From Bacillota bacterium (GTDB lineage: Bacteria > Bacillota > Clostridia > Ch29): a stretch of DNA of 64,000 nt. The notes beneath the pieces were generated by a model. That model was given only the letters and a program-made list of their open reading frames with translations, was not told where the DNA came from and did not search any database. The DNA lies in NCBI GenBank assembly GCA_013540605.1, contig JABVCK010000004.1, positions 1 through 64,000 on the forward strand. The letters are read 5' to 3'. How positions within the stretch are numbered: position 1 is the stretch's first letter; every line of letters begins with the position of its first letter. The position numbers and the translations under genes were made by a program. Of the stretch, positions 1-64,000 are shown in pieces.

Positions 1-20
1 TTACCTTTATCTTTCAACAG

Positions 21-126
21 CGACTACTGCGACTACTGCGACTACTATCACGAGATTCCACTAATTTTTCCCCTTAAAACCCTACAGCGACTACTAAGAC
101 TACTATATTTTCCTATCACGAGATTC
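21..126. repeat. Short tandem and direct repeats at the left edge
   Basis: Three tandem copies of a 9-bp unit (cgactactg, the last with a changed end) occupy 21-47 and are followed by tcacgagattcc. A looser version, gcgactactaagactacta, returns near 88-106 and is again followed by tatcacgagattcc (112-126). The second copy overlaps the frame-corrected tail of the WYL gene. The pattern is seen directly; no function is inferred. Confidence 0.6.
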
Positions 127-1172
127 CGATTCTATTGTATCATTTGACGTGTACGTTAAAACGGACAGTGAATTTGATGTTTTGTTTGACTCATATTGGT
201 TCATTATTTTCTTCAAATTTTCTGTATATTTCTCAACAACACCCTTCGGCGACAGTATCTTCACCTTATCTCCAAACTGAAATGCCCAGGCAAAAAAGGT
301 TGAGCTGACAGCAACATTAGTCTAACGGCAAAGTAGTTTTCATCTGCCTTTTCTATGGTTATATCCTTACCAAAGCGATCAATAACAACATTAACCAGCG
401 AATTATCAAACCGTAGTTTCACTGTTTCTTCTTCCCCGCCAAACATGTTAAAAACCTTTTTGGAGTATTCGGCGATATTAAAATGCTCATTGTCCGGTAG
501 CTTTGCTCTGATTTGGTCGGTCATCTCAATATCTGTCATTTTATCCACCCGATAATGGGTGAAATCTCCGTATTTTTCGGAAAAGGTTATAAGATAATAG
601 TTTTCGTCGTCCCATGACAAGGCATATCGGCTGACTATGTATTTTTCACCGTTCTTACGAAACTTCTTTTCCTTGTCAACAGTGTATTCAAAATATCTGA
701 ACGACACCTGTTTGTTTTCGGCAATGGCCACATAAAGCTTGTCCACATTATAGTAGATGCTCTCGTTCATGGCCTTAACCCTGTTTGCAACATAAACCTG
801 GCGTTGTAGCAGCATTGCTTGATGTTTACTTGCAAAGCTCTCTATTTTCTTAATAAGCTCGTTACTTTTCTTATGCGTAACAAACTTTGAACATTGAACA
901 GCGTCAACAAGCAGCTTCAATTCCGGCAGCTCAAAAAGCCGATTAGCTACAAAGTAATCGGTAGTTTTAGTTTTTCGAGTGGCTATATCTATTCCGTAAT
1001 GACGAAGAGCTTCAATATCATCGTATATTGATTTTCTCTCAGCAGTAATGCCATACTTTTCAAGCTCTGCAATCATCTCATTGACTGTCATGGTGTTTTC
1101 CTCGTCAGTCTTTTCCAGCAATATTTTCATTAGGTAGAGGATTTTCAACTTTTGATTAGATCCTTTTGCCAT
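103..1172 (-). pseudogene. WYL-domain transcriptional regulator, frameshifted near its C-terminus
   Basis: The reading frame from 1172 has an N-terminal winged-helix region (about residues 1-65, LKILYLMKILLEKT) followed by a WYL-type ligand-binding region with SFRYFEYT and the block YIVSRYALSWDDENYYLI. This frame stops at 261 after an unlikely tail. A one-base shift near 330 (about residue ENYFAVR) restores typical family sequence, with FFAWAFQFGDKVKILSPK followed by a helical end that runs to a stop at 103. A single missing base explains the break. The gene starts with ATG behind gaggtgaaatt, 17 bp after the ADP-ribosylglycohydrolase, so the two are probably co-transcribed. WYL proteins often regulate defence genes. 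The break could be real or a sequencing error. Confidence 0.8.
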
Positions 1173-1189
1173 AATTTCACCTCGATTTT

Positions 1190-2242
1190 TTATGTAGTCG
1201 CTTCCAATAGTTTGTCTGCCATACTGATAATCAGCTCCGATAATTCAACATTTTCAATCCAATTCGTAGAAATACCATCAATGCCGAGATACGCACCTAC
1301 GATATTGCCACAGATTGCACCGGTACTATCGCTGTCACCGCTATGGTTTACTGCAAGGAAGATAGCCTTTTTAAAGTCATTCTGATATTTCAATGCACAA
1401 TAAAGAGCGATTGCAAGAGCTTCTTCTCCAACCCATCCCTCGCCAAGTTGTCTTACAGCCTCACTTGGCACAACATCTTTTATTGATAGGTTCATTGCCC
1501 TTTGCAGAATATCAAGGCATTCTTTGTGTTCAGCGTATGTTTTGAGAATATTTGCCGCATTAATTGCAGCCTGTTTTACATCGTTTCCATTGATTATTTC
1601 GGCTATGATACAGGCAAGCACGCCTGCCGAAAGGTATCCACTTGGATGTCCGTGGGTTATTGCAGCACATTCGGCAGCAATCTTGAATGCTACCTCCGGG
1701 GATTTGTGAAAATACAGTCCACTCGGTGCTACACGCATAACACCACCACAGCCCTTACTGTTGTTAATACGATTCTCCATAGTGCCGTATTGCTGGTTCA
1801 TGCTGCCTGAAAGAGCAGAAAGACAGGTATTCCCCGGTGCTCTCCTTACAAAGAGTTCCTTAATATTCAACAGCTCGCTTTTGTAATCTACACTTTTATT
1901 GTCTAAAAGCCAATGATATTCCTTATTTGCCAACCTTCCGGTTTGAGTATAAAGCCACCTCTGATACGAATAAAAAACACAAGCCGGATAGCTGCAAATA
2001 CCTCTTTCACGTCCGCGCATATCTGCCCACAGAATACCGTCTGCGGTGAATATGGTCATCTGTGTGTCATCAGATATTATGGCCTTTCCACTTGTTTTAT
2101 CGCAAAGCAAATCAGTTATACCGTCAATCCCAAATCTACGCTTTATTTGCTCTATGCCCATAAACTCAACGGTATAGCCCAGAGCATCGCCAATCGCACC
2201 GCCGAGAAGGCAGCCCCTAAAATGTGAATTGTTATTTTTCAT
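1190..2242 (-). CDS. ADP-ribosylglycohydrolase family protein (DraG/ARH-like)
   Basis: The predicted protein of about 350 residues has the metal-binding signatures of the ADP-ribosylglycohydrolase fold: GDALGYTVEF near the N-terminus, SDDTQMT about 40 residues later, KGCGGVMRVAP and HGHPSGYL in the middle, and NHSGDSDSTGAICGN near the C-terminus. Family members remove ADP-ribose from proteins or other substrates using two Mg ions. Here the substrate is unknown. The ATG at 2242 has the better ribosome-binding site (gaggaagg, 7-nt spacing); an ATG seven codons upstream at 2263 is possible. It leads a two-gene unit with the WYL regulator, and a palindromic site overlaps its promoter. All catalytic blocks look intact. 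Confidence 0.9.
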   Translation of the reverse strand: MKNNNSHFRGCLLGGAIGDALGYTVEFMGIEQIKRRFGIDGITDLLCDKTSGKAIISDDTQMTIFTADGILWADMRGRERGICSYPACVFYSYQRWLYTQTGRLANKEYHWLLDNKSVDYKSELLNIKELFVRRAPGNTCLSALSGSMNQQYGTMENRINNSKGCGGVMRVAPSGLYFHKSPEVAFKIAAECAAITHGHPSGYLSAGVLACIIAEIINGNDVKQAAINAANILKTYAEHKECLDILQRAMNLSIKDVVPSEAVRQLGEGWVGEEALAIALYCALKYQNDFKKAIFLAVNHSGDSDSTGAICGNIVGAYLGIDGISTNWIENVELSELIISMADKLLEATT

Positions 2243-2320
2243 ACTGATGCCTTCCTCTTTCATAATTGCACCTTTTAGTGTTATGGGAGCTTACAGTTGT
2301 AACAAATTTCTCATTCCATA

Positions 2321-2367
2321 TAATTACACTAACACCTCTTATGATCCAATAATATCACAAGAGGTGT
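2321..2367 (-). promoter_or_regulatory. Putative promoter with overlapping inverted-repeat operator
   Basis: On the minus strand a -35-like TTGGAT (2344-2349) and a -10-like TAATTA (2321-2326) are 17 bp apart, upstream of the ADP-ribosylglycohydrolase gene. A perfect 9-bp inverted repeat (ACACCTCTT at 2332-2340, AAGAGGTGT at 2359-2367, 18-bp spacer) brackets the -35. This layout suits a repressor site. The WYL protein is the obvious candidate binder, by inference only. Confidence 0.5.
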
Positions 2368-2384
2368 CCAATAAAACGGATAGT

Positions 2385-2592
2385 TTTTTCAGGTGATGAA
2401 AGCTGCCATGCCGTGCTTCTTGGTCACCATATTGTTTTTTCTTCTTTTGCAGGGTTTTCAGTCCACTGATATTTCAGCATAGTGCTCATCAAAGTCCACG
2501 TTGTCAGCTCCACGTTTTGCATTTTCCTCTACGAAAGCCATCATCTCTTTTTTTAATTCCACGATCCGTTCGTCTATTCCGTTTAGCCCGAT
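2385..2592 (-). pseudogene. Remnant of a serine-recombinase C-terminal coiled coil
   Basis: The minus strand reads GIDERIVELKKEMMAFVEEN and then GADNVDFDEHYAEISV before a stop. Restoring one missing base continues the frame as LKTLQKKKKQYGDQEARHG. This charged, helical pattern resembles the coiled-coil tail of large serine recombinases of mobile elements. There is no start codon or catalytic domain here, so it is a fragment. It abuts the first copy of the 134-bp repeat. The family assignment is by resemblance only. Confidence 0.4.
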
Positions 2593-2595
2593 ATC

Positions 2596-2729
2596 TTTTT
2601 TGTGCACTCAAGGGTTATCCAAAATCAGCAAATTCACAAATTGCCCCAAACCCTTTATCCATCAACCTTTCACCCGCTCAATCCTCGCGACGGTCTCTGT
2701 ATGCCTTGAGTGCATGAAAAAGATAAATT
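2596..2729. repeat. 134-bp repeat, copy 1, with inverted ends
   Basis: This block matches 3815-3948 over its full length with roughly a dozen substitutions and no large gap. Its ends are inverted: tgcactcaagg at the left and ccttgagtgca at the right, each flanked by a T- or A-rich run. That resembles a miniature inverted-repeat element. On the minus strand both copies also read MHSRHTETVARIERVKG or its close variant and then stop, so a duplicated gene tail is an alternative. Confidence 0.65.
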
Positions 2730-2845
2730 TTCGTGGGAACAGCATCATATTGCGGTTTATATCGCAAAGCTCGCACACTTCCTGATTTTGCGCATAAGAA
2801 ATCGCCAGCCCTTAAGCTAACGATTCCGATAACAGGTACTCTATT

Positions 2846-3178
2846 TTATTTTTCTTCGTCCCCCGGCAAATCACCGAACAGAATTCGCATGTAATCCCGC
2901 CTGCCGTACAGGATACGGTAGATGGAAACGTATTCGCCTTCCACCCGGTAGAAGATGAGATAATTGCCGCTGACAAGGTAGCGGTAATCCGTTTTCACGT
3001 TAAGCACGGCAGATAGCTCTGCGCCCATCATGGGGTATTCCCTCAACTGCTCATAGCGCGAAATAATCTTTTTCACAATACCCGCCGCAGCGTCCGGATT
3101 GCATAGTTCCTCGGTAATATATGCCTTGATTTCCCGCAAGTCATTGATCGCAATAGGATTGACTCGAATCCTGTGCAT
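2846..3178 (-). CDS. RelE/ParE-family toxin
   Basis: This 110-residue protein begins with HRIRVNPIAINDLREIKAYI and has the central YRYLVSGNYLIFYRVEG and the C-terminal IYRILYGRRDYMRILF, the usual layout of RelE/ParE toxins. Proteins of this superfamily either cut mRNA on the ribosome (RelE) or poison gyrase (ParE); sequence alone does not decide which. It lies 3 bp downstream of its antitoxin gene on the same strand, in the normal antitoxin-first order. Length is typical and the frame is intact. Confidence 0.88.
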   Translation of the reverse strand: MHRIRVNPIAINDLREIKAYITEELCNPDAAAGIVKKIISRYEQLREYPMMGAELSAVLNVKTDYRYLVSGNYLIFYRVEGEYVSIYRILYGRRDYMRILFGDLPGDEEK

Positions 3179-3181
3179 AGG

Positions 3182-3427
3182 CTATACTCCCAAATGGCTT
3201 TTCACATCTTCCGATGACAGCCATCCTCCGTCTTTCACAGCGGTTTCCGCCTCGGACAGTTTCGACAATAGCTTGATGGTCGCCTGTGTTTTTTCGTATT
3301 CCTCTATATCCACCAGCACATAGCGCCCTCTGCCGTTTTTGGTCAAAAAAACGGGCTCACCCACGGCAATATCGCGCAAGACTTCGTTGTAGTTTCTTAA
3401 ATCGGAAATAGGTTTGATATTTGGCAT
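3182..3427 (-). CDS. Phd/YefM-family antitoxin
   Basis: This 81-residue protein has the Phd/YefM signature: an N-terminal DNA-binding half (IKPISDLRNYNEVLRDIA, then GEPVFLTKNGRGRYVLVDIEEYE) and a flexible acidic C-terminal half that would wrap around the toxin. It is expected to neutralise the RelE/ParE-type protein encoded directly downstream and to repress its own promoter. A ribosome-binding site (aagggag) precedes the ATG. A second, only distantly similar pair is at 19244-19829. Confidence 0.88.
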   Translation of the reverse strand: MPNIKPISDLRNYNEVLRDIAVGEPVFLTKNGRGRYVLVDIEEYEKTQATIKLLSKLSEAETAVKDGGWLSSEDVKSHLGV

Positions 3428-3814
3428 AATAACAACTCCCTTCTTAGATGTTATTATTATACCTCTATCATTCGTAAAATACTACATCAAATTTATCCTA
3501 ACATTAATGCGGCCCAATTATCTCCCTCAATAGACGGTCGGCAATCCGTAACGGCCCTGGTGTATTTGTGTCCACCACCAATATTCTCAAGCATTCTCGA
3601 TATAAACTTATCTGTATCCTTTGTCGCCGGTTAACCATCCTGGCGAAGGCTTTTTCAGCTTTTCCACATCCACGGCACTTTAAAGTCGTTATTCATACAC
3701 TTCCCCTCTTTACAAAACAAAAACTCTTTATCAAAATGCTTTAAACCTGAAACTTAATATTACGCATCTCAGAATCATCTGAATGAATCATTTTAACGCC
3801 TGAAGCATAATAAC
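3428..3814. other. Intergenic stretch with degraded coding remnants
   Basis: No intact gene is visible. On the minus strand an ATG behind gaggggaagtgt (about 3699) opens a frame that stops after 13 codons. Other frames give short readable pieces, such as ILVVDTNTPGPLRIADRLL ending near 3509 and VDVEKLKKPSPGWLTGDKGY near 3620-3680. They look like parts of one gene destroyed by small indels. I do not recognise the family. Confidence 0.35.
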
Positions 3815-3948
3815 TTTTTTATGCACTCAAGGGTCACCCAAAATCAGCAAATTAACTAAGTGCCCCAAACCCTCTATCCATCAGCCTTTCACCCGCTCAA
3901 TCCTCGCGACAGTCTCTGTATGCGTTGAGCGCATGAAAAAGATAAATT
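3815..3948. repeat. 134-bp repeat, copy 2
   Basis: This is the second copy of the block at 2596-2729. Its left end is tgcactcaagg; the right end is gcgttgagcgca, a slightly decayed inverted partner. It ends 10 bp from the stop of the PIN-like gene, so it may also affect transcript ends. The two copies have the same orientation and bracket the RelE/Phd-type toxin-antitoxin pair, which could therefore have moved as a cassette. Confidence 0.65.
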
Positions 3949-3958
3949 AAGTTCATCA

Positions 3959-4492
3959 TTAACGAAGTTTAAGATAATCAGAAAAAGTTGCTGCCGGCAA
4001 TAACCTTTGTTTTGAAAGCATATTAGCCCATATTTGATTACCTATATTTTCATCTATAAGCCATTTATTCATGGCTTCTACCAAAATATCGCCGGTTGTA
4101 ATATGATTTAATTTCAATTTCTCTATATATCTTTTGATATCCTTCATATTATTACTGGCAACAATGCCGTTATGTACTTTCGCCAGTGCCAGAGCTGCAG
4201 CTTCACCTTTGCCTATAACTGTTTCGCCTTTTGGAGGAGAAATTGCCATTTCATAAAATAGCCTGCATTCTTCCGTTATCATCACTATTTTCATTGTTGA
4301 AACATCACCCTTTGAACAAAGGTCAGAAATTTTTCTTTTGATATGAGGTATGCTCGGGTTTGATAATTCAATAAATACTTCATAAGGTAAAATAATCCTG
4401 CCTGAAACAATTAGCTGCAATAAGAGGTTTTCTTGTTTAGCCCACAGAAAGGAAGATATGCAATCGGTATCAAAAAATAATTCTTTAATCAT
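3959..4492 (-). CDS. PIN-domain-like protein, third gene of the Xre/ImmA operon
   Basis: The 177-residue protein starts with a PIN-like first strand and acidic residue (ELFFDTDCISSFLW), has a mid-protein acidic pair (GKGEAAALALAKVHNG) and then IVASNNMKDIKRYIEK, as in PIN-domain nucleases of the VapC group and relatives. PIN domains cut RNA with an acidic Mg-binding site; the last acidic residues are not certain here. Its start overlaps the end of the peptidase gene by 8 bp, which indicates translational coupling. Toxin, nuclease effector or regulator are all possible roles. Confidence 0.72.
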   Translation of the reverse strand: MIKELFFDTDCISSFLWAKQENLLLQLIVSGRIILPYEVFIELSNPSIPHIKRKISDLCSKGDVSTMKIVMITEECRLFYEMAISPPKGETVIGKGEAAALALAKVHNGIVASNNMKDIKRYIEKLKLNHITTGDILVEAMNKWLIDENIGNQIWANMLSKQRLLPAATFSDYLKLR

Positions 4493-5243
4493 ACCGCTCT
4501 TCTCCTTCTGTGTTTAAGCCATAGACGATATCACCCCTAAAAGCATCTAATAATAATTCTTCATACTTTCCTTTAGAAATAAGGTTTTTATCTTTTAATT
4601 CTTCTGCCATTTTAATATACTTGCCAAAAGTTGAATATTGTTTATCCTCGGGTGAAGGTAAATATAACTTGGCATCAAAGCCAAGTCTTTGGGCAGATAA
4701 AATTATTCCTCTTTTCATTGGTTCGGCTTCATCAGAAGACAGATAGCCATCATTAATTAACCTCCAAAGGGTCGCCTGCCTGCTTAAACCAAAGTACTGT
4801 TCTATTTTTACAATGCCACTAGCATCTAATTCCTTGTTTTGTTTTTTTAATTTAGTCCTTATAAAATCATTTAACGCTTCATACGGAGCCAAAAAGTAAG
4901 ACGCGAACATATCTGCTTCCTTTTCCAGGGAATCTTTGTTTTTATCAATATCTTTTTCACACACTATACCCGTAAAACTCTCGTGATAAAACAAATGACA
5001 TAACTCATGGGCTGCTGTAAATCGCTGGCGGCCGTAAGTTAATGTCGAATTGATTCCTATCAACTTGTTATTTTTATCTCTGATGCATAATCCGCTTATC
5101 CGCTCACTCATCGGATAAAATACTATGGTTAAATCTTCGCTGGTGCTCAGCATGGAAAAAATATCAATGGGAGAATACATGTCTTCGCCAAAATACTTGC
5201 GTAGATTTATGGCATCAGAATTTATTTGTATTTTTTCCTTCAC
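4485..5243 (-). CDS. ImmA/IrrE-family zinc metallopeptidase
   Basis: The 252-residue protein has the HExxH zinc site in FTAAHELCHLFYHE (about residues 75-88), preceded by the strand LIGINSTLTYGRQR and followed by KEADMFASYFLAP, which supplies the third ligand of ImmA/IrrE peptidases. Members cleave or inactivate partner Xre repressors, as in ICEBs1 induction and Deinococcus IrrE. It sits directly behind an Xre gene (2-bp gap), the expected substrate. The C-terminal part (about 130-250) is less conserved and may sense a signal. Together the two genes resemble a repressor-protease toxin-antitoxin module. Confidence 0.9.
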   Translation of the reverse strand: MKEKIQINSDAINLRKYFGEDMYSPIDIFSMLSTSEDLTIVFYPMSERISGLCIRDKNNKLIGINSTLTYGRQRFTAAHELCHLFYHESFTGIVCEKDIDKNKDSLEKEADMFASYFLAPYEALNDFIRTKLKKQNKELDASGIVKIEQYFGLSRQATLWRLINDGYLSSDEAEPMKRGIILSAQRLGFDAKLYLPSPEDKQYSTFGKYIKMAEELKDKNLISKGKYEELLLDAFRGDIVYGLNTEGEERYD

Positions 5244-5245
5244 AT

Positions 5246-5584
5246 TTATTCCCCTTTCAACAATCCTTCCATATAACGCAGATTTAAAGCAATTTTATTC
5301 ATTGTTGCTATTGTTTCCATGTCCTCAACAGTGACTGCTTTTGCCCGGAGAGCGATAGCTGCAGGAGAATATTCTGTTTCGTCATTTGTAAAGTATTCAA
5401 GGGAGCAACCAAAAAGATTGCCTGCCTTCTCGAGAATATCTACGCTGAATTGACGCTCGTTTTTTTCACATTTGGAAATATAACTCTGATCTACATTTAA
5501 ATACTCAGCAAGCTGCCCTTGCGTAAATCCGTATTGTTCTCTTAAAACTTTAAACTTTTTACCTACTAAATCATAGTTTAGCAT
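5246..5584 (-). CDS. Xre-family helix-turn-helix regulator
   Basis: This 112-residue protein carries an N-terminal HTH (about residues 7-62: FKVLREQYGFTQGQLAEYLN, then VDQSYISKCEKNERQ) and a helical C-terminal tail. It is the first gene of the Xre-ImmA-PIN operon and probably represses it. Cleavage or release by the adjacent metallopeptidase would switch the operon on, by analogy to ImmR/ImmA. It diverges from no neighbour; the large primase-helicase gene upstream ends about 90 bp before it on the same strand. Confidence 0.9.
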   Translation of the reverse strand: MLNYDLVGKKFKVLREQYGFTQGQLAEYLNVDQSYISKCEKNERQFSVDILEKAGNLFGCSLEYFTNDETEYSPAAIALRAKAVTVEDMETIATMNKIALNLRYMEGLLKGE

Positions 5585-5673
5585 TGTCTTCGCCTCCTTC
5601 TACTTATAGTATATGCAGCTTCTGTCATAAAATCAATTATATATTCTATTAAATTTATGACAAGAAATCTCTT

Positions 5674-8592
5674 TTAAGCAAATATTTCATCAATCGTACC
5701 TATTAATTCATTTGCAATATTCAGGCTATCCAGTCTCATGATACTCTCCTCGGAATTTCCGAAGCTTAAAAGATTTATGCTGCCATACCAAACAATCCTC
5801 TGATCAATTATAGCAAACTTTTGATGGATATTTGATTTAAAAATAATACTGGCTCCCGTATTCTTTATGGAACTAATCATCTCCTCAAAGGTAAGCCTGT
5901 CTTTTCCCTTATAATCTGTTTCGGGCCGGGTAATGATGGTAAGCTTTGCACCATTGTTAATCCCGGTTATTAGAATACTTAACATCTGACCTAAACGCTT
6001 TTTAGTGACATAAGGACTGACAATGACAATCTCTGATTTAGCGGACGAAATATCATTGTTGAAAACTGTCAGGAAGTTTTTATTGTCAAAAATTGCATTA
6101 ATAGACTCAAAAGGTTTGCTGTCCCCCCTGGCCGAATATCCGATAGAGGCATATCCCTTCAATCTTTTTTGATACATTCTTTCAAGTACACCTACATGAA
6201 CATCCACATAATCATATATCTGAACTTCACTCTTATTCTGATATAATCTGTGGAGCCTGCCCGCATACTGTTGAACTGTACCCTTCCAGGCTACAGGCAT
6301 CGCAAGAAACAAAGTATCAAGTCTTGGTTCGTCAAAACCCTCACCGACAAATTTGCCGGTTGCAACTATGACAATATTACTCTCTGCCGGTATACTTGAG
6401 AGTCTCTCAAGTGCAGCTTTTCTTTCCTTTGCAGACATACCTCCGGTTAATGTAACAACATTCGGAAGTGCTTCCTTCAAAGCGCTTGCAATCACTTCAA
6501 CATGTGCAGTTCTTTCAGTTATAACAATGGGATTGCGCCCCTCATTTACGCTTTTAATAACATCATCTACGATTAATTTGTTACGGATTTCACTGGTGCT
6601 GATTTCAGCATAAATTTGTCCAATAGACCATTCCTTTTCATCCTGGCTGATAGGCTTTCTGAAAGGAGTAAAGCGCGGAATGACATAATGCTCAAAAGGT
6701 CTTTTTTCAGCTTGCTTTCTAGCATCCACTTTATACCTGACCGGACCGCAATGCATGAATATGATGGGGTGGTGTCCGTCCTGCCTTACCGGGGTCGCTG
6801 TTAAACCGTAAACATATTTACCGGCTACATTTTTTAATATCTGTTCGAAGCTAAATGCCGGAACATGATGGCATTCATCTACTATCACCATGCCGTAGTT
6901 GCGGATAAAGTCCTTAACCTCATCTCCCTTTACCAATGACTGCATAATAGCAACATCAATAATGCCACTTAGATTGTTTTTTCCTCCCCCTAGCTGGCCA
7001 ATAATACTTCTGATCTTTTTCCTGCCTCTTTTCTTAATTTCATCAGAAGGAAGGGTTTCTTTGATTACGAGAAACTGGTTCAAACGCTCCTTCCACTGCT
7101 CTAATAATTGCTGAGTATGAACAAGTATAAGAGTGTTTACTTTTTTTACTGATATAATTTTCGCCCCGATAACGGTTTTACCAAATGCAGTTGTTGCTGA
7201 TAATACACCATTGTCATGTTGTATCATGGAATCAACAGCATCTTCCTGCTCATCACGAAGCTGGCCGTTGAATTCAACGTCAATCTGTTTTCCTGAATAG
7301 CTTTTATCAATCCATTTGACATTCACCTTGTGAGCATTAAACAGGTTTATCAGATCAAGCTCACATCCTCTTGGAAGACACAAGTACTCAGGCGTCTCGT
7401 CAGATAAGGAAATGATTCTTGGCTTATCAAATGTCGGCAATCTCATAGCTTGAGCCTTATAAAAGTCAGGGTTTTTAAAGGCTGCCAGACGTTTAACAAT
7501 ATTCAATGCTTTATGTGAAAAGCCATTTTTACTGATGTAAAGCATATTCGCTTTGGTTATATAAACAGTGTCCGGAAAATCAGACTTGCTTAATTTATAA
7601 TTTGTCTTGCTTCTCTCCCATGGCTTGCATTCTTCATCTTCATCCTGCCTTAAATCACCCAATTCACTGCCACTGCACAGTTGCGAGATGTGCAAGTCAA
7701 TTTCACTTTCACTGAGCTTCCGAATACTGCTCAAAAAACTCCACTGATCCTCATAGGGCCGGAGGTTTTCATCTATAAAAACACTGTTGTTGTTTCTGCG
7801 TGCATTTAATTGTAAAGGTAAGGCGATAAGATTCCCAAGACCACCTTTAGGAAGTGTATCCTGGTTTGGAAACAAGCGGTCGTATGAAGCAAATTTTATT
7901 TCATGTCTTTTGGCCATTGCGTGCGTAAGAAGTGCTGTACCAAATTTTCTAGCCGATGCAGCACTTACCTTGTCATTAAAAAAGAACCATACATGCGCTC
8001 CATTCCCTGAACGAGAACGTTCAACTGCAAATGGAATATTTTTTTCTGCACAGATATCTCTCAAAACCGATATATCTTTTTCCCAGCCTTCATCATCGAA
8101 ATCAATAGCAAGGAGATAGCAGGTTTCATCAAGCAGCATAGGATATATGCCAAAAACATCTTTGCCTCTGAGATGCTTGTCTATTGCTGCAAAGTCCAAA
8201 GCTGCATAGTTTTTATTATTGCATTCGGAGCATTTAATCTTTGGCTTATTGCAAATTCCTCTTGCCCACTCATTCAAACATACAGGAGAATACCCCGATT
8301 TACCCTCTTTGTTTTGCCACCTTTTTGCATAGACATCATCCCTGCCTCTAAACAACGACATAAACAGGTTAATTTTATCCTCCGGGGAGCTACTATTGGT
8401 TATATGTCCTGGTCTGACTACCTCAACTGCCTGGATATTATTTACCTCTATTGAAGCTTGAACATCATTTTTTGTATGGGGTACCGGCAATGATAATCCA
8501 AGCTGTTTTCTTAAGTCTTCATTTTCAGCCAATAACCTTTGATTTTCCTCCAGTAGCTTCTGGTATTTTTCAAAAAGCTCATTATATTCCAT
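5674..8592 (-). CDS. TOTE-type primase, SF2 helicase and phospholipase-D fusion protein
   Basis: The 972-residue protein has a short N-terminal coiled coil (1-32). Next is an archaeo-eukaryotic primase-like domain with a cysteine cluster (C105, C114, C121, C124), the catalytic AIDFDDE (162-168) and SGNGAHVWFFF (196-206). A superfamily 2 helicase follows with ATTAFGKT (466-473), DECH (572-575), YGLTATP and QYAGRLHR (775-782). The C-terminus is a phospholipase-D-like domain with IHQKFAIID (HxK at 923-925) and GSINLL. This primase plus helicase order is that of TOTE conflict systems. A role against foreign or mobile DNA is inferred. All core motifs are present. Confidence 0.88.
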   Translation of the reverse strand: MEYNELFEKYQKLLEENQRLLAENEDLRKQLGLSLPVPHTKNDVQASIEVNNIQAVEVVRPGHITNSSSPEDKINLFMSLFRGRDDVYAKRWQNKEGKSGYSPVCLNEWARGICNKPKIKCSECNNKNYAALDFAAIDKHLRGKDVFGIYPMLLDETCYLLAIDFDDEGWEKDISVLRDICAEKNIPFAVERSRSGNGAHVWFFFNDKVSAASARKFGTALLTHAMAKRHEIKFASYDRLFPNQDTLPKGGLGNLIALPLQLNARRNNNSVFIDENLRPYEDQWSFLSSIRKLSESEIDLHISQLCSGSELGDLRQDEDEECKPWERSKTNYKLSKSDFPDTVYITKANMLYISKNGFSHKALNIVKRLAAFKNPDFYKAQAMRLPTFDKPRIISLSDETPEYLCLPRGCELDLINLFNAHKVNVKWIDKSYSGKQIDVEFNGQLRDEQEDAVDSMIQHDNGVLSATTAFGKTVIGAKIISVKKVNTLILVHTQQLLEQWKERLNQFLVIKETLPSDEIKKRGRKKIRSIIGQLGGGKNNLSGIIDVAIMQSLVKGDEVKDFIRNYGMVIVDECHHVPAFSFEQILKNVAGKYVYGLTATPVRQDGHHPIIFMHCGPVRYKVDARKQAEKRPFEHYVIPRFTPFRKPISQDEKEWSIGQIYAEISTSEIRNKLIVDDVIKSVNEGRNPIVITERTAHVEVIASALKEALPNVVTLTGGMSAKERKAALERLSSIPAESNIVIVATGKFVGEGFDEPRLDTLFLAMPVAWKGTVQQYAGRLHRLYQNKSEVQIYDYVDVHVGVLERMYQKRLKGYASIGYSARGDSKPFESINAIFDNKNFLTVFNNDISSAKSEIVIVSPYVTKKRLGQMLSILITGINNGAKLTIITRPETDYKGKDRLTFEEMISSIKNTGASIIFKSNIHQKFAIIDQRIVWYGSINLLSFGNSEESIMRLDSLNIANELIGTIDEIFA

Positions 8593-8647
8593 CTTTCGTT
8601 ACTTCCCAATACCCTTTTTTTCTTGAACCTATCCGCTCAACAATCCC

Positions 8648-9936
8648 TTACTTTTTTAAGTCTGATATGTTTGCCTCAATATTTCTTTTTGATATTCCGA
8701 TAATTTCAGAAAGTCTAACTGTTGTTATTCTGCTATCTTGCCTCATAAGTTCAACAATCTTCATTTGAGTTTCATTTAACCCGATGTTTATACCGATGTT
8801 TATACCGATGTTTCTAGAAGTTTTTCTGCGGAATAAAATTGTGAAAAAGCCTGTTATTATAAACTCCGGTTCAGGTATTCCAGCTTCTTTACAGGCTTCC
8901 TTCATCCTATTGATGCCTGTCCCCATTTTTTCTATATAGTGAATACGGTGCAATAAGGAAGCAATGGTGGGATTCCTCGTCATACTCCTCTTTCCGAAGT
9001 CCTCTAAAGTCATACCTTGAGGAAGGGAACCAGGGTTGCTGATTTCAACCCGGTCATCAAAAATCTCAATCATTACGTTAGCACCCTTTTCAAAATAATC
9101 CCTGTGGCAAACTGCATTGACAACCGCTTCCCTGATTGCTATTTCAGGTATCTCAAGAATCTCTTTCCTACGTATTTCTTTGATTTCATATCTCAAGTTT
9201 AAATGCTTCTTAAGAAATAAAATGGCTTCATCAATAACAGTAACCAAATCGCCAATCAAGTCTTTCCGGTCAAGAACTGCTATCTTTTCGGTCCCTTTAT
9301 ATAAAGCACATATCACTTGAGCCTGCGGAATATATTTCACCGGTTCATTTGAAAAAACAGCACTCCCGCATTCGTTAGATAAGCTTTTCCTTCTGTCTTC
9401 ACACAGCAATCCAGATTGAGAAGCATATCTTCCGGAGGAAGAACATTACTTATTCCGGAAAGGCTCAGATATTTATTAAAGGCATTTCTGTCCAAGGAAT
9501 CAGGTACTGTCGCCTCTGATTTTACAAGCTCGTCAAATCGTATCCGCCCCTCTGACTGTATAAAAGCAATAATTTCATTTCGACCAAGCTTTTAAGAATT
9601 CGGCCCTACTCTGAGAAAAAATCCCTTTGAGCAACTGTACGGCTTTTCTTTTCCTTCTGGCACTGACAGGATGATAATATTATTAAAAACATCAAGTTTT
9701 ACAGTTAAGTCCGGTTGAATTTGTCTTAGCGTGTCCTGAATACGAGAACGGGCAGCATTACTGATATCAGTACCAATAATTTTGCCATTGTCATCAACAC
9801 CTATAAATACACGTCCGCCGGATGCATTTGCAAAAGCGCATACTTCCTCCACAAGGCTCTTGTCCATACTTTCTTTGAATTCAACTTTATAGCTTTCACC
9901 CTCTTGCAGGATGATTTCAAGTTCAGTCTGTGTCAT
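8648..9936 (-). pseudogene. AlbA_2/Schlafen-type regulator with GHKL-like domain, broken twice
   Basis: The first part, from an ATG at 9936, is an AlbA_2 domain (ESYKVEFKESMD, then CAFANASGGRVFIGVDDNGK). Its frame ends at TAA (9592-9594), where CAA would give the expected GPNSQKLGRNEI. The frame then reads well for about 80 residues until a run of six T (plus strand 9352-9357), where a seventh would join it to NEPVKYIPQAQVICAL. The remainder has an ATPase-like region (REAVVNAVCHRDYF, EKMGTGINRM) and a C-terminal winged helix. Just before that helix a 12-bp tandem repeat encodes NIGINIGINIG. With both breaks the gene cannot make a full product unless they are sequencing errors. Confidence 0.82.
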
Positions 9937-9953
9937 AAAATCCAACCTCAACT

Positions 9954-10780
9954 TTATTCGTTCATCAATTCCCTTGTGTAGAAATTGACATACATCTGCA
10001 TCTGTCCGATATCTTGGTGAGTCAGTTTGCCAACCTTTAAGTCAATCAAAACAAAGCACTTTAAAATATAATTGTAAAACACAAGGTCGATATAATAATG
10101 TTCGCCGTCAAAGGTGATGCGTTTCTGCCTTGCCACAAAAGAAAATCCTCTGCCAAGTTCCAGCAGGAATTTCTGCAGGTGGTCAATCAGCCTTGTTCAA
10201 TGTCTTTTTCATAAAGATTAGACGTCTGTTGCAACCCTAAAAACTCCAAAACATACGGATCACGAATTACATCTTTTGCATCAACACCTTTTTCAATCGT
10301 CTGAATTTCACCGCGTACACTTTCCTTATCCTGACTGGAAAGCAGACGCTGATAATAAAATGTATTGATTTGACGTTCAAGCTGCCTGGTGCTCCAGTTT
10401 GCTTTTGCACATTCGTCCAGATGAAATTCCCGCGCTTTTTCGTTTTCCACCTTCAAAAGAAGGCGATAGTGTGTCCAGCTTAAATTGGCACGCAGTGCGT
10501 TCCAATTTGGAAAAGCAATGTAAAAGGCACGCATGTTATTCAAATTGCGCAGTGTATAGCCTTTTCCAAATTCCTCAGTCAGCCTTTCAGACAAATATTT
10601 TAAAAGACCTTTTCCGTATTCAGCGCGTTCATTTTTCCCCTGCGCTTCGTATATTTGCTTACCAATATTCCAGTATGTTTCAACCATAACAAAGTTAACA
10701 GTGGCATAAACTTTCTGTTGGGCTTCAGCTACAGTATTTCGTATATTTTCATATACTGTCGTTTCTGATAAGTAATCCAT
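9954..10780 (-). pseudogene. YhcG-type PDDEXK nuclease (DUF1016), frameshifted and truncated
   Basis: The N-terminal part (10187-10780) has the DUF1016 N-domain: YWNIGKQIYEAQ, GKGLLKYLSERLTEEFGKG and NLSWTHYRLLL. It stops just after YEKDIEQG. Restoring one base gives LIDHLQKFLLELGRGFSF and then the nuclease core in the next frame, with EHYYIDLVFYNYILKCFVLIDLK containing the D and D-x-K acidic pattern. The protein ends early at YTRELMNE, well short of the usual 340-360 residues. The start is taken at the ATG behind gaggg (10780). Together with the AlbA_2 gene it marks a decayed stretch of the island. Confidence 0.82.
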
Positions 10781-10834
10781 AAACAACCCTCACTTATATA
10801 TGGTAATATGTTAGTCTTCAACCAGCCCACAATA

Positions 10835-11809
10835 TTATGGATTTACAACATTCACAGGTGTTCCTGCCAGGAATTTCTCTAAGTTATCTATTGCGATATC
10901 CATAAGACGTTTTCTGGATTCCTTGGGTGCCCATGAAATATGGGGTGTGATAATAATATTCTTGGCTTTTAATAATGGGTTATCACCTTTGATTGGTTCA
11001 GATGATACAACATCTACTGCTGCTCCTGCTATTCTGCCGCTGTTTAACGCCTCTGCCAGGTCTTCCTCTACAACCAGCGGACCTCTGGATGTGTTGATAA
11101 GCATTGCATTTTTCTTCATTTTGGCAATTGTATTTTTATTGATTATGCCTTTTGTACTTTCAAATAATGGGCAGTGCAAGCTGATGACATCGGATTCAGC
11201 CAATAGTTCATCCAATTCTACATATTTTAATGTATCACTTTCCAATGCTTTATTTTGATAACTGTCAAACGCCAATACTTTCATTCCAAAGGCTTGAGCA
11301 ATTTTCCCTACTGTTTGCCCAATCCTTCCGAATCCGATAATTCCCATAGTTTTATCTGCCAGTTCAATCAGTGGATAGTTCCAAAAACACCAATCGGGAT
11401 TGTTAGTCCAATCTCCCTTTTTGACTGCTTCACTGTGCTCCCATACATGGTGGCACATCTCCAACAATAATGCGAAGGCCATTTGGGCAACAGCTGTTGT
11501 TCCATAGGTTGGTATATTTGTTACTACTATACCTTTTTCCTTGGCAGCCTCTACGTCAACTATATTGTATCCTGTTGCCAATACCCCAATAAATTTTAGT
11601 TTTGGCATTTGGTCCAGTGCTTCCCTTGTTATCGGTGTTTTATTTACAAAAAGAACCTCGGCATCTTTGGCCCTTTCAATAATCTTATCCTGTCCACTGA
11701 GGTCGTAGGAAGTACGGTCATAAACTTTTAGGTCGCCAATTTTTTCTAATCCTTCCCAGCTTAAGTCTCCAGGGCTTAAAGTGTATCCATCCAGCACCAC
11801 AATTTTCAC
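10835..11809 (-). CDS. D-2-hydroxyacid dehydrogenase, glycerate dehydrogenase-like
   Basis: The 324-residue protein has the catalytic-domain motif LATGYNIVDVEAAKEKGI, the NAD-binding MGIIGFGRIGQTVGK (about 148-162), the substrate-arginine region INTSRGPLVVEEDL and the catalytic histidine in IITPHISWAP. It should reduce a 2-oxoacid to a D-2-hydroxyacid with NAD(P)H. The closest resemblance is to glycerate dehydrogenase/hydroxypyruvate reductase, though the substrate is not certain. The start is GTG, behind ggggggatatagt. It follows ilvE on the same strand after a hairpin. Confidence 0.88.
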   Translation of the reverse strand: MKIVVLDGYTLSPGDLSWEGLEKIGDLKVYDRTSYDLSGQDKIIERAKDAEVLFVNKTPITREALDQMPKLKFIGVLATGYNIVDVEAAKEKGIVVTNIPTYGTTAVAQMAFALLLEMCHHVWEHSEAVKKGDWTNNPDWCFWNYPLIELADKTMGIIGFGRIGQTVGKIAQAFGMKVLAFDSYQNKALESDTLKYVELDELLAESDVISLHCPLFESTKGIINKNTIAKMKKNAMLINTSRGPLVVEEDLAEALNSGRIAGAAVDVVSSEPIKGDNPLLKAKNIIITPHISWAPKESRKRLMDIAIDNLEKFLAGTPVNVVNP

Positions 11810-11850
11810 ACTATATCCCCCCTTGTATACGTATTAGTCCTCCCCATAGC

Positions 11851-11877
11851 AGACAACCGGCTATTCGCCGGTTGTCT
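11851..11877 (-). terminator. Hairpin downstream of ilvE
   Basis: An 11-bp perfect stem (agacaaccggc / gccggttgtct) with a 5-nt loop lies directly after the ilvE stop. There is no strong T-run after it, so it may be a weak terminator or an RNA-stabilising hairpin in front of the dehydrogenase gene. Confidence 0.6.
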
Positions 11878-11884
11878 TAATCCT

Positions 11885-12958
11885 TTACAGCTTTGTAACT
11901 TCTTCGATCCATCCGTATTTGTCTTCAATTGTACCGTACTGCAGCCCCGTTATTGTGTCAAACAGCTTCTGGGCTGTGGGACCGGTCTTATTGTCGTTTA
12001 TCACTATCGTTTTACCCTTCCAGGTAAGCTCGCCAACAGGAGATATTACCGCAGCGGTACCTGCTCCGAATACTTCCTGGAGTTCGCCTTTCTCATGGGC
12101 GTCGTAGACTTCCTGAATGGTTATTCTTCTCTCAACCGCTTTGAGGCCCAACTCTTCCGCGATGTCGAGGACAGTCAGCCTGGTCCTGCCCGACAGGATG
12201 GTACCTCCCAGCGGAGGCGTAATAATCTCATCATTGATCTTGAAGAGTATATTCATGGTACCGACCTCTTCAATGTATTTCCGCTCCACCGCATCCAACC
12301 ACAGCACCTGTGCAAAGCCTTCTTTTTTGGCCTCAACACCTGCCTTAAGGCTGGCGGCATAGTTGGCCGGGGTCTTGGCTTCACCCAATCCACCCTTAAC
12401 AGCCCTGGCATACTGGTCTTCAACCTTAATCTTTACCGGGTTAAAGCCTGCAGCGTAGTAAGCTCCTACCGGCGAAAGGATTATGAACAGCTTGTATGTG
12501 TCTGACACCTTCACTCCCACATACGGGTCGGTTGCAATGATGAAAGGCCTGATATAGAGGGATGTTCCAAGTTTGCCCGGAACCCAATGCTTATCTATTT
12601 CTATGAGCTTCTTAAGCGCTTCAAGAAGAAAATCAACATCGACAGGCGGTATACAAACCTTTTCATTGGAATTGTTAAACCTCTTAAAATAGTCCTTTGG
12701 CCTGAAAAGAACAATCCTGTTGTCAACGGTTTTGTAAGCTTTCATACCCTCGAAGGTAGCCTGGCCGTAGTGCAGCACCATAGCCGACGGGTAGATGGGG
12801 AACTCGCCGTAGGGGACGATTCTCGGAGAATGCCATCCTTTACCGGTTTCATAATCCATAACGAACATATGGTCTGTAAAATACTGTCCAAAACCCAGCT
12901 TATCTTCGTCCGGCAGAGTACCCAGCTTTTCTGCCCTTTTAACCGCAATATCTACCAT
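11885..12958 (-). CDS. ilvE: Branched-chain amino acid aminotransferase
   Basis: The 357-residue protein is a fold-type IV PLP aminotransferase of the BCAT group. Visible signatures include HYGQATFEGMKAYK, FRPKDYFKRFNNS, YIRPFIIATDP, the PLP-lysine region GGLGEAKTPANYAASLK and the C-terminal EVFGAGTAAVISPVGE. It interconverts leucine, isoleucine and valine with their 2-oxoacids using glutamate/2-oxoglutarate. The ATG has a strong ribosome-binding site (aaaggaggacatagt). Length matches the family. It is probably transcribed from the AT-rich region just upstream. Confidence 0.95.
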   Translation of the reverse strand: MVDIAVKRAEKLGTLPDEDKLGFGQYFTDHMFVMDYETGKGWHSPRIVPYGEFPIYPSAMVLHYGQATFEGMKAYKTVDNRIVLFRPKDYFKRFNNSNEKVCIPPVDVDFLLEALKKLIEIDKHWVPGKLGTSLYIRPFIIATDPYVGVKVSDTYKLFIILSPVGAYYAAGFNPVKIKVEDQYARAVKGGLGEAKTPANYAASLKAGVEAKKEGFAQVLWLDAVERKYIEEVGTMNILFKINDEIITPPLGGTILSGRTRLTVLDIAEELGLKAVERRITIQEVYDAHEKGELQEVFGAGTAAVISPVGELTWKGKTIVINDNKTGPTAQKLFDTITGLQYGTIEDKYGWIEEVTKL

Positions 12959-13311
12959 ACTATGTCCTCCTTTTTATTAAAAATTTGCAATAACGCATAC
13001 AAAAAATTTGAACAATATTATTATAGCATAAATTATTCCATGAAAGTACAAAAAATTTCCTTGCAGCTGTTTTTTCATTTTAACAGCTCCTTAAAATATT
13101 TGAATAATCTATAAACAATATTTGGTTCATATCTATTATATACATTTCTCAGTTCAATTATCAACATACCCATCTTAATTTCCCCCGGGGCCAGCCCGGA
13201 TGCGGCGCACTAATGCAGACAAGCCGGAAAAGATATCCGGCTTGTCGCTTCCAAAACCGAGGAATCCAGCGGTCTGCATTTCAATCGAAGTATGCCTTAT
13301 GCATCCCCTGA
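12959..13311. other. Intergenic region between the YkvI-like gene and ilvE
   Basis: No gene is visible. The ilvE-proximal part is very AT-rich and contains a -10-like TATAAT on the minus strand (plus 13020-13025) without a clear -35. The distal half carries the hairpin listed at 13219-13245. Confidence 0.5.
13219..13245 (-). terminator. Hairpin downstream of the YkvI-like transporter gene
   Basis: A 10-bp perfect stem (acaagccgga / tccggcttgt) with a 7-nt loop lies about 70 bp after the transporter stop codon. It lacks a clean T-run, so termination is likely but not certain. Confidence 0.5.
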
Positions 13312-14421
13312 TCAGGCCGTCTTGCCTCCTGCGGCATGCTTGCTGATCTTGTATAATCCTATGGTAACAATAGGCAGAGTGTAAAACAGGAAGAAGCCCC
13401 ACGTGATGGTTCCGTAGCCTTTGGCTATGAGGCCGACCAGCCCGAATTGCGCTATTATGACGCCCATTATCAGCAATCCTAATGTGGTGCCCAGATTGAC
13501 CGATTTGGGCAGCTCTTTGCCTTTTTCTTTATACACCGATTCAATTCGTCCGACAACGGCATTTATAAATCCTGCTCCGGTTTCAATCAAGGTGCCGAAC
13601 AGTGTTATCTGGAATATCATAAGCAAGGCCTTAGACCCTATCTGGGTCAGTATGAAGTTTGTGGGGACCGTTGCCGTCGTAACATCCGGATAGTGGGATA
13701 TCAGGCCCAGCAGCAGAAGTACGGCAGGAGCTATTGTTATAACTGCAGCCATTATGCCCGATATTATGGATTCTTTTCTGCTTTCAAGGGTGGTCAGGCT
13801 GAACAGCAAGGCCGGCACGCAGCCCAAGTTGTACCATGCGTACTTGAAGCCGTTTAATGCAAAGCCCGACTTGATCTCACCTGCCGCCAGATTGGCCGAA
13901 ATGTTGCTGCCAAACTTGGTAAACAGAACGATTAGGAACAACACATAGACGCCATATAGTACAAACGACCAATAGGACAGAAATCTCTTAATGGCCTCGG
14001 ACCCGTTAAATACCAACAGACCTACACCTACAAGCAGGCCAATAACCCCGAAGTAGAAATGGAGTCCGAATATCTCGTTCAGGATGCTCCCTGCGGCAGC
14101 CGCTATAACGCCCAATACTATTGCCATAAGAACCAGGTAGCAAATCTCAAACAATATCCAACCTTTGCCCAGCAGCTTCTGGAAGAGGGATCTGTAGTCA
14201 TATACCTTGAAGACCCTGGCAAACTCAAAGGTGGCCGCACATACGGCAGCCCATACCAGCATTGACACCACCGTTCCCAACAGTCCGCCCAATGTCCCGT
14301 AGTTTAGGAAAAATTCCACCAGTTCACGGCCGGTACCGTATCCTCCGGCAATAACAACAGATTGCAGTATGATTCCGGGTATAAAATACTTTCTGAAGAC
14401 ATTGGATTGCATAAAACTCAC
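13312..14421 (-). CDS. YkvI-family membrane transporter (LeuT-like fold)
   Basis: The 369-residue protein has about ten hydrophobic segments and begins with the FRKYFIPGIILQSVVIAGGYGTGRE block, in which a broken first helix with GGYGTG is typical of YkvI-like members of the APC/LeuT-like transporters. The start is GTG behind aaggag. It lies 79 bp after a class III aminotransferase gene on the same strand and probably forms a unit with it, so transport of an amino acid or amine linked to that enzyme is a reasonable inference. The substrate is unknown. Confidence 0.8.
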   Translation of the reverse strand: MSFMQSNVFRKYFIPGIILQSVVIAGGYGTGRELVEFFLNYGTLGGLLGTVVSMLVWAAVCAATFEFARVFKVYDYRSLFQKLLGKGWILFEICYLVLMAIVLGVIAAAAGSILNEIFGLHFYFGVIGLLVGVGLLVFNGSEAIKRFLSYWSFVLYGVYVLFLIVLFTKFGSNISANLAAGEIKSGFALNGFKYAWYNLGCVPALLFSLTTLESRKESIISGIMAAVITIAPAVLLLLGLISHYPDVTTATVPTNFILTQIGSKALLMIFQITLFGTLIETGAGFINAVVGRIESVYKEKGKELPKSVNLGTTLGLLIMGVIIAQFGLVGLIAKGYGTITWGFFLFYTLPIVTIGLYKISKHAAGGKTA

Positions 14422-14500
14422 ATCTGCTCACTCCTTTTCAATGTAATTAATAGGCCCAAACTTTAGGATTGCATATATCAGACAGTCTTTATCCTCTATA

Positions 14501-15847
14501 TCACCACCCCTTTGCTATCTGGAGCACTTCGTCCGGGATATCCCCGGCCAGGTAGTCCTTTATGGCTCCGTCGATTATATCTATTGCCCTGTCCATCTCT
14601 TCCTTTGTTATCACAAGAGGAGGCTGGACCCGTAGCACGTTGTTGGCGAAAAAGGTTAGTATAACGCCTTTCTCCCAGCATCTGTAACAGATCTTTGCCG
14701 CCGCCACCTTATCCTTTTCTCTTGTATCCCTGTCCTTTACAAGGTCAACGCCTATGGACAAACCCAGACCCCTCACGTCGCCGATAAGCGGGTATTTGTT
14801 CTTCAGCCCGATAAAACGTTCTTTAACGTACTCTCCCAGCGTTTTCGAATGTTCAATCAGGTTTTCATCCCTGATGACCTCTATGGTGGCAACTGCCGCG
14901 GCGCAGGAGCTGGGGCTTCCGGCGGTGGTAAACACATGTGCCGGGGCCTGCCAGGACTGCATTATCTCTTCCCTTGCCACGATGGCGCTCAGCGGCATAC
15001 CCGACGCAATTGCTTTTCCCAGTATCACGGCATCGGGCTCAATACCGAAATGCTCTATGCCAAACCACTTCCCGGTCCTTCCAAATCCCTGCTGCACCTC
15101 TTCGCTGACGAACAGTATCCCATTGGCCTTACATATCTCATACAGCCTTTTCATATAGCGCTCGGGAGGCACCACAAGGCCTGCGTCGCCGGCTATGGGC
15201 TCCATTATCACCGCCGCCACCTCTTCTGCCGGCATATAATACTCCAAGGCAATCTCAAACTGTTTGAGACATTCAAGGCCGCAGGCGCCTTCCTTTTGGC
15301 CGAACGCACACCTGTAGCAGTCGGGATATGGTATATGGTGAATGTCGGGCAGTAGCGGACCAATCTTTCTTCTCATATTAAGGCTTAAGGCCGACAACGA
15401 TATGGCGCCATAGGTTGACCCGTGATATGCCTGTATCAACGAAATTATTTTGCTCCTGCCGGTGTAAGACCTTGCAAGCTTAATCATCCCATCGTTTGCA
15501 TCGGAGCCGGAAAGGCCAAAGGCCACTCTTTTCCTGTAGTTTCCCGGGGTAATCTGCGTGAGCTTCTGGGCCAGTTTTACCAGCGGCTCGTGATAGGTAT
15601 AGACAGGGGTGTAATGGATGAAATTTTTTACCTGCTCAACAATCGCTTCAACAACCTTAGGGTGTGAATGGCCCACATTTAAAGCCCCTGCGCTGGATAA
15701 CAAATCCAGGTATTCATTGCCGTCGATATCTTCGATTATTGCTCCATATCCTTTCTTGATTACGAGGGGAAAATACGGCATGCGCGACGAGGGAGATAAA
15801 ACCTTTTCATCTTCTTTTACCAGATCCAAACTCTTTTTTACGTCCAT
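14501..15847 (-). CDS. Class III PLP-dependent aminotransferase (omega-aminotransferase type)
   Basis: The protein of about 448 residues has the class III layout: GNEYLDLLSSAGALNVGHSHP, the cofactor-contacting SGSDANDGMIKLAR, YHGSTYGA, IMEPIAGDAG, the aspartate region LFVSEEVQQGFGRTGKW and the PLP-lysine region DAVILGKAIASGMPLSA. SEEVQQG replaces the more common DEVQTG form. A cysteine-rich insert (CYRCAFGQKEGACGLEC) is present. Such enzymes act on 4-aminobutyrate, ornithine, lysine or similar amines; the exact substrate cannot be told. The start is ATG at 15847. It pairs with the YkvI-like transporter. Confidence 0.87.
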   Translation of the reverse strand: MDVKKSLDLVKEDEKVLSPSSRMPYFPLVIKKGYGAIIEDIDGNEYLDLLSSAGALNVGHSHPKVVEAIVEQVKNFIHYTPVYTYHEPLVKLAQKLTQITPGNYRKRVAFGLSGSDANDGMIKLARSYTGRSKIISLIQAYHGSTYGAISLSALSLNMRRKIGPLLPDIHHIPYPDCYRCAFGQKEGACGLECLKQFEIALEYYMPAEEVAAVIMEPIAGDAGLVVPPERYMKRLYEICKANGILFVSEEVQQGFGRTGKWFGIEHFGIEPDAVILGKAIASGMPLSAIVAREEIMQSWQAPAHVFTTAGSPSSCAAAVATIEVIRDENLIEHSKTLGEYVKERFIGLKNKYPLIGDVRGLGLSIGVDLVKDRDTREKDKVAAAKICYRCWEKGVILTFFANNVLRVQPPLVITKEEMDRAIDIIDGAIKDYLAGDIPDEVLQIAKGW

Positions 15848-15850
15848 CAA

Positions 15851-15960
15851 ATGAACCCCCTTAGTTAGACTAGTTCATAGTTAATAGATCACAGATCACA
15901 GGTGCTAGCCACTGATAACTGGTCGCTAACCACTGGCAGCGGTGTGTCCCCTTTCCTTAT
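15851..15960. repeat. Upstream region of the class III aminotransferase with short direct repeats
   Basis: The sequence contains imperfect direct repeats: on the minus strand cagtggttagc and cagtggctagc lie 23 bp apart, and ctgtgatctgtgatct is a tandem 7-mer. No sigma-54 site or clear sigma-70 promoter was found here, although the gene needs one because a terminator lies just upstream. Confidence 0.4.
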
Positions 15961-15993
15961 AAATAAAAAAGAATTGTAACATAGTACAATTCT
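15961..15993 (-). terminator. Rho-independent terminator after the HisC-like aminotransferase
   Basis: On the minus strand a 9-bp stem (agaattgta / tacaattct) with a 6-nt loop is followed by cttttttattt. It separates the class I/II aminotransferase from the class III enzyme downstream. Confidence 0.85.
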
Positions 15994-16111
15994 TCATTGT
16001 GCATTAATATATTTATTATTGTTTAATTAATATATTATTAAGTATTATAGTATTGTTTAATTTATATGTCAATGAATTTTTTCGACGTTTTTTATAAATC
16101 CATTATCCGCT

Positions 16112-17230
16112 TTATGCCTGGCTTTCTATTTTCAATACTGCATCGATAACCCTATCCGGCTCACAGGGGACTCTAAGACGGACAAAGTTTTTTCCGAGCC
16201 CCACAAAATCCCCTCCCGACTCGGTCAGGATGCCATTTTCCCTAAATCCCCCGCATAGGTCAAAATGGGGGTCCGGGTGTTTGAGAGTCATAATAGGTAT
16301 TTTCAGATCCGTTTCGAGCACTGTCAGCTTCCGGCATGCCGACACTATCGATTTTTTAACGGCCTGTATCTTCTGTGTGCACCTATCGATAAAACCGCGG
16401 TCCTTAAGGGCCTGGATTGCCGCCCACTGCCCGAAAGTATTTACTGAAAACGGAGCATCTACTTTCGAATAATACCCGGAGATTGTTCTGCCCGTTACCA
16501 GGTATCCCACCCTTATGCCCGCCAAGCCGAAACCCTTTGAAAATGACCTTACGACCACAAGATTATCATGCCTGCTCACAAGTGAAATTGCGGAGTTTTT
16601 CCTTTCCATAAAATCCCCGTAAGCCTCATCAACTATTACACATATTCCCATCCGCCCTGCGCTTTCTACTATATCCTCCAGATCTGCGACGGGTATAACC
16701 TGGCCGGTAGGATTGTTGGGATTGTCAATATAAACAAGTCTATGCTCCCCGTTTAGAGCGGATTTCAGCTTATCTTTATCAAATCTGTAATTATCCTGCG
16801 GATCAAGGAGAACATATTCATAGCTTCCCCCGGCGCATTCTACGTCAACCATGAAGTCGGTAAACTGCGGACAGTAGCCCAGGACCCTTGCGTTGTTCTC
16901 TATGAATATCTTGTTGATCTTCTCTATTACTCCCATGGAGCCGCTGCCCAGTCTTATGTTCGATGTATCCAGTTCAGCCACGTCTCTCCAATATGATACG
17001 AGTTCTCTCTTAAGGCGTTCATAGGGAAAATCCGGGTATTTGTTTATATCTTCGATATTGAACAGGTGATACATCTGCTTTACCGTATCAGGGTAACCGA
17101 ACGGGTTGGTGCCAAGGGCGCAGTCCACCCACCCCTGTTCATCTGCTGCGGATATCGATGGGCTATCACTATCATTCACGTAACTCATCCTTATAAACTT
17201 GTTGAGATGTCCTCTAACGCGCAAATTCAT
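16112..17230 (-). CDS. Class I/II PLP aminotransferase, HisC/CobD-like
   Basis: The protein of about 372 residues has fold-type I motifs: LGTNPFGYPDTVKQM, LGSGSMGVIEKINKIF, the DNPNNPTGQVIPVADLE asparagine block, VIVDEAYGDFME and the PLP-lysine block VVRSFSKGFGLAGIRVGYL. The family includes histidinol-phosphate aminotransferase and threonine-phosphate decarboxylase, but the context (no his genes, a sigma-54 promoter and activator alongside) argues for a catabolic or specialised aminotransferase. The start is placed at ATG 17230, eight bases after ggagg. An upstream in-frame ATG at 17257 lacks a good site. Confidence 0.85.
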   Translation of the reverse strand: MNLRVRGHLNKFIRMSYVNDSDSPSISAADEQGWVDCALGTNPFGYPDTVKQMYHLFNIEDINKYPDFPYERLKRELVSYWRDVAELDTSNIRLGSGSMGVIEKINKIFIENNARVLGYCPQFTDFMVDVECAGGSYEYVLLDPQDNYRFDKDKLKSALNGEHRLVYIDNPNNPTGQVIPVADLEDIVESAGRMGICVIVDEAYGDFMERKNSAISLVSRHDNLVVVRSFSKGFGLAGIRVGYLVTGRTISGYYSKVDAPFSVNTFGQWAAIQALKDRGFIDRCTQKIQAVKKSIVSACRKLTVLETDLKIPIMTLKHPDPHFDLCGGFRENGILTESGGDFVGLGKNFVRLRVPCEPDRVIDAVLKIESQA

Positions 17231-17281
17231 CAACAAATCCTCCAGTTTAATTATCATTAAATTTAATTAATATATACTACA

Positions 17282-17297
17282 TGCAACTTTTGCGCCA
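17282..17297 (-). promoter_or_regulatory. Sigma-54 (RpoN) promoter
   Basis: The minus strand reads TGGCGCAAAAGTTGCA. This matches the TGGCAC-N5-TTGCA consensus in all but one position, with the required 10-bp gap between GG and GC. It lies about 50 bp upstream of the HisC-like aminotransferase start. The sigma-54 activator gene is immediately upstream on the same strand. Confidence 0.88.
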
Positions 17298-17362
17298 AGT
17301 TGTCCAGATCCTATAAAGCCAGAGTTTCCGGCATTAGTAAATGCCTGCATCGATAAACCAAA

Positions 17363-17397
17363 GGCAGGCGGTGTAAACTATTTTTACACCGCCTGCC
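17363..17397 (-). promoter_or_regulatory. Perfect 15-bp inverted repeat between activator gene and sigma-54 promoter
   Basis: The arms ggcaggcggtgtaaa and tttacaccgcctgcc flank a 5-nt loop. It may be the terminator of the activator gene; the minus-strand tail tttggttt is only moderately T-rich. It is also centred about 110 bp upstream of the expected sigma-54 start, a usual place for an activator-binding site. Both readings are open. Confidence 0.6.
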
Positions 17398-17467
17398 GGC
17401 TTTTCACCATTATTTCCCGCTTCTTAACCAGTTGTAAAACATTATTACATGTAAAATACCGTTACAT

Positions 17468-19219
17468 TTACCCTTTCAATATGCGGTATATTGTAGGCCG
17501 TGAGACCCCAAGCAGTTCCGCCGCTTTCTTCTTATTGCCCCGGGTGTGCTTTAGCGCATCAAGCACCATCTGTCTGTTGACTCTCTTCAGCAGGCTCTTA
17601 TTCATTATTGCGCTGTCGTCCATCCCAACCATACTCTCCATCTTCAAGTGCTGCTTCGTAATATAGTCTCCTTCGCAAATAAACAGGGCGCTTGCGATGG
17701 TATTCTCCAGTTCCCTTAGGTTTCCCGGCCAATCATGGTTTATAAGGATTTCCTTTGCTTCGGCTTCTATACCTTTTACATTTTTCTGCATCTTCCTGTT
17801 CAGTTTTTTTACGAAATGTTCGGCCAGAACCAGTATGTCTTCCTTTCTTTCCTTCAAAGACGGTATACCAATATAATGGACTCGAAGCCTGTAGTACAGG
17901 TCCTTTCTGAACTTGCCGCTGTTCACCATATCCTCAAGGTCCCTGTTTGTTGCTGCGATTATCCGTACATCCACATTGATGGGCCTGTTCCCACCTATCC
18001 TGGTAATGGACTTGGTCTCTACCACCCTTAACAGCTTCGCCTGAAGGTGCAGCTGCATCTCACCTATTTCATCCAGAAAAATTGTTCCTCCGTTTGCCAG
18101 CTCAAATTTGCCCTGTCGGCCTCCCTTTTGGGCCCCTGTAAATGCTCCTTCCTCGTAGCCGAACAGTTCGCTGTCGATAAGCTCGTTCGGAAAATTGGCA
18201 CAGTTTATTGCGATAAAGGGCTCCGATCTTCTATGGCTGTGATTATGGATGGACTGAGCAAACAGCTCTTTTCCTGTCCCGCTTTCGCCTTGAATCAGAA
18301 TATTCTCGCTGCTGGCGGCAAATATCTTTGCCAGCCTGATTTTTTCCTTAATTATGCTGCTTTGCCCAACAATATCAGAGAACTTAAAGGATGCCTGGTA
18401 GCCGGCTATGGTGCTTGCCAGTTTTGTGGACCGCTCTATCCCCCTAAAAATATCTATGGCCCCTTTAATACCGCCATTTTCATCAAACACCGGATATCCT
18501 GAGTTGATAAGGTGCACCATTTTGTTCCGGACATTTAAAAAATACTCGACATCAATTATGCTTTTCCCGCCTTTAAGGACCTCCGTTAAAAGAGGCTTTG
18601 TCCTGGAAAGGATGTCTATCCTTTTGCCTATCAATTCTTCCCTGGGGATATCAATTATCCTGCAGCACGAATTATTAACGAAAACAAGCCGGCCCGCTTC
18701 ATCCACCACCGATATGCCCTCATCGACCGCATCAAGGCACCTCAGCAAAAAATTGTATTCATCTCCGTACTTCCTTGTATTTTCCCAATACTTTATCATA
18801 CCACCGAATATCCTAGCCAGTGTATCGAAAGCAAAGCTCTCACTGCAATCCTTAAGCAAAACAGTACCCAGATAGTACTCTTTATCCAGCCCATCGGATT
18901 TACCGGGTTTGTAGAAATACAGCCTGGTTTCGGCTGCTTGGCCGTCTTCACCGTAAAGCTCGATCGTTTGCTGAGCCTTCGAATCGTCGGGGTGCAAGTC
19001 CAATGCCGCTCCGGCAATATTCTCCATCAATATGCCTTCCGCAGCATCATAGCCGCTAACAACCCTTCTCTCCCCATCAAGCAAGAATATATATCCATCA
19101 GCGTTCATAACTGCGCCGGACATCAGTTCAAACCCATCCTTAATCACCTGGGTTTCCCCGGACAGGCAAAACTCACCCTTTGCATCATGTTTTATATATC
19201 GTGAAATTATGTCTTTCAT
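17468..19219 (-). CDS. Sigma-54-dependent transcriptional activator with PAS domain
   Basis: The protein of about 583 residues has a divergent N-terminal sensory region (about 1-140) and a PAS-like domain (about 155-265, SVVDEAGRLVFVNNSCCRI). The AAA+ domain has Walker A GESGTGKE (about 314-321), the sigma-54 contact loop GAFTGA (361-366) and Walker B GTIFLDEIGEM (381-391). A Fis-type helix-turn-helix ends the protein (GNKKKAAELLGVSRPTIYRI). It remodels sigma-54 RNA polymerase using ATP. Sigma-54 promoters at 17282 and 32006 are likely targets. ATG at 19219 is preferred, with a GTG three codons upstream as an alternative. Confidence 0.94.
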   Translation of the reverse strand: MKDIISRYIKHDAKGEFCLSGETQVIKDGFELMSGAVMNADGYIFLLDGERRVVSGYDAAEGILMENIAGAALDLHPDDSKAQQTIELYGEDGQAAETRLYFYKPGKSDGLDKEYYLGTVLLKDCSESFAFDTLARIFGGMIKYWENTRKYGDEYNFLLRCLDAVDEGISVVDEAGRLVFVNNSCCRIIDIPREELIGKRIDILSRTKPLLTEVLKGGKSIIDVEYFLNVRNKMVHLINSGYPVFDENGGIKGAIDIFRGIERSTKLASTIAGYQASFKFSDIVGQSSIIKEKIRLAKIFAASSENILIQGESGTGKELFAQSIHNHSHRRSEPFIAINCANFPNELIDSELFGYEEGAFTGAQKGGRQGKFELANGGTIFLDEIGEMQLHLQAKLLRVVETKSITRIGGNRPINVDVRIIAATNRDLEDMVNSGKFRKDLYYRLRVHYIGIPSLKERKEDILVLAEHFVKKLNRKMQKNVKGIEAEAKEILINHDWPGNLRELENTIASALFICEGDYITKQHLKMESMVGMDDSAIMNKSLLKRVNRQMVLDALKHTRGNKKKAAELLGVSRPTIYRILKG

Positions 19220-19243
19220 ACCCCTCACCCCCGAAAACCCTTA

Positions 19244-19561
19244 TTACAACAACCACTTATAATCCTGACGGCAATCCAAAATATATTCTGCAAACACTGT
19301 CTCATCTTTTATCTGATAAATAAGCAAATAGCGCTTGCTTATTATCATCTTGCGGTATTTATTCGCAGGCAATACCGGATCTGAAAGCCATGAATTCCGT
19401 TCCGGGAAGCTCTCTAAAGATTTTACTGCTTCTATTATTTCCGTCCGAAGTTTATCAGCGGCTTGAAGGCTTACCTGCGCCGTGAAACGCATATGCTGCA
19501 TGAGCATATCCGTGGCGCTATCAGAAACAATAACCCGATACAGCTTATTTGCGTTTCCCAT
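19244..19561 (-). CDS. RelE/ParE-family toxin (second toxin-antitoxin pair)
   Basis: The 105-residue protein reads KLYRVIVSDSATDMLMQHM at its start, then a helical region (AADKLRTEIIEAVKSLESFP) and a C-terminal YRKMIISKRYLLIYQI with YILDCRQDYKWLL, the RelE/ParE layout. The start is the ATG inside the end of the antitoxin gene (17-bp overlap), which suggests coupled translation. A longer frame upstream of that ATG is only the antitoxin gene read out of frame. It lies just before the sigma-54 activator gene. Confidence 0.85.
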   Translation of the reverse strand: MGNANKLYRVIVSDSATDMLMQHMRFTAQVSLQAADKLRTEIIEAVKSLESFPERNSWLSDPVLPANKYRKMIISKRYLLIYQIKDETVFAEYILDCRQDYKWLL

Positions 19562-19829
19562 CGGCGACCTCTCTGATAGTTTTCTGCATAAGCCCATCCA
19601 ACTCATCAATAGAAAAGCCTTTTTTGCCCGCCAGTCTGTCCTCTTCAACTGCAACGAGTGCCTCTCTTAGACGCAGCATGCTTTCGCGCCGTCTAAATGC
19701 CTCAATATCCATAACGACCAAATCACCCTCGCCATTCTTAGTCAGATAGACCGGTTCTCCTGTTTCTTTACAAAGCGTTGATATTTCATTATAGTTTTTA
19801 CGAATTGCCGCAGATGGTTTTATCTTCAT
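19545..19829 (-). CDS. Phd/YefM-family antitoxin (second pair)
   Basis: The 94-residue protein has the family pattern IRKNYNEISTLCKETGEPVY, then LTKNGEGDLVVMDIEAF, followed by a charged helical tail (LRLREALVAVEEDRLAGKKG) for toxin binding. It is related in design, but not closely in sequence, to the antitoxin at 3182-3427. It is the first gene of the pair and likely represses the operon from the AT-rich region upstream (19830-19900). Confidence 0.87.
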   Translation of the reverse strand: MKIKPSAAIRKNYNEISTLCKETGEPVYLTKNGEGDLVVMDIEAFRRRESMLRLREALVAVEEDRLAGKKGFSIDELDGLMQKTIREVADGKRK

Positions 19830-19999
19830 AACACAACCCTCCAGCGTTGTAGTATTTTATGATTATTATTACCTTATTATATACTTATATTACTACGTTC
19901 AATCCCTTATGTCAAAAGATGCTATCTTTATCTCTCACATATTTCACTGTATACTGCTATGGAATATTTCAAGCCCTAAGCTGTACTGGTCACTGGCCC

Positions 20000-20031
20000 T
20001 AAAATATAGAGCGCTTCCGGATGGAAGCGCT
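20000..20031 (-). terminator. Rho-independent terminator after the Xre-cupin regulator
   Basis: On the minus strand a GC-rich 9-bp stem (agcgcttcc / ggaagcgct) with a 4-nt loop begins four bases after the stop codon and is followed by ctatatttt. Confidence 0.8.
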
Positions 20032-20034
20032 GCT

Positions 20035-20598
20035 CTAATATATTGGCGGGCATATTGTACTTATCCCAATTACTTTTTGGTCTTCAAGCGGGTTGTAAAA
20101 CCTGTGGGGTATGTTTTCCCTTATGTAGATGCTGTCCCCTTGCTTTACCGTGTACTTCTCCTCTCCCAGATACAGTTCAATCATGCCCTGCAGAATAAAA
20201 ATGCATTCGTCGGCTGCATGGACTATATAGTCTTCGCTGCTCCAGCTTTTGGGCTCCAATTGGTAATAGATTATCTCCATCTTCGGCTGAGCTTCTTTGT
20301 CCGATGCCATTGGCGTCAGGAATTCATAGGTAATGCTGCTGTTAGGCAAATCAAGCATTTTACGCCTGTCCGCCTGTATTAATACATGATCCTTATTGCT
20401 GCCGTTAGATAAAAAGGTATATATTGGTACTTCCAATGCCAGTGATATTTTTCTTAAGGATGAGAGCGAGGGTTCGATTATGTTCCTCTCCAATTGTGAC
20501 AGGTAGCTAGCCGTCAGCTGAGTTTTTTCCGATAGGTCGTTCAACGTCATGCCCTTTGCTTGCCGTGTCTCCCTTATCTTTGGTCCTAGCAATGCCAT
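20035..20598 (-). CDS. Xre-family regulator with C-terminal cupin domain
   Basis: The 187-residue protein has an N-terminal HTH (about residues 7-62: IRETRQAKGMTLNDLSEKTQ, SYLSQLERN) and a C-terminal cupin (about 105-180: HAADECIFILQGMIELYLG, GDSIYIRENIPHRFYNP). This is the architecture of PuuR-type regulators that sense small metabolites such as polyamines or amino acids; the ligand is unknown here. The annotated ATG directly abuts aaggaggt, so the TTG two codons later may be the true start. The gene is monocistronic, with its own terminator. Confidence 0.9.
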   Translation of the reverse strand: MALLGPKIRETRQAKGMTLNDLSEKTQLTASYLSQLERNIIEPSLSSLRKISLALEVPIYTFLSNGSNKDHVLIQADRRKMLDLPNSSITYEFLTPMASDKEAQPKMEIIYYQLEPKSWSSEDYIVHAADECIFILQGMIELYLGEEKYTVKQGDSIYIRENIPHRFYNPLEDQKVIGISTICPPIY

Positions 20599-20708
20599 AC
20601 CTCCTTAGGGATTTATATCTTAACAAGTGTTAGTTTTCGTTCCGTTTCCCTGTTCCATAAATATTTTAGTCTTTATTATAATTTTTGTCAATTTGTGCTT
20701 GAATTAAC

Positions 20709-20749
20709 GCAAATAATCCCCCGGATCTTTTTTCCGGGGGATTATTTGC
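20709..20749 (-). terminator. Strong hairpin directly after thrS
   Basis: A perfect 17-bp stem (gcaaataatcccccgga and its complement) with a 7-nt loop starts one base after the thrS stop codon. The symmetric stem could act in both directions. The T-run beyond it is weak. Confidence 0.75.
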
Positions 20750-20750
20750 G

Positions 20751-22667
20751 TCATTCCTTATTTTCTACAATATTTTTGAGCATTCCGGCAAACTCCTCCA
20801 GGCTGCTTGCACCGGTATCCCCTTTTCCCCGGGACCTTACCGACACTGTATCGCTCTCCATTTCCTTATCGCCGACAACCAGCATAAAGGGTATTTTCTC
20901 CATCTGTGCTTCCCTTATCTTGTATCCAACCTTCTCGTTTCTCAGGTCGGCCTCTACCCTGAATCCCAGCTCTGTCAGCCTTTCCCTGATACCTTCCGCA
21001 TAACCGTTGTGTTTATCGGTGATCGGCAGGACCTTAACCTGCACCGGGGCCAGCCACGCCGGAAACGCGCCGGCATAGTGCTCGGTCAGTATTGCGATGA
21101 ACCTTTCAATGCTGCCGAAGATAGTCCTGTGAATCATTACAGGCCTGTGCTTCTCCCCATCCGGGCCTACATATACAAGGTCAAACCTTTCCGGCATCTG
21201 GAAGTCAAGCTGTATTGTACCGCACTGCCAGGTACGCCCTATGCAGTCTTTAAGGTGAAAATCGATCTTTGGCCCGTAAAACGCGCCGTCCCCTTCGTTC
21301 AGCTTATAATCCATGCCCTTTGCCTCAAGGGCGTCCCTCAACCCTTTGGTGGCTCTTTCCCAGTCCTCATCGGAACCCATGGCATTCTCCGGTTTGGTTG
21401 AAAGCTCGACGTGGTATTCGAACCCGAATATGCTGTATATATAATCGGTCAGTTCAATGACCCCGATTATTTCATCCTTGATCTGTGAAGGAAGCATATA
21501 AATATGGGCGTCATCCTGCGTAAAGCACCTGACTCTCATTAAGCCGTGGAGAGCGCCCGAGAGTTCGTGCCTGTGAACAAGACCCAGCTCCGCCACCCTT
21601 TGGGGAAGGTCCCTGTAGCTGTGCAGCCTTCTCCTAAAGAGCAGCATGCCCCCCGGACAATTCATCGGTTTGACTGCGTATCCGCCTCCGTCGATTTCGG
21701 TGAAGTACATGTTCTCTTTATAGTGGTCCCAATGGCCGGACCGGTGCCACAGGTCCTCATTCAGTATTATAGGAGTTTTTACCTCCTGGTAGCCCCTCTT
21801 TACATGTTCTTTCCTCCACAGGTCTTCCAGGATATTCCTTATGATCATTCCCTTCGGATGGAAGAACGGGAATCCGGGCCCTTCCTCCTGGATACTGAAC
21901 AGGTCAAGCTCCTTGCCTATTTTCCTGTGGTCCCTTTTCTTGGCTTCCTCCAGGAGATTTAGATAGTCCTCAAGGTCCTTGCTCTTTTCAAAGGAGGTAC
22001 CGTATATCCTCTGGAGCATTTTATTCTTTTCATCCCCCCGCCAGTAAGCGCCTGCCACGCTGAGCAGTTTGAAGGCCTTTATCCTTCCTGTTGATGGTGC
22101 ATGGGGCCCGGCGCACAGATCGATGAACTCTCCCTGCTTATACACGGAGATCAATGCGTCCTCCGGCAGATCCTCAATCAACTGGACCTTGTAAATCTCT
22201 CCTTTGTCTCTGAAGTACCCGATTGCCTTATCTCTGTCCCATTCTTCCCTTACCAGGGAATAGTCTTCATCGACAACTTTCTGCATCTCCTTCTCAATCG
22301 CTTCCAGGTCCTCGGGGGTAAAAGCCCGATCCACATCGAAATCATAGTAGTACCCATCCTGTATGGCGGGTCCTATCGCAAGCTTCGCCTGCGGAAACAG
22401 CCTCTTGACCGCCTGGGCCAATACGTGCGAGGAGGTATGCCTGAACGCATCCTTACCGTCTTCATCGCTAAAGGTGAGTATGCTGAGCTCGCTGTCCTCG
22501 TTCAGGATAAAATCCAATTCTACCAGTCTGCCGTTGACACTCGCGATTATTGCCGCCTTAGCCAGATTTTTCCCGATGCTTTCTGCTACCTCTTTAACGG
22601 TAGTGCCCCTGTCATACTCTTTATATGAACCATCCTTTAGAAATACTTTGATTTTTTCCACTTCCAT
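20751..22667 (-). CDS. thrS: Threonyl-tRNA synthetase
   Basis: The protein of about 638 residues has the full ThrRS layout: an N-terminal TGS domain (VFLKDGSYKEYDRGTTVKEV), an editing domain with HTSSHVLAQAVKRLFP, and a class II catalytic core with the motifs MNCPGGMLLFRR, LHGLMRVRCFTQDDAHI and MIHRTIFGSIERFIAIL. A C-terminal anticodon-binding domain ends in VGDKEMESDTVSVRSRG. The start is the ATG at 22667 behind ggagggg. An apparent upstream extension comes from the T-box leader. Expression is controlled by the T-box at 22683-22926. Confidence 0.97.
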   Translation of the reverse strand: MEVEKIKVFLKDGSYKEYDRGTTVKEVAESIGKNLAKAAIIASVNGRLVELDFILNEDSELSILTFSDEDGKDAFRHTSSHVLAQAVKRLFPQAKLAIGPAIQDGYYYDFDVDRAFTPEDLEAIEKEMQKVVDEDYSLVREEWDRDKAIGYFRDKGEIYKVQLIEDLPEDALISVYKQGEFIDLCAGPHAPSTGRIKAFKLLSVAGAYWRGDEKNKMLQRIYGTSFEKSKDLEDYLNLLEEAKKRDHRKIGKELDLFSIQEEGPGFPFFHPKGMIIRNILEDLWRKEHVKRGYQEVKTPIILNEDLWHRSGHWDHYKENMYFTEIDGGGYAVKPMNCPGGMLLFRRRLHSYRDLPQRVAELGLVHRHELSGALHGLMRVRCFTQDDAHIYMLPSQIKDEIIGVIELTDYIYSIFGFEYHVELSTKPENAMGSDEDWERATKGLRDALEAKGMDYKLNEGDGAFYGPKIDFHLKDCIGRTWQCGTIQLDFQMPERFDLVYVGPDGEKHRPVMIHRTIFGSIERFIAILTEHYAGAFPAWLAPVQVKVLPITDKHNGYAEGIRERLTELGFRVEADLRNEKVGYKIREAQMEKIPFMLVVGDKEMESDTVSVRSRGKGDTGASSLEEFAGMLKNIVENKE

Positions 22668-22682
22668 CCCCTCCGTTTTTGT

Positions 22683-22926
22683 TTTGCAAATAAAAATCCT
22701 CCCGCCCCATGCAAAAGCTAAGGACGAGAGGTTATTCCCGTGGTTCCACCCTAATGGACGCAAGTCCACTCATTACGGCTGTAACGGCGCCACCGTTTTT
22801 GCTTGTTTCGCAAACAGCTCCGGGGTGGTCTTCAATGGTACGGCCTGAGAATGCTTGCAGCCGGCGGCATCCTCTCTCTTAAGGTCCTCTCCCATCTACT
22901 CTTCCCTTCACAGCTTTTATCCTATT
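22683..22926 (-). promoter_or_regulatory. T-box leader (threonine) with terminator
   Basis: The minus strand contains the T-box core GGGTGGAACCACG (plus 22735-22755 region). It is followed by a terminator hairpin pairing cctctcgtcc with ggggcgggagg and a T-rich tail (plus 22688-22731). Upstream, gtACCattg offers ACC as specifier codon for threonine (plus 22837-22839). Uncharged tRNA-Thr binding would favour the antiterminator and thrS expression. The specifier position was placed by eye. Confidence 0.9.
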
Positions 22927-22933
22927 TTTTGTT

Positions 22934-22962
22934 ATTATAATTCTATTTTCCCTAATTGTCAA
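22934..22962 (-). promoter_or_regulatory. Consensus sigma-70/A promoter for the thrS leader
   Basis: On the minus strand TTGACA (plus 22957-22962) and TATAAT (plus 22934-22939) are separated by exactly 17 bp, a perfect consensus. Transcription should start near 22926, at the head of the T-box. Confidence 0.9.
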
Positions 22963-22974
22963 CCTTGTATTCAC

Positions 22975-23577
22975 TCATGAAACAATATATATCACGATCG
23001 CCTGGGCTATCCCTATAAAGAAACCGATAACCGCACCCAGATACTCTATATGCTTCAGTTCACGGCTGGCCACAGACAGTATTATTCCCTCCAGCTTCGC
23101 GAGGTCGAACTGGTTGATCCTGCTCTCAACCATGCCCCTTAGGTTCATTTCTCCTGTCGCCTTGTGAATAACGTTCTCCACAAGCTCGTTTATTACAGTG
23201 TCTGCCTGCTGGTCTATAATATCGTTCACGTATTCCACGACCAGTTCCTTGATCGACATGGGTATTATACCCGGTATCTTGCCCTTTATTATTTCCCCTA
23301 CCTTTTTCTTAATCGTTCCGATAATATCTCCACGGTTTTTCTCTGCTGCCAGGTTTACCACTATCTCCTCTATAGAGACCAGTTCCTTCTCCACAATCTC
23401 ACCGATATTGCTTGCAATCTCCTGGCGCCTCCTCGGTATCAGACCCTGTATGGATACGTTCAGCAGCGGTATCCTTACAGGGTTTTGAGGCCTGAAAAGC
23501 ATTCTTATGGCAATCCTGTTCGTGAACCACCCTATACCTGCCCCCACAACCGCCATTATCGCCGTTGACACTAACAT
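22975..23577 (-). CDS. DUF445 family membrane-associated protein
   Basis: The 200-residue protein opens with a membrane helix and the family signature GAGIGWFTNRIAIRMLFRP, then LNVSIQGLIPRRRQEIASNI. A long helical middle part (about 60-165) follows, and a second membrane helix ends the chain (YLGAVIGFFIGIAQAIVIYI). This matches the short YheB-like DUF445 proteins of Firmicutes, whose function is not firmly established. The ribosome-binding site is gggaggaagcgct. The gene ends just before the thrS promoter. Confidence 0.85.
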   Translation of the reverse strand: MLVSTAIMAVVGAGIGWFTNRIAIRMLFRPQNPVRIPLLNVSIQGLIPRRRQEIASNIGEIVEKELVSIEEIVVNLAAEKNRGDIIGTIKKKVGEIIKGKIPGIIPMSIKELVVEYVNDIIDQQADTVINELVENVIHKATGEMNLRGMVESRINQFDLAKLEGIILSVASRELKHIEYLGAVIGFFIGIAQAIVIYIVS

Positions 23578-23630
23578 AGCGCTTCCTCCCGGTGATTATA
23601 TGTTACCTGATTGAGTATATCACATTAGCT

Positions 23631-23661
23631 CAAAAAAATAAAAGCACCGTCTAGGTGCTTT
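23631..23661 (-). terminator. Rho-independent terminator after ytxC
   Basis: On the minus strand an aaagcacc / ggtgcttt stem with a short loop is followed by tatttttttg, just past the ytxC stop codon. Confidence 0.85.
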
Positions 23662-23669
23662 CGGATGTT

Positions 23670-24581
23670 TTATTCCTTTTCAATCGGTTTTTTGAGGCGG
23701 CACATTTCGCACCCATGGCACATAATCACCTTTTGATAAAAGACCTTCCGGACGGTATCCAGTACCTCTGAGTTTTCCGAGATCTGATTGCTGTGAAAAA
23801 CTATCTTGGTAGGCGCAATGGTAATCAGCGAGCTAACCAGCAAATCATCATAGTTGATATTGTTTTCCAGTACTTCGCCTGCCAGGTCATCCAGAAGCTC
23901 GTTGCTTATTGTTCTTCCCTCTTCATCAATAAGTGTGTAGCTTCCGTCCTTGTTCTTCAAGATATTTACGGTACTAACCTTTGGTTCCTGTATCTCGACA
24001 AAGTATCTCAAAAGCTTGATAAACTCATTGTATTCCCTCTCCATGAGGTATTCTTCCACCGCTTTATCAACAGCTTCCTCCAGCTCTGTAACATATTCCT
24101 TCATCCGAAATCTTATGAAGCCGTCGATTATTATATTTGTGTTAAAGTCAAGGTAGTCGAGTACTCTTTGAAGTATCCTTGCCTTCCTGCTAAGCTTGTA
24201 GACACCGTTTTCATCGCTGTCGCTGCCTCTTGACCCTAGGGTCTTGCATGCAAAATCCAGTATTCTGACTCTTTCCTCATCGTTAAAATAGTAATAGTTT
24301 AAATCTATGCATTTTTTCAGAATGTTCTTTTCCATCTCTTCTATAATTATGTCGGATATAGCATTTGCTATATAGTGCTTAGAAATATAGATTATATCGT
24401 TAAAGGAAAATTTGCCCGTGGAGGCGCTGGATATACTGCAATCGAAGAAACGCAAATTCCCCTGATTTCTCTCGTTCAAACGCACATCAATGCCCTGCTT
24501 GCTAAGTATACTCAGCTCAGCTTGTAAACGTTCCTGTATAGTTTCTGTATTATCATTAATTCCAATGGAAATTAGGTCCAC
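23670..24581 (-). CDS. ytxC: YtxC-family sporulation-associated protein
   Basis: The 303-residue protein matches the YtxC pattern: a helical N-terminal half with YISKHYIANAISDIIIEEME, the block IIIDGFIRFRMKEYVTELEE, and the FVEIQEPKVSTVNIL region. It ends with a cysteine cluster (CHGCEMC), which could bind a metal. It is found in endospore formers; the molecular role is not known. The start is GTG behind gaagggagtgaaaatta. In several Bacilli and Clostridia ytxC lies near thrS, as it does here, which supports the call. Confidence 0.85.
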   Translation of the reverse strand: MDLISIGINDNTETIQERLQAELSILSKQGIDVRLNERNQGNLRFFDCSISSASTGKFSFNDIIYISKHYIANAISDIIIEEMEKNILKKCIDLNYYYFNDEERVRILDFACKTLGSRGSDSDENGVYKLSRKARILQRVLDYLDFNTNIIIDGFIRFRMKEYVTELEEAVDKAVEEYLMEREYNEFIKLLRYFVEIQEPKVSTVNILKNKDGSYTLIDEEGRTISNELLDDLAGEVLENNINYDDLLVSSLITIAPTKIVFHSNQISENSEVLDTVRKVFYQKVIMCHGCEMCRLKKPIEKE

Positions 24582-24663
24582 TAATTTTCACTCCCTTCAG
24601 TAAATATTATGCGTATACTAAAAATCCGATATACTGCAAGAAATCAGATACATTAATTACATA

Positions 24664-25428
24664 TTAAAAAATTTCCACAACAGGAATTATTGAGCCTATA
24701 TCAATCAGTGGTCCATCATACAAACGTTTTGGTTTTATCCGGTGTTCTTTCAAAAAATTATGAATTTGCTGCCAATCCGGGTGAGTGCCCGGGTCCCCGG
24801 CAAATACTATACAGTCTTTACTGATTCTACCGCAGCATCCGCCGATCAGTCCGTATTCAAATCCCTTAAGCTGCACACCTTCCGAACGGACAGTCAATAC
24901 TTCAACGCCGGATTCTGATGCTGCCTTGGCGATGCCCTTATCAGAAGTGATTATGGTATTGGAAGCTATTATTGCCGTGGAACACTTGGTATAACCTTGC
25001 TTTACCTTTACCAGCAGCAGGTTGGCGTATTCAAACTCTCTTAGAGCGACAGGGTCTGCGCAGGTCGGGTTCAATATCACCTTCTCACCAATCGCTGCTA
25101 TATTATATGCGGTGCTGCCTGGATAGTTGCTTGACAATTCGGTCTCCCCCTTTATTACCGTTACCCTGTATTCCCTCAAAGCATCCCGGAGATACCCGAA
25201 CATTAGTGGTTCAACCACCAGCTTGCCGCCTCCCAGAGGACAGACGACCGCGTCCGGATGGTAGGATATTGCATCGTACAGCCTGGGATGCCTGACAGTC
25301 TTTATTACATTTATTCCATCCGATATAAGGTTCCTTTCAATCTCGTCGGGTATTCTGCCGTCAACAATGACAGCCCTTACCTTTTCCTCCGGGATATACC
25401 CCATGCCAATTTCACACATACTGCTCAT
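24664..25428 (-). CDS. DUF6873-like protein (GME-fold type)
   Basis: The protein of about 254 residues resembles the DUF6873 family of guanidino-group-modifying-enzyme fold proteins: AVIVDGRIPDEIERNLI, PDAVVCPLGGGKLVVEP, STAYNIAAIGEKVILNP, STAIIASNTIITSDKGIAK and a C-terminal GLIGGCCGRISKDCIVFAGD. Related enzymes act on arginine-like groups through a catalytic cysteine. The paired cysteines in GGCCG are notable, but catalysis is not shown. The start is ATG 25428 behind ctggagggg; a longer frame upstream has no site. It is followed by the Spo0E-like gene in reverse order of transcription. Confidence 0.72.
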   Translation of the reverse strand: MSSMCEIGMGYIPEEKVRAVIVDGRIPDEIERNLISDGINVIKTVRHPRLYDAISYHPDAVVCPLGGGKLVVEPLMFGYLRDALREYRVTVIKGETELSSNYPGSTAYNIAAIGEKVILNPTCADPVALREFEYANLLLVKVKQGYTKCSTAIIASNTIITSDKGIAKAASESGVEVLTVRSEGVQLKGFEYGLIGGCCGRISKDCIVFAGDPGTHPDWQQIHNFLKEHRIKPKRLYDGPLIDIGSIIPVVEIF

Positions 25429-25579
25429 CCCCTCCAGCTCCCATGCGCATAATATTTGCCACAATACCGATAACAAAAATTGCCCATGCATACGGATGCG
25501 ATGGACACAATCTAGAGTACCCAAAAAGCACTAACCTTTATATGGTTAATATTCTAAGACTATTCTATACAAAAGAGGT

Positions 25580-25756
25580 TCACTCGTCACCCTTGCCCTG
25601 TCCCTTCTTTGTAGCAGCGAAGTATTGGTTGATAAGCTCATCAAGCTCCTTGCTCAAAGTCAGCAGCCTTTTCCTGTTAAGGTTCTCGATGTCTTTATTG
25701 ATTTCAAGAGTGATTTGCCTCTTCAGCATATTTATTTTATCCCTTAGCTCATCCAA
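25580..25756 (-). CDS. Spo0E-family aspartyl-phosphate phosphatase
   Basis: This 58-residue protein starts at TTG (25754-25756) behind gggggtaagg and reads DELRDKINMLKRQIT, then LLTLSKELDELINQYF, before a Lys/Gly-rich end. The S-x-E-L-D block with following I-N-Q-Y is the Spo0E signature. Two short helices form the whole protein. Members remove phosphate from Spo0A and so delay sporulation. The non-ATG start and short length make it easy to miss. The next gene downstream is the DUF6873-like one, about 150 bp away. Confidence 0.85.
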   Translation of the reverse strand: MDELRDKINMLKRQITLEINKDIENLNRKRLLTLSKELDELINQYFAATKKGQGKGDE

Positions 25757-25954
25757 GCACCTTACCCCCTTGCCGGCTGTGTTTCTGCTACATATTATGG
25801 TTACACCATGCTGCTATTAATATTACATTTTTTTATGTTTTTTAGCCCCTGCCGGGTTTATTTCCTGACTTCGGCAGACAGCCCTAAATTCAGTTATCAT
25901 TATGTATATTTTGACATTATTTTTCTAATCCCTTCCATTTTGTTGTTAAAATTA

Positions 25955-25986
25955 TAAAAAAAAACCAAAGAGCTATGGGCTCTTTG
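25955..25986 (-). terminator. Rho-independent terminator, second hairpin after tRNA-Trp
   Basis: On the minus strand caaagagc / gctctttg with a 5-nt loop is followed by gg and eight T. It lies about 95 bp beyond the tRNA-Trp 3' end. Nothing coding was found between the two. Confidence 0.85.
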
Positions 25987-26049
25987 TATGTCAGATGTCC
26001 ACGGTGCGGAAAGAGGCGGTAGGCACGGGCAATCAGGAAAGAGGTATAA

Positions 26050-26073
26050 AGAATAAGAGGCCCGAAAGCCTCT
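26050..26073 (-). terminator. Hairpin directly after tRNA-Trp
   Basis: A short agaggc / gcctct stem with a 6-nt loop is followed by ttattc on the minus strand, 8 bp after the tRNA. It probably ends most tRNA transcripts, with the stronger hairpin at 25955-25986 as a backup. Confidence 0.6.
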
Positions 26074-26080
26074 ATATATG

Positions 26081-26156
26081 TGGCAGGGGCAGCAGGACTT
26101 GAACCCGCAACCAACGGTTTTGGAGACCGCTACTCTACCAATTGAGCTATACCCCT
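26081..26156 (-). tRNA. tRNA-Trp (CCA anticodon)
   Basis: The 76-nt minus-strand sequence folds as a cloverleaf. The acceptor stem is aggggta/tgcccct, the D-arm is agctcaattggtagagt, and the anticodon arm cggtctCCAaaaccg carries CCA. The T-arm is gcgggttcaagtcctgc, and the CCA end is encoded. It is followed by two hairpins. The usual clostridial neighbours secE and nusG are not next to it. Confidence 0.96.
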
Positions 26157-26430
26157 ATGTTTGCCGTTCAATTTTATATTATACATTAAAGACTCTGGCG
26201 TTTCAAGTGCAAAAATATAGAACGGCACAACAAATACTGCCTATTGACACGTCTTCAAGCTTACCAGACCGTCTCACAATACTCTCTAGTTTCATCACAA
26301 AAAATCAATAGTATACATACAATTATACTGCAAAATCAAAACCATATACTATCCTCTTATAACGGTGGCTGTTAAAGCCACCGTTCTTTTGGTTGTTAAC
26401 TTGCATAAAAAAAATTGTTTGAAATTTTAC
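26157..26430. other. Intergenic region upstream of tRNA-Trp
   Basis: No gene was found. A strong 10-bp stem (aacggtggct / agccaccgtt, 26361-26385) followed by cttttggttgtt could terminate plus-strand transcription, although no plus-strand gene ends here. Confidence 0.5.
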
Positions 26431-26569
26431 TTGCATTATTGTGTAGAAATTGTTACAATATTATCGAAGAAAGTTCGCTTTCTCATTCTTTAACCCTTTA
26501 TATACTTACTCATTATAGACCCCTTTAACATATTTTTTGCCTCTCACTACTGAGAGGTTTCTATTTTTT
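26431..26569 (+). ncRNA. Candidate small RNA with its own promoter and terminator
   Basis: A promoter-like TTGCAT (26431-26436) and TACAAT (26454-26459) are 17 bp apart. About 75 bp past the expected start, a perfect cctctca/tgagagg hairpin (26540-26557) is followed by tttctatttttt. The RNA would be about 100 nt long, with a small agaaag/ctttct hairpin near its 5' end. No reading frame of note lies within. It could also be the leader of the small-protein gene downstream. Confidence 0.45.
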
Positions 26570-26662
26570 CTGAAAATAATATATAATAGAATTAACAAAC
26601 GCCTATCAGTTTTTCTCTGAAAGGATGCAGAATTAAATAGAAATATTTAAGGAGGTCTGATC

Positions 26663-26764
26663 ATGAGCAAAGACGAAGTAGACGGCAAAACGTTCCTCAG
26701 CTTTCTCATAGGATTCATAGTAGTCGTAGGGATTGTTTCTGTTTTAGCAAAAATGATTGCTTAG
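26663..26764 (+). CDS. Small single-span membrane protein, 33 residues
   Basis: The frame starts at ATG 26663 behind a near-perfect ribosome-binding site (aaggaggtctgatc). It encodes SKDEVDGKTFLSF followed by one hydrophobic helix (LIGFIVVVGIVSVLAKMIA). A TATAAT-like box lies about 75 bp upstream. A damaged inverted copy of the gene and its downstream region is at 28991-29145. I do not recognise the family. The strong translation signals make it a probable gene rather than chance. Confidence 0.65.
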   Translation: MSKDEVDGKTFLSFLIGFIVVVGIVSVLAKMIA

Positions 26765-26828
26765 ACAATCAAAAACGCTCTCCCTTCTGACATCATCAGT
26801 TCGTCAAATAAATTTATAAAAGTATATT
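26686..26828. repeat. Inverted repeat pair B, left member
   Basis: The 3' two thirds of the small-protein gene and the following about 65 bp match the reverse complement of 28991-29145 (for example tagggattgtttctgtttta and catcatcagttcgtcaaa). The right copy has several one- to three-base insertions that break the frame. Confidence 0.75.
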
Positions 26829-26971
26829 CCCTTGTTTGACACTTGATGAAAGTAAAAATCCTGCAAGGCCTCGATATAAGAGGTTTTACAGGATTTCACG
26901 TTGGTATAAAAAGTGCGTAATGTTTTTTATTTTTTCGTTTCTTTAAAAATTTTTGAATAACAGTAACTGGA

Positions 26972-27110
26972 GGAGACAGGAAATCTGGCTGAGCATTCCT
27001 GTTGAAAAGATTAAACAAAATGTCCCATATGACTTTGAACGATGCCAGGTGGTCACGCAAACTTCAAACCTCTGGTTCATCTGACGGTTTCTACTGAGGA
27101 GACTGGTAAG
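26972..27110 (+). pseudogene. Fragment of the methyltransferase 3' end (inverted copy)
   Basis: The plus strand reads LSIPVEKIKQ-like sequence (agcattcctgttgaaaagattaaacaa), then degraded DLNDSRWS and LNLKP equivalents, and ends in a RFLLRRL-like tail. This corresponds to the C-terminal 45 residues of the gene at 30884-31510, with indels. No start codon belongs to it. Confidence 0.7.
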
Positions 27111-28212
27111 ATGACGCTTCTCCTGAAACGGTGGTTTTTTAGTATGTCCACCAGAAACTATATGTCCGTGTTAACCTCCGGGACCGGATGAAAAAGCTGA
27201 ACGGGGCTCTTCCTGTTATTGGATGCAGAAAAGAAATCCTTTGTCCGGCGTTCCGGGTATATATAAGAGAAAAAGGATATAATGACAGGCAAAAAGGAAA
27301 GGAGGGCATGGATGGATAGGTATCTGATTGAGGAGATTTCATAGCTCTGGCGACGGCATTTACTTTAAACTACAAATGATCGATGTTAACCTGGAAAGGT
27401 GGAAGAAATCTAGAAAAAAGATAATTAATTCAAAAAGGTCAAACAATCAAGATAATAAATCCAAAGACTTTAGCAGAGTTACCAACTAGGCAGTAGCTTG
27501 AAAATAAGCTCTGAATTCATAAAAAGCGGTTCAGGGCAGAAATATTGTTTACCGCCTAGTTTTTTATTTTGTCTAAATTCCCTCTCACCAATCTCCACCT
27601 TTACTCTAGTGATCCTGTAGTCGAACGGGAAACCAGCTGCGTCGGAATACCATTTTCAGAAATAGAAAGGCCTGGGGATCCCATATGGGCCATATTTTGG
27701 TCTAACTCTATGCCTTTGTGCAGGGAAGCCTGCGAGCGTACCATCATCGCCGATGATTTACATATGATTACCGGTGAGGTACAACGGTGCACAACGGCAG
27801 CCTTTATACGCAGGTATATCCATAGAGCTTCGTGGAATCTGGGCTGAATACTGATATTTTTAAAAAACAGTTCAGGGCCTCCAGGCCGTAAAAGCCGGTG
27901 TTCTATATATACTCTGGCCGGTGCAGAGAATGAAAATTTGACGGCATTTTCATTGGAGGATCCAGCGGGTTTACCGCGAAGAGTGGATTGCACCTGAAAC
28001 TATCTTGCAGTCCGAATATAATCAACTACGGTAAACTAGCATGCCAAATTTGTGAGCAAGCTGCCAAAACCGCTTTAACTGGAAATTATCAGGCCTGAAT
28101 AGCTGAGCGGGCATAATGGTGGGGCCTAAAATAGAGAAAACTCTTTAAATAACCTGAATATCAACAAAAAATGGTTTCAGGTCATAAACCCGAAACCATT
28201 GATATATCTGGC

Positions 28213-28302
28213 TGGTGCTGGGAACCGGACTGAATTTGGTACGACTTCACGGTCCGCAGGATTTTGGGTCCCAGGTCTGCCTGTTCCGTGGGCCACCCCG
28301 GC
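28213..28302 (-). pseudogene. Damaged tRNA-Leu copy
   Basis: On the minus strand this starts gccggggtggcc and ends ggttcccagcacca, like the intact tRNA-Leu at 29700-29788. The anticodon loop and variable arm carry inserted and changed bases (ggacccaaaatcc instead of ggacttaaaatcc), and the T-arm is disrupted. It is not a functional tRNA as written. Confidence 0.75.
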
Positions 28303-28316
28303 AAAAATAAAAAATT

Positions 28317-28392
28317 TGAGGCGCCACCAGGATCCGAACTGGGGAATACCAGCGATTTGCAGTCCTCGTCTTACCACTTTGGCTATGGCGGC
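28317..28392 (-). pseudogene. Damaged tRNA-Cys copy
   Basis: The minus strand reads ccatagccaaagtggtaaga, an anticodon region gaggactGCAaatc and a T-arm/acceptor tcggatcctggtggcgcct. The order of parts is tRNA-Cys(GCA), but an extra base lies in the D-loop and the anticodon stem is broken. Confidence 0.7.
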
Positions 28393-28396
28393 TGCT

Positions 28397-28478
28397 GGTT
28401 TGAGCGAAGACGGATCTGAAACCCCGCGATATCTGCCTTGGCAAGCAAGGGACGCCCCACCACTGAGCCACTCCCCGC
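28397..28478 (-). pseudogene. Damaged tRNA-Gly copy
   Basis: The minus strand reads gcggggagtggctcagtggt, an anticodon region cttGCCaag with extra bases before it, and gcggggtttcagatccgtc. It resembles tRNA-Gly(GCC), with several one- to four-base insertions that destroy the stems. Confidence 0.7.
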
Positions 28479-28494
28479 ATATATTATATTTATG

Positions 28495-28573
28495 TATTCC
28501 AGGGCGGGACCGAACCACTGGGACACGAGGATTTTCAGTCCTCTGGCTCTACCCATCTGAGCTTACCTGGGCA
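28495..28573 (-). pseudogene. Damaged tRNA-Phe copy
   Basis: The minus strand reads gcccaggtaagctcagatgg, then agaggactGAAaatcctcgtgtc and gttcggtcccgccctgg. The anticodon arm of tRNA-Phe(GAA) is intact, but bases are inserted in the acceptor/D region and T-stem. Confidence 0.72.
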
Positions 28574-28668
28574 TTTGGGAAGTGATGTGGGAAGCGAGAA
28601 GTGAGATTTTAGTACTGCCATTAAGCATTACTGGAATCTACATCAAACCTACACATCGCACCTCTTGT

Positions 28669-28750
28669 ATGGCGACCTGGAAGGGCCTGAACCTCGACCT
28701 CCAGCGCCATGACAGGCTGGCATTCTGTAACCAAGCTGAACTACTAATAT
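28669..28750 (-). pseudogene. Damaged tRNA-Asp copy
   Basis: The minus strand reads tagttcagcttggttacaga, then atgccagcctGTCatggcgctgg, aggtcgaggttcaggccctt and ccaggtcgcca. This is the part order of tRNA-Asp(GTC), with substitutions and inserted bases in the D-arm, anticodon stem and T-arm. Confidence 0.72.
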
Positions 28751-28826
28751 GGTGGCACAACTGGCCTGAAAATCCAGTGACTTCTGCTTAAGGCAGGTGC
28801 TCTCCCAACTGGAGCTTTAAGCTCCA
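28750..28826 (-). pseudogene. Damaged tRNA-Val copy
   Basis: The minus strand reads ggagcttaaagctccagttg, ggagagcacctgccttaagc and agaagtcactggattttcag. It resembles tRNA-Val(TAC): the AC of the anticodon is missing, and the acceptor and T-stems are broken. It is the first of the damaged array, with an AT-rich, promoter-like stretch before it (28830-28990). Confidence 0.65.
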
Positions 28827-28829
28827 TAT

Positions 28830-28990
28830 GACTAATTTAGATTGAAGGACAAATACTTTAGCATAAGCAACAGCCAAGTGCAATTTTAAGTCAAAAAATT
28901 ACTGAGCATTGTTTTAGAGAAATACTAGTATCAATCTTTTAAAGTTTTATTATACTTTTATTATACCATAGATTTTATCCTTAATTCCAA
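28830..28990. other. AT-rich region before the damaged tRNA array
   Basis: No gene is seen. On the minus strand several TATAAT-like boxes occur (tggtataataaaagtataataaaac), suggesting the remains of the array promoter. Confidence 0.4.
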
Positions 28991-29145
28991 TATACTTTTA
29001 TAAATTTTATTTTGACGAACTGATGATGCCAGAAGGGAGAGTTGGGTTTTTGATTGTTCAAGCAATCATTTCCTTTTGCTAAAACAGAAACAATCCCTAC
29101 GTGACTACCAAGTGAATCCTATGAGAAAGCTGCTGCTGAGGAACG
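28991..29145. repeat. Inverted repeat pair B, right (damaged) member
   Basis: This is the reverse-complement match of 26686-26828. On the minus strand the small membrane protein sequence is recognisable but broken by short insertions (ctcagcagcagctttctcat instead of ctcagctttctcat). It lies upstream of the damaged tRNA array on that strand. That suggests the intact order was once small-protein gene, tRNA array, then the 74-residue and methyltransferase region. Confidence 0.75.
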
Positions 29146-29291
29146 TGGTCTTGGATACAGCTGAATAAAATACAATTTTAAAAGCCTTAGAAATAAGTGG
29201 CTTTTTTATTGTTTTAATAATTTTGTGTTTTCTATTGCGTAGTTTTGCGTTATGTGTTATAATTTATAAGGGATTAGGAGGGATGCTTGTT

Positions 29292-29650
29292 ATGAGGATT
29301 ACAACATCTAGGGTCTAAAATGCTGCTTCCACTCTTATGTTATAAAAACAATATATACTAACGGAAAAGAGCATACAAAAATTGCTGAAAACTTGGAAAC
29401 CTATGATGAACTTAAAAAGAAATTAAACGGCCAAGGACCCTGCTGAATGTGGGGGCAAAAAAATACATTGAGGAACTAAACAAAAGAAAAAGAAGAGAAA
29501 CGAGGAAGTACTCAGTTAAATATTCTCCTCTAAACTTATCAAAAAGATGAGCAGCAGTTCCTTTAACGGAGGGTACCTTTTCCTTCAAAAATATATCATG
29601 AACTGGGACTATATAAGGTTTGCAAGGGAAATTAATAAAAGCAGTATAAC
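29292..29650 (+). pseudogene. 5' fragment of an IS1634-type (IS4 superfamily) transposase
   Basis: From an ATG behind aggagggatgcttgtt, pieces in shifting frames read MRITTSRV, NGKEHTKIAENLETYDELKK, KKYIEELNKRKREETRKYSV, YSPLKLIKKDEQ and FNGGYLFLQKIYHELG-like sequence. This is the N-terminus of IS1634-group transposases. At least four small indels interrupt it, and it ends abruptly at tRNA-Cys sequence. No downstream catalytic part or right end is present in the window. Confidence 0.7.
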
Positions 29651-29654
29651 GACG

Positions 29655-29688
29655 ACCTTTGCCAGTTCGAATCTGGGTGGCGCCTCCA
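29655..29688 (+). pseudogene. 3' remnant of tRNA-Cys
   Basis: The sequence ccagttcgaatctgggtggcgcctcca is a correct T-arm, acceptor 3' strand and CCA of tRNA-Cys. The 5' two thirds are missing and replaced by transposase sequence. The gene has been cut, or the assembly joins here wrongly. Confidence 0.75.
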
Positions 29689-29699
29689 TTTTTTATTTT

Positions 29700-29788
29700 G
29701 CCGGGGTGGCGGAACAGGCAGACGCACAGGACTTAAAATCCTGCGGACCGTGAGGTCCGTACCGGTTCGATTCCGGTTCCCGGCACCA
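29700..29788 (+). tRNA. tRNA-Leu (UAA anticodon)
   Basis: The 89-nt sequence has acceptor gccgggg/tcccggc, D-arm tggcggaacaggcagacgca, anticodon arm caggactTAAaatcctg, a long class II variable arm (cggaccgtgaggtccg), T-arm accggttcgattccggt and an encoded CCA. All stems pair. A damaged inverted copy is at 28213-28302. A terminator follows at 29801. Confidence 0.96.
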
Positions 29789-29800
29789 GCCAGATATATC

Positions 29801-29838
29801 AATGGTTTCAGGGTTTATGACCTGAAACCATTTTTGTT
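29801..29838 (+). terminator. Rho-independent terminator after tRNA-Leu
   Basis: A perfect 12-bp stem (aatggtttcagg / cctgaaaccatt) with an 8-nt loop is followed by tttgttt. It ends the tRNA transcript. A copy of this hairpin with one inserted T exists in the damaged arm. Confidence 0.85.
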
Positions 29839-29984
29839 TGATATTCAGGTTGTTAAGAGTTTTCTCTATTTTTAAAACCCCCTGCATTATGCCCTTCAAC
29901 TATTCAAACCCTGATAATTTCAGTTAAGCGGTTTTGGCAGCTTGCTCACAAATTTGGCATACTGGTTACCATAGTTGATTATAT

Positions 29985-30370
29985 TCAGACTGTGAATGGT
30001 TTCAGGTGCAATCCCTCTTCCGCGGTAAACCGCTGGATCTCCTCAGCCAATGCCGTCAAATTTTCATTCTCTGCACCGGCCAGAAGTATATATGAAACAC
30101 CGGCGCTTTTTACGGCTTCCTGGAGGCCCCTGAACTGTTTTAAAAAATATCGTGTCCAACCCGAATTCCACAGCTCTATGAATATACCTGCAATATAAAG
30201 GAAGCTACCGTTGACACCTGGTGTACCTCACCAGTAATCATATGCGTCATCGGCGACCAGTGGTACCCGCTCATGAGCTTCCTGCACAAAAGCATAGAGT
30301 TAGACCAAAAATATGGCCCTGGGAATCCCCCAGGCCTTTCTGTTCTGAAAATGATATTCACAAACGCAGC
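29985..30370 (-). pseudogene. Unrecognised gene broken by frameshifts
   Basis: On the minus strand three readable segments follow each other in different frames: YPVVERETSCVCEYHFQNRK, YAFVQEAHERVPLVADDAYD and a last one with FRGLQEAVKSAGVSYILLAG then LTALAEEIQRFTAEEGLHLK, ending at 29985. They look like one gene of about 150 codons with at least two frameshifts. The family is not recognised. The inverted arm (27590-28000) holds an even more damaged copy. Confidence 0.45.
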
Positions 30371-30456
30371 TGGTTTCCCGTTCGACTACAGGATATAAGT
30401 AAGGTGGAGATTGGTGAGAGAATTTAGACAAAAATAAAAAACTAGGCGTGAAACAA

Positions 30457-30681
30457 CTATTTCTGCCTAGACACTTTACCAATTCCAAACTTATTTTCAA
30501 ACTGCCTAGTTGTTAACTCTGCTAAAAAGTCTTTTGGATTTATTATCTTAATTGTTTGACCTTTTGAATTAATTATCTTTTTCTGAATTTCTTTACCTTT
30601 CGGGTTATCAATCCTTTGTTGTAGTTTAAGTAAATGCCCGTCACTTGAAACTATAATCTCCTCAATCAGATACCTGTCCAT
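30457..30681 (-). CDS. Hypothetical protein, 74 residues
   Basis: The frame starts at an ATG behind ggagggcatgg and encodes a small, basic protein (MDRYLIEEIIVSSDGHLLKL, NPKGKEIQKKIINSKGQTIK, NPKDFLAELTTRQFENKFGI). No domain is recognised. The good ribosome-binding site and an upstream TATAAT support expression. The copy in the damaged arm (about 27310-27500) is interrupted. Because the region right after it is decayed, the C-terminus may not be the original one. Confidence 0.5.
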   Translation of the reverse strand: MDRYLIEEIIVSSDGHLLKLQQRIDNPKGKEIQKKIINSKGQTIKIINPKDFLAELTTRQFENKFGIGKVSRQK

Positions 30682-30883
30682 CCATGCCCTCCTTTCCTTT
30701 TGCGCCTGTCATTATATCCTTTCTCTTATATATACCCAGAACGCCGGACAAAAGTTTTCTTTTTCTGCATCCAATAACAGGAAAACCCCCGTTCCCAGCT
30801 TTTTTCATCCGGTCCCGGAGGTTAACACGGACATATGGTTTCCTGACGGACACTGCAAAAACCGTTTCAGGAGAAGCGTCATC

Positions 30884-31510
30884 TTACAGTCTCCTCGGTA
30901 GAAAACCGTCCAGATACGAACAGGGTTTGAGATTTAATAATGACCACCTGCTGTCGTTCAAGTCCTTATAGGACATTTGTTTAATCTTTTCAACAGGAAT
31001 ACTCAGCGGGTGTTCCTGTCTCCCTCCGGTTACTATTCCCAGACCAAAGTCACAGTCCAGAACAAATATCCTGAGGTCATTCCTTGTTGTACGAAGGTGC
31101 AATATTGTCTTCCAGACCTCCCCGCAGTAGGATTTTGTTGAACGCCTTTCATCAGGGGGGTTGCAGTCATGCATAACAATAATGCCTTTTTTGTCCAGAT
31201 GCTTGAGACAATTATTGACATCCCTCAATGATTGTTCGTAACTATGGCATCCGTCGATAAAAGCGACATCAATTTTATCGTCTTTAAATATGTGGGCATG
31301 ATGCGCAAAGAATTCGTCGCTGGTCATCCGGAAATATTTTGTTCTGCTGTTCAGGATTTTTCTGACCTTTTCCGCAGGAGGCATCGGGTCAACCCCGAAT
31401 TTCCTTTGGCACCGTATCCGTTCAAAGGTGTTTCCGTACTGCACTCCTATCTCTAAATAGGTCCTGCCTCCTATAGCATCTATTATCTTCTGTATAACCT
31501 TGGCTCTCAC
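30884..31510 (-). CDS. Class I SAM-dependent methyltransferase
   Basis: The 208-residue protein has a Rossmann-like methyltransferase core. TYLEIGVQYGNTFERI is motif I, which binds S-adenosylmethionine, KFGVDPMPP is motif II, and DKIDVAFIDGCHSYEQSLRD and GIIVMHDCNPPDE are the later strands. The IDGCHSYE block is typical of Methyltransf_24-type enzymes, many acting on sugars or secondary metabolites; the substrate here is unknown. The 3' end is duplicated in damaged form at 26972-27110. It has a good site (aaaggagc) before the ATG. Confidence 0.8.
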   Translation of the reverse strand: MRAKVIQKIIDAIGGRTYLEIGVQYGNTFERIRCQRKFGVDPMPPAEKVRKILNSRTKYFRMTSDEFFAHHAHIFKDDKIDVAFIDGCHSYEQSLRDVNNCLKHLDKKGIIVMHDCNPPDERRSTKSYCGEVWKTILHLRTTRNDLRIFVLDCDFGLGIVTGGRQEHPLSIPVEKIKQMSYKDLNDSRWSLLNLKPCSYLDGFLPRRL

Positions 31511-32005
31511 AGTTAATTAGCTCCTTTCAGATAAAGTTATTTCCCAACAGCACTGCGCTGGTATAAGGCGAGCAAATTACGACCCTTAGGTACTTACCCA
31601 ATGCGGCCTACTACACTTTATGTTCAACCGGTAAAATGTGTAATTGTGAAATTCGCCCCTGTTTTTGCGTTTTTGTGGACGGCTGTGTAAACCCCGATGG
31701 CCGGATTTTGGGCACCTGCATCCCGCTGAATTCTGCCAAAAACTGCAAGACGGGGATGAACCGGACGTACCGAATCGCATTCATATGCTGAATATCCGGC
31801 AGTAACCCCCTTGACGTCCTATTTCTCTGAGCGCAGTCCCATTAATTATTTGTATATTTATTAATTGCATGGGGCGTATTATTATTGTCAACAAAAGCCG
31901 AAAACCATTGAAACCACTGGATAACACAGGCTTACACGGTATTCCCCTGTGTGTATATATTTTCAATTAATAATCATTCGGACACGAAATTGCTGAAGCC
32001 ATTGA
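31511..32005. other. Intergenic region before the lysine aminotransferase gene
   Basis: About 500 bp without a gene. It contains the left flanking repeat (31654-31722), a second short match to the right flank (tgacgtcctattt near 31812) and a possible activator half-site pair, TACAC-N13-GTGTA (31933-31955), about 90 bp upstream of the expected sigma-54 start. Confidence 0.5.
31654..31722. repeat. Left direct repeat flanking the lysine aminotransferase gene
   Basis: The 69-bp block (cgcccctgtttttgcg ... ggattttgggcacctgcat) matches 33530-33598 with about 13 differences. All but one are transitions. The two copies have the same orientation and bracket the lat gene. Confidence 0.75.
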
Positions 32006-32021
32006 TGGCACAAAAAATGCA
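32006..32021 (+). promoter_or_regulatory. Sigma-54 (RpoN) type promoter of lat
   Basis: TGGCACAAAAAATGCA matches TGGCAC-N5-TTGCA with one mismatch and the exact GG-N10-GC spacing. It lies 132 bp before the lat start codon, implying a leader of about 120 nt. The activator at 17468-19219 is the likely partner. Confidence 0.8.
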
Positions 32022-32152
32022 GAAGAAATATATACAAATGTTAATAATTGTAGAAAATCTCACTCAAAGTAGGCGTTATTTGGATATAGCCTACGGAAAA
32101 GAAAAATTCTACATAAATTATGAACTATAATTTTAAAAAGGAGGTAATGTTC

Positions 32153-33481
32153 ATGATCAAACCCCAGGAGGTCCTTTCATCACTGGAAAAATGTATGCTG
32201 GTGGACGGCTTCCCGATAGTTGTGGACCTGGAAAAATCCTACGGAAGCCATATCATTGATGCCCGGGATAATACCGATTGGCTGGATTTCTATACATTTT
32301 TCGCATCATGTCCGCTGGGCATAAATCATCCCAAACTCGCCAACGATGAATTTAAAGAGAGGGTATTTAGAGCTGCAGTAAACAAGGTAGCCAACTCGGA
32401 TATCTACACCGTTGAGATGGCAGACTTTGTGAAGACCTTTATGGAAGTGGCGGCTCCTGAAGGTTTTAATCATTTGTTTTTGATAGACTATGGCACCCTG
32501 GCGGTGGAGAATGCGCTCAAGGTGGCCATGGACTGGAAGGTCCGGAAGAACATCGCCAAGGGATATGCAGAAAGCGCTGAAAAGGGCACGAGGGTGATCC
32601 ATTTCAAGGAGTCTTTCCACGGACGCAGCGGGTACACCCTTTCCCTTACCAACACTGCAGACCCGAGAAAATATAAGTATTTTACCAAGTTCCCGGATTG
32701 GCCCAGGATTTCGAACCCCAAGATCGTATGGCCTCTGGAAGAGCATCTTGAAGAGGTGGAAAAAGCCGAAAAAGAAGCGCTGGCCCAGATAATGGCTGCT
32801 GTAAAAGATGGAGCCGATGACATCTGCGCCTTGATCATTGAGACCATCCAGGGTGAGGGCGGGGACAATCATTTCAGGACGGAATTCTTCCAGCAGTTGA
32901 GAAACATATGCGACGAATATGATATAATGTTGATTTTTGATGAAGTCCAGTGCGGCATGGGCCTCACCGGCAAGATGTGGGCCTGGCAGCATCATGGTGT
33001 CAAACCCGATATATTCGCCTTCGGCAAAAAGGCTCAGATCTGCGGCATCATGGCAGGCAGCCGGGTGGATGAAGTGGAAAACAACTGTTTTGTGGAAAGC
33101 AGCCGCATAAATTCCACCTGGGGAGGAAATCTCTGTGACATGGTCCGCTCCACAAGGATATTGGAGATAATGAAGGAAGATAAAATCCTTGATTATGTAA
33201 ATAAGATAGCTCCGGTTCTGCACGGGCATATGCATGCTCTGGAAAAAGAATTCCCGGAATTGATAAGCAATGTCAGATACAAAGGCTTGATGGCGGCATT
33301 CAGTTTCCCCGAGCCGGCATTGAGGGATAAGTTCCAGAAACTTTGTTACGATGAAAAGATGCTGGTGCTGCCATCGGGAACGCACAGCATACGATTCAGA
33401 CCCATACTCAATGTATCCGAAGAGGACTTGAAGGATGGATACGAGAGAATGAGGCTGGTATTAAAGAAGATGAGCGTATAA
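32153..33481 (+). CDS. lat: L-lysine 6-aminotransferase
   Basis: The protein of about 442 residues is a class III PLP aminotransferase with the lysine epsilon-aminotransferase pattern: EKSYGSHIIDARDNTDWLDF, FYTFFASCPLGINHPKL, HFKESFHGRSGYTLSLTNT, IIETIQGEGGDNHFR, LIFDEVQCGMGLTG and the lysine region FAFGKKAQICGIMAG. It moves the epsilon-amino group of lysine to 2-oxoglutarate. The ATG at 32153 is eight bases after aaggagg; upstream in-frame ATGs lack a site. A sigma-54 promoter lies upstream and a strong terminator follows. It is a single-gene unit between flanking repeats. Confidence 0.9.
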   Translation: MIKPQEVLSSLEKCMLVDGFPIVVDLEKSYGSHIIDARDNTDWLDFYTFFASCPLGINHPKLANDEFKERVFRAAVNKVANSDIYTVEMADFVKTFMEVAAPEGFNHLFLIDYGTLAVENALKVAMDWKVRKNIAKGYAESAEKGTRVIHFKESFHGRSGYTLSLTNTADPRKYKYFTKFPDWPRISNPKIVWPLEEHLEEVEKAEKEALAQIMAAVKDGADDICALIIETIQGEGGDNHFRTEFFQQLRNICDEYDIMLIFDEVQCGMGLTGKMWAWQHHGVKPDIFAFGKKAQICGIMAGSRVDEVENNCFVESSRINSTWGGNLCDMVRSTRILEIMKEDKILDYVNKIAPVLHGHMHALEKEFPELISNVRYKGLMAAFSFPEPALRDKFQKLCYDEKMLVLPSGTHSIRFRPILNVSEEDLKDGYERMRLVLKKMSV

Positions 33482-33504
33482 TAAATCTATATCCATGGAT
33501 TTTC

Positions 33505-33545
33505 GGGCAGGCCGCATTAAATTGTGGCCTGCCCCCGTTTTTGTG
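33505..33545 (+). terminator. Rho-independent terminator after lat
   Basis: A GC-rich stem gggcaggcc / ggcctgccc with a 12-nt loop is followed by cccgtttttgtgctttt. The hairpin is symmetric and might also stop minus-strand transcripts from the cobalamin operon, whose last gene ends at 33653. Confidence 0.85.
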
Positions 33546-33598
33546 CTTTTGTAAACGGCTGTATAAGCCCCCATAGCCGAATTTTGGGCGCCTACATG
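33530..33598. repeat. Right direct repeat flanking the lysine aminotransferase gene
   Basis: This is the partner of 31654-31722. It begins inside the lat terminator tail and ends at cctacatgacgtcctattta. The last part also matches the sequence near 31812. Confidence 0.75.
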
Positions 33599-33652
33599 AC
33601 GTCCTATTTAGGATGCATTATTATTTAATATACAAAATATACAAAAATCTTA

Positions 33653-34507
33653 TCAGAATGACCATCCCCGTGACACGCTCTTCAATGCTTTCCGGGCCTG
33701 TGAAATGGTAGCGGCAGTATCGCAAAAATCAAACGCATCCTCCCTTTGCAGAATTTCCATCAGGTGGGCAACCCGCGGCAGCCTCAGGTGAACCCTGCGC
33801 AGGGCGTCGGGCTGTGAAAACACTTGCTTCGGAGTACCCTCGATGCAAACATTCCCCCGGTCCATGACATAAACATAGTCGCAGTAGAGCGGGACAATAT
33901 CTATATCGTGCGTGGACATGACCACCGATATCCCCAGCTGCTCCTGTGTCTCTTTCAACAGCTTCATCACCCCGCTTACGCCCATGGGGTCAAGTCCTCC
34001 CGTGGGTTCATCCAGCACCAGCACCTCCGGCTCCATCGCAAGGACTCCTGCGATTGCAGCCCGTTTTTTCTGGCCGAAGCTCAAACAGTGGGTGGGCTTG
34101 TCCTTAAGATCAAGGATGCCTGTTCTTTCCAACCCAAGCTCAACCCTGCGCCGGACTTCCTGCTCCGGGAGCCTGAGATTCATAGGCCCGAAGGAGACAT
34201 CCTGGTAGACGCTGGCAGAAAACAGCTGGCTGTCAGGGTCCTGGAACACAAGGCCCACTGCCCGCCGCAGCTCTTTCAGACCCTTATGCGAGTAGTCTAC
34301 CGCCTTCCCGTCGAAGATCACCTGTCCGGAGGTAGGCTTTAGAATACCGTTGAAGTTCATGAAAAGCGTCGATTTCCCGGCTCCGTTGCCGCCCAGTACG
34401 GCAGTCGTTTTACCGCGCGGGATCTTAAGGTTTATCCCCTTCAGCGCGTGGGTTCCGTCGGCATATATATAATGTAGGTCCTTGACCTCCAGTATGGTCT
34501 CATTCAT
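33653..34507 (-). CDS. cbiO: Cobalt ECF transporter ATPase CbiO
   Basis: The 284-residue ABC ATPase has Walker A GGNGAGKST (about 36-44), the Q-loop VGLVFQDPDSQLFSASVYQD typical of ECF ATPases, the signature LSFGQKKRAAIAGVLAM and Walker B VLVLDEPTGGLDP. It energises cobalt uptake together with CbiQ, CbiM and CbiN. It overlaps cbiQ by 4 bp and is the last gene of the cobalamin operon. The C-terminal extension (about 230-284) is usual for CbiO. Confidence 0.95.
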   Translation of the reverse strand: MNETILEVKDLHYIYADGTHALKGINLKIPRGKTTAVLGGNGAGKSTLFMNFNGILKPTSGQVIFDGKAVDYSHKGLKELRRAVGLVFQDPDSQLFSASVYQDVSFGPMNLRLPEQEVRRRVELGLERTGILDLKDKPTHCLSFGQKKRAAIAGVLAMEPEVLVLDEPTGGLDPMGVSGVMKLLKETQEQLGISVVMSTHDIDIVPLYCDYVYVMDRGNVCIEGTPKQVFSQPDALRRVHLRLPRVAHLMEILQREDAFDFCDTAATISQARKALKSVSRGWSF

Positions 34508-35298
34508 CCAAGCCGCCCTCCTTCATACTGCCTTAAAAACAGCGTAATCACGATAAGAATAATATTCACAGCCAGCGGCGCAAAATATCCCGCCCAATGC
34601 CTTTGATAAGGTTCCTCGAGTACGTTCAATTCACCGTCGTACCCCCTTGCTTCCAATGCGGTATAAAGCTCGTCGGAGCGTCTATATGCCCGGATGAAAA
34701 GGGTTGAGGCAAGCCCGCCGAGGGAACGGTATCCTGAGTTGAGGCTTGCATAGCCCAGGCGGGAATTCTGAGAGTTGAAAATGGTTTCAGCCGTTTCAAA
34801 CAGGACAAAAATAAAACGGTACACAAGTCCCATCATTTCAACCATGAGTTTGGGCACTCCAATTCTTTTAAAGGCCGAAAGCATATCCACCAGAGGCGTG
34901 CTGAGGGACAGATAGTACAGGCAGGTGACCGAGCCCAAGGCCTTTAAAAAGAGCCGTCCTGCATCCCTAAGCCCCTGCTGTGAGATGCCTACCCATACAC
35001 CTGCCATAGGCAGAGACACCAGCATGATGCCCGGATCTTCGGAGATTTTTACGGCAACGGTCAAAACACCCACAAGCAGAAAAGACATGGGGATGGCCAG
35101 CAGCTTCATCAAGAAGTAAAGGGAGGTTCCTCCCCTGAATACGGTGATACCTCCCATCAAGACAAGAACCGCAGCAGATATAACATTGGAATCGGCCCAA
35201 AGACACATCCCCAGTGTCAGAACCGCAAAGAAAAGTTTCTGCATAGGATCCGTCTTCTTCAGTTTAGAACGGTAGGCATACCGGTCTATATGGATCAT
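34504..35298 (-). CDS. cbiQ: Cobalt ECF transporter membrane component CbiQ
   Basis: The 264-residue protein is the T-component of the transporter, with about five or six membrane segments. The coupling-helix region between helices carries EMMGLVYRFIFVLFETAETI and a second A-R-G type motif, YTALEARGYDGELN. It links the ATPase to CbiM/CbiN. It overlaps both neighbours by 4 bp, which shows tight translational coupling. Length and motifs are normal. Confidence 0.94.
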   Translation of the reverse strand: MIHIDRYAYRSKLKKTDPMQKLFFAVLTLGMCLWADSNVISAAVLVLMGGITVFRGGTSLYFLMKLLAIPMSFLLVGVLTVAVKISEDPGIMLVSLPMAGVWVGISQQGLRDAGRLFLKALGSVTCLYYLSLSTPLVDMLSAFKRIGVPKLMVEMMGLVYRFIFVLFETAETIFNSQNSRLGYASLNSGYRSLGGLASTLFIRAYRRSDELYTALEARGYDGELNVLEEPYQRHWAGYFAPLAVNIILIVITLFLRQYEGGRLG

Positions 35299-35621
35299 AC
35301 CGCCTTCCCGTCCACCTTTCTGCGCGCTCCCTTTAGATAACCCAGCCCGAAACCGATAACCCCTGCACCGATGGCTGCCTGGAGCACGAACAGGAGGCTT
35401 TCGATTTCACCGCTGGGTGGCTCAAATACCGGTGAAAACCAGGGTTCATAACCAGGGTTTATCTCAGCAATCAATTCTTCAGCCTCGCCGTCAGCTCCGC
35501 CGAATTCCGCATCTCTGACTACGAACAAAGGTAAGACGGTCAATGCGACAACCAGAAGCACCAGAATCAGGTTTGTAACAGCAACGTTCTTCTTTGTCTG
35601 TTTCACAGCTTCATCTTGCAT
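35295..35621 (-). CDS. cbiN: Cobalt transport protein CbiN
   Basis: The 108-residue protein has an N-terminal membrane helix ([18 protein letters not shown]), an extracytoplasmic loop starting [20 protein letters not shown] and a C-terminal helix ([20 protein letters not shown]). This is the CbiN layout, and the loop inserts into CbiM to assist metal loading. It overlaps cbiM by 11 bp and cbiQ by 4 bp. Confidence 0.93.
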
Positions 35622-36366
35622 GGTTCAAACCTCCTTCGAAACTAACCCTTAAGTCTTTTAACTCATCCTTACCGTAAGCGGCAATGGCATTGAAAACCAT
35701 CACCGTCAAAATGCCCTCGCTGATTGCCAGGGGAATCTGTGTGACCGCGAAAACCCCCATAAACTTAACGAGAGAAGCGGCAAATCCTCCCGTCTCTGCC
35801 GGGAAGGCAAACGCCAGCTGTACCGATGTTACTACATAGGTCAGCAGGTCGCCCAGGGCGGCCGCAAGAAAAACCGCCATCCACTGGGGCCTCCCTGCCT
35901 TCTTCACCAGCTTGTAGGTTGCAAAGGCTACCAGCGGACCCACCACCGCCATGGAGAAGGTATTGGCTCCAAGGGTCGTAATGCCGCCGTGCGCCAGCAG
36001 TATGGCTTGAAAGAGAAGAACGATCAAACCCAGTACGGTCATCGCCGTGGGTCCGAAAAGGATAGCTCCCAGCCCCACGCCGGTCGGATGCGAACAACTC
36101 CCTGTTACCGACGGCAGCTTGAGTGCAGAAAGCACGAAGGTATAGGCCCCCGCCATTGCCAGTAGTATTTTCAGGCGTGGGTTGCTGCGCATGGTCTTAC
36201 TGATTGAAAACAGCCCCAGGATGACAAACGGAAGCGAAAGGATACCCCATGAAACGCACCATACCGGGGGCAGAAACCCTTCCATGATGTGCATGGCGGA
36301 AACAGCCTGCGGCATCAGTAGAGCCATGAACAACAAACCCCAAAACAACTGTTTCTTTGTTGACAT
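35611..36366 (-). CDS. cbiM: Cobalt ECF transporter substrate-binding component CbiM
   Basis: The protein of about 251 residues has a signal peptide followed by [17 protein letters not shown]. The Met-His N-terminus exposed after cleavage coordinates the metal in CbiM/NikM. Another conserved metal and gating block is [20 protein letters not shown]. Six or seven membrane helices follow. The start is ATG 36366 behind gaggag; an ATG three codons upstream is possible. Co(II) is the expected ion because the gene lies in a cobalamin operon. Confidence 0.94.
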
Positions 36367-36413
36367 ACGGATCACTCCTCGTAAAGATATTGAATTTAGA
36401 ACTGATTTGCGGT

Positions 36414-37148
36414 TTAAGCCTCAACCCTGCAGCACTGCCTTAAACCCAGTAAAAACAGCCCTAAGAAATAGATTGCTGGCACCACGATATGTATCCAATT
36501 CACACCTCCCCCTGTTGAAATTCCTCTCAAGCCCTGGCTGGTATGGGTTAATGGCAGAATATAGATTATATATCTGATAGCCCCCGGAATGCTATCCGGA
36601 GAAAAAAAAGTGCCGCATAAGAAAACCATCGGGGTTAATATAAAGGTGCCGAAGCGGTTCATATCAGTATGGGACTGCACCACCAGAGCCGCATAAAAAC
36701 CAAGGGCTGAAAACACAAGGGAATTTAAGAACATGATCAGTATAAACCACACATTTACCCTGACCATGCTGCCAAACAGTAGAGAAATCAGCAGAATGAC
36801 CGTTCCCGCATACATCCCCCTCAGCGCACCGGCCAGTATCTTCCCCGCGGTAATGCTGATAACTCTGACAGGCGCTATGATATACTCCTGGAAGGACCTG
36901 TCATAAAGCCTGTGAATGTTCAATTGGACCGCAACGGCATTATAGCTGCTGTTCATGGTGGTCAGCGCGATAATTCCCGGAATGAGAAACGCCATATAGG
37001 GCTGGCCTTCCACCTGGACACCTCTTCCCATACCCCAGCCAAAGGCAATCATGTAAAGCACCGGTCCGATGAGCGCTGCCGAGGTAATCTGCCAAAACCT
37101 CCTTTTAAAAAACACCCATTCATTCCATAGTACAGGCAACAGCTCCAT
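36414..37148 (-). CDS. ABC-2 type transporter permease
   Basis: The 244-residue protein has six membrane segments and the ABC-2 pattern of drug or polysaccharide exporters: [35 protein letters not shown] and the later [20 protein letters not shown], as in NodJ/DrrB-like proteins. The partner ATPase is encoded just upstream (1-bp gap). Why an exporter sits inside the cobalamin operon is unclear. Export of an intermediate or metal complex, or unrelated insertion, are both possible. Confidence 0.85.
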
Positions 37149-37149
37149 A

Positions 37150-38016
37150 CTAACCTCCTACCCCGTGATTCGTCAGCTTCAGAAACAGGTCCTCCAGGTT
37201 GCTCCTGCGGACTACCAGCTCTCCCCCAATCTCCCTGGCCCGGCTTAATGCTTCTTCCTCACTGGGGAAAAAACCGTACCGTGTTTTACCCTCTTTAAAA
37301 GTTTCCAGGACATACGCCCCAACATGCTGCTTCAATTTTTCAGGGTTGCCCTGTGCAATAATTTTGCCATGGTCCATCAATGCAACAGTATTGCAGAGTA
37401 CCTCGGCTTCTTCGATATAATGGGTGGTGAGGAGTACCGTAAGCCCTTGCCGGTTCAGGTTTTTAAGAATATCCCAGATGCTTCTTCTGCCTGAAGGGTC
37501 CAGGCCAACGGTAGGCTCATCCATAAACAGGACGGATGGTTCATGCATCAGGGCCCGGACAATCATGAGCCTTCGCTTCATGCCGCCGGACATATGGCCC
37601 GCAAGCTTTTTCCGGTGTTCCGAAAGACCTGAAAATTCAAGGAGTTCCTCGATTCTCTGTTTTCGCCTTTTCCTGTCCATTTTGTGCAGCATACCGTGCA
37701 GTTCCAGGTTCTCTTCAGCCGTCATATCGCTCTGAAGGCTGATATGCTGGGAAACCATTCCCATGGTCTTTTTGATTTCCCGCCTGTTCCGGTTCATATC
37801 AAACCCGTTCATGTTGATGCGGCCTTCGTCAGGCTTCAACAGTGTCGTCATCATGCGGAACATGGTGGTTTTCCCTGCGCCGTTAGGTCCCAGGAGCCCG
37901 AAAAAATCCCCTTTTGCGACGGACAGGTCAATTCCATCCACGGCAGCGGTATCCCCGAATTTTTTAACCACATTTCTCAGCTCAATGACATTGTTCAAGA
38001 TAATGCCACCTCTCAA
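37150..38016 (-). CDS. ABC transporter ATP-binding protein (exporter type)
   Basis: The 288-residue protein has Walker A GPNGAGKTTMFRM, the Q-loop GMVSQHISLQSDMTAEENLE, the signature HMSGGMKRRLMIVRAL, Walker B VLFMDEPTVGLDPSG and the H-loop LLTTHYIEEAE. The C-terminal part is that of DrrA/NodI-like exporter ATPases. It overlaps cbiK by 4 bp and feeds the permease gene next to it. The substrate is unknown. Confidence 0.88.
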   Translation of the reverse strand: MRGGIILNNVIELRNVVKKFGDTAAVDGIDLSVAKGDFFGLLGPNGAGKTTMFRMMTTLLKPDEGRINMNGFDMNRNRREIKKTMGMVSQHISLQSDMTAEENLELHGMLHKMDRKRRKQRIEELLEFSGLSEHRKKLAGHMSGGMKRRLMIVRALMHEPSVLFMDEPTVGLDPSGRRSIWDILKNLNRQGLTVLLTTHYIEEAEVLCNTVALMDHGKIIAQGNPEKLKQHVGAYVLETFKEGKTRYGFFPSEEEALSRAREIGGELVVRRSNLEDLFLKLTNHGVGG

Positions 38017-38822
38017 CGGCCCTTACCCGCAGTCTCTCCGTTAACCGCCTTTATGGCCTTTTGCACATAGATGCGGCGGATTGCTTCGTTTTCACCAAGC
38101 CCGTGCATATGCACATCCACCCGGAAACCCTCCCTTTCCAGGACGCCCTTCCAGGAATCATCACCGCCGGCCATATCGTTTTTTGCATGGTCACCCGCCA
38201 CCAGCATGAAGGGCATGAGGCAAACCCTTTGGACGCCCGACATATGAAGCCTGTTCCTGACAGCCTCAAAGGAAGGATCTCCTTCCACGTTGGCGATATA
38301 GGCGTTCAATCCGGCTTCATCCAGACAGCGCTGCAGCCGGTAGTAACTGGCGTTGCTTATATGGTTTGTCCCATGTCCCATAAAAACTACCGCCTCCCCC
38401 GGTCCATTCGGGGTAAGCTGTACTTCCAGAGCCTTAACCACCATAGAATAGTCATCATGATTGTAAAGAAGCGGCTCGCCCAGGCATATACTTTGAAAAG
38501 CCCTGCTCTTTTCACAGTCAATGACGGCGTTTTGCACCTCGTGATACTCAAAACCGGGGATGATATGCAGGGGCTGTACCACAACACGGGTAAAACCTTC
38601 ATCCTTCAGCCTGGCCAGGGCTTCCACCGGACTGTCGACCAGAATCCCATCCCTTTTTGCAAGCTTGTGAACAATGAATTCCGATGTAAAGGCCCTGCGG
38701 GGCTCATAATCCGGCAGCGCTTCATAAATATCCCTTTCAGCGCTTTCGATAGACGATTTCAGCGCATCGTGATAGCTGGTTCCGAAACTGACAACCAGCA
38801 CCGCTTTTTTATCCACGGTCAT
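38013..38822 (-). CDS. cbiK: Sirohydrochlorin cobaltochelatase CbiK
   Basis: The 269-residue protein has the CbiK pattern: an N-terminal VLVVSFGTSYHDAL, the histidine-bearing VVVQPLHIIPGFEYHEV and VVFMGHGTNHISNASY, and a C-terminal CLMPFMLVAGDHAKNDMAG. It inserts Co(II) into sirohydrochlorin at the start of the anaerobic pathway. There is no signal peptide, so it is cytoplasmic. It overlaps its neighbours by 4 bp on both sides. Confidence 0.94.
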   Translation of the reverse strand: MTVDKKAVLVVSFGTSYHDALKSSIESAERDIYEALPDYEPRRAFTSEFIVHKLAKRDGILVDSPVEALARLKDEGFTRVVVQPLHIIPGFEYHEVQNAVIDCEKSRAFQSICLGEPLLYNHDDYSMVVKALEVQLTPNGPGEAVVFMGHGTNHISNASYYRLQRCLDEAGLNAYIANVEGDPSFEAVRNRLHMSGVQRVCLMPFMLVAGDHAKNDMAGGDDSWKGVLEREGFRVDVHMHGLGENEAIRRIYVQKAIKAVNGETAGKGR

Positions 38823-39658
38823 CCACTCCTTCTATCTAAAAAATTATCCTTGCCGTAAGAGCCAACCTCAAGGGGACAATTGACGCTGCCGCTCAGGGGG
38901 ATGAAATACGGGCAGTGATTGTCGGGGTCCTCCAGCACCTTGACCCGGACATGGAATACCTCCGCAATAACCTCTTCAGTGATAACCTCCCGGGGGGTAC
39001 CGCTTTTGTATACGCTTCCATCCTTTAAAACCACCATGGTTTTTGAGTACCTGGCCGCCTGGTTGATGTCATGAAGCACCATGACAACCGTAATGCCAAG
39101 CTCCCGGTTCAGATTTTTCACAAGCTCCAGGACCTCAAACTGGCAGCCGATATCCAGAAAAGTGGTGGGTTCGTCCAGCAGTAAAATCTGCGGCTGCTGG
39201 GCAAGGGCGAGAGCCAGCCAGGCCTTTTGCCGTTCTCCGCCCGACAGGGTCGAGACCAGTCGGTGCTGCAGATAATCAATCCGGGTGGCTGCCATGGCCC
39301 AGTCAACCATCTCAAAATCCTTCGGCTTCATCCGGCTGTTCCAGGCCAGATGCGGCTGACGGCCATAGCTGACCAGATCCCTCACCGTAAAGTCCTCCGG
39401 AACCTTCGGAGCCTGGGGCAAAATGGCCAGCTTCCGGGCCACGCTTCTGGTATCCTGACGGAAGATAGACCTGCCATCCAGATATACCACACCCCGGCAA
39501 GGCCGCATGCTGCGGGACAGGGCTTTAAGCAGTGTGGATTTTCCCGAGCCGTTGACTCCTATAATAGCCACAAGGTCGCCCCTTTCCACCGTTAACTCCA
39601 AATCCCGCAAGATGAAGTTGTCTCCATATCCGAGCGTCAGGTTGTCCGCTTTAAGCAT
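38819..39658 (-). CDS. FecE/BtuD-type ABC transporter ATPase
   Basis: The 279-residue protein has Walker A GVNGSGKSTLLKA, the Q-loop LAILPQAPKVPEDFTVRDLV, the signature TLSGGERQKAWLALALA, Walker B ILLLDEPTTFLDIG and the H-loop VMVLHDINQAARYS. It is the ATPase of a FecCD-type importer with the two upstream genes. In this operon corrinoid or iron/cobalt-chelate uptake is the likely role. Confidence 0.92.
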   Translation of the reverse strand: MLKADNLTLGYGDNFILRDLELTVERGDLVAIIGVNGSGKSTLLKALSRSMRPCRGVVYLDGRSIFRQDTRSVARKLAILPQAPKVPEDFTVRDLVSYGRQPHLAWNSRMKPKDFEMVDWAMAATRIDYLQHRLVSTLSGGERQKAWLALALAQQPQILLLDEPTTFLDIGCQFEVLELVKNLNRELGITVVMVLHDINQAARYSKTMVVLKDGSVYKSGTPREVITEEVIAEVFHVRVKVLEDPDNHCPYFIPLSGSVNCPLEVGSYGKDNFLDRRSG

Positions 39659-40697
39659 CGCTCTTGATCCCCCCTCTCAAAAGGTACAGGAAGAAAGGCG
39701 CGCCCAGTGCGGCCATGATGATACCAACGGGGATTTCCACCGGGTCCATGATCACCCTGGCCACCGTGTCGCAGGCCATCAGCAGGGACGCACCCGACAA
39801 GGCGCTGGCCGGGATCAGGTACCGGTGGTCCGAGCCTATGATGAGCCGTGTAATATGGGGGACTATCAGCCCCACAAAGCCGAGAATCCCGACAATACTG
39901 ACAGCGCTTGCCGCGAGCAGGGAAGCCAAGGCAATAAAGGCCATCCGGGTCCTTTCCACCTTGACGCCCAGGCTTATGGCAATCTCATCCCCCAGCATCA
40001 GGACGTTGAGCTTGGGTGATATGACCATGGCTGCGGCCGTCCCTATCAGGGTATACGGCCACAGTATATAAAAATGCTTCCAGGTCCTGGCGGCCAGCCC
40101 ACCCACCATGAACGACATCACACCGTGAACCCGGTCGGGGAATAGAATCATCAATGCGTTGATGCCCGCTCCAAGGAAGGCGGACACCGCAACCCCTGAC
40201 AGGATAAGGCGCATGGGGTTGATGCCGTTTTTCCAGGCCAGCAGGTAAATCAGGATGGTTGCTGCAAAAGCGCCAAGGAAAGCAAAGGGGGTTACAAGAT
40301 AATAGTAGTTGGGCAGCACTATTAGGATTATGACCGCTGCAAGCCCCGACCCCGAGGACACCCCTATAATGCCGGGTGAAGCCAGCGGGTTTCTCATGAT
40401 GCCCTGCAGTATAACCCCCGAAAGGGACAGGCATATCCCCACAAGGCCGGCCACCAGGGTCCTGGGCAGCCGTATGTTCCATATCACCTGCCTGTTCACC
40501 CCGTCCCCGTCGGACAGAAGGGCCTTTACCACCTCCCCCGCCGGTATGTGCAAGGCCCCGAAGCTTACGCTTAAAACAAGCGAAGCAATGCATAGGCCGG
40601 CAAGGACCGACATCATGGTCAGCCTGTAAACCGTTCTTTCCCGTACGCTTGTTTTTGATGCTTCTACGCGTATGTCCTTCACCGCTGCTCGACCCAT
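39651..40697 (-). CDS. FecCD/BtuC-type ABC transporter permease
   Basis: The 348-residue protein has about ten membrane helices and FecCD landmarks: RLPRTLVAGLVGICLSLSGV, ILQGIMRNPLASPGIIGVSS and FVGLIVPHITRLIIGSDHRY. It forms the channel for a metal-chelate or corrinoid importer. It overlaps the ATPase gene by 8 bp and directly abuts the substrate-binding-protein gene. Confidence 0.93.
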   Translation of the reverse strand: MGRAAVKDIRVEASKTSVRERTVYRLTMMSVLAGLCIASLVLSVSFGALHIPAGEVVKALLSDGDGVNRQVIWNIRLPRTLVAGLVGICLSLSGVILQGIMRNPLASPGIIGVSSGSGLAAVIILIVLPNYYYLVTPFAFLGAFAATILIYLLAWKNGINPMRLILSGVAVSAFLGAGINALMILFPDRVHGVMSFMVGGLAARTWKHFYILWPYTLIGTAAAMVISPKLNVLMLGDEIAISLGVKVERTRMAFIALASLLAASAVSIVGILGFVGLIVPHITRLIIGSDHRYLIPASALSGASLLMACDTVARVIMDPVEIPVGIIMAALGAPFFLYLLRGGIKSDA

Positions 40698-41705
40698 CTA
40701 TTCAAAATTCACTCCCGGGTACAGTATTTTGGCCAGGTATTCTATGGCCTCGGGATACCTTGCGTTGGGTTTGTAGATGAAAAGGTCCTTGGGCAGGTAG
40801 TGGATGTTGCCTTCCTTTACCGCCCTCAGGCCGGCCCAGGCCTGGTTTGATTCAATATCTTCCTTGATCCGCTCCTTGCATTTTTCAACATCCCCCATGG
40901 TTGCAATCAGGATGATATCGGGATCCCTTTCCACGATTCTTTCCATGCTGAACTCCACCCTTGTGGCATCTCCAACCGAAGCGTCCGAGACGATGTTTTC
41001 CGCCCCCAGCATGTTGACCATATCCCCATCCAGTCCGGTTGGCAGCTCACATTGTACCGACTTTGCGGTGGAAAAAAGAATCAGAACCCTGGGTTTTTTC
41101 TGACCGGAAACCCTGTCGATGATGTCTTTGACCCTGTTGCTGATATCTGCAATGCTGGTTTTGAAGATATCCTCCCTGCCGGTCATCCTGGTGAAAAGGT
41201 CAAGGTAATCTATGAAGTCATCATAGACCATATAATTCACATACAGGTACGGAATTTTATTCTGGCCAAAGACATCCTTCAAATCCCTGTGGGCCTGCAT
41301 GGTGGAGGTCATAATGACCAGATCGGGCTGAAGCGCGATAATTCTTTCAATATTGGGACTTCCGACGCTGCCCAGGTCCGCAATGTCCTCGGCCTCCGGC
41401 GGTACGTTTTCAGTGCCGCTTACGCGGGCAATTGCCGTCCCTCCGGCCATGTACCACAGGTCCAGGATGGAATTCATAAGAATGACTACCCTTTGTGGTT
41501 TTTTATCCAGGGTTACCTCATCACCCAACGGGTCGATAACGGTTATCTGGCTTTCGGTTTCGTTTTTGATAAACTGCGGCTTCTCCGTTTCTCCCGGCTC
41601 GTCGGGCTTTCCTGCAGCATTATTCCCGGAGCATCCCGTAAACAGCACGGTTACTATAATGCAAGCCAATAAGAATAACGGCAAACGCCTGATAGGCTTT
41701 CTCAT
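40698..41705 (-). CDS. ABC transporter substrate-binding lipoprotein (BtuF/FecB type)
   Basis: The protein of about 335 residues begins with a lipoprotein signal (hydrophobic LPLFLLACIIVTVLFTGC; the cysteine is the lipidation site). It continues with a class III binding-protein fold (QRVVILMNSILDLWYMAGG, ADLGSVGSPNIERIIALQPD, DIILIATMGDVEKC). It would capture a metal chelate or corrinoid at the membrane for the FecCD permease. The start is ATG 41705 behind ggggagg; a start 11 codons upstream is less likely. Confidence 0.91.
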   Translation of the reverse strand: MRKPIRRLPLFLLACIIVTVLFTGCSGNNAAGKPDEPGETEKPQFIKNETESQITVIDPLGDEVTLDKKPQRVVILMNSILDLWYMAGGTAIARVSGTENVPPEAEDIADLGSVGSPNIERIIALQPDLVIMTSTMQAHRDLKDVFGQNKIPYLYVNYMVYDDFIDYLDLFTRMTGREDIFKTSIADISNRVKDIIDRVSGQKKPRVLILFSTAKSVQCELPTGLDGDMVNMLGAENIVSDASVGDATRVEFSMERIVERDPDIILIATMGDVEKCKERIKEDIESNQAWAGLRAVKEGNIHYLPKDLFIYKPNARYPEAIEYLAKILYPGVNFE

Positions 41706-41746
41706 GCCAATACGCCTCCCCTCTTTCCTCTGATACATAATTTCGC

Positions 41747-42841
41747 CTAAAGCATCTCTTCCTTCAGGGCTTCAATCAAACGCCGGTTGCTTGCCCTATC
41801 TCTGACAGCCACCCGGATATAGCGTTTGCTCAAAAACCTGAAATTGGACGCATCCCTGATCAACACCCCCTTTTTTGCCATTCTATCCTTGAGAGTACCG
41901 GAATCCGGTCCGGTATCCGGCAATCTCAGGAGCACGAAATTGCTATCCGGCCTGAACACCTCAACGCCCCGTATGTCTCTTAATCCCTTGTAAAGCCATT
42001 CCTTTTCCTCTGCCAGCCAAGCAGAGGTCCTGTGCAGATATTCACCCGCTTCAGCGAGAAAATCGCCGGCACAGGCAGCCAGGCTGTTGACCGACCAGGG
42101 CTGCTGTTTCAAACGCATCCGTGCCACCAGTTCTTCTCTTCCAACGCCGTAGCCTAACCTCATCCCCGGCACCGCAAATACTTTGGTAAAGGCCCTTATG
42201 ATAAAGAGATTGTCATACTTTTTTACCAGGTCCACCACGGAATTGCTTGCTCCGCCAACCGTCAGCTCTATAAAAGCCTCATCGATGATTACCATTGTCC
42301 TGCATCGGCAGGCGTGCTCAACAATGAGCTTCATCTCTTCATAGGTCGCAAGCGTAGAGGTTGGGTTGTTGGGATTGCACAGCAGGACGCATTCTATACC
42401 CGCGGATAGTTCGCGCGTCAACCTTTCTGTGTTCAGCCTGAAGCCCTCGTCCTCCCTCAGTTCAAAAAAACTCATGGTAATACCGGCATCCGCTGCCGCC
42501 TTTTCGTACTCCGAGAAGGAAGGGGCAGGAATCAGCATATCCTTCGGCTTTAGCACCCTGAGCAGCAGGAAGATGAGCTCCGAAGAGCCGTTTCCCGGGA
42601 TAATGCTGCCGGAAGGCACACCGGTATAATCCGATAGCCGGCTGCGCAGTCTGCGGTATTCCGGATCGGGGTAATGCATCATCGCGTCAATGTTTGCGAT
42701 CAAGGCTTCCTTTAGGGCCGGCGGTATGCCCAGGGGGTTGATATTGGCGCTGAAGTCCAGTATTTCATGGATTCCCCTGCCCAAAACCTCTGAAGCCCTA
42801 TGGATGTTGCCCCCATGTTCTTCAGCAAAGTTCATCGGCAT
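41747..42841 (-). CDS. cobD: L-threonine-O-3-phosphate decarboxylase CobD
   Basis: The 364-residue PLP enzyme reads EEHGGNIHRASEVLGRGIHE and ILDFSANINPLGIPPALKEA at its start, with PGNGSSELIFLLL, LLCNPNNPTSTLATYEEM, VIIDEAFIEL and the lysine block IIRAFTKVFAVPGMRLGYG. The FSANINPLG block is characteristic of CobD. It makes (R)-1-aminopropan-2-ol phosphate, the linker that CbiB attaches. It follows cbiB, its pathway partner, in the operon. Confidence 0.93.
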   Translation of the reverse strand: MPMNFAEEHGGNIHRASEVLGRGIHEILDFSANINPLGIPPALKEALIANIDAMMHYPDPEYRRLRSRLSDYTGVPSGSIIPGNGSSELIFLLLRVLKPKDMLIPAPSFSEYEKAAADAGITMSFFELREDEGFRLNTERLTRELSAGIECVLLCNPNNPTSTLATYEEMKLIVEHACRCRTMVIIDEAFIELTVGGASNSVVDLVKKYDNLFIIRAFTKVFAVPGMRLGYGVGREELVARMRLKQQPWSVNSLAACAGDFLAEAGEYLHRTSAWLAEEKEWLYKGLRDIRGVEVFRPDSNFVLLRLPDTGPDSGTLKDRMAKKGVLIRDASNFRFLSKRYIRVAVRDRASNRRLIEALKEEML

Positions 42842-42868
42842 GTATAAAACCTCCTATGCGCATTATTT

Positions 42869-43876
42869 TCAATAGACCATACGGACAAGCAATGTGCCGA
42901 GGCCGGCCAATATCATGATCAGCGACGACGCATACATAATTCTGACCGCGTCGGCGATATCGCCAACTTCCAGCTGCTTTTCGGCATCCCCGATGGTAGG
43001 TTTTTCTACAACCCTTCCGAAGTAGACATTGCTTCCCCCGAGCCTGACGCCCAGGGCTCCGGCCACTGCAGCCTCGGGATAGGCACAGTTCGGGCTCTTA
43101 TGGTTTCTCCGGTCCCTCAGCATAATCCTGAAGCTTTTTGCAAAACCCTTCCCGCAGACAAATGCCGCAGCGGGGATGATCAAACCGGACAGCCTGGCCG
43201 GAATGAAATTCAGCGCATCATCCAGCTTTGCAGAAACCCGGCCGAAATTTTTATACCTGTCATCCATGTAGCCCACCATGGAATCAAGGGTGCTTGCCGC
43301 CTTGAAGGCGTAAGCCAAAGGAGCCCCGACTCCGAAAAGAGACCCCACTACTGCAAAAACAATGGGAGATATGACACCGTCCACGGTGTTCTCCGCCGTG
43401 GTTTCCACAACAGCCCGTATGACTTCCCTTTCATCCAGGTGCCGGGTTTCCCTTCCTACAAGCATCGCCACCCTTTTCCTTGCCTCGGCCAGGTTGTTTC
43501 GGACCAGCGGCCCGTATACCTTCATGGCCTCGTCCGCAAGGCACCGGACCGCAAAGGTGGAATAGATAAAATAGATGTTCAGCCCATGGTACAAAACGGG
43601 ATGGATCGCTTTTGCCATCCGGAGTACAAGGAATACGGCCATGAAAGTGGCCGATATGACCGAAAGCGCCAGAAAGCCGCCCGCCATCCTCTCCATCCTG
43701 CCCTTTTCAACGCCATATATTTGGGTTGCAGCGTCGGCCGCAGCCCGGAGCAGCCCTTCCAAACTCGAAATAAGCCGGCCTATCAGCCTTACCGGATGGG
43801 GGAGCCGGTGGGGGTCTCCCACAGCAAGGTCTATGAGATATGCTGCTGCAATATCAAATATGAGCATTATGTCCAT
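42869..43876 (-). CDS. cbiB: Adenosylcobinamide-phosphate synthase CbiB
   Basis: The protein of about 335 residues is an integral membrane enzyme with the CbiB signatures AYLIDLAVGDPHRLPHPVRL, VGRETRHLDEREVIRAVVET, AENTVDGVISPIVFAVVG and RRNHKSPNCAYPEAAVAGAL. It joins aminopropanol phosphate to adenosylcobyric acid. The start is the ATG next to the cbiP stop (TGATATG), eight bases after ggag. A longer upstream frame runs inside cbiP. Confidence 0.94.
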   Translation of the reverse strand: MDIMLIFDIAAAYLIDLAVGDPHRLPHPVRLIGRLISSLEGLLRAAADAATQIYGVEKGRMERMAGGFLALSVISATFMAVFLVLRMAKAIHPVLYHGLNIYFIYSTFAVRCLADEAMKVYGPLVRNNLAEARKRVAMLVGRETRHLDEREVIRAVVETTAENTVDGVISPIVFAVVGSLFGVGAPLAYAFKAASTLDSMVGYMDDRYKNFGRVSAKLDDALNFIPARLSGLIIPAAAFVCGKGFAKSFRIMLRDRRNHKSPNCAYPEAAVAGALGVRLGGSNVYFGRVVEKPTIGDAEKQLEVGDIADAVRIMYASSLIMILAGLGTLLVRMVY

Positions 43877-43877
43877 A

Positions 43878-45419
43878 TCAGACGGCTCCTTCTTCCCATG
43901 TGTTAATAATTTCATACACCCTTGCAATGTCCAGGTGCTCTCTCAGCAGCTGCGCCAGCCTGTCGTACTCTGCCTGTTTGAATGCCTGGTGGTCCACCCT
44001 TTGCCCATCCAGTTCATCCAGGCCTTTCTTTCTCCTCAGGTTGTTGATCATATGCAAAGTGAATTCACTGTTGTCAAATATACCGTGGATGTATGTACCC
44101 GCTGCTTTACCATCCGGGCTGCAGGCTCCATCGGGCTGTGCCGCTGCCCCGCTTCCATTTGTGTAAACTGTTGAAAACGGTTTGCAGACGCTGCCAAGGG
44201 AAGTTCTGCCCATATGGATTTCATAGCCTTTCACCATCAAGCCTTGCGTACCTTCAAGGATACCCGGATTTCTGCAAATTTCCGCATCCACCTGTACCGT
44301 GCGTTTTTGCTGCTGCATCACGGTCACAATATCCATCAGCCCCATTCCGGCCACCTTTTCCATATTGCTTTCAACACCCTGCGGGTCACGTATTTCTGTA
44401 CCGAGCATCTGGTAGCCCCCGCATATGCCGAAGACCGGTGTGCCCTTGCCGTTCAGCAGGATTATTGCCTTTTCCAGTCCTGACGCCCTGAGGTGAAGCA
44501 TGTCGCCGACGGTGTTTTTCGTCCCCGGCAGCACAACAAGGTCGGGGCTCCCCAGCCCTTGAACGTCCTCCACGTACCTTACCCTTACGCCCGGGATATT
44601 CTCCAGGGCGTTGAAGTCGGTAAAATTGGATATGTGAGGCAGCCGGATAACTGCAATATCGGTTTCACAGGCGCCTTCCAGCTTTCTTTCCGAAAGCTTC
44701 TCACAAACGCTGTCCTCGTCATCGATGGCAAGCCTTGTATAGGGTATCACCCCGATGACAGGGACGCGTGTGATATCCTCGATCATCTCGATCCCGGGCT
44801 TCAATATCCCGATATCCCCTCTGAACTTGTTTATAATGATCCCCTTCACCCGGCGCCTCTCGTCCTCGGACAGCAACAGCATGGTCCCGGCAAGGGAGGC
44901 AAACACGCCTCCCCTGTCAATATCCCCAACCAGCAGGACGGGTGCGCCGGCAAGCTCCGCCATTCCCATATTGACGATATCCCTGTCCTTCAGGTTGATT
45001 TCCGCCGGGCTTCCCGCCCCTTCGATCACCACGATGTCGTTCTCTGAAGCCAGCTGGCCGTAAGCCGTTTTAATCATATCCCTCAGCCGGGGTTTAAAAG
45101 CATGGTATTCCTCGGCCGACATATCGCTGTGGACCTTTCCGTTTATAATCACCTGGGCCTTTTTATCCGTAGTAGGCTTGAGTAGTATAGGGTTCATGCG
45201 CACATCCGGCTCCGCTCCCGCTGCTTCCGCCTGGACTACCTGTGCCCTGCCCATCTCCATACCGTCCGCAGTGATAAAAGAATTGAGAGCCATATTCTGC
45301 GACTTAAAGGGAACAACCCTGTAACCATCCTGCCGGAATATCCTGCACAACCCTGCTGTTATGAGGCTTTTGCCTACCGAAGACGCCGTTCCCTGGATCA
45401 TGATGCCCTTAGCGCTCAT
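43878..45419 (-). CDS. cbiP: Cobyric acid synthase CbiP
   Basis: The 513-residue protein has the N-terminal ATP-binding DTBS-like domain (GIMIQGTASSVGKSLITAGL, FKSQNMALNSFITADGMEMG) and a class I glutaminase domain with the catalytic cysteine in PVFGICGGYQMLG and a histidine in GTYIHGIFDN. It amidates positions b, d, e and g of adenosylcobyrinic diamide. It overlaps cbiA by 11 bp. Length is normal. Confidence 0.95.
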   Translation of the reverse strand: MSAKGIMIQGTASSVGKSLITAGLCRIFRQDGYRVVPFKSQNMALNSFITADGMEMGRAQVVQAEAAGAEPDVRMNPILLKPTTDKKAQVIINGKVHSDMSAEEYHAFKPRLRDMIKTAYGQLASENDIVVIEGAGSPAEINLKDRDIVNMGMAELAGAPVLLVGDIDRGGVFASLAGTMLLLSEDERRRVKGIIINKFRGDIGILKPGIEMIEDITRVPVIGVIPYTRLAIDDEDSVCEKLSERKLEGACETDIAVIRLPHISNFTDFNALENIPGVRVRYVEDVQGLGSPDLVVLPGTKNTVGDMLHLRASGLEKAIILLNGKGTPVFGICGGYQMLGTEIRDPQGVESNMEKVAGMGLMDIVTVMQQQKRTVQVDAEICRNPGILEGTQGLMVKGYEIHMGRTSLGSVCKPFSTVYTNGSGAAAQPDGACSPDGKAAGTYIHGIFDNSEFTLHMINNLRRKKGLDELDGQRVDHQAFKQAEYDRLAQLLREHLDIARVYEIINTWEEGAV

Positions 45420-46830
45420 ACCCGCATTCCCCCTCTCTGTTCTTCATGCAATTCTCAACGAATTTTACTGCAAGCTGCGGGTTTGACCAAAAATGGATAT
45501 GGGAATACCCCGCAAGGGTGTGGCCCAGCTTCAACCCATCCTTCCACCGGCTGGTCTCTCCGCTTCCCTTCTGCTTCAATACTTCATAACAATAGCTTAT
45601 ATCAGGCTGTTCTTGCCCGCCGTCCGTTTTTACAACCGAGTAATGGAACCCGTGGGCACGGGTGGTAAAGCCGGACTCTCCAAGGATGCAATCCTCCAGA
45701 ACATTGACATTCACGTATCCAAACCGCTGCAGTGACGGGGTCATCTCGCTGTGCGCCGGCAAAACCCCTGCCATTTCATAGGAATTCCCATGCATATCTT
45801 TCAAATCGCGGCAGAGGTACATGAGGCCGCCGCATTCCGCATAGGCAGGAAGGCCCTTTGAAAGCTTGGACCTTACATCCTCCCTCATGGACAGGTTCTC
45901 AGAAAGCTCCCTGGCAAACACTTCCGGATAGCCGCCCCCGAAATAGACTCCGTCAATTCCTTCGGGCAGCCTGCCGTCCTCAAGGGGGCTGAAATAGACA
46001 AGCTCTGCGCCCAGCATTTCCAATAGCTCAAGGTTATCCCGGTAATAAAAGTTGAACGCGTGATCAAAAGCAACGGCAATCCTGGCTTTGCCCTGCGGTT
46101 TTTCTAGACGAATGTCGAGCCCCGCTTGTCCTGACTCGCCTGCATCCTGCGCAATCTTTAAAAGGAGTTCCAGGTCAACGGTTTTTTCTATCGAAGCCGC
46201 CAGCCTTCCGAGCTTATCCTTTAAACCGGAAAGCTCGCCTCCCGGAACAAGGCCCAGATGCCTTTCAGGCAGCGTATACCCATCCGACGCAGGAAGGTAT
46301 CCCAGCACATGAACCCCTGTGTTGTCCTCGATGATTTCCTTCATCATCAGGTACAGGCCACGGCTGTCCACCCTGTTCAAAATCACACCCCGGATATCCG
46401 CCCCGCCCTTGAAGTCCATAAAGCCCTTCAACATGGCCGCAGCGCTCAATGACATGCCTTCTGCGTTCATGACCAGGATGACCGGACAGTGCAATATCCT
46501 TGAAATATGGGCGGTACTCCCCGCTAGGGAGTTCCCTCCAAAGCCGTCGTATAAGCCCATCACCCCTTCAATCAGCGCCACATCACATCCGGCGGCATTT
46601 TTCCGGTACAAGTGCACGACAGTGCTTTCGTCCAGCAGCCAACTGTCCAAATTTCTCGAATACCGCCCCGTGACAAAGCTGTGGAACATAGGGTCGATAT
46701 AATCGGGGCCAACCTTGTAGGGTTGAACAATGACACCCCGGTTGACCAGCGCAGCCATCAGGCCTGCTGAAACCGTTGTTTTACCGCAGCCGCTGTTGGT
46801 TCCGGCAATTATGGCACCTGGAATCTTCAC
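45409..46830 (-). CDS. cbiA: Cobyrinic acid a,c-diamide synthase CbiA
   Basis: The 473-residue protein starts GAIIAGTNSGCGKTTVSAGL (P-loop) and has GPDYIDPMFHSFVTGR, IEGVMGLYDGFGG and a C-terminal glutaminase domain with the catalytic cysteine in PAYAECGGLMYL. It amidates the a and c acetamide groups using glutamine. It overlaps cbiP by 11 bp and cobK by 4 bp. Confidence 0.95.
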   Translation of the reverse strand: MKIPGAIIAGTNSGCGKTTVSAGLMAALVNRGVIVQPYKVGPDYIDPMFHSFVTGRYSRNLDSWLLDESTVVHLYRKNAAGCDVALIEGVMGLYDGFGGNSLAGSTAHISRILHCPVILVMNAEGMSLSAAAMLKGFMDFKGGADIRGVILNRVDSRGLYLMMKEIIEDNTGVHVLGYLPASDGYTLPERHLGLVPGGELSGLKDKLGRLAASIEKTVDLELLLKIAQDAGESGQAGLDIRLEKPQGKARIAVAFDHAFNFYYRDNLELLEMLGAELVYFSPLEDGRLPEGIDGVYFGGGYPEVFARELSENLSMREDVRSKLSKGLPAYAECGGLMYLCRDLKDMHGNSYEMAGVLPAHSEMTPSLQRFGYVNVNVLEDCILGESGFTTRAHGFHYSVVKTDGGQEQPDISYCYEVLKQKGSGETSRWKDGLKLGHTLAGYSHIHFWSNPQLAVKFVENCMKNREGECGYER

Positions 46831-47606
46831 GGTTGATCCCCCCTTTCCCGCAGACTCTTTACAAAGTCAACCACCTCGGCCACGGAGCTTGCCTTCAAGC
46901 CATAGTCCATCCGCGGCCGCTCTATCATCATCACAGGAATGCCTAGCTTCCGGCAGGCGCTGATTTTTTCTTTATTTCCACCCTGGCTTCCGCTGTCCTT
47001 CGTCACCATCACCGAAGCATCACAATACTTAAGCATGGCCATGTTCATTTCTTCCGAAAAGGGGCCTTTGACCGCAAGAATGTTCTGTGCATTCAGGCCC
47101 AGGCCTTCACATTTCTCAAGCACCCGGCTGTCCGGGAGCACCCGGACAAACAGCCTTTTTTGGTAATCCGGGACCCTGGTAAACACGTCCAGGTTTTTGC
47201 TCCCAATGGTCAAAAGGATATTCCCGGGACATGAGCACAGCCTGTCCACCGCTTCTTCGAAATCCCCCGCCAAAAGGATCCCCTCACCGGCGACCTCCGT
47301 TTTGGGCCTTTCATAGCGCAAATAGGGTACAGAGGCGATCTTACAGGCTTCAATGGCATTGCAGGATACCTCCCGGGCAAAGGGATGGGATGCATCGATC
47401 AGGCAGTGGGGGCCGATTTCATCCATCAGTTCGGCCATTTCCCCTTTGTCCAGCCGGCCTTCCCGTACGTCCACCCCTTCATACCGGTTCAGCAGGCTCC
47501 TTCCCAGGCCCGTCGCAGTGGTAGCGGTTATATTCGCATCAAGCCTCAGCAGCGCTTCAATGATCTGCCGCGCATCTATGGTCCCTGCGATCACCAGAAT
47601 CTTCAT
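46827..47606 (-). CDS. cobK: Cobalt-precorrin-6A reductase CobK/CbiJ
   Basis: The protein of about 259 residues begins MKILVIAGTIDARQIIEALL and has GPHCLIDASHPFAREVSCNA, YLRYERPK, LLTIGSKNLDVFTR and the C-terminal MVTKDSGSQGGNKEKISACR. These are the CobK/CbiJ motifs for binding the tetrapyrrole and NAD(P)H. It reduces the macrocycle of (cobalt-)precorrin-6A. The start is ATG 47606 behind ggagggg. It overlaps the end of cbiH by 50 bp, unusually long for this operon. Confidence 0.93.
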   Translation of the reverse strand: MKILVIAGTIDARQIIEALLRLDANITATTATGLGRSLLNRYEGVDVREGRLDKGEMAELMDEIGPHCLIDASHPFAREVSCNAIEACKIASVPYLRYERPKTEVAGEGILLAGDFEEAVDRLCSCPGNILLTIGSKNLDVFTRVPDYQKRLFVRVLPDSRVLEKCEGLGLNAQNILAVKGPFSEEMNMAMLKYCDASVMVTKDSGSQGGNKEKISACRKLGIPVMMIERPRMDYGLKASSVAEVVDFVKSLRERGDQP

Positions 47607-48354
47607 CAGCCCATTCCCCTCCACATATTTCATAACCCCTCGGGGTTACCATTCTGCCGTTCAGGACTATTGTTCTAGAATTTCCGACGACCACCGTTGA
47701 AAACATGTCCATATCAAAATCCAGCATCCTTTCGAGGTCGGTAATCACAAAGGCTTCACCTTCCCGGCCTGCGTTCCGCACAATCCCCACAGGTGTGGAA
47801 TTGGCCCTGTGCTTTAGCAGTTCCTCCCGGGCTGCTGCGATATGCATGGTACGGCTCCTGCTCCTCGGGTTGTAAAAGCAGACGACAAAATCGGATGATG
47901 CTGCGCTCCGTATGCGCTTAAGGATTGCGTCCCATGGAGTCAGACAGTCGCTCAGACTGATAACAGCAAAATCGTGCATCAGCGGCGCGCCGAGGACGGC
48001 GGCGGCTGCGCTCGCCGCCGTGATGCCGGGTATGATTTCCACAGAAACCCCGCTTTTTTCCCGGCTGACAACCTCCAGCATCAGGCCTGCCATACCGTAG
48101 ATCCCGCTGTCACCGCCGCTGACCAGCCCGGTGATGAAGCCTTCCTCCGCCTTTTTGAGGGCAAGCGCACACCTTTCCACTTCCCGTTTCATTCCGGTAG
48201 TGATGAACCGCTTGCCGGGAAAGGCATCCATAATCAGGTCAATATAGGCGGTATAGCCGATGATATAACTGCATTTCATCAACGCGTCCACAGCCCTTGG
48301 TGTCATTTCTTCCAACCCCCCGGGGCCAAGACCGACAACATAAATTTTAGGCAT
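47557..48354 (-). CDS. cbiH: Cobalt-precorrin-3B C17-methyltransferase CbiH
   Basis: The protein of about 265 residues is a tetrapyrrole methylase: the N-terminal KIYVVGLGPGGLEEMTPRA, the SAM-binding ITGLVSGGDSGIYGMAGLM, IIPGITAASAAAAVLGAPLM and HDFAVISLSDCLTPWDAI are diagnostic of CbiH/CobJ. It methylates C17 and drives ring contraction. ATG 48354 is the start; the longer open frame upstream overlaps cbiG out of frame. Its last 17 codons overlap cobK. Confidence 0.94.
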   Translation of the reverse strand: MPKIYVVGLGPGGLEEMTPRAVDALMKCSYIIGYTAYIDLIMDAFPGKRFITTGMKREVERCALALKKAEEGFITGLVSGGDSGIYGMAGLMLEVVSREKSGVSVEIIPGITAASAAAAVLGAPLMHDFAVISLSDCLTPWDAILKRIRSAASSDFVVCFYNPRSRSRTMHIAAAREELLKHRANSTPVGIVRNAGREGEAFVITDLERMLDFDMDMFSTVVVGNSRTIVLNGRMVTPRGYEICGGEWADEDSGDRRDHRCAADH

Positions 48355-48388
48355 AGATAACCTCCCGTAAGGGGACATTCCGTTATCC

Positions 48389-49483
48389 TCAGAGCGTAGG
48401 CCTGTCAGATAAGGTGTATCCCCTTTCATTAAGTTCTTCCGCCAGGGCCAGGGTGATTCCCCCGTAAACGGTTTTGGGGCAAACGAGCTTTGCCTTTTCC
48501 CCCGCCAGCACGGCGCAGGCCTCGGCCACACCGCCGACCCCCGTCACCCCCCGCACAAATTCGGATGCGGCAAACCGGTTTTCAACGGTCTTTATCTTAT
48601 CCGCCGGATAGGTCACGAATTCCAGCCGCCTTTCCCGGCAGAACTCCAGAATGCCCTGCTCCCGTGCCTTCAGGTCTATGGAAGCAAGCCGAAGGACCGA
48701 TAAAGGGCTTTTCCGGTTTTTGTCCAGAAAACGGATGACCGCATCCTCTATCTCCTGCCTGGTTTTTCCCTTTTTGCACCCAATGCCGATGATTAGATTC
48801 TTCGGCCTCAGGTAAAGCACCCTTTCGGCTGTAACGGGCACGTCGGTACTGTTGGACAGGACAACCACCGCTTTCATCCTATGCCCGGGATAAACCCGCT
48901 GCACGTTCGGAGGAAGCATGCCGCTTAAAGTACAATCGGTGTAAAGGCCCACACTGCCGCCGTTTACAAGCTCCGAACCGATATACTTCAACGCGTCGAT
49001 ATTCTCAATGGCACAATGGTTCTCTTCGGCAAACACGTCAAATGCAACCACGCCGTGAATATCCGTTGCAGTGGTGATCACCGGAACCCCTCCCGTAAAA
49101 GCAGCAATATCGGCAGCCAGCCTGTTTGCACCGCCTATATGCCCTGATAGCAGGCTGATGGCGAAGCGTCCCGTTTCATCCAGTACAACCACAGCGGGGT
49201 CTTTGGTCTTACTCTGCGCAAAGGGCGCTATGCTCCTTACCGCAATACCGCAGGCCATGATGAAGATCAGGGCATCATAGGTATGGAAGACCTTTTCCAC
49301 CAGTTTTCCAAAATCCGTTGAAACCGAAACCTTGCCGCCGTTTCGGGCATATTTATCAAAGAAGCTGTTCCCTGAAAGGGGACATTCCCGGTTCTTGGCA
49401 TAAACGTCGGCATCGATTGGCTGCGCCAGCTTCAGCGCCAGTTCGGCCCCTAAGCGGGTAAGGGCGATGATTGCCGTTTTCAT
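48389..49483 (-). CDS. cbiG: Cobalt-precorrin-5A hydrolase CbiG
   Basis: The 364-residue protein has the CbiG N-terminal part (TAIIALTRLGAELALKLAQP), the central FIMACGIAVRSIAPFAQSKT, LLSGHIGGANRLAADIAA and ITTATDIHGVVAFDVFAEEN, and a C-terminal CobE/CbiG domain starting NLIIGIGCKKGKTRQEIEDA. It opens the delta-lactone, releasing acetaldehyde in the anaerobic pathway. It overlaps cbiF by 4 bp. Confidence 0.94.
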   Translation of the reverse strand: MKTAIIALTRLGAELALKLAQPIDADVYAKNRECPLSGNSFFDKYARNGGKVSVSTDFGKLVEKVFHTYDALIFIMACGIAVRSIAPFAQSKTKDPAVVVLDETGRFAISLLSGHIGGANRLAADIAAFTGGVPVITTATDIHGVVAFDVFAEENHCAIENIDALKYIGSELVNGGSVGLYTDCTLSGMLPPNVQRVYPGHRMKAVVVLSNSTDVPVTAERVLYLRPKNLIIGIGCKKGKTRQEIEDAVIRFLDKNRKSPLSVLRLASIDLKAREQGILEFCRERRLEFVTYPADKIKTVENRFAASEFVRGVTGVGGVAEACAVLAGEKAKLVCPKTVYGGITLALAEELNERGYTLSDRPTL

Positions 49484-50256
49484 TTTTCTTCACCCCGGAA
49501 GCCGTGGGAGAAGTTTTTATCGTATAGCTTCGACAGCCCATAGGCATCTCCCATAAAATGCCCCACCACAACCAGCGCCGTCCTTTCCACGCCTTCCCGG
49601 CGAACCCTTTCGCAGATATTTTCAAGGGTTCCTTCGATGATTTTCTGCCCGGGCCAGGACACCCTGTGAACCACAGCCACCGGCGTGTCTTTGGTGTACC
49701 CGGCGAGAAGCCTTTCCACCAGCTGCTCCAGCATGTGTACGCTCAGGAATATGACCATGGCGGCATTGTGCCGGGCAAGGGACTGGATGCTCTCCTTTTC
49801 AGGGACCGGGGTCCTTCCTTCCATCCTGGTCAGAATCACAGTCTGGGAAACGCCCGGAAGAGTATATTCCTTTTTCATGGCGGCTGCGGCAGCGCAAAAA
49901 GAGCTTACTCCCGGGATCACTTCAAAACATATGGACCTTCTGGCCAGCTCATCCATCTGTTCACGGATGGCGCCATAGAGGGAAGGATCTCCCGTGTGAA
50001 GCCTGGCGACGAGCTTGCCCTCCTTCACCCCCCGTTCTGTCACAGCCATCACTTCTTCCAGCGTCATCCCTGAGCTGTCATGAATTTCACAGCCCGGTTT
50101 GACCCTGTTCAGCAAATCCCTGTTCACCAGGGAACCGGCATATATGATGATGTCGGCCTTTTCCAGAATATTTTTGCCTTTCACCGTAATAAGCTCCGGA
50201 TCTCCCGGACCTGCACCTATGATATATACCATGGTTACTCTGTCTCCTTCTCTCAT
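49480..50256 (-). CDS. cbiF: Cobalt-precorrin-4 C11-methyltransferase CbiF
   Basis: The 258-residue tetrapyrrole methylase shows VYIIGAGPGDPELITVKGKN, ADIIIYAGSLVN, LVARLHTGDPSLYGAIREQM, VIPGVSSFCAAAAAMKKEYT and GVSQTVILTRMEGRTPVPEK, the CbiF/CobM pattern. It methylates C11. The ATG at 50256 forms a TATGA overlap with the stop of cbiET, which supports it; an internal ATG at 50232 is also possible. Confidence 0.94.
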   Translation of the reverse strand: MREGDRVTMVYIIGAGPGDPELITVKGKNILEKADIIIYAGSLVNRDLLNRVKPGCEIHDSSGMTLEEVMAVTERGVKEGKLVARLHTGDPSLYGAIREQMDELARRSICFEVIPGVSSFCAAAAAMKKEYTLPGVSQTVILTRMEGRTPVPEKESIQSLARHNAAMVIFLSVHMLEQLVERLLAGYTKDTPVAVVHRVSWPGQKIIEGTLENICERVRREGVERTALVVVGHFMGDAYGLSKLYDKNFSHGFRGEEK

Positions 50257-51491
50257 ATCACACCACCCTTTCCTGCACTGATTATATAAACCGGGTTCAA
50301 AGCTTTCATGATATGCCTGTCTCCCGCTTTGACGCCCTTTGATACGTTCATACCCACCATCTCAATATCAACAAAACCGTATTTTTCAAAACCCTTCAGC
50401 GCTTCATAGGCAGATTCTGGGGCTATCGCATTGACGACAACCCTGACTGCCCCCGGAATCGTACTCACCCAATCCAGGATGCCATCCATTTGTCCGCCCG
50501 TTCCGCCGATGAACACCCTGTCCGGCGGCGTTAAGGCCTTTAAGGCGGCCGGCGCTTGCCCTTCAACCACCGTCACATTTTGAAGTCCAAACCTCTTGAG
50601 ATTCTCATTAATGAGCGCTACGGCTTCCCGCTCCCTTTCTATGGCACAGACCCTTCCTTTTCTGCATATCAGGCCGCATTCTACCGTCACAGAGCCCGTT
50701 CCCGCGCCAATATCATATACAACGCTGTCTTCCTTCAACCGAAGCTTCGATATTGCGGCTGCCCTGACCTCCTCCTTGGTCATGGGCACACTGCCCCGGA
50801 TGAAAAGGCTGTCGGGTATGCCGGGGGATTTATATTTCCAGGTTTCCGGCGGTTCCTCTTCCTTCTTCCGCTGAACTATCATGATTGACAGGCTGTCAAA
50901 GGACATTTTGGCGATCTCGTCAGGGCCGCCTGAGACAATCCTTTCTTCGGAATAGGAAAGCCGTTCTCCCACGGTGATACTAACATCATGTATACCGTAA
51001 TCAATAAACCGTTTGCAGACATCGGCGGGAGAGGTCCCTCCACCTGTGAAGATGGCCGTCTTCTTATTATGCTTCACCGCCTCATGCACGCCCGGGTCCT
51101 CCCGGCCGTGAAGGCTCAGCACAGCCATATCATTCCAGCTGACGCCCATTCTGCCGCACAGGTACTGCAAAGAACTGATGCCGGGTATTACCTCCAGATC
51201 CGCATCGGGCAGACAGCGTTTCAGGTAGTCCGATATGCTGAATATTCCCGGGTCACCCGTCACAAGGACTGCAATGTCCTTCTGCGCCATGTTCTCCCTG
51301 ATATATGTACAGACAGCCTGAAGCCGGCCGCCGATGGGGACCTCTTCCTTCATCAGATGCCGGAATATCGCGAGGTTTCTCCTGCCACCGATCAGTACGT
51401 CACAGCCCTCAATCACTTTCATGGCGCAGGGGGTTACCAGATCAGCGCTTCCGGGTCCTATGCCCACGATGTAAATCCTATTATTCTTCAA
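50253..51491 (-). CDS. cbiET: Fused CbiE-CbiT: C5/C15 methyltransferase and C12 decarboxylase
   Basis: The 412-residue protein fuses two enzymes. Residues 1 to about 205 are the tetrapyrrole methylase CbiE (RIYIVGIGPGSADLVTPCAM, LVTGDPGIFSISDYL, VIPGISSLQYLCGRMG). Residues about 220-412 are the Rossmann-type CbiT (SVPMTKEEVRAAAISKLRLK, VVYDIGAGTGSVTVECGL, RVFIGGTGGQMDGILDW). Together they add methyl groups at C5 and C15 and remove the C12 acetate carboxyl. It corresponds to CobL of aerobic bacteria. It overlaps cbiD by 11 bp. Confidence 0.95.
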   Translation of the reverse strand: MKNNRIYIVGIGPGSADLVTPCAMKVIEGCDVLIGGRRNLAIFRHLMKEEVPIGGRLQAVCTYIRENMAQKDIAVLVTGDPGIFSISDYLKRCLPDADLEVIPGISSLQYLCGRMGVSWNDMAVLSLHGREDPGVHEAVKHNKKTAIFTGGGTSPADVCKRFIDYGIHDVSITVGERLSYSEERIVSGGPDEIAKMSFDSLSIMIVQRKKEEEPPETWKYKSPGIPDSLFIRGSVPMTKEEVRAAAISKLRLKEDSVVYDIGAGTGSVTVECGLICRKGRVCAIEREREAVALINENLKRFGLQNVTVVEGQAPAALKALTPPDRVFIGGTGGQMDGILDWVSTIPGAVRVVVNAIAPESAYEALKGFEKYGFVDIEMVGMNVSKGVKAGDRHIMKALNPVYIISAGKGGVI

Positions 51492-52605
51492 TGCGCTTCA
51501 ACCCTCCAATGATCTCCTTAGCCCGCTCATCCATATAAAGCAGCCGGCTGCCTTCATGGAACAGAACCGTTCCTGTGCAGACCTTCCCATAGGTATAATC
51601 CATGCACCTTTTTGTGGCGTTTTGGGTAATTCTTTCATATACCCCGCAAAGCCCCTGTGCGTCAATGATGGACGCCGCCTCCCCCGTGGTCCTGCAGTCA
51701 TATATCCGCCGTATGATTTCATGGGCCGCCCCTTCCAGTCCCGCATAGGCTGAAAGAACCTCCATTCGCGCGTCGGCCACCCTGCTGTGGGTATGGAATA
51801 TGCCCGCCGCCACCTTGACCAGCTTTCCCAGGTGCCCGACCAGGAGCAGTTTTTCAATACCGCATTCTACGGCCTTATCCAGCATAAACCCGACGTAATT
51901 GCCGATTTTAATAATCCTGTCTTCCTTTATGCCAAGTTCGTTGATGGCAAAATCCTCTCCGTAGTTTCCGAATGCAAACACACAGGACCTGTGGCCCCTG
52001 TTCCTCAAAACATTTAATTCCAGTGCCAGTGCGTCCTTCCATGCTTCCTCGGACATGGGCTCCACAATTCCCCTGGTCCCGATGATGGAGAGGCCTCCTA
52101 TGATTCCCAGCTTTGGATTGTAGGTTTTTTTAGCAGCTTCCTCTCCACCGGGAATCCTCAGGGTGATGACAACCCCTTTCCCCTCAGGCAGCGCTTCCGC
52201 TGCGGCCTTCTTAATCATCTGCATGGGTACGGGATTGATGGCCGGCTTTCCCACTTCCACCTTCAGCCCCGGAAGGGTCACCGTACCGATGCCCTCTCCG
52301 GCCTTTACAACAATCCGGCCGTCATCAGTCAGTTCCGCGCGGGCGAATATCCTGAGGCCGGTGGTGACATCCGGGTCATCTCCGCCGTCTTTCACAATCG
52401 AACACTCCGCAAAACCCTCTTCCAGCAGCACATCCGAGACGGAAAGCTCCAGCCGGATGCCTGCCGGTGTATCAATATGGACCTTTTCAAGCCTTACATT
52501 ATTGACCAGCATATACGCAGCGGCTTTGGCGGCTGCGGCTGCGCAGGTGCCGGTGGTATAGCCCTTCCTCAGTTTTTTGCCGCCAACGGTTACATATTCA
52601 TCCAT
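51481..52605 (-). CDS. cbiD: Cobalt-precorrin-5B C1-methyltransferase CbiD
   Basis: The 374-residue protein begins with LRKGYTTGTCAAAAAKAAAY, the hallmark CbiD motif, followed by VKDGGDDPDVTTGLRIFA, GIGTVTLPGLKVEVGKPAIN, IIGTRGIVEPMSEEAWKDAL and HLGKLVKVAAGIFHTHSRVA. It methylates C1 and is specific to the oxygen-independent route. It overlaps cbiC by 8 bp and cbiET by 11 bp. Confidence 0.95.
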   Translation of the reverse strand: MDEYVTVGGKKLRKGYTTGTCAAAAAKAAAYMLVNNVRLEKVHIDTPAGIRLELSVSDVLLEEGFAECSIVKDGGDDPDVTTGLRIFARAELTDDGRIVVKAGEGIGTVTLPGLKVEVGKPAINPVPMQMIKKAAAEALPEGKGVVITLRIPGGEEAAKKTYNPKLGIIGGLSIIGTRGIVEPMSEEAWKDALALELNVLRNRGHRSCVFAFGNYGEDFAINELGIKEDRIIKIGNYVGFMLDKAVECGIEKLLLVGHLGKLVKVAAGIFHTHSRVADARMEVLSAYAGLEGAAHEIIRRIYDCRTTGEAASIIDAQGLCGVYERITQNATKRCMDYTYGKVCTGTVLFHEGSRLLYMDERAKEIIGGLKRIEE

Positions 52606-53248
52606 CCTGTTTCTCTTCCTTAATCGACATATATAATAAGGCGTTTACAATGGCGGCCGCGACATTGCTCCCGCCCTTCCGGCCTTCGGATATGATATAG
52701 GGTACGCCACATTTTTTGATGAGCTCCTTTGACGCCACCACATTGACAAATCCTACAGGTACACCGATGACGAGTTTCGGTTTCAACACCCCTTCCACAA
52801 CCAGCCCGTAAAGCCTGATCAGCGCGGTGGGGGCGTTGCCGATGACGAATATTTTATTGTTTGCATCCCGGGCAGCCTTTTCCATGGAGACCGCAGCCCT
52901 TGTAATGCCTCTCGCGGCGGCTTCCCCGGCAACGGCTTCATCGTGCATCAGGCAGTTGACGGATGAGCCAAGCCTGGCCAGCGCCTTCCTGTTTATCCCG
53001 GCCTCCGCCATTTTGGTATCCGTGATGATGCCGCAGCCGGATTTCAGCGCTTTCATCCCCTCTTCAACCGCATTCTCACCGATTTTCAGGATGTCTGCAT
53101 AATCAAAATCTGCGGTGGCATGGATAACCCTTTTGATGACAGGCTCATGCAGGGGGGCAAAGGACCTCTCCCCCAGAATTTCTGTTATCATATCAAAGCT
53201 TTTGTTTTCGATTTCCTTTGGATTGGTTACGGCGATGCTTTCCGGCAT
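52598..53248 (-). CDS. cbiC: Cobalt-precorrin-8 methylmutase CbiC
   Basis: The protein of about 216 residues has the CbiC motifs VIKRVIHATADFDYADIL (with the catalytic histidine), IITDTKMAEAGINR, LVIGVPVGFVNVVASKELIK and YIISEGRKGGSNVAAAIVNA. It moves the C11 methyl to C12 to give cobyrinate. The start is ATG 53248 behind ggggaggagaagcc; the open frame upstream of it is leader sequence. It is the first gene of the operon, about 95 bp after the riboswitch terminator. Confidence 0.95.
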   Translation of the reverse strand: MPESIAVTNPKEIENKSFDMITEILGERSFAPLHEPVIKRVIHATADFDYADILKIGENAVEEGMKALKSGCGIITDTKMAEAGINRKALARLGSSVNCLMHDEAVAGEAAARGITRAAVSMEKAARDANNKIFVIGNAPTALIRLYGLVVEGVLKPKLVIGVPVGFVNVVASKELIKKCGVPYIISEGRKGGSNVAAAIVNALLYMSIKEEKQDG

Positions 53249-53341
53249 GGCTTCTCCTCCCCGTTGAACAGCAGAGCAACGGAAGGGTTGACCGTCAGCC
53301 GGTAAAGTGCGGAAGTGCTTCAAAGAAGTGCAATTCAAAGC

Positions 53342-53376
53342 AAAAAACCTCATGTCCTACATGGACATGAGGTTTT
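53342..53376 (-). terminator. Terminator of the cobalamin riboswitch expression platform
   Basis: A perfect 14-bp stem (aaaacctcatgtcc / ggacatgaggtttt) with a 5-nt loop ends in a run of T on the minus strand. It lies between the aptamer and cbiC, so ligand binding can control read-through into the 20-kb operon. Confidence 0.85.
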
Positions 53377-53431
53377 AAAAACGCACGATATATCTACCGT
53401 CTCTACCATTCATTTCCCCATCGCTCGTAGG

Positions 53432-53612
53432 TTCAACAATGAATATGCTGCAAGCAGGTCTTCTGGCTCAAGGATCATTGTCATCCATACCTTCCCGGTT
53501 TCCCAGTGGATTATCCGGACTCCTCCCCTTTCACAGCGGCGGGACCGCACGGGATTCTCACCCGTTTCCCTATTATGCCGGTTTTACCCGGACACTTGCG
53601 CTATCTATTCAG
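53432..53612 (-). promoter_or_regulatory. Cobalamin (B12) riboswitch aptamer
   Basis: The minus strand has the expected landmarks in order: gaaacgggtgagaatcccgtgcggtcccgccgctgtga, ggaggagtccggata, actgggaaaccgggaaggta and the B12-box-like gagccagaagacctgc (plus about 53454-53469). Adenosylcobalamin binding is expected to favour termination at the hairpin downstream and so repress the cbi operon. Confidence 0.93.
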
Positions 53613-53620
53613 TTTTTTTC

Positions 53621-53649
53621 ATCATATCATTTATAGCTATAAAACTCAA
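53621..53649 (-). promoter_or_regulatory. Promoter of the cobalamin operon
   Basis: On the minus strand TTGAGT (plus 53644-53649) and TATGAT (plus 53621-53626) are 17 bp apart, with transcription expected to start just before the riboswitch. It lies immediately after the stop codon side of the YkuK-like gene. Confidence 0.8.
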
Positions 53650-53653
53650 TACA

Positions 53654-54118
53654 TTATTTGGAGATCCTGTCTGCGATAGTGCTCGCACAGTAGGAGTTGG
53701 GTTTTATCTTGCATTCGAACCCGCAGGCCTTGACCCATCCCACTATTTCGGATATATAGTTTGATGTAGGACCATTTGTCCCCGCATCCACGTGTATGGC
53801 AGTAATGTTGCAATCCAGGTTGTCCTGTTTGAACCTCTTGGCAAGCTTGGAAGCCAATTCAAGGCTTAGGGATGTTTCATGCACCAATTTCTGCCTGACA
53901 CTGGCAATAATCTTGGAGTACTTCGTTTCGGTGAAGTATATTCCACCTTTGCCTTTTCTCCATACCGCTACGCACAATACCGTTTTGGTAAGATTATGGT
54001 TCTGGGAATCAGCGCCTACCGTTATCTCATACTCATACTCAGGGTATTCGCAAACGAAATCCTTAATCAATGAGTACATTTTTTCGAAGGATACCCTCCC
54101 ATGGGTGGGACTCCACAT
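53654..54118 (-). CDS. YkuK-like RNase H-fold protein (DUF458)
   Basis: The 154-residue protein reads VGADSQNHNLTKTVLCVAVW near residue 34, AIHVDAGTNGPTSNYISEIV near 105 and ends in a helical segment with GFECKIKPNSYCASTIADRI. This is the pattern of DUF458/YkuK proteins, which share an RNase H-like fold with spaced acidic residues. The biochemical role is not established. The ATG follows aagctggtgacgtt. It runs into the cobalamin operon promoter. Confidence 0.85.
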   Translation of the reverse strand: MWSPTHGRVSFEKMYSLIKDFVCEYPEYEYEITVGADSQNHNLTKTVLCVAVWRKGKGGIYFTETKYSKIIASVRQKLVHETSLSLELASKLAKRFKQDNLDCNITAIHVDAGTNGPTSNYISEIVGWVKACGFECKIKPNSYCASTIADRISK

Positions 54119-54533
54119 AACGTCACCAGCTTTCGTTATCCTAATGAAATTCCTGACTCGGTTTCACTGCTGCATTTTTATTGATAAACGGCACTATTAA
54201 ATTATACACCTAATCAAAGCATTATACAATTCATAGGCTGTTCGGCCGATTAACCTTACAATATCCTGACAGGAAAAAACATAATATGAAACAGGCCCAC
54301 ATTACACTATAGTTTTGTTCTACCGCTAGTATTTCTCTAAACCCGTCAAATATTTTTCACTCTGGCATTGAGGCTTTGCTTCGGAATCCTGCTGTTGGAT
54401 TGTTAATATGGAGACAAGCTTTGACTTATGTTTATTAAATGAAGTATTATTAAACTAAGCAAAAACTCCGATAGAATAATTAGGATACTACCGGGTTTAC
54501 TCCGGATCTGTCCTTATAGGGGAGGAATTTTCT
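54119..54533. other. Divergent intergenic region with promoter of the degS-like gene
   Basis: No gene was found in these 415 bp between two diverging genes. TTGACT (54422-54427) and TATTAT (54446-54451), 18 bp apart, form a likely plus-strand promoter. A short inverted sequence (accgggtttactccggat) lies just before the ribosome-binding site. Confidence 0.6.
54422..54451 (+). promoter_or_regulatory. Likely promoter of the degS/degU-type operon
   Basis: The sequence has a -35 TTGACT and a -10 TATTAT with an 18-bp spacer, about 80 bp upstream of the histidine kinase start codon. Confidence 0.65.
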
Positions 54534-55661
54534 TTGGCTGACTTTGATTTGAAGGTTTTGGATAGAATCCTGTCTGAAACCATACAAAAAATCCAGGATG
54601 GTAAAAGTGAAGTGGATGAAATCAGTAATCAGGTTAACGATGAATGCGATAAGATAAAAAAAGACCTGGAAGAGATCAGCAAAAAGGTTAGAAGTATCAT
54701 TGAAAAGGTTGACAGCTTCCAGTATAAGGAACAGCTTGCCCGGTATGAGCTGTTCACCGTTAATAGGGATTATCAACTGAATACCGAAGATGATATGAAA
54801 AAGGCCTATGATACTGCCATGGAGCTTCAGGTAAAATACCGTGAGCTGCAAAATGAGGAAAAGCTCTTAAGGCAGGAAAGGGATAGACTGGCCAGAAGAT
54901 ATAGAAAGCTTTCCAATACCGCTGAGAGGGCCAAAAACCTGTCGGCCCAGATTACGGAAGTTATAGACTACCTGGCCCAGAGCCTGGAGGGTATGTCGAG
55001 CTACGTCAAGAAGCTGAAAAGTAAAGATGATATGGTTATGACAATAATTAAAGCCCAGGAAGAGGAAAGAAAATCAATAGCAAGGGAAATACATGATGGT
55101 CCCGCACAGGCTATTTCAAATGTGGTAATCCGGGCTGAAATATGCAGGCAGCTGGGTATAGACAGCCCAGAGCTGCTGGAGGAGCTTGAGGGATTGGAAA
55201 GAACAGCCAACAACAGCCTTGAAGATATAAGGAGAATAATATTTAACCTCAGGCCTATGCATCTTGACGACCTTGGCTTAATCTATGCGGTAAAAAAATA
55301 CTGTGAAGAGTTTCAAAAGCAGACCGGCATTGATGTTGTAATCGAATACACAGGAAATGATAAACGTTTTGATGGCACCCTTGAAATCTCAATGTACAGG
55401 ATTATTCAGGAAATACTGAACAATGCCAGGAAACACTCCAGGGCAAGCAGCATCATCGTCAGCTTTAATAATACGCCCCTGGTACTAAACGTTAATATAA
55501 AGGATGATGGTATCGGTTTTATTCCCGAGCAGGTCGACTACACAAAGCACTTTGGACTGAAAGGAATCCGAGAAAGGGTTAACCTTATGGATGGCAGTAT
55601 GGAAATAAAATCCGCTGCAGGCAAGGGCACTGAAATTATTATAGAAGTTCCTTTCAAGTAA
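54534..55661 (+). CDS. DegS-type sensor histidine kinase
   Basis: The 375-residue protein has no membrane segment. The first 165 residues form a long coiled coil. A HisKA_3 dimerisation domain carries the phospho-accepting histidine in SIAREIHDGPAQAISNVVIR (about 190), and a HATPase domain has IIQEILNNARKHSRAS (N box) and DDGIGFIPE and GLKGIRERV (G boxes). It belongs to the NarL-type kinase group, like DegS. The start is TTG behind ggggaggaattttc. Its partner regulator follows 13 bp later. Its position before the tad genes suggests control of the pilus. Confidence 0.93.
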   Translation: MADFDLKVLDRILSETIQKIQDGKSEVDEISNQVNDECDKIKKDLEEISKKVRSIIEKVDSFQYKEQLARYELFTVNRDYQLNTEDDMKKAYDTAMELQVKYRELQNEEKLLRQERDRLARRYRKLSNTAERAKNLSAQITEVIDYLAQSLEGMSSYVKKLKSKDDMVMTIIKAQEEERKSIAREIHDGPAQAISNVVIRAEICRQLGIDSPELLEELEGLERTANNSLEDIRRIIFNLRPMHLDDLGLIYAVKKYCEEFQKQTGIDVVIEYTGNDKRFDGTLEISMYRIIQEILNNARKHSRASSIIVSFNNTPLVLNVNIKDDGIGFIPEQVDYTKHFGLKGIRERVNLMDGSMEIKSAAGKGTEIIIEVPFK

Positions 55662-55674
55662 AAGGAGGGGAATT

Positions 55675-56319
55675 ATGAGCTCGATAAGATTGATGGTTGT
55701 GGATGACCATCCAATTGTAAGGCAAGGTCTTATAAAACTGATAGAGATGAATGACCGATTCAAGGTAATAGCCGAGGCATCGAACGGTTTAGAGGCAATA
55801 AGAATGTCTTCAAAGTACGCACCGGATATAATCCTGATGGATATCAATATGCCTGACATGGACGGCATCGAGGCCTGCAGGGAAATAACCGGACAAAATG
55901 CTGATGCAAAGGTTATTGCTTTAACCGTATGCGAAGAAATCGATAAAATCACAGAAGCCCTTGCTGCAGGTGCAAAGGGCTATATTCTAAAGAATACAAA
56001 CCTGGAAAACCTGACCAGGATAATCAGGGAAGTTTATGAGGGCAAAGCTTATATTGACCCTTCGGTTACCACAGGCTTGATTGACCAGTATACCCGGTTT
56101 GCCCAACAGCTCAAGGAGCATAACCCCTGTCCCCTATCGGACAGGGAAGTACAGGTCCTGAAACTGGTATCAAAGGGCCGGACAAACAAGGAGATTGCAG
56201 GGGAATTGGTCATAAGCGAAAAAACAGTAAAAAACCATGTTACCAATATTCTCAGCAAGCTGGACGCGAATGACAGGACAGAGGCAAGCGTTATCGCAAT
56301 GAAAAAAGGATACATATAG
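55675..56319 (+). CDS. DegU-type LuxR/NarL-family response regulator
   Basis: The 214-residue protein has a receiver domain with MVVDDHPIVRQGLIKLIE, the phospho-acceptor aspartate in DIILMDINMPDMDG (about 55) and the lysine in AAGAKGYILKNTNLEN. The C-terminal LuxR helix-turn-helix reads LSDREVQVLKLVSKGRTNKE and then ISEKTVKNHVTNILSKLDAN. It is phosphorylated by the kinase upstream and acts on unknown promoters, the flp/tad operon being a candidate. A terminator follows. Confidence 0.94.
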   Translation: MSSIRLMVVDDHPIVRQGLIKLIEMNDRFKVIAEASNGLEAIRMSSKYAPDIILMDINMPDMDGIEACREITGQNADAKVIALTVCEEIDKITEALAAGAKGYILKNTNLENLTRIIREVYEGKAYIDPSVTTGLIDQYTRFAQQLKEHNPCPLSDREVQVLKLVSKGRTNKEIAGELVISEKTVKNHVTNILSKLDANDRTEASVIAMKKGYI

Positions 56320-56326
56320 GTATTCG

Positions 56327-56363
56327 GGGACCCGGGCTGATATAGGCCGGGTCCCATGTTTTA
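56327..56363 (+). terminator. Rho-independent terminator after the degU-like gene
   Basis: A gggacccgg / ccgggtccc stem is followed by atgttttatt. It separates the two-component genes from the pilus operon. Confidence 0.8.
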
Positions 56364-56494
56364 TTCTGGAATATCTGCCTATTAAGAAATAAGCACAATG
56401 CTATGCATAAATGCTCCATAAGGCCGATGTGAGTTTTTCCCCTGAATGATATTATCTATACACAAGAACTCAAATGAAGGGAGTGCATGAAAAC

Positions 56495-56665
56495 ATGCTG
56501 AGCATGATAAAGAATTTTCTAAGCGATGAAAGAGGACAGGCTTCAACCGAATATGGAGTTATCATTGGAGTCATTGCCGTAGGTATTATAGCTGCCGCAA
56601 TCATTTTCAGGGATAAGATTATAAATGTATTCACAAATGCAGGCAATGAATTGGACGGCATTTAG
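56495..56665 (+). CDS. Flp/Fap-type type IVb pilin
   Basis: The short protein (about 56 residues) has a basic leader, FLSDERGQASTEYGVIIGVI, in which the prepilin cleavage Gly and the later Glu-Tyr pair of Flp pilins are present. A hydrophobic helix follows (AVGIIAAAIIFRDKI). It is the major pilus subunit. The start at 56495 has gggag 11 bases upstream; an ATG seven codons earlier has none. A terminator directly after it should keep pilin levels above those of the assembly proteins. Confidence 0.92.
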   Translation: MLSMIKNFLSDERGQASTEYGVIIGVIAVGIIAAAIIFRDKIINVFTNAGNELDGI

Positions 56666-56684
56666 TCTGTACAAGGGATTTTTT

Positions 56685-56717
56685 GTCCTGCTGATATAAA
56701 AGGCAGGACTTTTTTTT
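56685..56717 (+). terminator. Terminator/attenuator between flp and cpaA
   Basis: A gtcctgc / gcaggac stem with an 11-nt loop is followed by eight T. It lies inside the pilus operon just after flp and likely gives partial read-through into cpaA and beyond. Confidence 0.85.
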
Positions 56718-56741
56718 AGAAAAAACCGGGGAGGGATTTTC

Positions 56742-57242
56742 ATGAAGGCCATGTTTCTTCTTCTGATACTGCTGTTTTGCACAATCACAGACATTAAAGA
56801 AAGAAGAATATACAATGAAGTACTGCTGATCGGCATTATACTTGCTCTTATACTAAACCTCCACGAAAGCCGAACCACGGGATTGCTTGAGATGATTAAA
56901 GGGATGGCCATAGGGACTTCGGTATTCTTTATACCTTACCTGCTTGGGTGGCTGGGTGCCGGAGACGCTAAACTGACCGGCATCATTGGCGCTTTCGAAG
57001 GCTGGAGATTTGTATTGTATTGTACGCTTTCAATCGCTGTAGCCGGTGGATTGATCTCTGTTTTCCTTCTTATCAGGGATAGGAAGACCGGTTCACTGTT
57101 CCAGAACCTGCACATGCTTTTCCTCACAAAATCACCCCACTACCTTCATGACAAAGAGCAGCAGCACACTTTCCCCTATGCAGCAGCTATCCTTATAGGT
57201 ACGGGCATTACTTTAGTGCTGCAGGTGATCGGCTATGTTTAA
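56742..57242 (+). CDS. Prepilin peptidase, A24 family (CpaA/TadV)
   Basis: The 166-residue membrane protein has the two catalytic aspartates of A24 peptidases: one in FCTITDIKERRIYNE after the first helix, and one in LGWLGAGDAKLTGIIGAF (GxGD motif). Four membrane segments are visible. It processes the Flp pilin and TadE/TadG-like pseudopilins. The start follows ggggagggattttc; the end overlaps tadE by 8 bp. Confidence 0.92.
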   Translation: MKAMFLLLILLFCTITDIKERRIYNEVLLIGIILALILNLHESRTTGLLEMIKGMAIGTSVFFIPYLLGWLGAGDAKLTGIIGAFEGWRFVLYCTLSIAVAGGLISVFLLIRDRKTGSLFQNLHMLFLTKSPHYLHDKEQQHTFPYAAAILIGTGITLVLQVIGYV

Positions 57243-57627
57243 AGGTTTTTGGAAAAGGAATGACGGCCAGGCCCTAGTGGAATTCTCTATCTCACTGCCG
57301 GTACTGCTCCTTCTGATTGTTGGAATACTGGAATTCTCAAAGCTCGGCGGCGCCCTGCTGATGGTTAATTACGGGGCAAGGGAAGGGGCAAGGATTGCCT
57401 CCCTCGGCGCCAGTGACAGCGCAATAATACAGAAGATTAAGCAGTCAACCGTTCTGCTTGATGACAGCAGGATGGTAATAAATATTTCCCCTGATACATT
57501 CAGGACAAGCAATGAAAACGTGACAATTACGGTGCAGTATCCGGTTGATATCAACATCCCCATTATTAATAAGATAATAGGCACTCCAAAGTGGGTCAGG
57601 GGTGAACTGACCATGAGGGTCGAATAG
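57235..57627 (+). CDS. TadE-like pseudopilin
   Basis: The 130-residue protein begins with a short basic leader and NDGQALVEFSISLPVLLLLI, in which a Glu five residues into the helix is the TadE-type feature, followed by GAREGARIASLGA. The C-terminal half is a small extracytoplasmic beta-rich domain. It is a minor pilin-like component of the Flp pilus. It overlaps cpaA by 8 bp. Confidence 0.9.
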   Translation: MFKGFWKRNDGQALVEFSISLPVLLLLIVGILEFSKLGGALLMVNYGAREGARIASLGASDSAIIQKIKQSTVLLDDSRMVINISPDTFRTSNENVTITVQYPVDINIPIINKIIGTPKWVRGELTMRVE

Positions 57628-57643
57628 AATGGAGGTGCTATCC

Positions 57644-58567
57644 GTGATTAGTTTTTTAAAAAAAGAAAACGGGGCAGTCCTGATGCTGTTTGCCATCCTG
57701 CTGCCTGTCCTTCTTGGCTGTACTGCAATTGTCGTGGATTTCGGCAGCCAGTATGCATGTAAAGTCAGGTTGGACAACATCGCCCAAGCCGCTGCCCTGG
57801 CAGCCGCGCAGGACCTTCAGGCAGACGCCGGCCTCGCAGAGGATAAGGCCTATGAATACCTTAACCTGAACGGCATTGAGGACCAGCACGCGCAGGTACA
57901 GGTATCCGGTTATGACAACAGCGTTGAGGTTACCATTCAAAGAGACGTCGATTTTTTCTTTGGGCGGATACTTGGGCTCGAAGACAGGAGGATTTCTTCA
58001 AAGGCAAAAGCAATAAGCACAGGCCTGACTTCCCTAAGTGGCGCCGCTCCCCTTGGAATACTCTCCCAGGACTTTGTCTATGGCCAGCTGTATAAGCTCA
58101 AGTGCGGGGCCCCCCCCGAATTCGGTTCAGGCAATTTCGGTGCTCTGAGGTTAGGGGGTTCAGGCTCTTCAGTTTATGAAGAAAATCTCAAATACGGGTA
58201 CCAGGGAAAAATTGAAGTAGGAGATATTATAGAAACAAAGAGCGGGAACATATCAGGCCCAACCCAGCGGGCTATAAGTTACAGGTTTTCCCAGGACAGC
58301 AGGGTTCCCCCCAATACAATTGACGACTACGACAGAAACGCCCCCCAGATAATATATATTCCTGTGGTTGAGCCTTACCAGACAAATGATAACCACGTAT
58401 ATTCCGTGAGGGTTCTGGGGTTTGCCGCATTCTTCGTAGCCGGGATACCCGGCAGCGGTGATGATAGCGAGATAGAAGGCTATTTTATCAGAACCGTACA
58501 CAGCGGAACTGGCTCAGAAGGCCAGCCGGACTATGGTCTGACAACTTCAAAACTGGTTAATCCATAA
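57644..58567 (+). CDS. TadG-like pilus assembly protein
   Basis: The protein of about 307 residues begins FLKKENGAVLMLFAILLPVL, a TadE/TadG-type hydrophobic N-terminus, then VDFGSQYACKVRLDNIAQAA and ALAAAQDLQADAGL, the usual TadG block of alanine-rich helices. A long extracytoplasmic region follows; no von Willebrand A domain is clear. GTG at 57644 behind ggaggtgctatcc is the better start than the ATG at 57629, which lies in the ribosome-binding site. Confidence 0.85.
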   Translation: MISFLKKENGAVLMLFAILLPVLLGCTAIVVDFGSQYACKVRLDNIAQAAALAAAQDLQADAGLAEDKAYEYLNLNGIEDQHAQVQVSGYDNSVEVTIQRDVDFFFGRILGLEDRRISSKAKAISTGLTSLSGAAPLGILSQDFVYGQLYKLKCGAPPEFGSGNFGALRLGGSGSSVYEENLKYGYQGKIEVGDIIETKSGNISGPTQRAISYRFSQDSRVPPNTIDDYDRNAPQIIYIPVVEPYQTNDNHVYSVRVLGFAAFFVAGIPGSGDDSEIEGYFIRTVHSGTGSEGQPDYGLTTSKLVNP

Positions 58568-58579
58568 GGGGGCATTTCC

Positions 58580-59329
58580 TTGAATAGAAAAATAATCGTC
58601 TGGACAGTAATATTGACGCTGGTAACATCGACAGCCATAATATACTATCTTGAAAGCTATAAGAAGTCCATTGACAGCAGGGAATACATCCAGGTCGTGG
58701 TCACAAAACAGACCATCCCAAACAGGACAAAGATCACCCACGATATGGTCGAGCTTGCAACCAAGGATAAAGAATACGTTCATCCAAACACATTTACCGA
58801 TATAAAAAGTGTTGTGGGTACAATTTCCACAATTACCATAGCAAAGGGCGACGAGGTATTAAAAGATTACACAGCCGGTCCGAAAGATATAACAAAGGGA
58901 TTGGCGTTCATTGTACCGGAAGATATGCGGGCGATAACCGTTCCGGTAAACGAAGTGTCAGGGCTGAACTACCTGGTACGGCCGGGGGATATGGTTGACG
59001 TAATCGTTACTTTAAACCTGGACGAAAAACTCAGGGACGGGACCACAAGGTCCTTCCTGCAGAGCAACTATGTGCTCCAAAAGGTATTCGTACTGGCAAC
59101 AAACGATAATCTTGGCTATGATAATGGTTTTAAAATCCAGGACAGCGGTAGCAGTTCGAAAAAAAATACGGTTACCCTTGCGGTATACCCTGAGCATGCC
59201 CTGCCCCTGGCCCTGGCAAGCGACTACGGCACGATACGCCTTCTGTTGAGGAATCCGGCTGACAACGACCTGACTTCTATAAAACCCTTTCTCCTTGAAA
59301 ACTTTATTCGAAAGGATGAAGACCGATGA
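58580..59329 (+). CDS. Flp pilus assembly protein CpaB/RcpC
   Basis: The 249-residue protein has one N-terminal membrane helix (IIVWTVILTLVTSTAIIYYL), a SAF-like domain (VVVTKQTIPNRTKITHDMVE, IAKGDEVLKDYTAGPKD) and the RcpC/CpaB domain (MRAITVPVNEVSGLNYLVRP, GDMVDVIVTLN, VTLAVYPEHALPLALASDYG). It is thought to act in the cell-wall part of the pilus machine. The start is TTG after aagggggcatttcc. It overlaps tadZ by 4 bp. Confidence 0.9.
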   Translation: MNRKIIVWTVILTLVTSTAIIYYLESYKKSIDSREYIQVVVTKQTIPNRTKITHDMVELATKDKEYVHPNTFTDIKSVVGTISTITIAKGDEVLKDYTAGPKDITKGLAFIVPEDMRAITVPVNEVSGLNYLVRPGDMVDVIVTLNLDEKLRDGTTRSFLQSNYVLQKVFVLATNDNLGYDNGFKIQDSGSSSKKNTVTLAVYPEHALPLALASDYGTIRLLLRNPADNDLTSIKPFLLENFIRKDEDR

Positions 59330-60495
59330 GTATAAAGGTCCTGGTAGTTGATGACGTAATTGAAACCTGCAATAATATATCAAAACTCCTTTCCTTTGAT
59401 GAAGAGATTGAAGTCATCGGCAGCGCGTATAACGGGAAAGAGGCATTGAACTTCCTGGAAAAATCCAGGCCGGATATAATCCTGATGGACATCAACATGC
59501 CGGTTATGGACGGTATAGAAGCATCGGAAAAGATTTCGGTCCGGTACCCGGAAATATCAATAATCATGATTACTGTCCAAGGAGAGCTGGAGTATATAAA
59601 GAAGGCTATGGTAGCCGGTGCAAGGGATTATTTAGTTAAACCCTTCACCGCGGACCAGCTGGTAAGCTCAGTGAAGAAGATCCATCAGCTTGACAGCAGG
59701 AAAAACAAGAAAAAAACTCCCGGCCCAACCGCCAAACCAAAGGTAATAACAATATACAGTCCAAAGGGCGGTATCGGGACCACAACAATCGCTGTGAACC
59801 TCGCTGTAATGATGCACCAGCTAACCGAGAAAAAGGTTGTGCTGCTTGACCTGGACCTTCAGTCAAGCGATATTGGGGTTATGCTCGACCTGAAACTGAA
59901 CAAAACAATAAACAATGTCATACAGAACATTGGTTACCTTGATGCAGACCTGCTCAATGAATACCTGTACAAACACAATTCAGGAATAGATGTGCTGCTT
60001 GCTCCTCCCGAACCTCAATACGCTGACCTGGTAACACCTGAATACGTTGAAAGCATAATAAAAGTACTGAAACAATTGTATGACTATATAATTATCGATA
60101 CCTCATGTATTCTCAATACATTTAATATAGACATGATGAACATGTCGGACGAAATACTGTTGATTCTCGCCCTTGAACTGACAACGGTCCGCAGAATAAA
60201 GAAGGTGCTTGAAATACTGAATGAATTTGGCATATCAGGCAGCATAAGGTATGTGTTGAACAGATCGTCGGATGAAATCGGCCTTAACCGCAGGGAAGTG
60301 GAAAAACACCTTGGTATTAAGATTGATAACCATATCTCCTCAAACGGCAAGGTAACAGTAAGCGCACTGAATAAAGGGACTCCCTTTGTTATAAGCAACC
60401 ACACAGCGAAGATAAGCGATGATATTAAGAAGCTGGCGCTGAACTGTGCGGAAGAACTGCCGGAGAAAAGAAAGCGCAGCCTGTTTTCATTCTGA
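59326..60495 (+). CDS. TadZ/CpaE-type protein with complete receiver domain
   Basis: The 389-residue protein fuses a receiver domain (1-120: VLVVDDVIETCNNI, phospho-acceptor region DIILMDINMPVMDG, AGARDYLVKPFTADQL) to a MinD/ParA-like ATPase. The deviant Walker A is in YSPKGGIGTTTIAVNLAVMM, and later blocks include VVLLDLDLQSSDIGVMLDLK and DYIIIDTSCILN. TadZ localises the pilus machine at the membrane. The receiver keeps the DD pair, acceptor Asp and Lys, unlike many TadZ proteins with degenerate domains, so it may be phosphorylated. Confidence 0.92.
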   Translation: MSIKVLVVDDVIETCNNISKLLSFDEEIEVIGSAYNGKEALNFLEKSRPDIILMDINMPVMDGIEASEKISVRYPEISIIMITVQGELEYIKKAMVAGARDYLVKPFTADQLVSSVKKIHQLDSRKNKKKTPGPTAKPKVITIYSPKGGIGTTTIAVNLAVMMHQLTEKKVVLLDLDLQSSDIGVMLDLKLNKTINNVIQNIGYLDADLLNEYLYKHNSGIDVLLAPPEPQYADLVTPEYVESIIKVLKQLYDYIIIDTSCILNTFNIDMMNMSDEILLILALELTTVRRIKKVLEILNEFGISGSIRYVLNRSSDEIGLNRREVEKHLGIKIDNHISSNGKVTVSALNKGTPFVISNHTAKISDDIKKLALNCAEELPEKRKRSLFSF

Positions 60496-60522
60496 CACCA
60501 TATATTATTGGAGGGGTTATAG

Positions 60523-61875
60523 ATGTCTCTCTTAGAAATGCTGGAAAACCAAAAAAAGAAGAATGAAGAAATCAAGGTGGGCGATACCGTTAGGCTTGAG
60601 GCTAATGACAGATATGAGGATTTAAAGGTTACGATTCATGGACTGCTTATAAAAAAACTGGAGCAGGAGAACAAGATTTCCAGACTCGATGAATATGAGC
60701 TTCAAAAAGTAACCAGAAGCTTCACTCTGGAATATATTCAGAACAACTCACCCCATATATCCCAAAACGACAGGAATGAGATAGTCGGCTGTCTGATTGA
60801 TGAAATATGCGGATATGGCCCCATTACTGAATTCCTCAAACAAACGGATATTGAAGAAATCATGGTAAACGGTCCCTACCAGATATACGTAGAAAAGAAG
60901 GGTAAAGGCAACGTCCTCACCGGTAAGAAATTCCGGGATAAGGAACACGTTTTGCACATTATCGAGAAGATTATCAGTCCGTTAGGCAAGAGGGTGGATG
61001 AAACCAAACCTTACACAAACGCGCGGCTTCCCGATGGCTCCCGTGTCCACATCATTATTCCCCCTATTGCTCCCCACGGCCCGTATGTGTCCATAAGAAA
61101 GTTCGAGACGGACCCTTTCACCATCAATGATTTAATCAGCTTCAATACTCTGACTCCTGAGATGGCGAGGTTTCTCGAAGCCTGTGTCAAAGCCCGTATA
61201 AACATAATGGTTTCAGGCGGGACCTCTTCGGGCAAGACCACTGTCCTGAACTGCCTCACTTCGTTTATTAACAGGGATGAGAGGATACTGGTCATAGAAG
61301 ATTCCATGGAGCTTCAGCCAAGGGGAAACCACGTACTCAGGCTGGAAGCAAGGGACGCAAATATTGAGGGTAAGGGCGAATTCTCCATAAGACAGGCGGT
61401 AATAGAAGCTCTGCGTATGAACCCGACAAGGCTGATCATCGGGGAGATACGGGGCTCTGAGTGCTTTGATTTCCTGCGTGCAAGCAACACCGGACACCGC
61501 GGCAGTATCAGCACAGCCCACGCAAATTCCCCCCGGGACCTCCTGTATGCACTGGAGACAATGACAATGATGGCAAATATAGATATTCCCCTCATTGCCA
61601 TTAGAAGATATATAGCAAGTACCCTTGACCTGATAATCCAGCAGCAGCATATGGAGGATAACACGAGAAAAACGGTCAGCATTACGGAGGTGTGCGGTAT
61701 GGAGGGCGACGTAATACAGCTCCAGGAGTTGTTCAGGTATGAACAGGAAGGCGTCGATCACAACGGCAAGGTTAAAGGAAGGTTTGTCTGCACAGGGGTT
61801 AGACCTGCGTTTATGAACCGGATAAAGGCCTCCGGTGTGCCGCTTCCCGACAGCATCTTCTCACAGTTAACATAA
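60523..61875 (+). CDS. TadA/CpaF-type pilus secretion ATPase
   Basis: The 450-residue hexameric ATPase has an N-terminal helical domain, EIMVNGPYQIYVEKKGKG, Walker A VSGGTSSGKTTVLNCL (about 230-245), the Asp box VIEDSMELQ, Walker B LIIGEIRGSECFDFLRA and the His box TGHRGSISTAHANSPRDLL. It powers pilus extension, and probably retraction as in other Tad systems. ATG follows ggaggggttatag. It is cytoplasmic and works with TadB/TadC next to it. Confidence 0.95.
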   Translation: MSLLEMLENQKKKNEEIKVGDTVRLEANDRYEDLKVTIHGLLIKKLEQENKISRLDEYELQKVTRSFTLEYIQNNSPHISQNDRNEIVGCLIDEICGYGPITEFLKQTDIEEIMVNGPYQIYVEKKGKGNVLTGKKFRDKEHVLHIIEKIISPLGKRVDETKPYTNARLPDGSRVHIIIPPIAPHGPYVSIRKFETDPFTINDLISFNTLTPEMARFLEACVKARINIMVSGGTSSGKTTVLNCLTSFINRDERILVIEDSMELQPRGNHVLRLEARDANIEGKGEFSIRQAVIEALRMNPTRLIIGEIRGSECFDFLRASNTGHRGSISTAHANSPRDLLYALETMTMMANIDIPLIAIRRYIASTLDLIIQQQHMEDNTRKTVSITEVCGMEGDVIQLQELFRYEQEGVDHNGKVKGRFVCTGVRPAFMNRIKASGVPLPDSIFSQLT

Positions 61876-61909
61876 TCATTCCTGTTTCTGCATGGAGGTG
61901 AGTATAATA

Positions 61910-62866
61910 ATGCAGCTGTTGACCGCGCTGTTGATTCTTTCAACTATATGTTTTTACTACTTTTTACTGCTGAAGACCCTGTTCAAAAAAAATATTCGGA
62001 AAAACATGAGAATTGACAAATACCTTATAGGCAGCCGTTCTAAAGATGAAAGGGAGCTACCGGTTGTCTCAATCAAATCCCTGGCCAGAAAGCTGGGAAA
62101 AATCCTGATTAAGGAAAACAGGTCTGCCCGGCTTGAACTGCAGCTGATGCGGGCGGGTATCCTCCTGAAAAGTGAGGAGTTCATCCTTGTGATTTATTTC
62201 TCTACCCTTATACCACCGGTTATCATATATCTTATCACAGGAAACATTTTTGCAGCTGCAATTACCTCGATAATAGGCTGCCTAACGCCAAAGCTGGCTC
62301 TGAATGCTGCAATCAAAAGAAGGTTGGACAAGTTCAATCTACAGCTTCCGGATGCGATAAACATAATAATATATTCCCTAAAGTCCGGCTTGAGTTTGAT
62401 GCAGGCAATGGAAAGCGTGGCAAATGAAATGGCAGACCCAATAAGGAGCGAATTTGAAAGGACTGTGAAGGAAATAACCGTTCTGAGCAGGCGAAAAGAG
62501 GATGCCCTGGAAAATATGAACAAACGGGTTAACAGCGACGACCTTGACCTGGTAGTTACGGCGGTTATAATCCAGTCCCAGGTCGGCGGCAATCTTGCGG
62601 AGATACTTGAAAATATAGTTGAAACGGTCAGGGACAGGATAAAAATAAAGGGAGAAATACGCGCCCTTACTGCCCAGGGCAGGATGTCCGGCATAATAGT
62701 GGCTTCGGTTCCCGTATTTGTTGGCGCGGTTATTCTCTTTATCGACCCAACCTATTTTGAACCCTTTATTAAATATCCACTGGGCTGGCTTTTGATCGGG
62801 TACTCAATCGTTTCAGAGGCCCTGGGCTTCATTTTTATAAAACAGATAATGAGCATCGATTTTTAG
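61910..62866 (+). CDS. TadB-type pilus platform protein
   Basis: The protein of about 318 residues has an N-terminal membrane helix and a T2SSF domain with FNLQLPDAINIIIYSLKSGL, SLMQAMESVANEMADPIRSE and ITVLSRRKEDALENMNKRVN. Several further helices follow, including IIVASVPVFVGAVILFI. It is an inner-membrane platform subunit. The ATG at 61910 is nine bases after ggaggtg; an upstream ATG at 61892 overlaps the ribosome-binding site. Confidence 0.92.
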   Translation: MQLLTALLILSTICFYYFLLLKTLFKKNIRKNMRIDKYLIGSRSKDERELPVVSIKSLARKLGKILIKENRSARLELQLMRAGILLKSEEFILVIYFSTLIPPVIIYLITGNIFAAAITSIIGCLTPKLALNAAIKRRLDKFNLQLPDAINIIIYSLKSGLSLMQAMESVANEMADPIRSEFERTVKEITVLSRRKEDALENMNKRVNSDDLDLVVTAVIIQSQVGGNLAEILENIVETVRDRIKIKGEIRALTAQGRMSGIIVASVPVFVGAVILFIDPTYFEPFIKYPLGWLLIGYSIVSEALGFIFIKQIMSIDF

Positions 62867-62884
62867 TATCCGGAGGTTTTAGAT

Positions 62885-63793
62885 ATGCCATACATTTACC
62901 TTTTAGTACCCCTCTCGTTGTTCTTCATCTTCTATATAACCGTACAATCGATAGGCAAGACGCGGAGCCGCAGCAGCAACCGCATTACAAAGTATATCAA
63001 GCATAAAGAAAAAACTGCCTATGACCTGGAGATGAACAGGTCATTGTCCGAAAGGGTAATACTGCCTGTATACAGGAAACTCTCCAATGCCATATCCAGG
63101 ATGGTGCCCCGCAACAGGCTGGATACTCTGACTTTAAAGCTTGACCGTGGGGGCCTCAAGATAAGCCCGCAGGAGTTTCTGACCGTCCATTTGCTTGTAA
63201 TGGCTGTCATTCCCTCCCTTACAGCATCAATCCTGTACTGGTCCGACTATAACACCGGTGATATTGTCATGATATTTATCCTTCTGGCGGCAGCAGGCTA
63301 CTTACTCCCAAAATACTGGCTAAGCTCGAAAGTCAGCAAGAGAAAGCGCCGGGTCCGAAGAGAGCTGCCCGGATTAATTGACCTTCTTACCGTAAGCATG
63401 GAAGCCGGTTTAAGCTTTGATATGGCTTTGGCAAAGATTATATCCAAATCCAGGGGATTTCTTATAGAAGAATTGGATCTGGCTTTAAACAAGATAAGAA
63501 GGGGTGTACCCCGGCGGGATGCTTTAAAGGAAATGGCTCAGAAAATGGACGTGGATGAGCTTACAAACTTTATTGGAACTATACTGCAAGCAGAAAAACT
63601 GGGTATAAGCATAAGCAATATCCTCAGGGTACAAGCCGGCCAGATGCGGGAAGTTAAAAAACAATGGGCGAAGGAGAAAGGCGGTAAGGCGGCGGTTAAA
63701 ATTATACTCCCGCTGGTAATATTTATTCTCCCGGTGATTTTTATTATCCTGCTGGGACCATCAATAATGAATTTAAATGAAGTATTCAAATAA
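62885..63793 (+). CDS. TadC-type pilus platform protein
   Basis: The 302-residue protein has an N-terminal helix, a T2SSF domain (VRRELPGLIDLLTVSMEAGL, SFDMALAKIISKSRGFLIEE, EMAQKMDVDELTNFIGTILQ, AEKLGISISNILRVQAGQM) and a C-terminal pair of helices (ILPLVIFILPVIFIILLGPS). It forms the membrane platform with TadB. It lies 18 bp after tadB with its own ribosome-binding site. Confidence 0.92.
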   Translation: MPYIYLLVPLSLFFIFYITVQSIGKTRSRSSNRITKYIKHKEKTAYDLEMNRSLSERVILPVYRKLSNAISRMVPRNRLDTLTLKLDRGGLKISPQEFLTVHLLVMAVIPSLTASILYWSDYNTGDIVMIFILLAAAGYLLPKYWLSSKVSKRKRRVRRELPGLIDLLTVSMEAGLSFDMALAKIISKSRGFLIEELDLALNKIRRGVPRRDALKEMAQKMDVDELTNFIGTILQAEKLGISISNILRVQAGQMREVKKQWAKEKGGKAAVKIILPLVIFILPVIFIILLGPSIMNLNEVFK

Positions 63794-63815
63794 CCGGTTA
63801 AGGGGGTTGCAGACC

Positions 63816-64000
63816 ATGCTCTTTAATAAGACCACCGGGGTGATGCTCGCGAATAAAGTATTCCTGGCCCAGAATTTCTGGACCAGATTAAAAGGGCTTC
63901 AGTTCAGGAAGAGCGTCCCGGAAGACTACGCCTGCATAATATTAGACTGCAAAAGCATACACACCTGCTTCATGCGCTTTAACCTCGATGTCATTTTTGT
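63816..64000 (+). CDS. DUF192 family protein, cut by the window end
   Basis: The frame starts at ATG 63816 behind aagggggttgcagacc and stays open for 61 codons to the edge. It reads MLANKVFLAQNFWTRLKGLQ, FRKSVPEDYACIILDCKSIH and TCFMRFNLDVIFV, a good match to the DUF192 pattern (GL-x-FR, SIHT-x-FMRF-x-x-DV-x-F). Function is unknown. It lies 22 bp after tadC and probably belongs to the pilus operon. DUF192 genes also occur beside tad genes elsewhere, but I cannot verify how often. Confidence 0.85.
   Translation, partial: MLFNKTTGVMLANKVFLAQNFWTRLKGLQFRKSVPEDYACIILDCKSIHTCFMRFNLDVIF

Follow-up and report, generated by a model that had tools for sequence, protein, structure and literature searches.

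The solved receiver domain of TadZ, that of Eubacterium rectale (PDB 3fkq), is described as atypical in the passages concerning it, i.e. it is not expected to take phosphate, and TsfV of the T7SSf, with a TadZ-like receiver on an AAA+ ATPase, is also called atypical in the passages that introduce it. The active site of the solved TadZ receiver is reportedly degenerate, as Xu is said to have found in 2012. From excerpts of further accounts it appears that REC–REC contacts are proposed for the Caulobacter machine, and that FrzS governs polar localization although its receiver has no acceptor Asp. A link between DegS and TadZ was not found in the open-access literature, as covered by the titles and the opening lines of abstracts among the matches listed.

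The degS–degU and flp–tad locus

The window, i.e. the whole 64,000 nt stretch of DNA analysed, contains a Tad pilus set of Flp, TadV, TadE/G, CpaB, TadZ, TadA, TadB and TadC, preceded by a kinase–regulator pair, with all of these genes on the + strand. The first gene (54534..55661, TTG start) encodes a DegS-type cytoplasmic histidine kinase of 375 aa, in which Pfam detects the DegS input domain PF05384 (128 bits) plus HisKA_3 and HATPase_c, and from which, as judged from sequence only, a membrane segment is absent. Its predicted phospho-acceptor, His187, is invariant in 20 aligned DegS proteins, and the phospho-acceptor position is His in 68/68. Adjoining degS is the gene for a 214 aa DegU-type response regulator (55675..56319), which by its REC and GerE domains (Pfam) belongs to the NarL/LuxR class, and which harbours D10, D11, D56, T84 and K106.

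The earlier note had placed this pair just upstream of the pilus operon, and flp and tadV do indeed follow degU, with no + strand terminator found between degU and flp in a terminator scan. The Flp pilin precursor (56495..56665) was assigned by eye using what we take to be the Flp motif, its start being set at the ATG after AAGGGAG, where the ORF list gives 56474. Downstream of this are genes for the TadV prepilin peptidase (56742..57242, PF01478), a TadE-like pseudopilin (57235..57627, PF07811), a TadG-like protein (57629..58567, PF13400) and CpaB/RcpC (58580..59329, PF16976, with TIGR03177 over its cut-off). The tadZ gene (59326..60495) sits within the tad locus beside cpaB and tadA, the latter encoding the TadA (CpaF) motor ATPase (60523..61875, T2SSE), and the locus is completed by the platform proteins TadB (61892..62866) and TadC (62885..63793), both matching PF00482 (T2SSF).

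TadZ itself consists of a receiver, a flexible linker and a MinD/ParA-type ATPase, with a Pfam REC match of 105 bits at the N-terminus, an AAA_31 match, the ATPase at residues 139–376 and a Foldseek match to 3fkq across both domains (384 columns). Its receiver domain (residues 3–121, 59332..59688) displays the canonical pattern of acidic pair, acceptor Asp, Thr/Ser and Lys (D9, D10, D55, T83 and K105), and hence a putative phosphorylation site, the codon for the predicted phospho-acceptor Asp55 lying at 59488..59490 as computed from the reading frame. It thus falls outside the degenerate class, in which active-site residues are lost. Residues D9, D10, D55 and K105 are invariant across 26 aligned TadZ proteins including that of the window, although this set is biased, being partly found with a pattern over the phosphorylation site. 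The C-terminal residues of the receiver are K-P-F, and among solved sequences it matches Spo0A best, not a NarL-type regulator; this speaks against DegS as its kinase, as does position 15, which is Cys where kinase-linked TadZ proteins mostly have Arg. The span to which the earlier note drew attention, 54534 to 60495, runs from the TTG start of DegS to the end of TadZ, and the DegS/DegU-type pair and intact TadZ receiver that it described are all borne out by Pfam and by the residues.

Receiver state and kinase linkage amongst tad loci

A survey of receiver residues in clostridial TadZ proteins, as the earlier note had suggested, was conducted on 140 regions, 138 of them hand-chosen at about one per genus among the matches listed by score, the others being G002 and G020. 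From 171 distinct TadZ, 49 (31 intact, 18 degenerate) were dropped because TadA was absent within 4.5 kb or there was less than 6 kb of upstream DNA, leaving 122 Bacillota tad loci with 88 intact and 34 degenerate receivers. A DegS-type kinase, scored with our own HMM for the kinase core, is present in the cluster at 82 of the 88 intact loci (6 without) versus 1 of the 34 degenerate ones (33 without), where extra downstream DNA was examined only for intact loci lacking an upstream kinase, and where downstream linkage at degenerate loci was taken from the positions of PF05384 matches, such that a DegS-type kinase without this domain could be missed. Some of the loci came from a pattern search that included the phosphorylation site, and are thereby biased towards intact receivers; repeating the count without these loci and the window (108 loci) gives 68 with and 6 without a kinase for intact, against 1 and 33 for degenerate TadZ.

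Within the 82 linked intact loci the kinase lies upstream in 72 and downstream in 10, and the DegS input domain scores at least 40 bits in 75 (68 with DegU, 7 without). The degS–degU pair is found downstream of tadC in 10 loci, in 2 of them on the opposite strand, and the association persists; a single fixed inherited operon is therefore insufficient as an explanation. The arrangement of degS, degU and a tad locus with TadZ was found repeatedly, in many other families. Both receiver states are present in 11 of the 61 families surveyed, and 9 of these 11 contain intact, linked loci alongside degenerate, unlinked ones, with neither state linked to a kinase in the remaining two (f89 and f62). The same contrast is apparent inside single genomes with two tad loci each (G424, G105 and G173); G101 and G319 likewise carry intact and degenerate TadZ together, with neither kinase-linked. 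As for the six intact TadZ without a linked kinase, one (L156) is at a contig edge, and the other five genomes carry DegS elsewhere.

In Chloroflexota, sampled as 40 hand-picked places among the matches listed plus L055 from the pattern-based set, a linked HisKA_3-type kinase accompanies 15 of 27 intact TadZ (12 being without) versus 0 of 9 degenerate ones. Raw Fisher values (1e-22 for Bacillota, 2e-20 without the biased loci and 0.005 for Chloroflexota) were rejected as proof of a link, because the loci are related. A TadA tree, from which L156 and L279 are left out, yields 5.3–5.4 concordant pairs on average (median p 0.06, range 0.03–0.25), and a tree of TadA plus the TadZ ATPase, from which L262, L272 and L281 are also left out, yields 3.7–4.3 (median p 0.125). 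The mean number of contrary pairs is 0.0, with one such pair in 1/200 pairings. Independent changes on these trees are few, and significance corrected for phylogeny is therefore borderline.

Candidate partners of DegS

On their residues, the H-box of DegS is intact and the receivers of DegU and TadZ are complete, and the three genes recur together. It is probable, in our assessment, that DegS is branched, one kinase serving two outputs, with DegU acting on transcription and TadZ on the machine. Alternatively, DegS and DegU control tad transcription only, TadZ being phosphorylated by another kinase or by acetyl phosphate, and co-occurrence reflects the shared ancestry of one regulated tad type together with joint loss. 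We hold this to be unlikely, although the few independent events on the trees and the five intact-TadZ genomes with DegS only elsewhere are in keeping with it, as is the usual partnership of HisKA_3 kinases with NarL-type regulators. What it leaves unexplained is why DegS is retained in clusters that lack DegU, or in genomes where a DegU-type regulator was not found at all. Seven clusters (L145, L147, L168, L180, L202, L282 and L288) have no linked DegU and contain both DegS and a TadZ whose receiver is intact. In G376 (a single contig, with L202 as its locus) and G174, the DegS of the DegU-less cluster is the only HisKA_3 kinase found. A search with the DegU profile and GerE, narrower than a complete census of REC domains, gave no full-length profile match at E<=1e-20, and of the receivers matching this profile TadZ scores best. 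The other three NarL-type regulators of G436 each adjoin their own HisKA_3 kinase. In DegU-less genomes the question of the kinase's partner is close to unambiguous. The DegS of f60 may still use a DegU encoded at another site of the genome, and that of G097 a NarL-type regulator with no HisKA_3 kinase adjoining it.

Control of transcription alone similarly fails to account for G439 (L054/L154), where the receiver of the DegU-like protein is dead, lacking the acceptor Asp and Lys, whilst the TadZ receiver is intact, as is the DegS-type kinase, which is without an input domain. Nor does it explain DegS genes that adjoin a lone TadZ-type receiver (L276 without DegU, L277 and L278 with it) or a whole TadZ without motor genes (L033 and L211, both beside DegSU), TadA not being found at E<=1e-20 in these five genomes. 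A further feature left unexplained is that alpha1 columns 14, 15 and 21 are conserved in the kinase-linked intact group only.

Mean column identity in kinase-linked intact TadZ is higher for the receiver (0.56) than for the ATPase (0.42), and in degenerate TadZ it is lower (0.22 against 0.34); on these grounds the idea that intact residues are a chance leftover was rejected. Co-variation of the kinase with its candidate partners is weak: across 68 clusters, DegS DHp distances give a partial correlation of 0.37 with the TadZ receiver and 0.43 with that of DegU. Two of 5 negative controls come to 0.28 and 0.31, and the TadZ receiver outscores the strongest of the negatives in just 60 % of subsamples. 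At the residue level, where an effective 39 sequences is too thin a basis, columns of what we take to be the docking face score higher (p 0.009 for TadZ, 0.010 for the DegU control), but the top 30 residue pairs include only 8 on this face for TadZ (5.3 expected) and 6 for DegU (4.8 expected).

That TadZ could be phosphorylated by the same or another kinase had been proposed in the earlier note. The association, the DegU-less clusters and the receivers without a motor favour the linked DegS, and the neighbouring DegS would appear to be a better candidate than another kinase. A second alternative casts the TadZ receiver as a sink for phosphate or a sensor for feedback, draining DegS or DegU-P, with assembly state reporting to transcription (from machine to regulator); it strikes us as quite improbable. 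Receiver-only genes beside DegS and DegU (L277, L278) and a whole TadZ beside DegSU (L033, L211), in genomes where TadA was not found, would suit it, but L276 and the DegU-less clusters offer no linked DegU to buffer, and at most loci the receiver forms one protein with the assembly ATPase. That the residues are kept only for metal binding or receiver–receiver packing, with no phosphorylation, is scarcely credible even given FrzS and the contacts proposed for Caulobacter in the excerpts above, since neither the close association with a kinase gene nor the disappearance of the acceptor at loci without a linked kinase would be expected from it.

TadZ as a putative output of DegS, and comparison with known systems

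In the branched arrangement that we prefer, DegS would autophosphorylate on His187 and pass phosphate to Asp56 of DegU, controlling transcription, probably of flp–tad, and also to Asp55 of TadZ. Phosphorylated TadZ would have altered receiver–receiver contacts, and in turn an altered gathering of TadZ dimers around the TadA motor, which would set when, and perhaps where, pili extend. In lineages where DegS is no longer linked to tad, the TadZ receiver could then drift freely towards the 'atypical' state. More tentatively, and with somewhat less than an even chance, DegS, DegU and TadZ may constitute an ancient phosphorylation module of three parts, with the ATPase of pilus assembly serving directly as a response-regulator output. 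The kinase might in some lineages have no evident receiver left but TadZ, and elsewhere the module or the bare receiver may outlive the pilus, such that TadZ could signal without pilus building.

If many clostridial TadZ proteins are live receivers tied to DegS, as would fit 82/122 loci, then pilus extension would be switchable post-translationally by the very kinase that sets transcription, and a surface pilus could be switched at the machine itself, not only via its genes. Dead TadZ receivers would then be a derived state following kinase loss, and the activation of Tad motors would become directly accessible to experiment.

The E. rectale TadZ (3fkq) and Caulobacter CpaE resemble the window protein in that both are encoded in a tad locus and join a receiver-like domain to a MinD/ParA ATPase. 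Unlike the solved, atypical TadZ, that of the window keeps all catalytic residues, and in its kinase-linked relatives the receiver outconserves the ATPase. TsfV is alike in placing a TadZ-like receiver on a secretion-associated ATPase, but differs in that this receiver is atypical and in that a kinase link is absent from the passages on TsfV. The DegS–DegU system of Bacillus subtilis shares the kinase with a PF05384 input domain and the NarL-type regulator, whereas the pair described here is linked to a pilus operon and seemingly tied to a second, non-DNA-binding receiver. A single kinase serving two receivers, one of them borne on an enzyme, has its counterpart in CheA with CheY and CheB, albeit with another class of kinase and another output, which here would be transcription and a pilus-assembly ATPase.

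The pilus locus and its TadZ

On the forward strand of the window, degS (from 54534) is followed by degU, flp, tadV, tadE, a tadG-like gene, cpaB, tadZ, tadA, tadB and tadC, all co-directional. DegS comprises a PF05384 input domain, HisKA_3 and HATPase_c; DegU a receiver (REC) and GerE; and TadZ a REC and a MinD/ParA-type ATPase. Modelled with AlphaFold2 (mean pLDDT 87.9), TadZ displays the receiver, a linker at low confidence (residues ~128–134) and the ATPase. Foldseek matches this model across both domains to 3fkq, a Eubacterium rectale protein, and the receiver to phosphorylated Spo0A (1qmp; 1.2 Å across 120 columns). As gene order, domains, model and structural matches agree, the earlier note's description of a DegS/DegU-type pair with a Tad operon and a REC–ATPase TadZ is accurate.

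A GC-rich inverted repeat in the degU–flp gap (about 56327–56356; GGGACCCGG...CCGGGTCCC) was spotted by eye and drew no flag from a terminator scan. The Walker A motif of TadZ (59764–59787, residues 147–154) reads KGGIGTTT, the P-loop lysine being replaced by threonine, as in loci L032 and L033; in kinase-linked TadZ this position is Lys in 70/82 and Arg in 9/82. Judging from the motif, proteins with the threonine may have altered ATP handling alongside an intact receiver. Outside the window, the same genome harbours a second DegS with an adjoining DegU-type regulator (G000:C11:27857–29626), a possible source of cross-talk.

Receiver state and kinase linkage

A profile from 26 TadZ was run on 398 genomes of the phylum, 186 of which matched at E ≤ 1e-40; weaker-scoring places below this strength were also considered. 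From 140 fetched regions, 29 pattern-found loci and the window came 171 distinct TadZ, and 122 loci, each with an adjoining TadA and at least 6 kb of upstream DNA, were scored. Among these loci, 88 receivers are intact and 34 degenerate. A same-strand upstream DegS-type kinase, its core called by a custom-built HMM, occurs at 72 intact loci versus one degenerate locus. A PF05384 search of 62 genomes chosen to cover loci without an upstream pair (41 matched), followed by inspection of fetched DNA, placed DegS directly 3′ of tadC in 10 further intact loci. The final counts are 82 intact loci with a kinase and 6 without, and 1 degenerate locus with a kinase and 33 without.

The DegS input domain is also present in 75 of the 82 kinases linked to intact TadZ. 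It is lacking from the 608 aa kinase of the sole degenerate-but-linked locus, L239, whose genome has no PF05384 match. DegS is frequent elsewhere in genomes with a degenerate TadZ receiver, and within contig limits the 62-genome search found no PF05384 match adjoining any degenerate tad locus. In G002, a genome of the window's family with a degenerate receiver, the genes 5′ of the tad cluster look unrelated; its DegSU forms the end of a different, short contig, so that linkage to tad is conceivable there.

The search pattern spanned the phosphorylation site and was hence biased towards intact receivers; excluding those loci, and the window too, leaves 108, where the counts with and without kinase are 68/6 for intact and 1/33 for degenerate receivers. 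Both states occur within 11 of 61 families, nine of which pair intact, linked loci with degenerate, unlinked ones, the kinase being linked in neither state in f89 and f62. Single genomes repeat this: G424, G105 and G173 each carry one intact, linked and one degenerate, unlinked locus, and G101 and G319 hold both TadZ states with neither linked. A TadA tree (120 rows) requires a minimum of 9 changes in receiver state and 10 in kinase linkage. Seven independent pairs on its supported branches give a mean of 5.3–5.4 concordant, the remainder showing no difference, with a contrary pair in 1/200 pairings (median p 0.06); a tree of TadA plus the TadZ ATPase gives 3.7–4.3 concordant pairs and a contrary mean of none (median p 0.125). 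The direction of the association is uniform, but with so few independent events the raw Fisher value (1e-22) is too strong. Within f62, L230 is intact and unlinked, its tree neighbour L231 has lost one acidic residue, and the receivers of L236, L243 and L245 are degraded further; by their residues, this looks like receiver decay under way.

Among 36 Chloroflexota TadZ with an adjoining TadA (pattern-found L055 counted as intact), a HisKA_3-type kinase is linked in 15/27 intact versus 0/9 degenerate loci. A crude motif scan saw no other kinases at the 12 remaining intact loci, and at two of the degenerate loci a NarL-type regulator occurs with no kinase. A search of seven genomes for the DegS input domain matched two, those of Bacillota loci L034 and L045.

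Clusters lacking DegU or the pilus machine

A DegS serving DegU alone would not be expected to persist without it. Seven clusters nevertheless combine DegS and an intact TadZ receiver with no adjoining DegU: L145 and L147 (f58), L168, L180, L202 (f85), and L282 and L288 (f60). DegU-type matches in their genomes are on other contigs, distant or absent. As DegU is present elsewhere in f60 genomes, f85 is the sharper case: G376 (a single contig, 99 % complete) and G174 each have one HisKA_3 kinase, the tad-cluster DegS, and no full-length DegU-profile match at E ≤ 1e-20. Of their 5 and 6 DegU-profile matches, the top-scoring receiver is TadZ, and GerE matches do not overlap these receiver matches. 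Elsewhere, each of three NarL-type regulators in G436 adjoins its own HisKA_3 kinase; G097 has one that lacks such a neighbour and could be the partner of DegS. The DegU-like protein of G439 has lost its acceptor Asp and Lys (REC only 21 bits), the kinase (without the DegS input domain) and TadZ receiver being intact. The f60 clusters also encode an extra protein between tadC and degS (L282:5528–7165 and L288:5307–6650, reverse strand); with HAMP and a weak sCache match in L282, this protein could supply DegS with sensory input.

Other clusters lack the machine itself. L276 lacks DegU, its DegS being followed by a TadZ-type receiver of 140 aa; DegS, DegU and such a receiver of 133 or 131 aa occur in L277 and L278, the latter with an additional Flp-like gene (assigned by eye). 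All three receivers are without an ATPase. A close relative, L033 (TadZ identity 74 %; 6809–11170), has DegS, DegU, Flp, TadV, TadE and TadZ, with tadG, cpaB and tadABC not found in the neighbourhood, and L211 (5014–9197) retains only DegS, DegU and TadZ; neither shows a Tad motor or platform gene. None of the five genomes gave a TadA match at E ≤ 1e-20, although G170, which carries L276, reaches just 78 % completeness; both controls, G376 and the genome of the window, did match. The TadZ receiver is thus retained with DegS in machine-less loci. An aroA-like gene (by eye) follows TadZ in L033 on the opposite strand, and at L224:3209–4156 (reverse strand) a TadZ-type receiver is fused to an RcpC/CpaB domain, adjoining an ordinary TadZ.

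Receiver constraint and a proposed DegS–TadZ circuit

In kinase-linked intact TadZ, mean column identity is 0.56 for the receiver versus 0.42 for the ATPase, an order reversed in degenerate TadZ (0.22 versus 0.34). Conservation confined to the kinase-linked group extends beyond the catalytic residues to columns 14, 15 and 21 of alpha1 and to positions 83–90 (S/T-V/I-Q-G-E-x-E-Y); position 15 is Cys, not Arg, in the window. Receiver alpha1 is the helix that docks the kinase. Distance-matrix and residue co-variation tests lean towards a DegS–TadZ link, without clean separation from controls.

In the proposed mechanism, DegS would pass phosphate to both DegU and TadZ. A Caulobacter tomography study models the CpaF motor as ringed by CpaE dimers that move upon piliation, and suggests that these dimers interact via REC (PMC13170226). 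REC contacts that depend on phosphorylation would offer a natural means of switching such a TadZ/CpaE ring. Otherwise, a further source describes TadZ as localised to the pole early in pilus biogenesis (PMC6668835). Among the papers listed by open-access literature searches, none reports a TadZ with a live receiver or DegS action on TadZ. The component families are already known; the proposed circuit joining DegS to TadZ would be a new arrangement of them.
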